Below are positions 1-26,144 of a stretch of DNA of 26,144 bases, one piece after another; the stretch's first letter is position 1, and each line of letters opens with the position of its first letter. Position numbers and translations under genes: made by a program. The notes under the pieces were generated by a model that searched no databases, was not told the origin of the DNA, and saw only the letters and a program-made list of their open reading frames with translations. The DNA is from a virus. The DNA is taken from IMG/VR virus record IMGVR_UViG_3300025133_000530, positions 1 through 26,144 of that record, one strand, 5' to 3'.

Positions 1-658
1 TAAATGGGTAAACCATGTGAGACAACCAAGCTGGAAATAAATACAGCTTTCCAACTTCGGGCTGTACTTCAAAACTTTGTGGCGGTCTTAATCGTTCTAC
101 ATTCATAATTTCGTTTCTGCCGTAGTTAAAGGCTAAATACCCATCGCATACACCAGACGATTCATACTTGTTGTACATAGGACTTCCAGCAGCAGGTTGA
201 TCCAATATCTGTTGCGGTACTTTAGTCCAAGCAGTTGTTGATATACCCATAATCGTTTTAGTTCCATGATCGTGTATTGGGTTGTAATCGCCAGCATAAC
301 TATGCACCGACCACGTTTCGTCTATCGCAACTTGCCGATTCTTTTTAAGGTTACTGCCTGTGCTTTTCATAAAATGATTGATGTACTCAGCCCCTAAACT
401 AGTCACAAACTTAGCATACTGCCTAACCTTCTCGTGCTCTGGGTCCATGTTCAGTTGCTCACCATGAGCAATCTGACCGACCAATGAATGAGCCAAAGAT
501 TCTTTATCTGCTTGTTTCCTTAAATCGTCTAAGTATGAATTTAAGTCTTCAACCATTCCATCGGGCATCCGAGTTTCCAATACGAAAACAGAAGGCATTG
601 TCCAGATATTAACATTAATATCCGATTCCTCTAAAGGCACTGCCTCTTTGTCAGCCAT
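1..658 (-). CDS. 2OG-Fe(II) oxygenase-like protein, cut by the window edge
   Basis: The reading frame is open from an ATG at 658 to the left edge and gives 219 residues, so only the C-terminal end is missing. The central NPIHDHG (His129, His131) looks like the N-terminal part of an iron-binding motif. LYLFPAWLSH near residues 205-214 supplies the distal His after the 'FP.wl.H' pattern typical of the phage 2OG-Fe(II) oxygenase family seen in T4-like and marine phages. Members are predicted to use 2-oxoglutarate and O2 to hydroxylate an unknown substrate. The 2OG-binding Arg should lie beyond the edge. The gene follows the fibre genes. Family assignment is from motif and layout; the substrate is unknown. 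Confidence 0.75.
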   Translation of the reverse strand, partial: MADKEAVPLEESDINVNIWTMPSVFVLETRMPDGMVEDLNSYLDDLRKQADKESLAHSLVGQIAHGEQLNMDPEHEKVRQYAKFVTSLGAEYINHFMKSTGSNLKKNRQVAIDETWSVHSYAGDYNPIHDHGTKTIMGISTTAWTKVPQQILDQPAAGSPMYNKYESSGVCDGYLAFNYGRNEIMNVERLRPPQSFEVQPEVGKLYLFPAWLSHMVYPF

Positions 659-660
659 GC

Positions 661-981
661 TTAACTAGAAGGGACTGAAAAGTCGTTGTCTGGTACAGGA
701 TTGCTAGGCGGATTAGTGATCACTGAATCCACTTGACTTGCAAACACACCATCCCACTGCGAAGTCGGACACATTGCGGTCAAAGCTGCCAGATTAAACG
801 AACCTTTCGCTGCTTTGGTAAAATCACCATCGGCTGCTACGGCTATGTGAGTGAATACAGACTTGTAATAAGTTGCATCGCCTTCGCTGTCGTTTTCGTA
901 AGTCATTTCTAAATCCCATTTTTCAGCCTTACTTGACTTCACATAGGGAATAGACTTCGTTAGCTTTTTAGTTACTGCCAT
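661..981 (-). CDS. Small phage protein of unknown function (106 aa)
   Basis: The ORF begins at ATG 981 behind a clear AGAGGAA ribosome-binding site that overlaps the end of the fibre gene. It encodes 106 residues without membrane segments or a signal peptide. The N-terminus is basic (MAVTKKLTK); the middle is acidic with a TYENDSEGD stretch. I do not recognise a family. It is tightly packed between the tail fibre gene and the oxygenase gene (two bases separate it from the next start), so it is probably co-expressed with the late tail genes. A role as a fibre-associated or assembly factor is only an inference from position. Confidence 0.75.
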   Translation of the reverse strand: MAVTKKLTKSIPYVKSSKAEKWDLEMTYENDSEGDATYYKSVFTHIAVAADGDFTKAAKGSFNLAALTAMCPTSQWDGVFASQVDSVITNPPSNPVPDNDFSVPSS

Positions 982-984
982 TTT

Positions 985-3900
985 TTATTCCTCTTTTATT
1001 TTAGATTTTAATTGCTCGACTTCTGCCGAGAGTTCTTGGACTGCTTTAATCAGTGGATGCACAAACATTTCTTGAGAAACAGCTTGTATTTCTTCGCCTT
1101 CCTCTGTCATATTCCAACCACCAAAATCAGTTATGTCGTGTTTATCTAGTGCTTCTTTAACTTCTTGTGCAATGAGTCCATACATTTTATTTGTAGAAAC
1201 AGGCATCCCTTCCGAATCTGTTGCATCATAGTCTGGTAATGAAGGATCAATTTCAGATTTCTTTTTCCACTTATAAGTAATGGGTCGTAAATCGTTAATA
1301 AAAGCTAATCCACAATCAGTATTGTCTTGTATGTCTTTTTTATATCTTACATCTGATACTCTTGTCCAAGAGGCATCAGTACCAAAAGCGTTCCAAACTC
1401 TATTGTCTCCATTTCCCGAACCAAAAGTAAATCGTGAAGCGCCAGTGCTAATACAGTCTTCTCCAATTGCAATTTGATAACTTGCATTGCTCGCACTTGC
1501 ATCTGCCCTTTGCCCAATTATTGTATTTCTATATCCAGTTGTTATTACATCACCAGCCATCGTTCCAACACAAACATTCAACCCGCCTGTTGTGATTAAA
1601 TCTCCAGCGCCCTGTCCAATTACTGTGTTATCGGAAGATGTGGTATTCGCTGTTAAAGCAAAAGCACCAACGGCTACGTTATTTGCTCCCGTGGTATTTG
1701 CTGTTAAAGCATCATAACCAATAGCAGTGTTTCCATTAGCAGTGGTATTTGCATCTAGTGCCATAGCACCTAGTGCTACATTCTGCGTTCCAGTTGTATT
1801 TTTTGTACCCGCTTTATTTCCAATGAATGTGTTGTATTCTGCGGTGGTGTTGTCGTTTCCCGCTTCATGTCCAACGAATACATTTTCAGCACCTGTGCAA
1901 GCAGCTCCCGCGCCTTTACCGACTGCAACATTCATGTTGGTTGAGCTTACGCTTTCTAAAGCCTCGACACCAATCGCAATGTTATTGGAGCCTGTTGTGA
2001 TTGATTGTCCCGCATCACGACCCATACCAATGTTGTTATCGCCAGTTGTATTTGCTGCCAGTGCATCTTTACCTACGGCTGTTAAAGAGGCACCTGTGGT
2101 GTTTGCTGTTAAGGCTTCATAACCAACAGCTACATTATTACTAGCGGTTGTATTAGCATCAAGAGCAGACCTACCCACAGCTACGTTTTGAGTACCTGTT
2201 GTATTAGCAAGCATAGCTGCGGAACCCACTGCTGTATTTGAGTTCGCTGTAGTATTTGCCTTCAAAGCATCCATGCCGATTGCTACGTTATTGTCTCCAT
2301 CTGTGGTAGCCAGTAAAGCAGACTCACCCACAGCAGTATTGCTGTGTCCTTCGGTATTTGTTTCCATTGAATCAGCACCAATAGAAGTATTATGGTAGCC
2401 TGTGGTATTTGCTACTAAAGCATTTTTACCCATAGAAACATTGCCATAACCTGTGGTGTTTGCTCCTAGAGCAGCATAACCAACGGCTGTATTGTTATCT
2501 GCTGTCGTATTCGCATCAAGAGCATTAGCACCAACGGCTACATTTCTTGTTCCTGTGGTGTTAGCTCCGAGTGCAACTGTTCCAATAGCAGTGTTAGAAT
2601 TTGCAGTGGTATTGGCATCTAGCGCACCATAACCCACTGCTACGTTTGATGTTCCTGTTGTATTTGCAGCCAATGCGTTATAACCAACAGCAACTATGTT
2701 TTCACCAGTGGTGTTGGCAGTAGCAGCTCCATACCCGACTGCTGTATTTGGTGTTCCTGTGGTGTTTGCGTTTAGGGCATTAGATCCAACAGCAACATTG
2801 TTTGCTGCTGTGTTTTCATATAAAGCTCTATAGCCAATACCAACATTGTCCGCAGCAGTTGTGTTATCTGTTAGAGCTTGCATACCAATACCAATATTTC
2901 TAGCGCCTGTTGTGTTAGCTGCTAATGATGCTGAACCGACTGCTACACTAGAATTTGCGGTGGTGTTAGCACCCAAAGCGCCATCACCGATAGCCGTATT
3001 ATCATTACCTGTGGTGTTCGCATCTAGTGCTGCATAGCCAACTGCGGTGTTGTCTGTTCCAGAAGTATTTGCGGTTAAAGCTAAATAGCCAACCGCTACG
3101 TTGCTAGATGCGGTTGTGGCTGCTGCTAGAGCATTTCCCCCAATAGCGACTGACTCATTTCCTGTTGTAAGTGCAGTTCCTGCGTTTCTTCCTACTAAAA
3201 CATGACCATTACCTGTTGTAACTGCATCGCCAGCACCAGAGCCGACTGCGGTGTTATCGTCTGCTGTTGATGCTCCTAAAGCATTTAGACCAATAGCAAC
3301 ATTATTGCTGTGAGTTACATTTGCATCTAGTGTGCCATAACCCACTGCTACATTTGAAGCACCTGTGGTGTTTGCGCCTAAAGCACCATGACCAATACCC
3401 ACATTATTATTTGCTGTGGTATTGCTGTTCAAAGCCGTAAAACCAATCCCTACGTTGCTGTCTCCTGTGGTATTTGCTGTTAAACTTGTTCTGCCAACCG
3501 CAACATTATAATCACCTGTGGTATTTTCTGTTAATGCTTGAAAACCCACACCTACGTTATAACCTCCTGTTGTTTGAGCATCTAAAGCCTCAGAACCTAT
3601 TGCTACACTTTCTATTCCTGTAGTATTAGCTCCGAGAGCATTATCGCCCACTGCAACATTGTCCGATCCAGTCGTGACTGCATCAAGTGCATTCTCACCT
3701 ATGGCTACGTTATCCGTTCCTGTCGTAATTGCTGTACCGAGTGCGCCAGAACCCAGTCCGACATTTCCTGTACCGCCTGTCATATCTAATACGTCAGTTA
3801 CTGCTGCGCCTGCTCCAGCACCATCTGTAACAACCATCTTGATTCCGCCATTCGGAATGACGACATTTGCGCCTGTGCCTTGAGATATTGTTACTTGATA

Positions 3901-4188
3901 ACCCGCGTTGTTTTGAATCACCCAAGTCTTACTGACTGTGTTGGGTGCGAGAGTTACTGTATTGGTTGCGGTGATTGATCCTGTCAGCGTTAGAGCAAAG
4001 GCTCTGGCTGCATCGGCAGTACCATCTGCCATCGTAATTGTGTGCGAAGTTCCTGTAATGGCTTCTGAGCCAGAACCCCATGCTTCCGCAATTAATTCTA
4101 AATTTGTATTGGTACTCGTTCCCCAAGTACCCGACTCATCGCCTGTAGCGATTTCTTTAAGCCTTAGATCGTTTACATAAGTTGCCAT
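985..4188 (-). CDS. Giant tail fibre/spike with 17-residue repeats and S74 self-cleaving chaperone domain
   Basis: This 1067-residue protein is a receptor-binding fibre or spike candidate. The N-terminal ~135 residues (MATYVNDLRLKEIATGDESG...) resemble virion-attachment domains of marine phage fibres. Residues about 140-920 are roughly 45 copies of a 17-residue repeat of form N-[TV]-A-[VI]-G-x-x-A-L-x-A-N-T-T-[GA]-x-x, similar to YadA-head/Hep_Hag left-handed beta-roll repeats in trimeric adhesins. From about residue 945, SDVRYKKDI and YGLIAQEV are hallmarks of the peptidase S74 intramolecular chaperone, which trimerises and then releases itself by cleavage at the Ser of 'SD.R.K'. The last ~20 residues are a coiled coil. 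The start follows an AAGAGGAAT site. Confidence 0.9.
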   Translation of the reverse strand: MATYVNDLRLKEIATGDESGTWGTSTNTNLELIAEAWGSGSEAITGTSHTITMADGTADAARAFALTLTGSITATNTVTLAPNTVSKTWVIQNNAGYQVTISQGTGANVVIPNGGIKMVVTDGAGAGAAVTDVLDMTGGTGNVGLGSGALGTAITTGTDNVAIGENALDAVTTGSDNVAVGDNALGANTTGIESVAIGSEALDAQTTGGYNVGVGFQALTENTTGDYNVAVGRTSLTANTTGDSNVGIGFTALNSNTTANNNVGIGHGALGANTTGASNVAVGYGTLDANVTHSNNVAIGLNALGASTADDNTAVGSGAGDAVTTGNGHVLVGRNAGTALTTGNESVAIGGNALAAATTASSNVAVGYLALTANTSGTDNTAVGYAALDANTTGNDNTAIGDGALGANTTANSSVAVGSASLAANTTGARNIGIGMQALTDNTTAADNVGIGYRALYENTAANNVAVGSNALNANTTGTPNTAVGYGAATANTTGENIVAVGYNALAANTTGTSNVAVGYGALDANTTANSNTAIGTVALGANTTGTRNVAVGANALDANTTADNNTAVGYAALGANTTGYGNVSMGKNALVANTTGYHNTSIGADSMETNTEGHSNTAVGESALLATTDGDNNVAIGMDALKANTTANSNTAVGSAAMLANTTGTQNVAVGRSALDANTTASNNVAVGYEALTANTTGASLTAVGKDALAANTTGDNNIGMGRDAGQSITTGSNNIAIGVEALESVSSTNMNVAVGKGAGAACTGAENVFVGHEAGNDNTTAEYNTFIGNKAGTKNTTGTQNVALGAMALDANTTANGNTAIGYDALTANTTGANNVAVGAFALTANTTSSDNTVIGQGAGDLITTGGLNVCVGTMAGDVITTGYRNTIIGQRADASASNASYQIAIGEDCISTGASRFTFGSGNGDNRVWNAFGTDASWTRVSDVRYKKDIQDNTDCGLAFINDLRPITYKWKKKSEIDPSLPDYDATDSEGMPVSTNKMYGLIAQEVKEALDKHDITDFGGWNMTEEGEEIQAVSQEMFVHPLIKAVQELSAEVEQLKSKIKEE

Positions 4189-4235
4189 TTATTCGATTCC
4201 TCTTATTGTTTCATATATTATACGAAGATTACTCA

Positions 4236-5066
4236 TTACGCTACTTCTTTCCAGTCTGGGCTTTGCGAATCATCTATACTCGACCACCCTGGAGTCTGCG
4301 AATCACTTACCGCAGACCAACTTGGATCTTGAGAATCATCAACTATTCCCCAAACAGTTAATTGACTAATTTGCCCTATTGCGCTAATTCCTGTAACTGA
4401 AACTCCTGCACTTGCTTGAGGAGTAAGATCACCAATTTGTCCTGTACTAGCACTTTGCGTAACAGAAATAACATTATTGCTAACAGTGCTGATTGTGCCT
4501 AATGCACTTGTTGCAGCCAATCCTGTAGGATAAACATTTGCGTCACAAGTAACTGTTTCATCGCCTTGCGATATTGTTGAAGCAGCACCGCTAACACCTA
4601 CAATCGCTACGCCATTTGCGACAACTGTACCAACCGCACCTGTACCAGCTACTCCTGTTTCACTGACATTCGCATCACCGCTTACTGATTCTGTGCCTAA
4701 AGCACTAGTACCAGCAACTCCTGTTACAGAAAGATTAGCTACACCTGTGACAGTTAAACTATTTACTGCTCCTGTACCAGCTACTCCTGTTTCGCTTACA
4801 TTCGCACCAGCAGATATACTTAATGATCCTAGTGCACTTGTTCCAGCTACTCCTGTTTCTGTAACATTTGCAACACCTGTTACAGTTAGACTGCCGATAC
4901 CACCTGTGGCTGCAACACCTGTCTCTGCGACATTGGCATCACAACTAACGGTCTCTGTTCCTAGGGCAGTAGTTCCCGCAACACCTGTTACATTAACTGT
5001 AACACTAACAATTGCAGGTTCACCCCACGGACCAGTACCCCATGTGGATCGACCCCAACCAGACAT
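4236..5066 (-). CDS. Repeat-rich tail/virion structural protein
   Basis: This 276-residue protein begins MSGWGRSTWGTGPWGEP, a Trp/Gly-rich head, followed by about nine degenerate repeats built on TGVAGTSALG and spaced roughly 20 residues apart. The beta-rich, charge-poor pattern is typical of phage tail or fibre proteins. The last ~35 residues hold three short repeats of the form DDSQ.P.W. It lies between a small structural protein and the giant fibre gene and is presumably expressed late with them. The exact role (fibre, tail knob, or decoration) cannot be read from sequence. The repeat core also appears at the end of the zinc-ribbon protein at 7161-7496. Confidence 0.8.
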   Translation of the reverse strand: MSGWGRSTWGTGPWGEPAIVSVTVNVTGVAGTTALGTETVSCDANVAETGVAATGGIGSLTVTGVANVTETGVAGTSALGSLSISAGANVSETGVAGTGAVNSLTVTGVANLSVTGVAGTSALGTESVSGDANVSETGVAGTGAVGTVVANGVAIVGVSGAASTISQGDETVTCDANVYPTGLAATSALGTISTVSNNVISVTQSASTGQIGDLTPQASAGVSVTGISAIGQISQLTVWGIVDDSQDPSWSAVSDSQTPGWSSIDDSQSPDWKEVA

Positions 5067-5072
5067 GATTGG

Positions 5073-5504
5073 TTACGCTATTCTAATAACAGCGTTACTT
5101 GCGTCTGCAGTTGGGAAAGATATTGTAAAACTACCTGCTGTGCTAGTTTTGTCTCCACCGAAATCAAAAACTGCAACTGCTGGATCGCCAGTAGCTGTAT
5201 CGTTATAAATCATACAACCTCTTGCAGTAATAGTAGCTGTTCCAAAAGTCAAATCAGCAAAATCAGTGTACGCAGTTGTTCCTGATGTTGTCGGGTTGAC
5301 GTTTGTTAAAGCTGATCCTCCCGCAGAATAGTTTGTTCCAGATGCTTCTTGCCCTGTGCTATAAGCTGTAGTAGCAGCACTCATAGTCGCAGAGCTAGTG
5401 TACAAAGCAAGTTTAAAAGAGTTTCCTCCACTCGCTTTAAAGTTATGCACTGCTTGCAAAAGCTCACTTTTGAAAGAAGTACACATCGCTTGTGTTATAG
5501 CCAT
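5073..5504 (-). CDS. Virion structural protein, tail-fibre-associated type (143 aa)
   Basis: The protein begins MAITQAMCTSFKSELL, continues with FKLALYTSSATMSAATTAY, and ends in a beta-rich FTISFPTADASNAVIRIA. This arrangement resembles a small structural protein common in tailed phages of marine bacteria, where it sits beside fibre genes; the family link is from memory of the pattern and not tested. There are no membrane segments. The ATG at 5504 overlaps the TAA of the preceding gene (TAATG), which suggests translational coupling. Composition is rich in Ala, Ser and Thr, as in neighbouring virion proteins. Confidence 0.8.
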   Translation of the reverse strand: MAITQAMCTSFKSELLQAVHNFKASGGNSFKLALYTSSATMSAATTAYSTGQEASGTNYSAGGSALTNVNPTTSGTTAYTDFADLTFGTATITARGCMIYNDTATGDPAVAVFDFGGDKTSTAGSFTISFPTADASNAVIRIA

Positions 5505-5794
5505 TATAGCCTCCTAATAATTTCCGCAAGGTCTTTATTTCCTTGCGCTTCTAATTGATTGCCTATTGTACACATGTGGTTTTTAATAGCTTCACGCATG
5601 TAAAAAGCAATAATAACGTGACACGAATTTTTGAAGGCATGGGCTTGTGCTTTAATTGGTTCTGGTGCTGTGTCGCTCACCGAAACTAATTTATTAGTAG
5701 CCATCTCAGCAACTTCTTCTACTGTATGACCCCTACCATGTGTTGTTTTTACACCTAAATCTCCTATGGAGATTTTAAATGAATCTGTTTCCAT
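5504..5794 (-). CDS. Small helical phage protein of unknown function (96 aa)
   Basis: This 96-residue protein begins METDSFKISIGDLGVKTTHGRGHTVEE and then looks largely helical, including a hydrophobic stretch (HVIIAFYMREAI) too short and too charged to be a confident membrane segment. I do not recognise a family. It lies between the Rossmann-fold gene (its ATG is directly after that gene's stop) and the 143-residue structural gene, with a TAATG overlap downstream. Its steady place inside the tail gene run argues for a virion or assembly role, but nothing in the sequence states which. Confidence 0.75.
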   Translation of the reverse strand: METDSFKISIGDLGVKTTHGRGHTVEEVAEMATNKLVSVSDTAPEPIKAQAHAFKNSCHVIIAFYMREAIKNHMCTIGNQLEAQGNKDLAEIIRRL

Positions 5795-6517
5795 TTAATA
5801 TACCTCTGGTTCTGGTGGACCTAAAGTGATTTTTTCTGTTCTTCCTGAAAATCCTTTTATAACTTTTTCCTCTTCTACTTTTGAAGAATCAATAATTTTC
5901 ATGTCTCCGTTCTCTATGTACACAACAGGTGGATTATCCAACCTATGGTATCCATATAGTTTTTCCTCTACAGGAATATTTGTGTCTAACATAGAAGAGG
6001 TTGCTGCTATTGATATATCTATGCCTCGACTCATACACTTTGATAACCAAAACTCACAGCAACCTCTCCCCATCTCGCCAAAATGTACATTGTTGCCATA
6101 ACTAAAATCTGCTCCGTACATATTAATCGTAGCGACCTCGTTGTATGCAGCAAAAGCTATGGCATAAGAGATGGTGTTATTAAAATAACTACAGCTCATT
6201 TCATTGATAATTTTTTCTAACGGATAAAGCTCTATCGCTGGAACTCTATTGTCTTTTTCACAAGAATAAATTGGAACGTCTAGTCTTGGTAGTGTTCTGC
6301 GCATAACGTGGGTTTGAGGTCCTGCATCAAATGTGTCAAAAAACCTTGAAGCAGGATCCATCATAAAAACTCGATCACACTTAATGACAGCACACATAGA
6401 ATTAATAGCCCAAACTTCATCGTATTCTTTGCTGTGGCTGATGGACATGTGATAGTCTAACTGACTTCTGCCCATAGAGACGATAGCTATACTTTTGCCT
6501 TTTAGTTCCTTAATCAT
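5795..6517 (-). CDS. Rossmann-fold protein, DUF115/MAF or sialyltransferase-like
   Basis: The 240-residue protein starts with a beta strand and glycine turn (SIAIVSMGRSQLDY), then YDEVWAINS and DRVFMMDPA, followed by NNTISYAIAFAAY and INMYGADFSY. This order (nucleotide-binding-like loop, 'a.n', then an 'iG.DfsY'-type strand) resembles the DUF115/motility accessory factor and sialyltransferase-like Rossmann families, which transfer or bind activated sugars. A sugar-modifying or sugar-binding role at the virion is possible. It is nested between an adaptor-like gene (4-base overlap) and small tail genes. The CDS is certain; the fold guess is moderate and the activity is unproven. Confidence 0.6.
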   Translation of the reverse strand: MIKELKGKSIAIVSMGRSQLDYHMSISHSKEYDEVWAINSMCAVIKCDRVFMMDPASRFFDTFDAGPQTHVMRRTLPRLDVPIYSCEKDNRVPAIELYPLEKIINEMSCSYFNNTISYAIAFAAYNEVATINMYGADFSYGNNVHFGEMGRGCCEFWLSKCMSRGIDISIAATSSMLDTNIPVEEKLYGYHRLDNPPVVYIENGDMKIIDSSKVEEEKVIKGFSGRTEKITLGPPEPEVY

Positions 6518-7164
6518 TGTGGTTGTGGTCTTAGCTTGTCGTAACGATATTGATCTCTAGTGCCTAGCCCTTCATTAAAGTTTTTAAGTTTAAGTATCGC
6601 ATCTTGAAAACGTGTTTCAAAATATTGTAAATCGTTCGGGTCTTGTTTCATAAAAATAGAAGCTTCTACTAAAGAACCATACAGTATTGCATCTGGGGCA
6701 TTGGTAGAAAGCCACGTTGTTCCGCTATCTCCTGCTGCTGTTAGCGAAGCAGGTCTATAAACATAGTGGAGCTCGAATGTTGAATTAGCGTTAGGTGCTG
6801 GTGCCAAGATGAACGTATCTTCGTCAAACGAAGCATAATATTTAGGAACTCCTGTTGTGGCTGTAGCTGGGGTATAGTCCCTAATCCAAGTAACTTGTTT
6901 TAAATTTAGATAGTTGTAATTGCTGTCTGAATCAATTACCGCTAAACTCAGGGGGTCTAAATAGTCGCTGGGTTTTGATAAATAAGAATTACCAGAACTC
7001 GCCGTTCCTGTTACGTTTTTGCGGAACTCGTCTAATTGTACTATTTTTAATATTTTTTCTTCAGACAATTTAATAAATGTGTCTAAAGTGTTTGTAAAAG
7101 TTGTTTCGTCGTTATCCATATAGTTTTGGATAGCTGTTTTTAAACCTGAATATGTAAAACTCAT
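6514..7164 (-). CDS. Head-tail adaptor/connector-like protein (216 aa)
   Basis: The protein begins MSFTYSGLKTAIQNYMDNDETTFTNTLDTFIKLSEEKI, matching the opening of phage adaptor proteins of the SU10/P22 gp4-like type: a helix for ring contacts, then DFLR-like 'LDEFRKN', a beta-rich middle and a long C-terminal helix (LVEASIFMKQDPNDLQYFE...). Such adaptors form the ring below the portal in short-tailed phages. It overlaps both neighbours by four bases, and a second adaptor-like gene lies two genes upstream. The family call is by pattern, without a search. The product is cytoplasmic until assembled into the virion neck. Confidence 0.7.
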   Translation of the reverse strand: MSFTYSGLKTAIQNYMDNDETTFTNTLDTFIKLSEEKILKIVQLDEFRKNVTGTASSGNSYLSKPSDYLDPLSLAVIDSDSNYNYLNLKQVTWIRDYTPATATTGVPKYYASFDEDTFILAPAPNANSTFELHYVYRPASLTAAGDSGTTWLSTNAPDAILYGSLVEASIFMKQDPNDLQYFETRFQDAILKLKNFNEGLGTRDQYRYDKLRPQPQ

Positions 7165-7496
7165 GTTGTCACCGTTAATGTTCCCAGGCTTGAGGTAGCC
7201 TCAAGTCCTGTAAAATATGTTCCTATCGTGTCCGCATTAGTGTCTGTCATAGGAGAAGCAGCACCTGCGGTAACTACACCTAACTGCGCCTGAGGTAAAG
7301 GAACCTCTGGTCTAGCTTGGTATAAAGTTTCTGGGTCTGCCGTAATTCTGGCTGGTGTGTCTTGCGGTTGTCTCGGTTCGTAACACTCGGGACAAACCTT
7401 TAAGTTGTTCCACTCCACCTTCATGGATAAATACGGATACGACCAACCGCATCGGTCGCAAACTGCTAATGCGTGTGTGCCTTTAGCGTAAGCCAT
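7161..7496 (-). CDS. Zinc-ribbon virion protein with C-terminal tail-repeat motif
   Basis: The N-terminal half has CDRCGW near residue 13 and CPEC near residue 36, a classic four-Cys zinc ribbon. The middle is a Pro-rich linker (ARPEVPLPQAQLG). The end, TGLEATSSLGTLTV, closely matches the repeat unit of the 276-residue tail protein at 4236-5066 (TGVAGTSALG..). Zinc-ribbon proteins of this size occur among structural genes of marine phages, but the role is unknown. It is packed between two adaptor-like genes, with a TAATG junction upstream and an ATGA overlap downstream, so it probably belongs to the neck/tail assembly set. Confidence 0.75.
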   Translation of the reverse strand: MAYAKGTHALAVCDRCGWSYPYLSMKVEWNNLKVCPECYEPRQPQDTPARITADPETLYQARPEVPLPQAQLGVVTAGAASPMTDTNADTIGTYFTGLEATSSLGTLTVTT

Positions 7497-8164
7497 TAAT
7501 AAGTTGCCTTGGGAACTAAGTGAAGACTAGCTCTGCCTCTGTCTTCATCCTGTGCCCTTCTTAAGTCCTGTTGATAGATCTGTAAAAGCATAGGCACACG
7601 TTCAGGGTTTTTCTTTAACGCCATGTAATACGCTAAACCAGAGACCATAGGCGGTATAAATCGGCTAGGTATCTCTTGGTCTTGTGCCGAAGCAGTTACA
7701 TCATCGATCCGCTGAATTCGATAGCTTACAAAAACATCAGTAGAGTTCTCAGGGGTTGGCCAGAGCTTAAGAACTGGAGTTGTCTGTCTGTCGACAAAAA
7801 ATTCTGTAGGTCTTGCCTCGGTTGTTTTATTAGGAATATTTAGATACTCCATACGACCAACTCGACTCATTTGATAATCAGTTTGTGTACCATTTACCGT
7901 TCTGCGTATAACTGCCTCAAGAATATCGATATCATAAGAATTCAACGTATAACTTGCTGTGCCTTCTGTTAGTGTTAAACTAACTTGAGCAATAGTCCAA
8001 ATATTAATGCCTCGGTTCGACCAATCTGCAAACATAACATTTAAAGATCGTCTAGCTGTTGCTGCATCATATCCTGTCCGAGCTTCTAGCCCAGCAAGTT
8101 CATACGCTTCTTCTATTACTTCGCCTGTGTCTAGGGCAAATGTTTTAGTACCAGAAGTTGCCAT
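7496..8164 (-). CDS. Tail accessory factor / head completion-like protein (P22 gp4-like, 222 aa)
   Basis: The 222-residue protein has an N-terminal helix pair (TGEVIEEAYELAGLEARTGYDAATARRSLNVMF, residues about 12-45) followed by 'ADWSNRGINIW', a pattern familiar from head-completion/tail accessory proteins of podoviruses. A beta-rich middle with a conserved-looking LKLWPTPE turn follows, and then a helical C-terminus with IPPMVSGLAYYMALKK. These proteins extend the portal ring and hold DNA in the filled head. Position after capsid genes and before a second adaptor-like gene fits. The family call is by pattern only. Confidence 0.7.
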   Translation of the reverse strand: MATSGTKTFALDTGEVIEEAYELAGLEARTGYDAATARRSLNVMFADWSNRGINIWTIAQVSLTLTEGTASYTLNSYDIDILEAVIRRTVNGTQTDYQMSRVGRMEYLNIPNKTTEARPTEFFVDRQTTPVLKLWPTPENSTDVFVSYRIQRIDDVTASAQDQEIPSRFIPPMVSGLAYYMALKKNPERVPMLLQIYQQDLRRAQDEDRGRASLHLVPKATY

Positions 8165-8167
8165 GAT

Positions 8168-8593
8168 CTAGGATCCTGGAGCTTCGTAGTATTTTAAAAA
8201 TTCGCACCAAACAGTGTACTCGTTTCCTGCGTCAGCGGTAGAAGGGACAACTAAAAGAACATCCCCTGAATACCCCGATGCTGCAGTGTTCTTTAAACCA
8301 CCTATCTCACTAAAATCAAAAGAATTATCGTAAGCTAGTGTTAAAAAGGTAACATCAGTAGTTGCGTCCCAATCAAGAGAAGCAGGAGCATCAGGTGCTC
8401 CGCTACATGTATACCAAATTTTATTTAAAGACACGTGCGCACAAGACTCGCCGTTCAATGTTGAAGCATTCAATGCTGAAACATCTACTAGGGTTGTGCT
8501 ACTGCCACTTCCATCAGAGTAAACTGAACAATAGACTATCAGTTTTTTCTCGCCATCTAATTGATTAGTTGGACCTGTAACTGTATCAGCCAT
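8168..8593 (-). CDS. Virion structural protein of unknown role (141 aa)
   Basis: This beta-rich, Ser/Thr/Ala-rich protein of 141 residues has no membrane segment and no motif I recognise. It begins MADTVTGPTNQLDGEKKLIVYCSVYSDGSG and ends with EYTVWCEFLKYYEAPGS. It has one of the strongest ribosome-binding sites of the window (TAAGGAGGTGA), as expected for an abundant virion part. It sits between a decoration-like protein and the head-completion-like protein. A capsid-vertex, decoration or neck role is an inference from position and expected abundance. Confidence 0.75.
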   Translation of the reverse strand: MADTVTGPTNQLDGEKKLIVYCSVYSDGSGSSTTLVDVSALNASTLNGESCAHVSLNKIWYTCSGAPDAPASLDWDATTDVTFLTLAYDNSFDFSEIGGLKNTAASGYSGDVLLVVPSTADAGNEYTVWCEFLKYYEAPGS

Positions 8594-8596
8594 GGT

Positions 8597-8607
8597 TCAC
8601 CTCCTTA
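8597..8607 (-). promoter_or_regulatory. Near-perfect ribosome-binding site
   Basis: On the minus strand these bases read TAAGGAGGTGA, an 11-base match to the anti-Shine-Dalgarno end of 16S rRNA, ending three bases before the ATG at 8593. It overlaps the stop codon region of the upstream gene. The strength suggests high translation of the 141-residue structural protein. Confidence 0.85.
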
Positions 8608-9111
8608 TGCGTCAGCGAATGGAGTTACTAGTGTTCCTGAACCTAGTATAATTCCTTCCACTGCATACTTAGCAGAAGCTATCGCAGTACATCTAACTAT
8701 ACTACCCGCTAGTCCGCCTTTAGTAGTACCGTTCATAGTGATAACATCGTTACTTGCACCAGAAATAAAGGTTTTACCAGTAGAGTCAGTTACACCCGTG
8801 TAAGTACCACCAACAAATTTATCGGTTCCATCGGTTAAGATGTCCATATCTGTGGCTGCTGTAACAACAACAAACATGAATTGAGCTCCTAAATTATTAG
8901 TTTGGTTAGGGTCTGTGTCTTCGCCAGGAGCAGTTGCAACGATAGTGGGTAAAGTAAATTTACCGTCTGCGTCGTTACAAAGCAAAATTTTACCTGCGTG
9001 AGATGCCACTGTAATTGATGTATCGGCAGTAAGGCTTACTACTGAAGCATTGCCTGCTGAGATAAATCCAGCCAGTGATCTAACTGGACCTGAAAAGGTT
9101 GATTGCGCCAT
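8605..9111 (-). CDS. Head decoration/fibre-like structural protein (168 aa)
   Basis: The protein starts MAQSTFSGPVRSLAGFISAGNASVVSLTADTSITVASHAGKILLCNDADGKFTLP. This pattern of 'G..rs..Gf...G......t....ti....aGk...........tLP' occurs in small head or fibre proteins of tailed phages, with predicted beta structure. It is 168 residues, Gly/Thr/Ala rich, and has no membrane segments. It is the first gene after the hairpin that follows the major capsid gene, so its expression may be set by read-through. Decoration or head-fibre is the best guess; no catalytic motif is visible. Confidence 0.7.
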   Translation of the reverse strand: MAQSTFSGPVRSLAGFISAGNASVVSLTADTSITVASHAGKILLCNDADGKFTLPTIVATAPGEDTDPNQTNNLGAQFMFVVVTAATDMDILTDGTDKFVGGTYTGVTDSTGKTFISGASNDVITMNGTTKGGLAGSIVRCTAIASAKYAVEGIILGSGTLVTPFADA

Positions 9112-9196
9112 AATTTTTTCTCCGAAAAAATAAGTCCTACCGTCTTGGCTTGTCTGCTAGGTCAGTCTGTAGAACAAGTTTATCCCTAGATAAAGC

Positions 9197-9226
9197 GATG
9201 CGGGTTGAGTGAGAAACCCCCGCATC
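9197..9226 (-). terminator. Hairpin after the major capsid gene, probable (partial) terminator
   Basis: GATGCGGG (9197-9204) pairs with CCCGCATC (9219-9226), with further GGTT/AACC pairing possible within the loop. On the minus strand it lies about 40 bases after the capsid stop codon and is followed by GCTTTATC, a modest T-rich stretch. Terminators or RNA-stabilising hairpins right after the major capsid gene are common in phages and adjust the capsid excess over downstream genes. Confidence 0.55.
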
Positions 9227-9267
9227 ATAGGTTCCATATTACTTGCGTTTTAATGCTCTACTTGGCA

Positions 9268-10176
9268 TTAAGCACCAGGAGATCCGAAGATACCGCGCCA
9301 GTCAGACCAGCCGAAGCTGTATCTTTCTCTTGCTTTGTATCTTACGTTTCCTGTTTCGAAGTCACCTTCCATGTTAGTGGAAACTGCAGTTCGAACAAAG
9401 TGCTTGAGACCATTAGGTATATCTGTCTTAACAAACCAAGCGTCAGTGTCTGTCAAATAGTGATTCACAGCATAGCCGTCAGGGATCATTCCCATATTTC
9501 TAATTGCATTGATGTCATTATCTGAAGTTCCGACTCTTCCTGGAGTGTTTAACAACCGATCTGCAACAAATTGTAATGCAGGTGGCACAATTAATCGTTG
9601 TGCTTGTGCATTAACTTTCAAACCTCTCTCATCTTTAAAGCCAGCAATATCAATTAATGCTTGCTCCATTGATGTTTCGTTAAGGTCTGCAGCTGTACTT
9701 AGTTCGTTCGCGAGGTCACCAGCAGTTAAAGAAGTATGATCGGTAGCGAATAGTTCTTTACCGTCTCCTCCTGGATAACTACTACTGAATCCATTATTCA
9801 ACACGTTAGCAGCTTTAATCTGCTTAGTTTGTTGCATGGAACGAGCTAGTGCTCTTGTATATCTTGCAGAAAGGGTATCGTAGAGATTATCTTCCATCGC
9901 TTCTTCAGTCAAGGAGAAGGCTAACGCCACAGTGTCGTGAGTATAGCGAGCTGTCCAAGTTTCTTGGGCAGTGTCATACTTAACAGCAGCACCTTCGCCT
10001 TTAACTGCAGCTTCTCCGAATCCAGAGAGCATCACTTCTTCCTCATAAGCACGATCAGAATTTTCTGTGTCGAAAATCATCGTATGCTCATCAGCATAGC
10101 TTGAGTACTCTAGTCCGAATAAAGCATTAAGTCCTGGGACAAGTTCTTTAACGAGCTGCGCTCTATTAATTGCCAT
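9268..10176 (-). CDS. Major capsid protein, Mu gpT-like (HK97 fold)
   Basis: The 302-residue protein has the pattern of the Mu-like major head subunit family: SYADEHTMIFDTENSDRAYEEEV near residues 25-47, then GEAAVKGEGAAVKYDTAQETWTARYTHDTVALAFSLTEEAMEDN (about 54-97), then an ATDHTSLTAGDLAN region and LIVPPALQ. The length fits a T=7-type shell protein without a long N-terminal delta domain, which agrees with the separate scaffold gene upstream. The product assembles the procapsid around the scaffold and portal. It is followed by a hairpin, the usual sign of a highly expressed capsid gene. Family assignment is by recalled motif pattern. Confidence 0.85.
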   Translation of the reverse strand: MAINRAQLVKELVPGLNALFGLEYSSYADEHTMIFDTENSDRAYEEEVMLSGFGEAAVKGEGAAVKYDTAQETWTARYTHDTVALAFSLTEEAMEDNLYDTLSARYTRALARSMQQTKQIKAANVLNNGFSSSYPGGDGKELFATDHTSLTAGDLANELSTAADLNETSMEQALIDIAGFKDERGLKVNAQAQRLIVPPALQFVADRLLNTPGRVGTSDNDINAIRNMGMIPDGYAVNHYLTDTDAWFVKTDIPNGLKHFVRTAVSTNMEGDFETGNVRYKARERYSFGWSDWRGIFGSPGA

Positions 10177-10188
10177 TACTTATTCTCC

Positions 10189-10725
10189 TTATTCAAACGG
10201 ATTAGCTGGGAAACGGAAGAATGCTCTAGCGTATGCTGCGATTGAGTTGCTTGGTGTATCCACAAAGCCAACACAAAGAGCAACACCAGAAGATGTAGTA
10301 GCAGTTACTCCCTCAGCAGAACGACCAGTAGAAGAACTACCAGCAGTTGTTGTGAGAGTGTATTTATTGCCAATAAAACTTACAGCTGGTGTACCAGCGG
10401 TAAATTGAGCTTCGTAAACGATGTCTGGATCGTTATAAACATAAGCCTTAGCATCTGCACTTCCTAATGTAGCAGTACTAGCTGTCCAATACTTTGAAAA
10501 AGTTGGAGAGCCATCACTTGCCTCATAATAAACGCCAGCAAAAACGCCAACAGGAGCACCAGTAGCCGTACCTTGAATGATATATCCAGAGGAAAGATTA
10601 ACGACATCTCCGCTATAAATAGCAGTGCCGTAAGCACTCTCGATTCTCATTTGGGCAGGTCTAATAGTTCCACCAGTCATGTGATATGCTGGTGTAAACC
10701 CATTGGGATCATTAGTATTTGCCAT
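10189..10725 (-). CDS. Capsid decoration/stabilisation-like protein (178 aa)
   Basis: The protein begins MANTNDPNGFTPAYHMTGGTIRPAQM and is a beta-rich 178-residue protein with Gly/Ala/Thr bias, ending ARAFFRFPANPFE. Proteins with the opening 'M.NTN.P.GF.P......G' are common directly upstream of major capsid genes in marine and soil tailed phages, where they are annotated as head or structural proteins. It lies 12 bases from the capsid gene. It probably binds the outside of the shell or co-assembles with it; this is inference from position and composition. Confidence 0.75.
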   Translation of the reverse strand: MANTNDPNGFTPAYHMTGGTIRPAQMRIESAYGTAIYSGDVVNLSSGYIIQGTATGAPVGVFAGVYYEASDGSPTFSKYWTASTATLGSADAKAYVYNDPDIVYEAQFTAGTPAVSFIGNKYTLTTTAGSSSTGRSAEGVTATTSSGVALCVGFVDTPSNSIAAYARAFFRFPANPFE

Positions 10726-10751
10726 AGTTTAATTACCCATTTAGTTAAAGG

Positions 10752-11216
10752 TTAGTCTTTAGAAAGATCCTTTCTGCTACCAAACTCCGTCCTCGTTTGA
10801 CGATTCGGTTGTTCGATAGGCATAATAGGATTACTTTCCCTCATTAGTTCAGAATCAACAGCTTGCATGGACGCATCGGTCATATCTTGAAAATATTCCT
10901 TACGTTCATCAACTATCGACTCATCAATCTTGGCTAAAATTAAGCCACCAACACCAATAACGCCTGCGTGTTTGCCGTCCTCGATTGTTGGACCTTGAAA
11001 CTCAGGGTGAGCTTCTGCCCGAACTGGCTCGAATCCTTCTCGAATACGTTTAGACATATTCGTTTTATCATCTTGCCCAAGAACGCTTTCACGTATCCAG
11101 CGATACTTATATCCTGGAGGGGGTTGTGGCGCATCCAAACTGGATGGTGGTTGCCAAGGTTTTCTGCGAGTGGTTTTTTCTCGAACTTCAGCAGAACGGG
11201 AGTTTCGATCTGTCAT
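10752..11216 (-). CDS. Head-module protein with conserved 'PPGYKYRWIRES' segment, function unknown
   Basis: This 154-residue protein is hydrophilic and strongly charged, with a basic N-terminus (EKTTRRKPWQPP), then PPGYKYRWIRES and SKRIREGFEPVRAE around residues 33-68. A conserved-looking block of this kind is found beside scaffold and capsid genes in marine podovirus-like genomes. The C-terminal third is acidic/polar and probably helical. It lies between the scaffold-like gene and the decoration-like gene, so a role in capsid assembly is plausible. No enzymatic motif is visible. Confidence 0.75.
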   Translation of the reverse strand: MTDRNSRSAEVREKTTRRKPWQPPSSLDAPQPPPGYKYRWIRESVLGQDDKTNMSKRIREGFEPVRAEAHPEFQGPTIEDGKHAGVIGVGGLILAKIDESIVDERKEYFQDMTDASMQAVDSELMRESNPIMPIEQPNRQTRTEFGSRKDLSKD

Positions 11217-11231
11217 ATTATACTCCTATAT

Positions 11232-12077
11232 TTAGACATACTTTGCGTACTCTTCTAATGGCACACCAAGCTTCTTAGCAATTGCTTGTTGGCTTGTTGT
11301 GAGTTTTACTTTTCTGGATTTCCTAGTGTTTGGGTTAGCCCCAGCGCTAGTTCGTCCAACTGCTTGCACAGGAGGGGCTTTAGCTTCCTCTTGTGCAAAT
11401 TTGTGTGGAAACGCTTCTTTAATCCGTCCATCTAACTGCTCGTAATAGTCAGTAGAAGTAGGGTTTATTCCTTGTTCTTGCATTTCCTTGTCTATTTCAA
11501 AGGCAGCAGAAGTCATTACTCGATCTCTTCCGAACCAAGAATTTTCTTCTTTTTGCGCCCAAGCTGTTGCTCTTGGATCCACTGGAGGTGGAGCATCGGC
11601 ACCATTGCTTGAAGCACCATTTGTCGGTTTTTGAGAGTCTCGTTTCATTCGACGATTAATCGTTTCCTCTTCAACAGCCAGTTTTGCTATTTGCTGTTGG
11701 GTAGCGACTTGTGCATCGATGTCTCCGTCTTCTAATGCTTTTTTATAATGGGTTTTAGCCTGTTCAAGCTCTGTGTTGATACGACCACCGTATTGTTTTA
11801 ATACAGCTTTGTCTTTCTTTTGAACCGTCGTTTCAAACTCTTTTACTTTTTCTTGTAGTGTTTGAGCAACTCGGAGAGCTTCGTCTCTTTGTCTTTCGGC
11901 TTCTCGTTGGTTATAGGTAAGTTTATCGATTCGTTTTTGAACTTTCTCGCTATACTTATCTATTTCTTCTTCGTGTTCCCCTGAGGCTTCGGCGGATGCT
12001 TCAACTTCGATTTCTTCAGTTTCTTCCTCGTTAGGGATCTCTATTTCTTTTTCTAAGTTTTCAGTTTCTTCTGGCAT
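11232..12077 (-). CDS. Scaffolding-like protein
   Basis: I choose ATG 12077 (MPEETENLEKEIE) because GGAGGAG lies five bases before it; an in-frame ATG at 12089 is also possible. The 281-residue product has a very acidic N-terminal ~45 residues, then a long predicted coiled coil (KYSEKVQKRIDKLTYNQREAER and on, about residues 45-145), a Pro/Asn-rich linker, and a basic C-terminal tail (NTRKSRKVKLTTSQQ). This is the usual design of an internal scaffold, with the basic tail contacting the coat. Position directly before the capsid genes fits. A promoter-like site lies about 25 bases upstream. Confidence 0.75.
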   Translation of the reverse strand: MPEETENLEKEIEIPNEEETEEIEVEASAEASGEHEEEIDKYSEKVQKRIDKLTYNQREAERQRDEALRVAQTLQEKVKEFETTVQKKDKAVLKQYGGRINTELEQAKTHYKKALEDGDIDAQVATQQQIAKLAVEEETINRRMKRDSQKPTNGASSNGADAPPPVDPRATAWAQKEENSWFGRDRVMTSAAFEIDKEMQEQGINPTSTDYYEQLDGRIKEAFPHKFAQEEAKAPPVQAVGRTSAGANPNTRKSRKVKLTTSQQAIAKKLGVPLEEYAKYV

Positions 12078-12101
12078 GGTCTCCTCCATGTAATGTTTTT
12101 G

Positions 12102-12130
12102 AGTTTAGCGTGAATTTTTGCAAGAGTAAA
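12102..12130 (-). promoter_or_regulatory. Sigma70-like promoter ahead of the scaffold-capsid genes
   Basis: On the minus strand it reads TTTACT (12130-12125), a 17-base spacer, and TAAACT (12107-12102). It has the same -35 and spacer as the other promoters in this window. It lies between the GroES stop and the scaffold start, so it would give the capsid genes their own transcript. Confidence 0.55.
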
Positions 12131-12133
12131 GTA

Positions 12134-12601
12134 TTATCCCCCAAGAATATCTTCGGGGTCATCTATTAGTGCTAAAATTTCATCGTCGTTTAAAAGACGC
12201 AAGTCTCCTCCATCAATTTGGATTCGGGCACCTGCGTAGCGTCCAAAAATGACCCAATCCCCTTCTTGGCACCAAGCGCCTTCAGGGAATTTTAATCGGT
12301 CTTTATAGGCATCTGGTCCAAGAGCTACAACGTAGCCCACTACTGTAGTTAGACGCTCTCGGTCTACAGTTTGTTTAGCCAGATAAATTCCACCTTTTGT
12401 CTTCTCTGCAGGAGCAAAAGGTAAAATTAGCATGCGATAACCTGTTGGTCGAGGAAGTTTTTGAGACAGCTTACTGTCTTTTTTTAGGTCATCTGGTGTA
12501 AAATTAATTGCTTTTTCTTCGGGTTCTTCAGACCCAAAATTAGAAACGAAAGGAGGTATTTCTCTCTTAACTTTCTTAGGTTTTTGCGCTTCATTTTTCA
12601 T
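12134..12601 (-). CDS. GroES/Cpn10 co-chaperonin with N-terminal extension
   Basis: From about residue 50 the protein reads as a Cpn10: PTGYRMLILPFAPAEKTKGGIYLAKQ contains the strand plus mobile loop that docks to GroEL, followed by GYVVALGPDAY, then CQEGDWVIFGRYAG and ending in LNDDEILALIDD. The first ~48 residues (basic, then EEPEEKAINFTPDD) are an extension not present in bacterial GroES. Phage co-chaperonins such as T4 gp31 replace host GroES so that the major capsid protein can fold in GroEL; location just before the scaffold and capsid genes fits that job. The ATG overlaps the end of the preceding gene. Confidence 0.9.
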   Translation of the reverse strand: MKNEAQKPKKVKREIPPFVSNFGSEEPEEKAINFTPDDLKKDSKLSQKLPRPTGYRMLILPFAPAEKTKGGIYLAKQTVDRERLTTVVGYVVALGPDAYKDRLKFPEGAWCQEGDWVIFGRYAGARIQIDGGDLRLLNDDEILALIDDPEDILGG

Positions 12602-12791
12602 CTGGTGTTTCCATCCTTTTATTTAATCCAATTATTTCATTCTCAATAAAGTTTAGCCCTGATATCTCTCCTAGGAGTCGCTGGTATTGAGTATAGTCCG
12701 CAACACCACCACTAACGAGAGTATTTTTTAACTCTTCTTGTCGTTTACGACATTGCTTCAATAAGAATTCAGTCGCTGTTATCCAGTCCAT
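12591..12791 (-). CDS. Small helical head-module protein (66 aa)
   Basis: This 66-residue protein is almost entirely helical: EFLLKQCRKRQEELKNTLVSGG followed by YTQYQRLLGEISGLNFIENEIIGLN, a helical-hairpin pattern. Proteins of this size and pattern are frequent next to portal genes in marine phages but have no assigned role. It follows the 51-residue basic protein by three bases and overlaps the GroES gene start by 11 bases. Cys14 is the only cysteine. Function unknown. Confidence 0.75.
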   Translation of the reverse strand: MDWITATEFLLKQCRKRQEELKNTLVSGGVADYTQYQRLLGEISGLNFIENEIIGLNKRMETPDEK

Positions 12792-12794
12792 AGG

Positions 12795-12950
12795 TTATTC
12801 TTTAACCCATTGGATAAAACTAAGCCCCTTAGTAGCAGCACCGCCACCCTTAACCTTACCTTTAACCGCCTTTATTTCCCCATCGCCCTCTGTGTTCAGC
12901 TTAACTGGGTTTTTCTGCGGTCCAGGATATAGTTTAGACTTCTTAGCCAT
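12795..12950 (-). CDS. Very small basic protein next to the portal (51 aa)
   Basis: The ORF opens at ATG 12950 (MAKKSKLYPGPQKNP) with GAGGAGAAT as ribosome-binding site, which overlaps the end of the portal gene, and stops at TAA 12795. The product has 51 residues, is rich in Lys and Gly (KGKVKGGGAATKG, about residues 30-42), and ends in FIQWVKE. It is strongly basic, so DNA or acidic-protein contact is plausible. The tight packing on both sides and the good ribosome-binding site support a real gene. No family is recognised. Confidence 0.75.
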   Translation of the reverse strand: MAKKSKLYPGPQKNPVKLNTEGDGEIKAVKGKVKGGGAATKGLSFIQWVKE

Positions 12951-12951
12951 T

Positions 12952-15312
12952 TTATTCTCCTCTAGTTCTTTCGTCCGCTTCTCGGACAGTATTTAAAATA
13001 TCTGCATAAGTTCTATCTGCTTCGAGTATAGAGCTCTGTACGTTTTTCTCTCTGTCTGCTGCAATTTTCATTTCTGCTATAGCTTCTTGAGATTCAATTT
13101 TATCTTTCTCGACTTCCCGTTTCTGTTCCGAAGCAATTGCACGTTGCCTTATTTCAGCTTTCTGTAGTTCAATTATCGGATCCATCTTAGCTTTCTCTTC
13201 TGCTTCAGCGACTGCTTGAGCCCTGCCCGTAACTTCTGCTGTGGCTTGAGTTGCTGATTGTGCAATTTCATTCATAATCTGTTGTGCTTGTTCAGGCGGC
13301 ATCTGTTGTAATTCTTCTAGTGGTGGTAGCGGTTGTCCCATCGCTTCTTCAATCTCTAATCGATACTTCATCGATTGGTGTTCTTGTATATTTGAACTAA
13401 TCATTTGCACAACCATCTCGTTTTGTTGTGCCATCGGGTTTTGTACAAACGATGAGTGTGCTTCAATGTAGGCTTCATGGTCTTGCCATTCAAACGCTTT
13501 GATAGGTTGTCCCATCATTGCTGCCTGTTGTTCACTGATAGGGTCTCTTGGTGGAACTTGCTGTTGTTCTTTAAACAGTGTTTGTGGGTTTTTAATTTCA
13601 AGTGCTTCATACATTCTTCTATATGCTTCCTGCATATTGTGTATTTCTGGTGCAGCTTGTGCCATCTGTAATTGTTGTTGTGCTATCATTACCCGCTGTG
13701 CCATTGAAAAGATGTTTGGGTCACTGACTGGGAGGACATCAACACGATCGTCAAAATCTTGTGCCATGACAACCTGTTGTCCACCCTCTGTCATATATGG
13801 GTACTCAGGTGGTAGGTATTTAGCGTAAAGCGTAGAAAGTAGTCTAAACTCCTTCTTTTGGGCAAAATGTAGTCGTTTATGTATAGCCGACATTACTTTC
13901 GTCCCCCGTTCTAGCATGGCTATGGTTGTTCCTACAGGAAGTTGTTGGCTACCTATATCCCCTACTTGCATGTCTGCTATGCTTGCGAACCTTCTACCCG
14001 AATCAACCAAAACACCTAACAACTGTGATAAAACAGCCGAAGGTTCTTTATAGGGTAGGGGTAATAACGAATCTTTAATCGTAGCGCCTGCTACATCAAC
14101 GTCTCTAAATTCTCCAGGTTGTAGTGGTTCGTCTTCGCCTTGTATCCGCATTCCACGAGCTTTAAATCCTGCGGGGAGGTTGGCTAAAGTACCAGCATCG
14201 ATAAGTTGCCTCAATATTGCTGTTACTGATTTGGTTAGACCGCCAATCATGTGGATTAAACCGAAACCATAAAAACCTAGTCCTGGAAGGAACTTATACT
14301 GAACAAAATAATCTAATTTTTTATAGAGTTCGTCTCCTTCTTCCCAGTTACGTCGAATAGCGAGTATTTGGTTCATGTCTTCACAGATGGTTACGATATA
14401 CGGGCAGGCGAAGCCGTGGTCTTCTATTTCCGACAACCTTAGATCAACGTGCATTTCTAGTATAGTGTAAAGTTCGTTATTCTCTGCGTAAGTAGAGCTG
14501 AGTCCTTCAAGTTCTTCCATTTTCTCTTGTACGTCGTTTGGACTTATTGCTCCAGGGTTCTGCATTAGATCAATATCGCTGTATGTGCCGTTTAGTTGCA
14601 TTTTAAGCAAATCGTTTTTAGTCATGTTCATCACATGTGTGACACGCGGTGAAGTAGACAGGTCGGTAGTAGAATAGCTAACGACTAAATCTTCCGCCTT
14701 AACAAACTCACTGACCGCACGGTTCAGCATCGTATCGAAATAAACTTTTTTGAAAGCACTTCCAGAAAGCGGTAGGTAAAAAAGCATTGAGTCCATCTCT
14801 GGGTCGTACTCTTCCATCACGTGTGTGATCTGGTAGTTCATAAATTCTTTAACTCGAGTCGATTGTGAAACGATCTCAGGGTTATGCCCACCAACGACCT
14901 GTACTTGTACTGGTCCACCTGGAGGTAATAACTCTTTATAGGCTTGCGCTTGAAACTGAGTCACAGCTTCTGATAATATTGGGTGGTCAACGCCACTAGC
15001 TCCTTGAAACGGTTGTGTTCGTTCTTGGCTTTTGATCCCCAGTAAGTCTAGTCCTTTAGTGAAGGCTTCATACCAATCTTGCCGAGATTCTTTGTCGTCT
15101 TCGTACATACCGACGAGTTCGCTGGCTAGTGGATTTAAAACCGAATCGTCTAAGAAGTCTGCTAAATTCTCATTGAACTGTGGTGCTTGAGGCATTTCCT
15201 CTTGCATCATCTCTTCACCGTCTGGTAATTCAAGTTCAATCTCTACGGGAAGCGGGGTTCCAGCAAGAGGGGCTTCTCCGTTCATTACTGGAAGTTGTTT
15301 ATCAATTGCCAT
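12952..15312 (-). CDS. Portal protein, podovirus-type, long form (786 aa)
   Basis: This is the largest head gene. It follows TerL immediately and encodes a long portal: acidic N-terminus, then ELVGMYEDDKESRQDWYEAFTKGLDLLG near residue 65, a core with FYGFGLIHMIGGLTKSVTAILRQLIDAGTLANLPAGFKARG (about 355-395), and a very long helical, Gln-rich C-terminal region (about 560-786) that would form a barrel. The core matches portals of P22-like and other short-tailed marine phages. The dodecameric ring is the DNA entry vertex and docks TerL. The ribosome-binding site before ATG 15312 is weak. Confidence 0.85.
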   Translation of the reverse strand: MAIDKQLPVMNGEAPLAGTPLPVEIELELPDGEEMMQEEMPQAPQFNENLADFLDDSVLNPLASELVGMYEDDKESRQDWYEAFTKGLDLLGIKSQERTQPFQGASGVDHPILSEAVTQFQAQAYKELLPPGGPVQVQVVGGHNPEIVSQSTRVKEFMNYQITHVMEEYDPEMDSMLFYLPLSGSAFKKVYFDTMLNRAVSEFVKAEDLVVSYSTTDLSTSPRVTHVMNMTKNDLLKMQLNGTYSDIDLMQNPGAISPNDVQEKMEELEGLSSTYAENNELYTILEMHVDLRLSEIEDHGFACPYIVTICEDMNQILAIRRNWEEGDELYKKLDYFVQYKFLPGLGFYGFGLIHMIGGLTKSVTAILRQLIDAGTLANLPAGFKARGMRIQGEDEPLQPGEFRDVDVAGATIKDSLLPLPYKEPSAVLSQLLGVLVDSGRRFASIADMQVGDIGSQQLPVGTTIAMLERGTKVMSAIHKRLHFAQKKEFRLLSTLYAKYLPPEYPYMTEGGQQVVMAQDFDDRVDVLPVSDPNIFSMAQRVMIAQQQLQMAQAAPEIHNMQEAYRRMYEALEIKNPQTLFKEQQQVPPRDPISEQQAAMMGQPIKAFEWQDHEAYIEAHSSFVQNPMAQQNEMVVQMISSNIQEHQSMKYRLEIEEAMGQPLPPLEELQQMPPEQAQQIMNEIAQSATQATAEVTGRAQAVAEAEEKAKMDPIIELQKAEIRQRAIASEQKREVEKDKIESQEAIAEMKIAADREKNVQSSILEADRTYADILNTVREADERTRGE

Positions 15313-15339
15313 GGAGATCTACTCTATCATATGTTTTCA

Positions 15340-16857
15340 TTAATAGTAAACCATTTCCCTGTGTCGGTATCCATCAAATGGGTCTTCGTAATCAGAAGCC
15401 AACTGGACAAAACCGCCTTGGCGAAACCGTAAAACTGCTTGAGACATTGAATCGACTAAGTCATCATGATCACCGTTTGGAAAAGCTGCACACTCTTCTA
15501 CAACTTCCGTCGCCCAGTGTGTGTCGGGCTTCCAGACCATTCCTGACTCAAATAAAGGGGTGCATGCGTTTACTCGAGCCACCTTGTCTGCGCCTTTACT
15601 CGGAGTAAAGTTCTGTACAGGGATGCCGATTCTTCTTAATTCTTGTGTGAGGGGAGTTCCGCTTCCTTTCGCCTCGATAATTACTGTGTCTGGATCCCAG
15701 TGCTCGTAAAGTTCTAATGCTTTGCGCTTTAGTTCAGGAAACTCCAACCTTTGTTTAACGGAATCTAACAATATAAGGTGGGCAACTTCCCCTTGATAAA
15801 AGTCTTCGCCTATACGTCCGTGTGGGTAAAATACACCCCAAGTCGTAATTGCTGAATAATCCGCAGTCTCTGATTTCAAAAATGCCGTATCGTAACTTTG
15901 TATAACGTACTCACATTCAGGTGGCTTTTCAGTTGGCCATTCTTTCCACCACTCACGTTTAATTAATGCACCTTCTTCTGAAGACGGCGATTGCATGTAT
16001 TGAGCAAACCATTTCGGTCCATTACCGAGTGCTGCCTTAATTGCTTCCAGTTCTTCAACTTTCCAGTACTCTGGCCAGACTGCGTCTCCACTCGGCAATA
16101 TAGCTGGTAGTTCTATTACTTCCCACTGATCGTTTTGAGAGCTACGAGACATATCCTTGATTAATCGCCCTGTTAGGTCTTTAACTGACCAACGGGTCAT
16201 AACGATAACTATCGCTCCTCCAGGCTGAAGCCTTTGCCGTGGTCCAGAAGTATACCACTCATACGCGTCATCCAGTGCTGCTTTTGACATTGCATCTTGC
16301 TCTGAGTGCGGATCGTCAATAATAAAGAGGTCTGCACCCCGTCCAGCGATCGCACCGCCTGTACCTACCGCATAATACTCCCCTCGTATCGTCGGTTGGT
16401 TCTCTGCCATGGTTTCCCACTTTCCTGCTGCTTTTGAATCTGGGTTTAGTACCGTATCGGGGAAAATGCGTTTATATATGTCGGATTGTATTAAATCCCT
16501 TACTTTACGACCAAAACGCACCGCAAGGTCGGATGTATGCGTTGCTTGTATGATTTTAAGTGCAGGATTGCGCCCTATTAGGTACGCTGGGAGTAAAAAG
16601 CTCGCAAACTCACTTTTTGTATGTCTTGGAGGCATATTGATGATTAATCGCTTTAAAGTGCCGTCGGCTATGCGGTTAAAGGCTTCTGCGACTATCTTAT
16701 GGTGATGACCTTCTATAAAACTTGGCCACTGGCTTTTGACAAAGGCTAAAAACTCTTGCTGAGAGGACTCTACCTCAGTTATCTCTTTAATTCGTTCAGT
16801 GAGCTCATAGTACTCTTTTAACGTGTCCTCGGGGAGATTATTGAGGTCTTTATTCAT
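15340..16857 (-). CDS. terL: Terminase large subunit
   Basis: I choose ATG 16857 (MNKDLNNLPEDTLKEYY): GGAAGAAA precedes it and it overlaps the upstream stop by eight bases; the frame is open further upstream inside that gene. The 505-residue motor has the Walker A-like PPRHTKSE (residues 76-83), Walker B FIIDDP (178-183), and the nuclease acidic residues in SYDTAF (Asp323), VIIEAKGSG (Glu395) and DHDDLVDS (Asp465/466). It cuts concatemeric DNA and pumps it through the portal using ATP. The 'PPRH.KS' form belongs to the Terminase_6-type group. TerS lies two genes upstream. Confidence 0.95.
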   Translation of the reverse strand: MNKDLNNLPEDTLKEYYELTERIKEITEVESSQQEFLAFVKSQWPSFIEGHHHKIVAEAFNRIADGTLKRLIINMPPRHTKSEFASFLLPAYLIGRNPALKIIQATHTSDLAVRFGRKVRDLIQSDIYKRIFPDTVLNPDSKAAGKWETMAENQPTIRGEYYAVGTGGAIAGRGADLFIIDDPHSEQDAMSKAALDDAYEWYTSGPRQRLQPGGAIVIVMTRWSVKDLTGRLIKDMSRSSQNDQWEVIELPAILPSGDAVWPEYWKVEELEAIKAALGNGPKWFAQYMQSPSSEEGALIKREWWKEWPTEKPPECEYVIQSYDTAFLKSETADYSAITTWGVFYPHGRIGEDFYQGEVAHLILLDSVKQRLEFPELKRKALELYEHWDPDTVIIEAKGSGTPLTQELRRIGIPVQNFTPSKGADKVARVNACTPLFESGMVWKPDTHWATEVVEECAAFPNGDHDDLVDSMSQAVLRFRQGGFVQLASDYEDPFDGYRHREMVYY

Positions 16858-17233
16858 TTTCTTCCCAATACTGTTTCCAAGAATTTTCAAACTTTGTTGC
16901 TTCCGTGTGGTTTCTAAAACGAATATACTCACCTTTCTCTACAGCATATTCTAGTGCTTCTTGTGGATTTTCAAACTTATGGTAGCCTTTTTCTGGATCC
17001 CAAACGACCATGGGTAAAACCATCCCAGGAGTAGAGTCGTCTAATGCCCCAAAAGTCACCATTCTGTGCGAATATGGGAGTTTGTCTTCTCCAACTGGGT
17101 ATGGTTTGTATTTTTCTGGATTTAGGATCCTGTCTACAAAATTTTTGTTTTTATTGTCTTCTAGGACAGAAGTTACTACAGATAGCGGAAATTTTTCTTT
17201 TTCTTCTGTATATAGTGGCTTTTCAATGCTCAT
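16850..17233 (-). CDS. Unknown protein between TerS and TerL (127 aa)
   Basis: The 127-residue protein is soluble, with a basic/acidic mix. It includes PEKYKPYPVGEDKLPYSHRMVTFGALDD (about 39-66), then MVLPMVVWDPEKGYHKFENPQEALEYAVEKGEYIRFRN. The second half ('...a.eyA...geyi.f.n...a..f...W....') resembles a small alpha/beta domain common in phage hypothetical proteins near terminases. I do not recognise a named family. It overlaps TerS by four bases and TerL by eight, so it is translationally coupled to the packaging motor and could be an accessory packaging factor. Confidence 0.8.
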   Translation of the reverse strand: MSIEKPLYTEEKEKFPLSVVTSVLEDNKNKNFVDRILNPEKYKPYPVGEDKLPYSHRMVTFGALDDSTPGMVLPMVVWDPEKGYHKFENPQEALEYAVEKGEYIRFRNHTEATKFENSWKQYWEENE

Positions 17234-17709
17234 TCATAATCCTCTGTTTGAACGTCAATTATGTCGCCTTTGGGCAGTACTCCGCCCGATTCGTAGTAAA
17301 GTTCGTTCATTCTGACCAAAATTTCCTCTTTAGTCATCATTTCGACCTTATTGATGGTTAATTCGCTCTTTCTTACATAAAGTCCTGCTGCTTTGCCTCT
17401 TGCGACCTCTGCTGCGACTGCTGCCGACCACATTCCTGCCCCAACTGCTCCATCTCGTATATCTTTGAGGTCATCGAGGTGTGTTCCTAGATTTACGCTC
17501 ACTAAATCGGCTGCACGGTCTTGCAACGCTTGAATTCTGTTTTTTATCTTAGGATTTTGATCACTGGCTAGGGCTGTGCCCGCTTTTTGCGCATTTTTAG
17601 GCGAATATCCTGCTTCCATTGCTGATTGGGTCTTGGACATGCCTTTTGCCACGTTTTGGGCGAATTTTTCCTGTCGAGGAGTCAGTTTATCCTTGTTTTT
17701 CTTTGTCAT
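17230..17709 (-). CDS. terS: Terminase small subunit
   Basis: The 159-residue protein begins with KLTPRQEKFAQNVAKGMSKTQSAMEAGYSPKNAQKAG, the 'LT.RQ..Fa...a.G.s..qAa..AGYs...A...g' helix-turn-helix signature of the Terminase_2 small-subunit family (residues about 8-44). The middle (ALQDRAADLVSVNLGTHLDDLKDIRDGA) is the oligomerisation helix pair. The tail is acidic. It recognises the packaging start on phage DNA and hands it to TerL. It overlaps both the holin-like gene and the next gene by four bases (ATGA). Confidence 0.85.
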   Translation of the reverse strand: MTKKNKDKLTPRQEKFAQNVAKGMSKTQSAMEAGYSPKNAQKAGTALASDQNPKIKNRIQALQDRAADLVSVNLGTHLDDLKDIRDGAVGAGMWSAAVAAEVARGKAAGLYVRKSELTINKVEMMTKEEILVRMNELYYESGGVLPKGDIIDVQTEDYE

Positions 17710-18146
17710 CGTTTAACTAAGCTCCCACCAAAGTACATTCCAATGATTGCAGACACTAAATTCGTGTCTAATTGCGTAATAACAAGCCCCTGAAACGTAA
17801 CCCACTCAAAAACTTCCCTTCCTTCTTTGAAAAACCAGAATCCAGGCATCCAATTGGTGTACCCTACTGTTACATCGACCTGTGGATAGAAAACTGCGAC
17901 TAGTTTTGGCAGTAAAACGATGGCAAATATGGCAGTTAGGGCGATAATCCGCCTTGTCCAAGCGAAGCCCTTGTCTTTTAAGCCATGGTCCAGCGACTGT
18001 TTCTTCGCTTTCATCTCAAACTCGCCTCTTGTGATCAAGAGTTTCTGTTCTTCCGCCTTGGCTTTACGACTTTGCGACCAAATACTTAATAAACTACTCA
18101 AAAGAGTAGAACCAAGCATGGTTATTATCTCAAATGGGAAGCCCAC
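17706..18146 (-). CDS. Holin-like small membrane protein
   Basis: The frame starts at GTG 18146 (MGFPFEIITMLGSTLLSSLLSIW). Hydrophobic segments are at about residues 5-23, 66-88 (RIIALTAIFAIVLLPKLVAVF) and 127-142 (NLVSAIIGMYFGG), with a charged helix KAKAEEQKLLITRGEFEMKAKKQ between the first two. This layout is like three-segment phage holins or related membrane proteins located beside terminase genes in marine phages. No lysin gene is seen in this window. If it is a holin it would set lysis timing; otherwise it is an unassigned membrane protein. The ribosome-binding site is weak. Confidence 0.6.
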   Translation of the reverse strand: MGFPFEIITMLGSTLLSSLLSIWSQSRKAKAEEQKLLITRGEFEMKAKKQSLDHGLKDKGFAWTRRIIALTAIFAIVLLPKLVAVFYPQVDVTVGYTNWMPGFWFFKEGREVFEWVTFQGLVITQLDTNLVSAIIGMYFGGSLVKR

Positions 18147-18147
18147 A

Positions 18148-18309
18148 TTACTTCTTTTTTCTGTAGGTCTTAGTGGTGTACGCTTCGTTGATGTCTTTCG
18201 TTTTAGGATCGTCTGCTACGAACCTTCCTTTCTTTGTGCGGTTGCGAACAGTTTTTTCCTCATAGTTGAGAAAAGTCTTTTTGAACCAATTCGTTAGTCC
18301 GATTGCCAT
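18148..18309 (-). CDS. Small basic protein (53 aa)
   Basis: I take ATG 18309 (MAIGLTNWFKKTFLNYEEKTVR) as start because TTGGAGAAAATT sits correctly before it; the longer frame back to 18411 would cover the probable promoter. The 53-residue product has an amphipathic N-terminal helix and a very basic C-terminus (TKTYRKKK), with RNRTKKGRFVADDP in between. It ends two bases before the holin-like gene. Small basic proteins with 'TKKGRFVADDP...' endings are common in marine phages with no assigned role. DNA or ribosomal RNA contact is possible. Confidence 0.75.
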   Translation of the reverse strand: MAIGLTNWFKKTFLNYEEKTVRNRTKKGRFVADDPKTKDINEAYTTKTYRKKK

Positions 18310-18330
18310 AATTTTCTCCAAAAAATTTTT

Positions 18331-18346
18331 GCAAGAATATTCTTGC
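18331..18346. promoter_or_regulatory. 16-base perfect palindrome, candidate operator
   Basis: GCAAGAATATTCTTGC is a perfect palindrome covering the -10 box of the promoter at 18339-18367. This is where a dimeric repressor or activator would act to time expression of the packaging genes. It could also form a small hairpin in the 5' leader. No repressor gene is visible in the window. Confidence 0.5.
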
Positions 18347-18367
18347 TTATTTTGAAAGAGAAGTAAA
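18339..18367 (-). promoter_or_regulatory. Promoter ahead of the packaging genes
   Basis: TTTACT (18367-18362) is followed by exactly 17 bases and AAGAAT (18344-18339) on the minus strand, 30 bases before the 53-residue gene. The -10 box is the weakest of the set but the -35 and spacer are identical to the others. The -10 lies inside a 16-base palindrome. Confidence 0.5.
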
Positions 18368-18416
18368 GTGAAATTTGCAAAATCCAATATCCATGGACAA
18401 TGCCTCTCCAAATCTT

Positions 18417-18440
18417 ACCCTTTAGCTATAGCTACAGGGT
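18417..18440. repeat. 24-base near-perfect palindrome at the edge of the restricted segment
   Basis: ACCCT (18417-18421) and AGGGT (18436-18440) flank the perfect palindrome TAGCTATAGCTA (18423-18434); only the pair at 18422/18435 fails to match. It lies directly at the left border of the dinucleotide-depleted segment. Possible roles are protein binding or a hairpin; none is proven. Confidence 0.6.
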
Positions 18441-18532
18441 TATGCTATAAAGGGGGGCGGGGCTACCCCTACGGCTTAGTTATAGCCCTTTTAAGCGCTT
18501 TACTTTTATACCCCTTTACTACCCTAGCCCCT

Positions 18533-18572
18533 ATAAAAAAATAAGCCCCCTAGCTATTAACTAGGGGGCTTA
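18533..18572 (-). terminator. Strong intrinsic terminator of the restricted-grammar gene
   Basis: TAAGCCCCCTAG (18542-18553) pairs perfectly over 12 bases with CTAGGGGGCTTA (18561-18572), with a seven-base loop. On the minus strand the stem is followed at once by ATTTTTTTATAG. It begins 11 bases after the TAA at 18583. It obeys the local ban on GA, TC, CA and TG. Confidence 0.9.
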
Positions 18573-18582
18573 CGGCTTACGC

Positions 18583-18906
18583 TTAACTTATAGTTATAAA
18601 CCCTTTACCTAAAAAGTAATTTAAGCCCGTTTTATTAAAAACGTTAGGGTTAAGCGTTACCCCCGCTTTAGCTAACGCTTTATTACTTATAGCGTTAGTT
18701 ATATTAGCGTTAGGGTATAGCTTAGCGTTTACTATATTACCTACGGTAGCGCCCGCGTAAATACTAGTAGCTATATAGTAGTTATTACCCCCTAGCCTAG
18801 CGGTATTACCCGCGCTTATAGTTTTAGTTATAGGGTAAGCTACCCCGCCTATAGTTACGCTTTTTACGGTAGGGTTAGCGTTAGTACCTTTAGTTTTATT
18901 AACCAT
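18583..18906 (-). CDS. Small protein encoded in restricted dinucleotide grammar (107 aa)
   Basis: The ORF runs from ATG 18906 to TAA 18583. The upstream AAAGGTAATAAAAA matches the AAGGTGAA ribosome-binding sites of its neighbours with TG and GA removed. The 107-residue product has no Asp, Glu, Gln, His, Cys or Trp, no Met after the first, Ser only from AGY codons and Phe only from TTT. It is rich in Asn (16) and Lys (9) and therefore very basic. Pieces resemble the protein at 19664-19954: TISAG..AR.GGN against TISATGKQPRAGHN, and a C-terminal L.Y..GKGFITI against LRYMVKYGYITV. Function unknown. The intact frame with its own promoter and terminator argues that it is expressed. Confidence 0.7.
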   Translation of the reverse strand: MVNKTKGTNANPTVKSVTIGGVAYPITKTISAGNTARLGGNNYYIATSIYAGATVGNIVNAKLYPNANITNAISNKALAKAGVTLNPNVFNKTGLNYFLGKGFITIS

Positions 18907-18960
18907 TTTTTATTACCTTTATTTACGTTACTAAACTTAATTATTTAATAACTACTATTA

Positions 18961-18988
18961 ATACTACGCTTTTTAACGGGTAAGTAAA
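18961..18988 (-). promoter_or_regulatory. Candidate promoter inside the restricted segment
   Basis: TTTACT (18988-18983), 16 bases, then TAGTAT (18966-18961) on the minus strand, about 55 bases before the ATG at 18906. A second candidate starts with TTTACT at 19049-19044 followed after 17 bases by TAGTTT (19026-19021). Both share the -35 of the other promoters in the window, and neither -10 contains TG, unlike the TATGCT used elsewhere. Confidence 0.45.
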
Positions 18989-19059
18989 GGGGTATAAATA
19001 TAATATTTAGTTATAAGGTAAAACTATATAACTAGTAGTTATAAGTAAAGGGGTAGCCA

Positions 19060-19150
19060 CATACACACGAATGCGAGCATGAACAAGAACATGAGCATGA
19101 ACAAGAGTATGAGTTCGGGTTTGGTTTTGTTTATCTTTATCTTTATCGAG
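19060..19150. repeat. Low-complexity GAA/CAA-type spacer 1, with 18-base tandem repeat
   Basis: The stretch consists of short words such as GAGCATGAACAAGAACAT, present as two adjacent 18-base copies (19075-19092 and 19093-19110, 16 of 18 identical), followed by TTTATCTTTATC. It begins where the dinucleotide-depleted segment stops and is very rich in exactly the steps missing there (GA, CA, TC, TG). It has no credible ORF. It lies between the hairpin after the 82-residue gene and the next unit's promoter. Confidence 0.7.
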
Positions 19151-19157
19151 GTTTAGA

Positions 19158-19193
19158 GCTCATGGTTCTGTAAGGTAAACCAGAACCATGAGC
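19158..19193 (-). terminator. 13-base perfect hairpin after the 82-residue gene
   Basis: GCTCATGGTTCTG (19158-19170) pairs perfectly with CAGAACCATGAGC (19181-19193) around a 10-base loop. It starts nine bases after the stop codon at 19202. No T-tract follows on the minus strand, so it may be a Rho-dependent end, an RNA-stabilising hairpin or a protein site, not a classic intrinsic terminator. Confidence 0.6.
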
Positions 19194-19201
19194 CACGGGG
19201 G

Positions 19202-19450
19202 TTAGAGAGACCAACCTAAGTATTTAGTCTTCATTCGTTTAAAAACGTAGTTAGGGATATTCATACTATCAATATTAAACTCAGTGACCTTCCTAATAGA
19301 ACTGGCGCGGTTAATATACCCCGTTCCTGCATGGTAAGCTGGTGGAAACCACTTATACAGTTCATTAGTTTCCTCGTCATACCACCAAGTGCTTGAAGCG
19401 CCTTTAGATATAGGCTTTAATTTGACCTTATCATTTATTACATAGTTCAT
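19202..19450 (-). CDS. Unknown small protein, accessory unit 2 (82 aa)
   Basis: The start ATG 19450 follows TAAGGTGAAATT, the same ribosome-binding form as the neighbouring units. The 82-residue product begins MNYVINDKVKLKPISKG, has a Trp-rich turn STWWYDEETNELYKWFPP (about 20-37) and ends VFKRMKTKYLGWSL. It is basic overall with no membrane segment and normal amino-acid use, unlike the adjacent restricted-grammar gene. I recognise no family. It stands alone between a promoter candidate (19472-19500) and the hairpin at 19158-19193. Confidence 0.7.
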   Translation of the reverse strand: MNYVINDKVKLKPISKGASSTWWYDEETNELYKWFPPAYHAGTGYINRASSIRKVTEFNIDSMNIPNYVFKRMKTKYLGWSL

Positions 19451-19471
19451 AATTTCACCTTATAGTAATTT

Positions 19472-19500
19472 ATTACCCTACTATAGTAGTAAAAAGTAAA
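19472..19500 (-). promoter_or_regulatory. Promoter of accessory unit 2
   Basis: TTTACT (19500-19495), a 17-base spacer, then GGTAAT (19477-19472) on the minus strand, 21 bases before the ATG at 19450. The -10 matches the consensus in four of six places; the spacer agrees with the other sites. An alternative -10 (TATAGT) lies closer but at a poor distance. Confidence 0.4.
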
Positions 19501-19523
19501 GGGAAGACCTAGTAGATTATACC

Positions 19524-19620
19524 CAGCGTGAGTTCATGTTCTTCTTGTTGTTCTTATGCTTATGCTGAACAACAAGAAGAAGAATCTTGGTTCGTGTTCT
19601 TGTTCTTGGGGATTATCGGT
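19524..19620. repeat. Low-complexity GAA/CAA-type spacer 2 with 15-base inverted repeat
   Basis: TTCTTCTTGTTGTTC (19539-19553) and its exact reverse complement (19567-19581) flank a 13-base loop TTATGCTTATGCT, followed by a TTC/TTG-rich stretch. The 20 bases at 19588-19607 (TGGTTCGTGTTCTTGTTCTT) recur exactly in spacer 3. It is built of A-pairs or T-pairs separated by single G or C. No ORF is credible. It lies between the terminator of unit 1 and the promoter of unit 2. Confidence 0.75.
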
Positions 19621-19626
19621 TAGAGA

Positions 19627-19656
19627 AAATCCCCCTTACCTAAGCAAGAGGGATTT
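19627..19656 (-). terminator. Intrinsic terminator of accessory unit 1
   Basis: AAATCCCCCTT (19627-19637) and AAGAGGGATTT (19646-19656) form an 11-base stem with one G-U pair in the minus-strand RNA and an eight-base loop. It starts eight bases after the stop at 19664, and the minus strand continues with TTTTCTCTAACC. Confidence 0.75.
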
Positions 19657-19663
19657 CTTGGGA

Positions 19664-19954
19664 TTACCCTACGGTAATATAGCCGTACTTGACCATATAG
19701 CGCAAAGCCGATGTATCTCGTTGAAATCCACCGAGCATTTTATCACTATTTTTAATAGCGATGAAATCCCCAATGGTGAGACCATCAAAAGCATCAACCC
19801 AATCTTGGTTGTGCCCAGCTCTTGGTTGTTTTCCTGTAGCGCTAATAGTAGCGGTAACAAGATAACCACCCATACCCTTGACTTCTACTTTAGTAGAAGC
19901 TTGAGCCTTGACCTTCTTAACTGCGGTTTTTTCAGCTTTACTTAATTTTGGCAT
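19664..19954 (-). CDS. Unknown small protein, accessory unit 1 (96 aa), possible relative of the restricted-grammar protein
   Basis: I choose ATG 19954 (MPKLSKAEKTAVKKVKAQ), which follows AAAAGGTGAACAAA; the in-frame GTG at 19963 is part of that ribosome-binding site. The 96-residue product has a Lys/Ala-rich helical start, then KGMGGYLVTATISATGKQPRAGH, DGLTIGDFIAIKN and an end TSALRYMVKYGYITVG. Parts align by eye with the protein at 18583-18906, which would make the two paralogues with quite different base use. It lies alone between a promoter with 17-base spacer and an intrinsic terminator. The family is unknown. Confidence 0.75.
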   Translation of the reverse strand: MPKLSKAEKTAVKKVKAQASTKVEVKGMGGYLVTATISATGKQPRAGHNQDWVDAFDGLTIGDFIAIKNSDKMLGGFQRDTSALRYMVKYGYITVG

Positions 19955-20002
19955 TTTGTTCACCTTTTAAGTTATTGCTACCCGTTATTAGGTAGTAAAG
20001 AT

Positions 20003-20031
20003 ATGATACCGCTTTACTAATAGAAAGTAAA
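20003..20031 (-). promoter_or_regulatory. Promoter of accessory unit 1
   Basis: TTTACT (20031-20026), 17 bases, then TATCAT (20008-20003) on the minus strand, about 50 bases before ATG 19954. This is a good sigma70-like match and shares the exact geometry of the other promoters in the window. Confidence 0.65.
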
Positions 20032-20040
20032 GCCCTTTTC

Positions 20041-20310
20041 TAAAAGAAGATAAAGAACATAAACAAGAAGAAAAGCCCGTGCCCGTGCCCTTGTGAGCAA
20101 GAAGAAGAACAAGGAGCAAGAACAAGAAGAAGAGCAATGGTTCGTGTTCTTGTTCTTCATGATTATCGATTATCGCTCTTGGTTCTTGTCCTTGAACCAA
20201 GAAGAACAAGAAGAAGATCTCTGTTTCTGTCTCTTTTTCTTCTTGTTTATCGATCTTGTAAGAGATTCTTGGCTCTTGGGACGGGGAGCCGAAGAATCTT
20301 AGAGCAGAAC
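20041..20310. repeat. Low-complexity GAA/CAA-type spacer 3 with several hairpins
   Basis: About 270 bases are built from GAA, CAA, AAG and their complements, with few TA steps. Inverted repeats include TCTTGGTTC (20177-20185) with GAACCAAGA (20194-20202), and a larger hairpin joining 20263-20275 to 20286-20299 (GGCTC/GAGCC plus AGATTCTT/AAGAATCT). The segment at 20138-20157 repeats 19588-19607 exactly, and the following GATTATCG also recurs. Long open frames exist on both strands because the words lack stops, but their products are low-complexity and have no ribosome-binding site. It is probably non-coding. Confidence 0.75.
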
Positions 20311-20673
20311 CAAGCTCCATGAGGCAAAACAACTATAGTATACAACAGTGGATACAGAGGTTCCAGAACCATGAGACTATTAGCACGTCATCTTAACAAA
20401 CACACCCAAAATACACCCAAATATATTGGCTAATCTGGGCAATACTCAGCCAATAGCTCTAGCCAATATAACATTTCTTCTTATTATTCAAATACTTACT
20501 TCAAACACTATTGCCCTATTAGCTGAAACACGATTTGATTTGACTTTTAAAAACAGTTCTCCCACTCTCCAACACTAATAGCCAAATACCCCACTAACAA
20601 CAGGGGCTTCCATCTTCCTTAGGGTATTACCCCAGCCAATGAACAGTGCAGAATGAGTTGTTAAGAAACAACA
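20311..20673. other. Non-coding stretch with ATTGGCT-type inverted repeats
   Basis: No gene is supported here. TATATTGGCTA (20422-20432) and its exact reverse complement TAGCCAATATA (20460-20470) flank a further AGCCAAT copy near 20448. Nearby are repeated ACACCCAAA words. A partner of the GGTTC..GAACC hairpin words of the neighbouring spacers occurs near 20360. Candidates are a regulatory site, a small RNA or a replication-related site, with no direct proof. Confidence 0.45.
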
Positions 20674-20704
20674 ACGCCCCTTTACAAGAAAAGTAAAGGG
20701 GCGT
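20674..20704 (-). terminator. Terminator at the end of the early-type gene cluster
   Basis: ACGCCCCTTTAC (20674-20685) pairs over 12 bases with GTAAAGGGGCGT (20693-20704) around a seven-base loop. It starts 12 bases after the stop codon at 20717, and the minus strand continues TGTTGTTTCTTAAC, a T-rich tail. It closes the transcript of 21287-20717. Confidence 0.8.
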
Positions 20705-20716
20705 GAACAGGTTTAC

Positions 20717-21007
20717 TTAGCCGTGCGTGATCTGTAGTAGTTCAAACTTAAATAGTTCGTACATTATTTCGTACAACTCAAAGTCTGAAAATAGACCTTC
20801 AGCTTTCAAGGGCGGAGCGTTAGAGGGCATACAACCGCTAATAGAAAGATAAGTATTTTTACCGTTGTTTCTAAAGTGAAATTCTTCACCTGTTCCTTGT
20901 TCGGTTAGTTCCTTAGGGGCGGTAAAGCTGATTTGATCCTTACCGAAGTCTTCTTCCCAATCAAAGTCCTCCTCAAATGCTCTTATTTTTAAGTATAGGT
21001 TATTCAT
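20717..21007 (-). CDS. Unknown acidic small protein (96 aa)
   Basis: ATG 21007 (MNNLYLKIRAFEEDFDWEEDF) is chosen because AAGGGG lies before it and it overlaps the upstream stop codon; the frame could open earlier at 21055. The 96-residue product is acidic, with AFEEDFDWEEDFGKDQISF at residues 10-28 and a helical end FELYEIMYELFKFELLQI. No motif is recognised. As the last gene before a strong terminator it forms a two-gene unit with 21000-21287. Such small acidic early proteins in phages often bind host proteins, but this is only a general expectation. Confidence 0.7.
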   Translation of the reverse strand: MNNLYLKIRAFEEDFDWEEDFGKDQISFTAPKELTEQGTGEEFHFRNNGKNTYLSISGCMPSNAPPLKAEGLFSDFELYEIMYELFKFELLQITHG

Positions 21008-21287
21008 CGTCTTGCCCCTTAAAATAAGTATAAGTACGGTTTCTTTCATTCTCACAAAGGAGGCGAATATAATAAAAACCTTCGTCAGTTGGTTCAGTAT
21101 TTTCTTCTATCCTCCAGTGCTCTCTTCCGTTAGCCTTAGTATTTATTTGAAAGTCAAAACGAGCAAACCAGTCCGAATCTGAGAGATTGGGAGGAGTTTC
21201 CTCTTGCGTAGTTTCTGAGAAATCAGACAAAATAACCGCTAGGGCACTTTGTACCGATCTTTCAGTAAGTATATTATGTTGTTCCAT
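21000..21287 (-). CDS. Unknown acidic small protein (95 aa)
   Basis: I take ATG 21287 (MEQHNILTERSVQSALAVILSDFSE), nine bases after AAGG; the ATG at 21293 is too close to that site. The 95-residue product has an N-terminal helix, an acidic middle (SDSDWFARFDFQINTK) and a beta-rich end RIEENTEPTDEGFYYIRLLCENERN. No family is recognised. It is the first gene of a two-gene unit behind a TATAAT promoter at 21323-21351 and overlaps the next gene by eight bases. Confidence 0.7.
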   Translation of the reverse strand: MEQHNILTERSVQSALAVILSDFSETTQEETPPNLSDSDWFARFDFQINTKANGREHWRIEENTEPTDEGFYYIRLLCENERNRTYTYFKGQDDE

Positions 21288-21322
21288 AATCATTTTCCTT
21301 ATATTAATTAATTTACCTATAT

Positions 21323-21351
21323 ATTATAAAACCCAAAAGCCTGATCCTAAA
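21323..21351 (-). promoter_or_regulatory. Promoter with consensus -10
   Basis: TTTAGG (21351-21346), 17 bases, then the perfect TATAAT (21328-21323) on the minus strand, about 35 bases before the ATG at 21287. It begins right at the end of the upstream gene. The geometry equals the other sites of the window, with the best -10. Confidence 0.6.
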
Positions 21352-21567
21352 CTACATCAGTACGATGCCATGACGGTTTACACAGCTTTCGCAAAGCATC
21401 CCATACCTTGACGCTTGAGTTTCAAGGCGGTGTTCTTCGCATGTATCAAGATTTATTACTGTCTGTTTTTCTTTAGGGGGTGAAACAATGAGGTACAAAT
21501 CATGTACATCGAAAGTACCCCAATCACATTCAGTACATTTTTTAAATATTTTATCTATGTTTTTCAT
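21352..21567 (-). CDS. Small CxxC zinc-binding-type protein (71 aa)
   Basis: ATG 21567 (MKNIDKIFKKCTECDWG) is chosen because GGGAGG lies nine bases before it; an earlier ATG at 21588 is possible but lacks a site. CTEC near residue 11 and CESC near residue 60 are two Cys pairs of a probable zinc site, separated by a middle that looks beta-rich and includes TCEEHR. Paired CxxC proteins of this size are common in phage early regions and may bind nucleic acids. It overlaps the upstream gene by 17 bases. Function unknown. Confidence 0.65.
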   Translation of the reverse strand: MKNIDKIFKKCTECDWGTFDVHDLYLIVSPPKEKQTVINLDTCEEHRLETQASRYGMLCESCVNRHGIVLM

Positions 21568-21877
21568 CAGTTTGAGCCTCCCACTCATCGCTCGTGTTGC
21601 TTAGGCTATAGTTCTCAAAGAGTTCTTTACCGAATGGACCACCACTCGCCATTATATCGGAACCTTCCCACAACCATATAGGTGTGACATCACTAGGTAC
21701 ACGCAGTTTAAACATTTGCTCCATGTCTGGATTGTCACACCACGCTACAAACTGCTCGTTCATGTCTTTTATTATAGCTATACCGTCTTCCAGAGTACCC
21801 GCCCCAATGACATAGAAGCGAGGTTTATCAGGATCATAACCGCTAGGGTGTAGAGTAAATTCGTATATTTTATTCAA
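21551..21877 (-). CDS. Unknown small protein, TTG start (108 aa)
   Basis: The likely start is TTG 21877, which overlaps the upstream stop (TTGA) as in coupled genes; the frame has no better placed ATG near the beginning. The 108-residue product begins (M)NKIYEFTLHPSGYDPDKPRFYVIGAG, with PIWLWEGSDIMASGGPFGKELFENYSL in the second half. It is acidic and soluble. No family is recognised. It lies in a run of small overlapping early genes led by the promoter at 22317-22345. Confidence 0.65.
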   Translation of the reverse strand: MNKIYEFTLHPSGYDPDKPRFYVIGAGTLEDGIAIIKDMNEQFVAWCDNPDMEQMFKLRVPSDVTPIWLWEGSDIMASGGPFGKELFENYSLSNTSDEWEAQTDEKHR

Positions 21878-22284
21878 TTTAACTTCTCCTGATCAGTAGT
21901 ATCTACAAAGACAAGCTCGGGAGCCATTTTAAAATCACTTTTAGCCCACCGAATACCGCCTGACGGAAGCACTAGGTCTACGAGCGTACCGTTTTCACAC
22001 TCGTCATCCCACGATACTAATAGCGCAGTTCCAGCGAGGGGTGAGTGATAGTCTTCGGGCAAAAAGTAGTAATTCTTTTCTTTAAGTAGTCCTTCGTCGT
22101 CAACAATTAAGCCCGTCACTATTTCTTGGTCTGGACCTGCGAACCGTTCAAGACGTACTAAATCTACAGGGCTGTCGATCCCCATAAGTTTTTTCCATTC
22201 CTTGTAGTCTGGTTTTGCTGAAAGTTCAATTACTTTAGTTTCTTTATTCTTAGGGTCTATGACCATTGCTGTTACAGTTTCCAT
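21874..22284 (-). CDS. DUF3846-like protein of unknown function (136 aa)
   Basis: ATG 22284 follows AAAAGGTGAATATT; the GTG at 22293 lies in that site. The 136-residue product begins METVTAMVIDPKNKETKVIELS, then LIVDDEGLLKEKNYYFLPEDYHSPLAGTALLVSWDDE. The order (opening strand, 'v.l......', '.vDdeG....n........sp.aG.all') resembles DUF3846, a family seen in phages and in plasmids, with no known activity. The link is from memory of the pattern. It is the first gene after a strong promoter and is translationally coupled to the next gene. Confidence 0.6.
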   Translation of the reverse strand: METVTAMVIDPKNKETKVIELSAKPDYKEWKKLMGIDSPVDLVRLERFAGPDQEIVTGLIVDDEGLLKEKNYYFLPEDYHSPLAGTALLVSWDDECENGTLVDLVLPSGGIRWAKSDFKMAPELVFVDTTDQEKLN

Positions 22285-22316
22285 AATATTCACCTTTTAT
22301 TATTTATTACCCTTAT

Positions 22317-22345
22317 AGCATAGCCCGCAGGGTTTACAAAGTAAA
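22317..22345 (-). promoter_or_regulatory. Promoter of the DUF3846-like operon
   Basis: TTTACT (22345-22340), 17 bases, then TATGCT (22322-22317) followed by ATA on the minus strand, about 30 bases before ATG 22284. The TATGCTATA block is identical to two other sites in the window. Confidence 0.75.
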
Positions 22346-22363
22346 GGAGTTGTAAAAGATTAA

Positions 22364-22969
22364 CTAGATGCCTGTTCTAAAGGTTAGGCTGTATCTAGAC
22401 CCCGTGCCTACGAGAGGAGGAATCGCATGAGTCGAGCACATTTGGCTATGTCCGTCGAACACGTAGACGTCACCATCTTCCAATAAATAGCTGGTTTTAG
22501 TTGGTTCCCAGTAGTCGGCGATCTCTTCATCGTACTTAATAAAGTGAGTCTTGCTGGTATTGGTTTCTGCCTTAATATCGCCTCGGTAGGTCAGCCACTC
22601 TAAAATTCTAGGCGAACCGTAAGAAACACCAACCACTAGGTCGTTGTAAGTTGGTACTGTGTCCGAATGATGAGGTATCTCATCCCAAGAGTATTCATAA
22701 AGCCCGCATAAACAAAAAGTGAACTCTACGGGTCGGTCGTATTCTACACTCAACCACTTCTCTAAATACTTTTTTAAATCTTCCAAGTCTTCGTTTTCTT
22801 CCCAGGGGTGAGGTTCATAGGTTTTTCCTGCGTACTCAAACACAGAAGTACCGAAAGCTCGGGTAGGTCTACCCACCACTTCCATGTCCTCCCAATCTCT
22901 GTCGGTACGTTCATCCCATTCTCTAATTCGCACTGGGTAGTCTTTGGCTCTTCCTTTAAATAGATCCAT
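22364..22969 (-). CDS. AlkB-like 2OG-Fe(II) dioxygenase
   Basis: I choose ATG 22969 (MDLFKGRAKDYPVRI), seven bases after GAGG. The 201-residue product shows the AlkB signature in order: iron-binding HSD (His101, Asp103) in EIPHHSDTVP, then GVSYGSPRILEW, then EDGDVYVFDGHSQM with THAIP (distal His181), and RYSLTFR (Arg192/Arg198) that binds 2-oxoglutarate. AlkB enzymes remove alkyl groups from bases in DNA or RNA by oxidation; phage copies may repair phage DNA or act on other substrates. It sits among tiny membrane and unknown genes and overlaps the upstream gene by 14 bases. Confidence 0.85.
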   Translation of the reverse strand: MDLFKGRAKDYPVRIREWDERTDRDWEDMEVVGRPTRAFGTSVFEYAGKTYEPHPWEENEDLEDLKKYLEKWLSVEYDRPVEFTFCLCGLYEYSWDEIPHHSDTVPTYNDLVVGVSYGSPRILEWLTYRGDIKAETNTSKTHFIKYDEEIADYWEPTKTSYLLEDGDVYVFDGHSQMCSTHAIPPLVGTGSRYSLTFRTGI

Positions 22970-23216
22970 CGTCATTCCTCATTAATATAGTTCCTGCAAA
23001 GCAGATAAAGCAACCCATCAATATAAACAACGCAGACAGTATAGACTGAAAACTTGCTGTTGAGGGGTCTAATGAAAACATATTGTTAAAAAGCCCGAGC
23101 ACATCTATGGTGTATAGGTCTTTTTTCAAAGGCAGGGACGCTAAGTCCAAGAACACTAAGCCACTACTAAACACAAACATTCCTGCTAAAAATATAAATA
23201 AACCTAATGCTTTCAT
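22956..23216 (-). CDS. Small two-segment membrane protein (86 aa)
   Basis: ATG 23216 has a strong AAAAGGAG site. The 86-residue product has two hydrophobic segments: residues about 4-26 (LGLFIFLAGMFVFSSGLVFLDL) and about 58-79 (ILSALFILMGCFICFAGTIL), joined by a short region with LKKDLYTIDVLGLFNNM. It ends in NDDGSI. This is a small inner-membrane protein of unknown role; a holin, superinfection-exclusion or membrane-anchored partner are all possible. It follows another tiny membrane protein and leads into the AlkB-like gene. Confidence 0.75.
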   Translation of the reverse strand: MKALGLFIFLAGMFVFSSGLVFLDLASLPLKKDLYTIDVLGLFNNMFSLDPSTASFQSILSALFILMGCFICFAGTILMRNDDGSI

Positions 23217-23228
23217 TTCTTTCTCCTT

Positions 23229-23330
23229 TTAAAATTCAGGGTCATCAAAATAAAGAAAGGCATAAGCTGGTATGCCTATACAAAGAATTATTCCTAAGAT
23301 TCTAAGAATTTCTATTAATATCGCCTCCAT
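23229..23330 (-). CDS. Tiny membrane protein (33 aa)
   Basis: ATG 23330 follows AGGAGG with a spacing of five bases, one of the best sites in the window. The product has 33 residues: MEAILIEILRILGIILCIGI, then PAYAFLYFDDPEF. One membrane segment of about 20 residues is followed by a short acidic end. It stops 12 bases before the next membrane-protein gene. The strong ribosome-binding site, the complete frame and its place in a packed cluster support a real gene that would be missed by size cut-offs. Confidence 0.7.
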   Translation of the reverse strand: MEAILIEILRILGIILCIGIPAYAFLYFDDPEF

Positions 23331-23349
23331 TTTTCCTCCTCTAGTTAAA

Positions 23350-23371
23350 TTGGGGGGGTTATTCCCCCCAA
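23350..23371 (-). terminator. G/C-rich hairpin before the tiny membrane gene
   Basis: TTGGGGGG (23350-23357) pairs with CCCCCCAA (23364-23371), leaving a short loop. On the minus strand it is followed by TTTAACTAG and then the AGGAGG site of the next gene. The T-tract is short, so attenuation is likelier than full termination. Confidence 0.5.
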
Positions 23372-23427
23372 CCTACACATGAGCCGTTCCTACATACAAC
23401 GCGCAAACATTTTTCTTCTCGACTCAT
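23359..23427 (-). CDS. Possible 22-residue peptide, coupled to the upstream gene
   Basis: An ATG at 23427 overlaps the preceding TAA (TAATG), and GGGAAG lies upstream at a usable distance. The frame encodes 22 residues with three Cys (CLRVVCRNGSC, about residues 7-17) and ends in TAA inside the hairpin at 23350-23371. Its overlap with the hairpin raises the possibility of leader-peptide control of the downstream membrane genes, but the frame could also be chance. Low confidence. Confidence 0.3.
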   Translation of the reverse strand: MSREEKCLRVVCRNGSCVGWGE

Positions 23428-23846
23428 TATGTCTTCTTCCCACCTATGTTTTTGTATACTTCGCGCATTTCCTCAAAAGTACCATCCCACTCGTTTTCAA
23501 GATGGCACCAGACTATATTAATGTTCTGGATGTCTTGGTACGAGACACGTATAGTATAAATGAATGCAGCGTCTGAGTTTATTTCAGGTTCAGTAAATTG
23601 GCGAAAGCCAGTATTCCCCAGTAAGAAGGAAATAGCTAGTCGGTCTGCATAATGAAGTCTACGGTCAGGGTAGGAGTCGCCCGAGTGGTCTTCAAAAAGG
23701 TTTTCCCGTTGCTTTTTCTCATAATCGATCGCGTTCTGAATCCAAAGCACAGCTCCCGAAGGATAGCCATCGTGGTGTTTATAGATATCTGTGTAGACAT
23801 TTATTCCGTCTTCCTTAGCAAAACGGTAAACTGCTCTAGTACTCAT
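23427..23846 (-). CDS. Conserved phage protein of the 'MSTRAVYRF' type, function unknown
   Basis: The product starts MSTRAVYRFAKEDGINVYTDIYKHHDGYPSGA, a pattern I recall from many marine phage and virus hypothetical proteins ('MSTRa.Y.f......vY.H.DGYP.GA'). It is 139 residues, soluble, with later blocks YADRLAISFLLGNTGF and FIYTIRVSYQDIQNINIVWCHLENEWDGTFEEM. No catalytic motif is clear. It overlaps the upstream gene by four bases and shares a TAATG junction with the 22-residue frame downstream. The role is not known. Confidence 0.8.
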   Translation of the reverse strand: MSTRAVYRFAKEDGINVYTDIYKHHDGYPSGAVLWIQNAIDYEKKQRENLFEDHSGDSYPDRRLHYADRLAISFLLGNTGFRQFTEPEINSDAAFIYTIRVSYQDIQNINIVWCHLENEWDGTFEEMREVYKNIGGKKT

Positions 23847-24127
23847 TCTGCGTTCTCCCGTAATATTTCACCGAGTGTGCGTACCCTCGCTGTTTCAAGA
23901 TTTGAAGCAAACCCCTCACCCGATCTAAAATACTTTCGTGTTTTTTCTCGGATATAGTTGTCCTCGTTCCCGTTTCGCTTACTATCGTAGATTCGCATCA
24001 CTTGCTTTTCAGTGCCGTTATATCTTAAACGCTCGTATTCTGCACAGATCTCACCCACCAACTGATTTTTCTCTTGTTCGGTGAGTTGTGATTTATTTAA
24101 TAACCGTGTTGTTATAGATTCAGTCAT
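23843..24127 (-). CDS. Unknown basic helical small protein (94 aa)
   Basis: This 94-residue protein is mostly helical and basic: TRLLNKSQLTEQEKNQLVGEICAEYERLRYNGTEKQVMRIYDSKRNG, then TRKYFRSGEGFASNLETARVRTLGEIL. It has no membrane segment or Cys motif. It overlaps the gene before and the gene after by four bases each. No family is recognised; a nucleic-acid-binding role would agree with the charge but is not shown. Confidence 0.7.
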   Translation of the reverse strand: MTESITTRLLNKSQLTEQEKNQLVGEICAEYERLRYNGTEKQVMRIYDSKRNGNEDNYIREKTRKYFRSGEGFASNLETARVRTLGEILRENAE

Positions 24128-24378
24128 GATTGCTCCCCTAAAAATCGACCATACTTTTCTATAAAGTTGTTGTACAGGGTTTCCCTTGTACCTTTTATAT
24201 CAAAGTATTTTTTGACGTCTGTTACTTTCCAATGTCTATTTGGTTTCATACCGAGCTTACACCAGAGGGATAAATCTCGCTTTGTCATAACTAAGTTCCA
24301 ATAAGCAAGAGGGATATCCTTCCCGTTGTAATTCATGGTCAGGCTTTCGTCCTGTGCGTCTTCAAAGAATGTTCTCAT
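24124..24378 (-). CDS. Unknown small protein, first gene of its operon (84 aa)
   Basis: ATG 24378 follows AATAAAGGTGAAAAATT, the AAGGTG form used by several first genes here. The 84-residue product contains NLVMTKRDLSLWCKLGMKPNRHWKVTDVKKYFDIKGTRETLYNNFIEKYG in its C-terminal two-thirds, which looks like a small helical domain with a helix-turn-helix feel (KLGMKPNRHWKVTDVKKYF). No named family is recognised. It lies downstream of the promoter at 24412-24440. Confidence 0.7.
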   Translation of the reverse strand: MRTFFEDAQDESLTMNYNGKDIPLAYWNLVMTKRDLSLWCKLGMKPNRHWKVTDVKKYFDIKGTRETLYNNFIEKYGRFLGEQS

Positions 24379-24411
24379 AATTTTTCACCTTTATTATTTA
24401 ACTACCCATAT

Positions 24412-24440
24412 AGCATATAAAAAGTAAAGTGGAAAGTAAA
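24412..24440 (-). promoter_or_regulatory. Promoter with TATGCT -10
   Basis: TTTACT (24440-24435), 17 bases, then TATGCT (24417-24412) and ATATGGG on the minus strand. A second TTTACT lies within the spacer. It lies 34 bases before ATG 24378. Confidence 0.75.
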
Positions 24441-24449
24441 GGGGAATAT

Positions 24450-24683
24450 TTAGATGCTTTTGATCATTTCAAAGTGGACGATACATGTCCTGCAGACCGT
24501 GGCGAACACCTTGTCGTTCTTTTTAAATGAGTATGTGTGACCACCTTCAAAGGATCGACCTATGACCTTCACCCCATCCATTTCAAATGTTTCATGAACG
24601 TTTCCGTTTCCCGTGGCGAGTGGTTTTCCCCAAGTTATGGGGGAATCACACTCTACACATGTATCTTCAACCTTTATTTTCAT
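24450..24683 (-). CDS. Small zinc-ribbon-type protein (77 aa)
   Basis: CVECDSPITWGKP near residues 9-21 and CRTCIVHFE near residues 64-72 form two CxxC pairs of a zinc ribbon in a 77-residue protein; a beta-rich Gly/His middle lies between. It overlaps the upstream CxxC protein by 17 bases. The pair probably functions together, for example by binding nucleic acid or a host protein; no partner is seen in the sequence. Ends IKSI, immediately before the next promoter. Confidence 0.7.
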   Translation of the reverse strand: MKIKVEDTCVECDSPITWGKPLATGNGNVHETFEMDGVKVIGRSFEGGHTYSFKKNDKVFATVCRTCIVHFEMIKSI

Positions 24684-24870
24684 GATCTATATTGTCCATT
24701 CTAAGGTTTGCCATTCTAGCAGGAATAACGAGATACTGATTACACTCGTGACACGCTGACCCTTTTCCTACAGGGTGTGCGTTGTATCCTCCAGCCCAAC
24801 CGTGTGCATCAGGTTTAATTTCACTGCTGCATATACAGCACCTGTTTTTTGGTTTTTCCATGCTGCTCAT
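24667..24870 (-). CDS. Small four-Cys zinc-binding protein (67 aa)
   Basis: RCCICSSEIKPDAHGWAGGYNAHPVGKGSACHECNQYLVIPARM (residues about 10-53) has a CxxC pair, a 'G.NA.Pv..g..C..CN..vv.aR' core and a second CxxC. This form is common in marine phages and other viruses as an unnamed zinc-binding protein. The ATG at 24870 overlaps the upstream stop codon (ATGA); an ATG at 24861 is also possible. Conserved CN and PAR segments suggest a defined fold. The role is unknown. Confidence 0.75.
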   Translation of the reverse strand: MSSMEKPKNRCCICSSEIKPDAHGWAGGYNAHPVGKGSACHECNQYLVIPARMANLRMDNIDHENKG

Positions 24871-25031
24871 CTCCCCCGACCGTTAATAATACCGTCTATC
24901 AGGATTTGTAAAAAACGCAGTTCGCCTTCACTAAATTCATGTAGCTTTTCACCAATGGCGTAAAGTTCATCAGACATTAGTTTAACTGTTCTGGGTTTGT
25001 TTCCTTTCTCAATTTTAGTTATATTGTTCAA
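24867..25031 (-). CDS. Small protein with TTG start (54 aa)
   Basis: AGAGGTGAATAATC precedes a TTG at 25031; the frame then reads NNITKIEKGNKPRTVKLMSDELYAIGEKLHEFSEGELRFLQILIDGIINGRGR and stops in the ATGA overlap with the next gene. The product is 54 residues, with a basic start and a helical C-terminus. An ATG at residue 19 offers a 36-residue alternative, but no site precedes it. It is the first gene after the promoter at 25070-25098, which supports a real gene. No family is recognised. Confidence 0.6.
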   Translation of the reverse strand: MNNITKIEKGNKPRTVKLMSDELYAIGEKLHEFSEGELRFLQILIDGIINGRGR

Positions 25032-25069
25032 GATTATTCACCTCTATATATTATTTAATTTACTTATAT

Positions 25070-25098
25070 AGCATATAAAAAGTAAAACGGAAGGTAAA
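25070..25098 (-). promoter_or_regulatory. Promoter with TATGCT -10
   Basis: TTTACC (25098-25093), 17 bases, then TATGCT (25075-25070) on the minus strand, with ATATAAG following. It is almost the same block as the promoter at 24412-24440 and lies about 40 bases before the TTG start. Confidence 0.75.
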
Positions 25099-25116
25099 GG
25101 AGTATGTACTTAATCT

Positions 25117-25545
25117 TTATGTAGGCTCCTTGCGCCATCGTTCGTTTTCTGCTATTCTTTTTCTCAGCCCACTAGAGGAATAGGCATGATCCCTGCTAAT
25201 ATACTCTGTGTTAATGGGGAGTTCTTTTCCTGTGAATGACTTGTTTTTGTAGTCGTCTCCTAAAAACCTAACGTCTAGGTCCAGCATCTGTAACAAGTTC
25301 CATAGATCGGCTTCGGTATCATACGGGATAATTTCGTCAATGTGCTTCACTGCGTCTAGCCTTAACCAACGTTCATAGTTCGATTCACATGGCTTGTTCT
25401 TAGAGTCGGGTCGATCTATTGTTGGGTCTGTGTGTAAACCGATGATCAGATGATCACAACGTTGTTTGGCTTTTTTGAAGAAGTATAGGTGTCCAGGATG
25501 CAGTAGGTCGAATGCTCCGCAGGTAAATCCTCTAGTTTTCTTCAT
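25117..25545 (-). CDS. TagD-like cytidylyltransferase family nucleotidyltransferase
   Basis: ATG 25545 (MKKTRGFTCGAFDLLHPGHLYFF) lies eight bases after GGAAG. The 142-residue length equals the glycerol-3-phosphate cytidylyltransferase family. It shows the HxGH nucleotide-binding motif (HPGH, residues 16-19) in GAFDLLHPGH, and the C-terminal signature SSSGLRKRI (about 124-132), where family members have ISTT/ISSS..R. The family activates a sugar or polyol phosphate with CTP or ATP. Nearby genes do not show the acceptor, so the substrate (cell-surface sugar, phage decoration, or DNA modification) is unknown. Confidence 0.8.
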   Translation of the reverse strand: MKKTRGFTCGAFDLLHPGHLYFFKKAKQRCDHLIIGLHTDPTIDRPDSKNKPCESNYERWLRLDAVKHIDEIIPYDTEADLWNLLQMLDLDVRFLGDDYKNKSFTGKELPINTEYISRDHAYSSSGLRKRIAENERWRKEPT

Positions 25546-25735
25546 CCTCAATGCTTCCTTCTATAACAAGAACAGTGGGTATAGCCTCGTTGTATTTTAA
25601 TTCTTGGGGCTTTCTGTGTTGTGTTCTTTTCACTATTTCCCGCTTAGTTAGTGGTATTTCCGACACGACTTCATAAGTTTCTACAGTTGGTACTGCTATT
25701 TCGACGATGTATCGGTTAGTTTTCTCGCTTCCCAT
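25532..25735 (-). CDS. Unknown small protein (67 aa)
   Basis: The 67-residue product begins MGSEKTNRYIVEIAVPTVETYEVVSEIPLTKREIVKRTQHRKPQELKY and ends in an acidic tail (EGSIEDEEN). It is likely a small beta-rich protein; no family is recognised. GGAGGG lies about 10 bases before ATG 25735. It overlaps the nucleotidyltransferase gene by 14 bases and the upstream gene by 40 bases, which is unusual and leaves some doubt on the start. Confidence 0.6.
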   Translation of the reverse strand: MGSEKTNRYIVEIAVPTVETYEVVSEIPLTKREIVKRTQHRKPQELKYNEAIPTVLVIEGSIEDEEN

Positions 25736-25872
25736 GGTTCATTACCCTCCCAAGTGTTAACAACATTAATGACTTCTTGTTCACTAATACTATACTCTTT
25801 TGCGGTAGCTTTGGCTCCATTGTCGTAAAAAGAGTCTGTGACACCATGCATCCACGCTTTCATTTTACCCAT
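25696..25872 (-). CDS. Unknown small protein with helix-turn-helix-like middle (58 aa)
   Basis: ATG 25872 (MGKMKAWMHGVTDSFYDNGA) is nine bases after GGAG; ATG 25878 is too close to it. The 58-residue product includes NGAKATAKEYSISEQEVINVVNTWEG, which looks like two short helices joined by a turn, as in small DNA-binding domains, though this could be chance. It overlaps the gene before by eight bases and the next by 40. No family is recognised. Confidence 0.55.
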   Translation of the reverse strand: MGKMKAWMHGVTDSFYDNGAKATAKEYSISEQEVINVVNTWEGNEPWEARKLTDTSSK

Positions 25873-26143
25873 CGACATAGTCTCCCATGTTAATGTAGCC
25901 GACTGGTACTTCCTGACCAGCTATATAACAAGCGATATTATAGCCACCGACATCCTCGACATAACTAAGCTCTTTGTCAACACCGTTCTCGTCGGTGAAG
26001 AAAACCTCGCCTGTGTTACTTTTTATTTCTTTATTCATGTCACGAACAAGGTCTTGCATATTTTCAAACGACTCCATGTCGCTCACCAAAAGTCTCAGTC
26101 CAGTTATTAAAAATCTTACTTGCTTCTGATCGCTCAAGACCAT
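25865..26143 (-). CDS. Unknown protein at the right window edge (92 aa or longer)
   Basis: The frame has an ATG at 26143, one base from the window end, so either it starts here or it continues from outside. The visible 92 residues include FLITGLRLLVSDMESFENMQDLVRDMNKEI and then a beta-rich VFFTDENGVDKELSYVEDVGGYNIACYIAGQEVPVGYINMGDYVDG. No family is recognised. It ends by overlapping the next gene. No promoter can be judged. Confidence 0.6.
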   Translation of the reverse strand: MVLSDQKQVRFLITGLRLLVSDMESFENMQDLVRDMNKEIKSNTGEVFFTDENGVDKELSYVEDVGGYNIACYIAGQEVPVGYINMGDYVDG

Positions 26144-26144
26144 A

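Follow-up and report, generated by a model that had tools for sequence, protein, structure and literature searches.

A 615-nt segment of an uncultured virus genome lacks, on both strands, every TG and TC dinucleotide apart from the one contained in a start codon. The segment lies in a 26,144-nt stretch of DNA, referred to here as the window, which comprises positions 1 to 26,144 of record IMGVR_UViG_3300025133_000530. With S standing for G or C, the rule is the absence of TS on either strand (ST denotes the reverse order), and TS-poor segments of this kind are referred to as islands. The reading favored here, with a probability of roughly two in three, is that the island constitutes a transcription unit from which the base modification made by the phage itself is excluded, which would allow host RNA polymerase to read it from glycosylated DNA.

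A Predicted Transcription Unit Without TG or TC

Exact counting over window positions 18444-19058 finds a single forbidden step among GA, TC, CA and TG, namely the CA at 18904-18905, which is the complement of the TG in a minus-strand ATG start codon. The segment thus consists of uninterrupted rule-obeying runs of 461 and 154 nt, compared to 47 nt for the next longest run in the window and to a longest run averaging 30 nt (maximum 43 nt) in 200 simulated first-order Markov windows of 26 kb. Forbidden steps occur at an average of 0.24 per base in the window, which predicts about 148 in 615 nt, in agreement with the approximately 150 given in a preliminary description of this DNA. That description had also presented the rule as closed under reverse complement, as it must be given that the four steps are both strands of TG and TC, and as a local, DNA-level property from which neighboring genes are exempt, which matches the normal density of TS in the rest of the window. 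Only CA/TG and GA/TC are missing from the island; all other dinucleotide classes are present at 0.7 of expectation or more, with TA at 2.0 and CC/GG, CG and GC enriched. Assembly error, considered earlier as a possible cause, is contradicted by a second metagenome contig (IMGVR_UViG_3300025084_004481) whose island has runs of the same lengths and encodes an identical protein, and by diverged islands in further contigs.

The promoter region, ribosome-binding site, open reading frame (ORF) and terminator had all been said to obey the rule, and they do. These and the neighboring elements are:

18444-19058, no strand assigned: TS-free island, without TG or TC on either strand except in the start codon (exact count)
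18583-18906, minus strand: ORF of 107 amino acids, member of a small winged-helix-like family (weak fold matches)
18904-18906, minus strand: ATG start codon, which holds the island's sole TS site (exact count)
18915-18920, minus strand: ribosome-binding site AAAGGT, read in the sequence
18983-18988, minus strand: TS-free TTTACT box, proximal -35-like element, from sequence
19044-19049, minus strand: TS-free TTTACT box, distal -35-like element, from sequence
18541-18573, minus strand: predicted intrinsic terminator that obeys the rule, a 15-bp stem followed by a T run
18413-18480, no strand assigned: conserved C-run and inverted-repeat element at the junction of the island and the structural operon
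19059-19200, no strand assigned: TS-containing spacer and hairpin adjoining the island, where the rule stops abruptly
19664-19963, minus strand: gene for a 99-amino-acid protein of the same family, with ordinary TS content
15340-16932, minus strand: terminase large subunit, the anchor for finding relatives

Beyond the terminator, the rule continues for about 100 nt. The predicted signals would make the gene a single transcribed unit, as would suit selection on the mRNA to escape cleavage at UG, UC, CA or GA by an RNase or toxin. Selection of this type is nevertheless extremely improbable, as the rule also holds outside the transcript, in the upstream promoter and beyond the terminator, and applies to both strands with exact symmetry.

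The C-run and inverted repeat precede the late promoter and have equivalents beside the islands in contigs L139, L152 and L173; from its sequence, the element is a possible packaging site (pac) or origin. The motif CTTTACT occurs 0.72 times per kb in island genomes compared to 0.16 in pelagiphage controls, an approximately fourfold difference. Elsewhere in the window, small cassette genes and conserved hairpin modules are found at 19456-19503 and across the 17-26 kb cassette region, and positions 985-4188 (minus strand) encode a 1067-amino-acid repetitive protein with VGxxAL and TANTTG repeats, whose C-terminal stretch resembles a tail-fibre chaperone domain.

The Rule Is Kept While the Sequence Diverges

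In a first search, six other viral contigs proved to encode a homologue of the island protein, in five cases with 56% protein identity, and the rule is obeyed in all six. The same holds for a fourth lineage, represented by contigs L027 and L028. Aligned to the window segment, the islands of L006, L002 and L028 show 125, 179 and 169 differences, for which random substitution would predict 73, 97 and 93 TS sites, respectively; two are observed in each segment. Furthermore, synonymous recoding of the window protein yields a mean of 60 and a minimum of 37 TS steps in 2000 draws, against one in the actual gene. These figures reflect selection on the rule rather than decay. The comparison with related phages that the preliminary description had suggested finds the rule kept in three further lineages as the sequence changes. 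Two causes proposed there, a context-dependent mutator and an unusual way of making the DNA, were rejected.

A local mutational process could in principle erase TS, whether by a deaminase acting at TC and CA, by an activity resembling repeat-induced point mutation (RIP), by a diversity-generating retroelement or by error-prone synthesis. If C mutated to T at TC and CA on both strands, precisely the missing steps would be lost, and the doubling of TA is in keeping with this. Such a process is highly improbable, however, as the ORF has remained open and encodes a protein with a high-confidence predicted fold and residues that are conserved across lineages, CC/GG, CG and GC are enriched rather than eroded, ATG is retained in most lineages, and the segment's limits lie close to those of the transcription unit. 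Deaminase or RIP-type hypermutation was rejected on the conserved ORF and fold together with the enrichment of CC/GG and GC. A diversity-generating retroelement was likewise rejected: when 701 nt spanning the island were compared with the window record, the only further matches were short and self-complementary, with no template/variable repeat pair among them, and the differences between lineages are not limited to one base, as adenine-specific variation would be.

The Island Protein and Its Family

The 107-amino-acid product contains no Asp, Glu, His, Gln, Cys or Trp, and no internal Met. The codons of the first six need forbidden steps; in 106 residues, 22.5 of these amino acids would be expected and none is observed (P about 1e-11). 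AlphaFold2 models the protein with a mean pLDDT of 89 and a pTM of 0.78, and the models overall have mean pLDDT values of 85-89. Matches to the PDB are winged-helix-like but weak, with Foldseek E values above 1 and VIA-align Z scores below 5, the best viral match being PhiJL001 gp18 (E 0.03). The product would be a small regulator-like protein, basic at its N-terminus and weakly reminiscent of a winged helix in its predicted fold, and most simply an early regulator. Searches with tblastn of 50,697 phage records returned no isolate homologue of the island protein, of the 99-amino-acid paralogue or of two further family members, and no convincing family was found in Pfam or PHROGs.

Island genomes carry one TS-poor copy of the gene, mostly together with at least one paralogue of ordinary TS content. 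In the window, this paralogue is the 99-amino-acid gene, with about 60 TS and 68 ST steps as counted on a near-identical copy in L001. A profile built from the window's island proteins had no match among 30 genomes of the marine group to which the window belongs, whereas a wider profile places the proteins encoded by the islands of those genomes in the window's small protein family. The alignment of the whole family is too diverged to serve for scanning the collection.

Islands in Other Genomes of the Marine Group

TS-depleted islands of 430-660 nt lie over the same small gene in other genomes of the group. A scan of the group's longer contigs found them in G005, G010, G014, G015, G016/G008, G017 and G029, and a separate terminase-anchored search added loci in L239, L244, L245, L248, L249, L258, L271 and L274. 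In G005, G010, G014, G015, G017 and G029, the TS-poor stretch starts about 140-250 nt upstream of the ORF and ends in the terminator region just 3' of it, and in all of these except G010, promoters resembling TTTACT-(17/18)-TATAAT were found inside the islands. The orientation of the island gene relative to its neighbors varies between genomes.

The start codon poses a particular problem for a TS-free gene, as ATG, GTG and TTG each contain TG. ATG is kept in most lineages, but the island genes at L156:11260-11514 (minus strand; G015) and L173:4949-5227 (minus strand; G029) have no in-frame ATG, GTG, TTG or CTG. Both instead show AAAGGGG followed by ATTATTATTAAT, and probably initiate at AUU. 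On the evidence of these sequences, the price of TS clearance is six amino acids given up and, in some cases, the normal start codon.

Depletion of TS extends to the DNA between other genes, where most of the TS-poor segments outside the islands lie. At a score of at least 20, 46 TS-poor segments were found in the group's genomes, and 61% of their bases, islands included, are intergenic, compared to a background of 11.6%; between genes, TS fractions are 0.40 for the group and 0.51 for controls. Mirror-type, TS-rich segments at matched score were absent from two scans and numbered two, both weak, in the terminase-anchored scan.

A reason at the level of DNA other than transcription would be that the island is a packaging site, origin or recombination site that needs unmodified DNA, with the gene merely lying inside. 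The conserved C-run and inverted repeat adjoining the island next to the structural operon would fit this, as would the extension of the rule past the terminator in the window. In the other genomes, however, the TS-poor stretch runs from 140-250 nt upstream to the terminator region in either gene orientation, one protein family is involved throughout, start codons and amino-acid choice have been altered, and TS is depleted between other genes too. A packaging or replication site is therefore an unlikely explanation, although one with some weight.

In six of the nine island genomes, the 200-nt stretches richest in TS are no more than about 1.3 kb away from the island (L130 about 19620-19820, L173 about 4100-4300, L159 about 11760, L168 about 17060, L152 about 640, L156 about 10460). 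These spacers contain GATC, CATG and GACACA-like sequence, as if strongly modified spacers flanked a plain gene. The TS-rich stretches do not reach a score matching that of the TS-poor segments, and compensating insulator spacers were set aside as a lead only.

The Rule as a Probable Modification Context

According to the preliminary description, no named process gives this pattern. TG and TC are, however, the published context of thymidine hypermodification, a process that reads exactly these dinucleotides. For phages M6, ViI and phiW-14, type II restriction analysis placed hypermodified thymidine, by indication, at TG and TC (PMC6449724), a context that was itself deduced from restriction and mass data. 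When 5hmdU DNA was treated with purified 5hmdU DNA kinase, the only sites to become resistant were those containing TG (NG) or TC (PMC7653180). Patterns in which the base that is read is not T, with adenine modified after G or C, or cytosine modified after T or before A, would be logically equivalent. They are quite unlikely, as T before G or C can be stated in one line and matches a published enzyme specificity, and the neighboring genes are of the hydroxymethyluracil type, with homologues of M6 gp055 and gp058.

The modification genes are known from relatives of the window, whose 26-kb record stops short of that region. The near-complete relative G001 (51.8 kb) encodes an HMUDK_hel protein (PF18723, 165 bits) with 40% identity to M6 gp055. 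It also encodes a homologue of thymidylate synthase that is 44% identical to M6 gp058 and has CMP 5-hydroxymethylase as its best PDB match; a hydroxymethylase-type homologue is also present in G002. Between these two genes, G001 carries a full-length TAGT-type DNA glycosyltransferase (PF20691, 78-94 bits across the relatives; phrog_842, E 9e-49). Among 78 marine loci with HMUDK_hel, the hydroxymethylase-like gene is present in all and the glycosyltransferase in 77. The P-loop 5hmdU DNA kinase of the M6 gp054 type was found in none of the 78, nor in the searched sequence of G001 or G002. Since this kinase is the enzyme to which the TS context has been attributed, that context in the marine group rests on the rule itself. 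Taken together, the gene content makes it very probable that the group makes DNA of the 5-hydroxymethyluracil type that is glycosylated in TS context. G001 also contains an ORF of 561 amino acids with a long uninterrupted Thr-Pro repeat (L032:2023-3708), and in contigs of cellular genomes HMUDK_hel is limited to scattered metagenome-assembled genomes (MAGs).

Association of Islands with the Glycosyltransferase

The glycosyltransferase is present in all nine island genomes tested. G004 (L125-L127), whose contig may be incomplete, has HMUDK_hel and the hydroxymethylase-like gene without the glycosyltransferase, and shows no island and no TS avoidance (TS fraction 0.52). In the HMUDK_hel tree it stands beside the closest relatives of the window with support of 100/99, and could serve as a natural knock-out for comparison. 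Neither TS avoidance nor islands were found in the related phages HTVC023P, HTVC027P, CRP-902 and DSL-LC04, which are without HMUDK_hel. M6, ViI and phiW-14, with the kinase and without the glycosyltransferase, show no TS avoidance, islands or TS-poor promoters, which indicates that modification alone does not force avoidance. One exception to the association is L203, a distant contig from a Methylobacter MAG that matches HMUDK_hel and the glycosyltransferase and has a TS fraction of 0.54 and no avoidance. Several glycosyltransferase-positive genomes, such as G006 and G009, have a weak island or none in the available sequence.

The association with the phage's own glycosyltransferase gene favors the phage's own modification over a host enzyme as the agent being avoided. 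The preliminary description had proposed escape from a nuclease or modification system; of this, the part concerning modification is supported by the modification genes of the relatives, and the part concerning a nuclease is not. A host or rival enzyme that reads SA and TS steps, be it for restriction, modification or degradation, would also lead to loss of these four dinucleotides. It is very unlikely, given that a nuclease would still destroy a genome with normal TS elsewhere, and that a single restriction system needs sites of 4-8 bp rather than all occurrences of a dinucleotide. Restriction-site avoidance was rejected as well, as TS is near normal outside the island and intergenic DNA and there is no genome-wide avoidance.

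A Proposed Modification-Free Transcription Unit

Some modified bases affect transcription. The output of Escherichia coli RNA polymerase on a phosphorylated-5hmU template is 10% of that on a 5hmU template (PMC6457204), and base J, which is glucosylated hydroxymethyluracil, blocks transcription (PMC4111573). Bulky groups generally stop bacterial RNA polymerase at promoters, although glucosylated hydroxymethylcytosine is reported to still permit transcription (PMC11550810).

For the marine group, we propose that T before G or C would be glycosylated hydroxymethyluracil, and that host RNA polymerase would be impeded by modified TS sites, both at promoters and during elongation. The small gene, purged of TS over its promoter, leader, ORF and terminator, could then be read by host RNA polymerase from fully modified DNA. 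The template would most likely be freshly injected DNA, and the gene would act as an immediate-early bootstrap. The same hindrance would explain why the intergenic regions of other genes are TS-poor, with one gene cleared over its whole unit. Taken to its full extent, this would be a coded "epigenetic window", in which one unit stays chemically plain within a modified genome, is recoded down to an AUU start and is the first gene read after injection. The chances of this fuller version appear about even.

The dinucleotide context, the modification and the avoidance of sites are each already known separately. The literature searched, which included few subscription journals, describes no gene whose whole transcription unit, with its residues and start codon, has been cleared of the sites at which its own genome is modified. 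If the proposal is true, heavy DNA modification costs transcription, the virus offsets this cost by recoding one gene, and the start of transcription in hypermodified phages becomes directly testable. The rule also offers a sequence-only route to a modification context (TS) from uncultured virus genomes, and the TS-free genes and their ordinary paralogues form natural pairs for measuring the effects of modified bases on RNA polymerase.

Comparison with Known Systems

The closest parallel is the pathway of M6, ViI and phiW-14, which shares with the marine group a TG/TC target, homologues of HMUDK_hel (aGPT-Pplase1) and of the hydroxymethylase-type thymidylate synthase, and, in M6, a similar gene order before PolA. 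The marine group differs in having a TAGT-type glycosyltransferase in place of the P-loop 5hmdU kinase, and TS-free islands and TS-poor promoters are found in the marine group only. Judged by its genes, the marine pathway works like hypermodification of the M6/ViI type but is not classed as such, the kinase being absent.

Small cassette (moron-like) genes of phages have their own promoter and terminator. The island resembles them as a stand-alone unit between operons with paralogous neighbors, but a compositional rule over the whole unit is a feature of the island only. Phage genomes are also known to show restriction-site avoidance, which, like the rule described here, reflects DNA-level selection against short words. 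The words avoided in the island are, however, 2 nt long, and their avoidance is confined to one gene, is near absolute and would be aimed at the phage's own modification. Base J of kinetoplastids offers a further likeness, in that a glucosyl group on hydroxymethyluracil blocks transcription and the pattern of modification shapes transcription (PMC4111573). Base J is eukaryotic, sparse and made by JBP dioxygenases, whereas in the marine group the sequence itself would exclude the mark from one gene.
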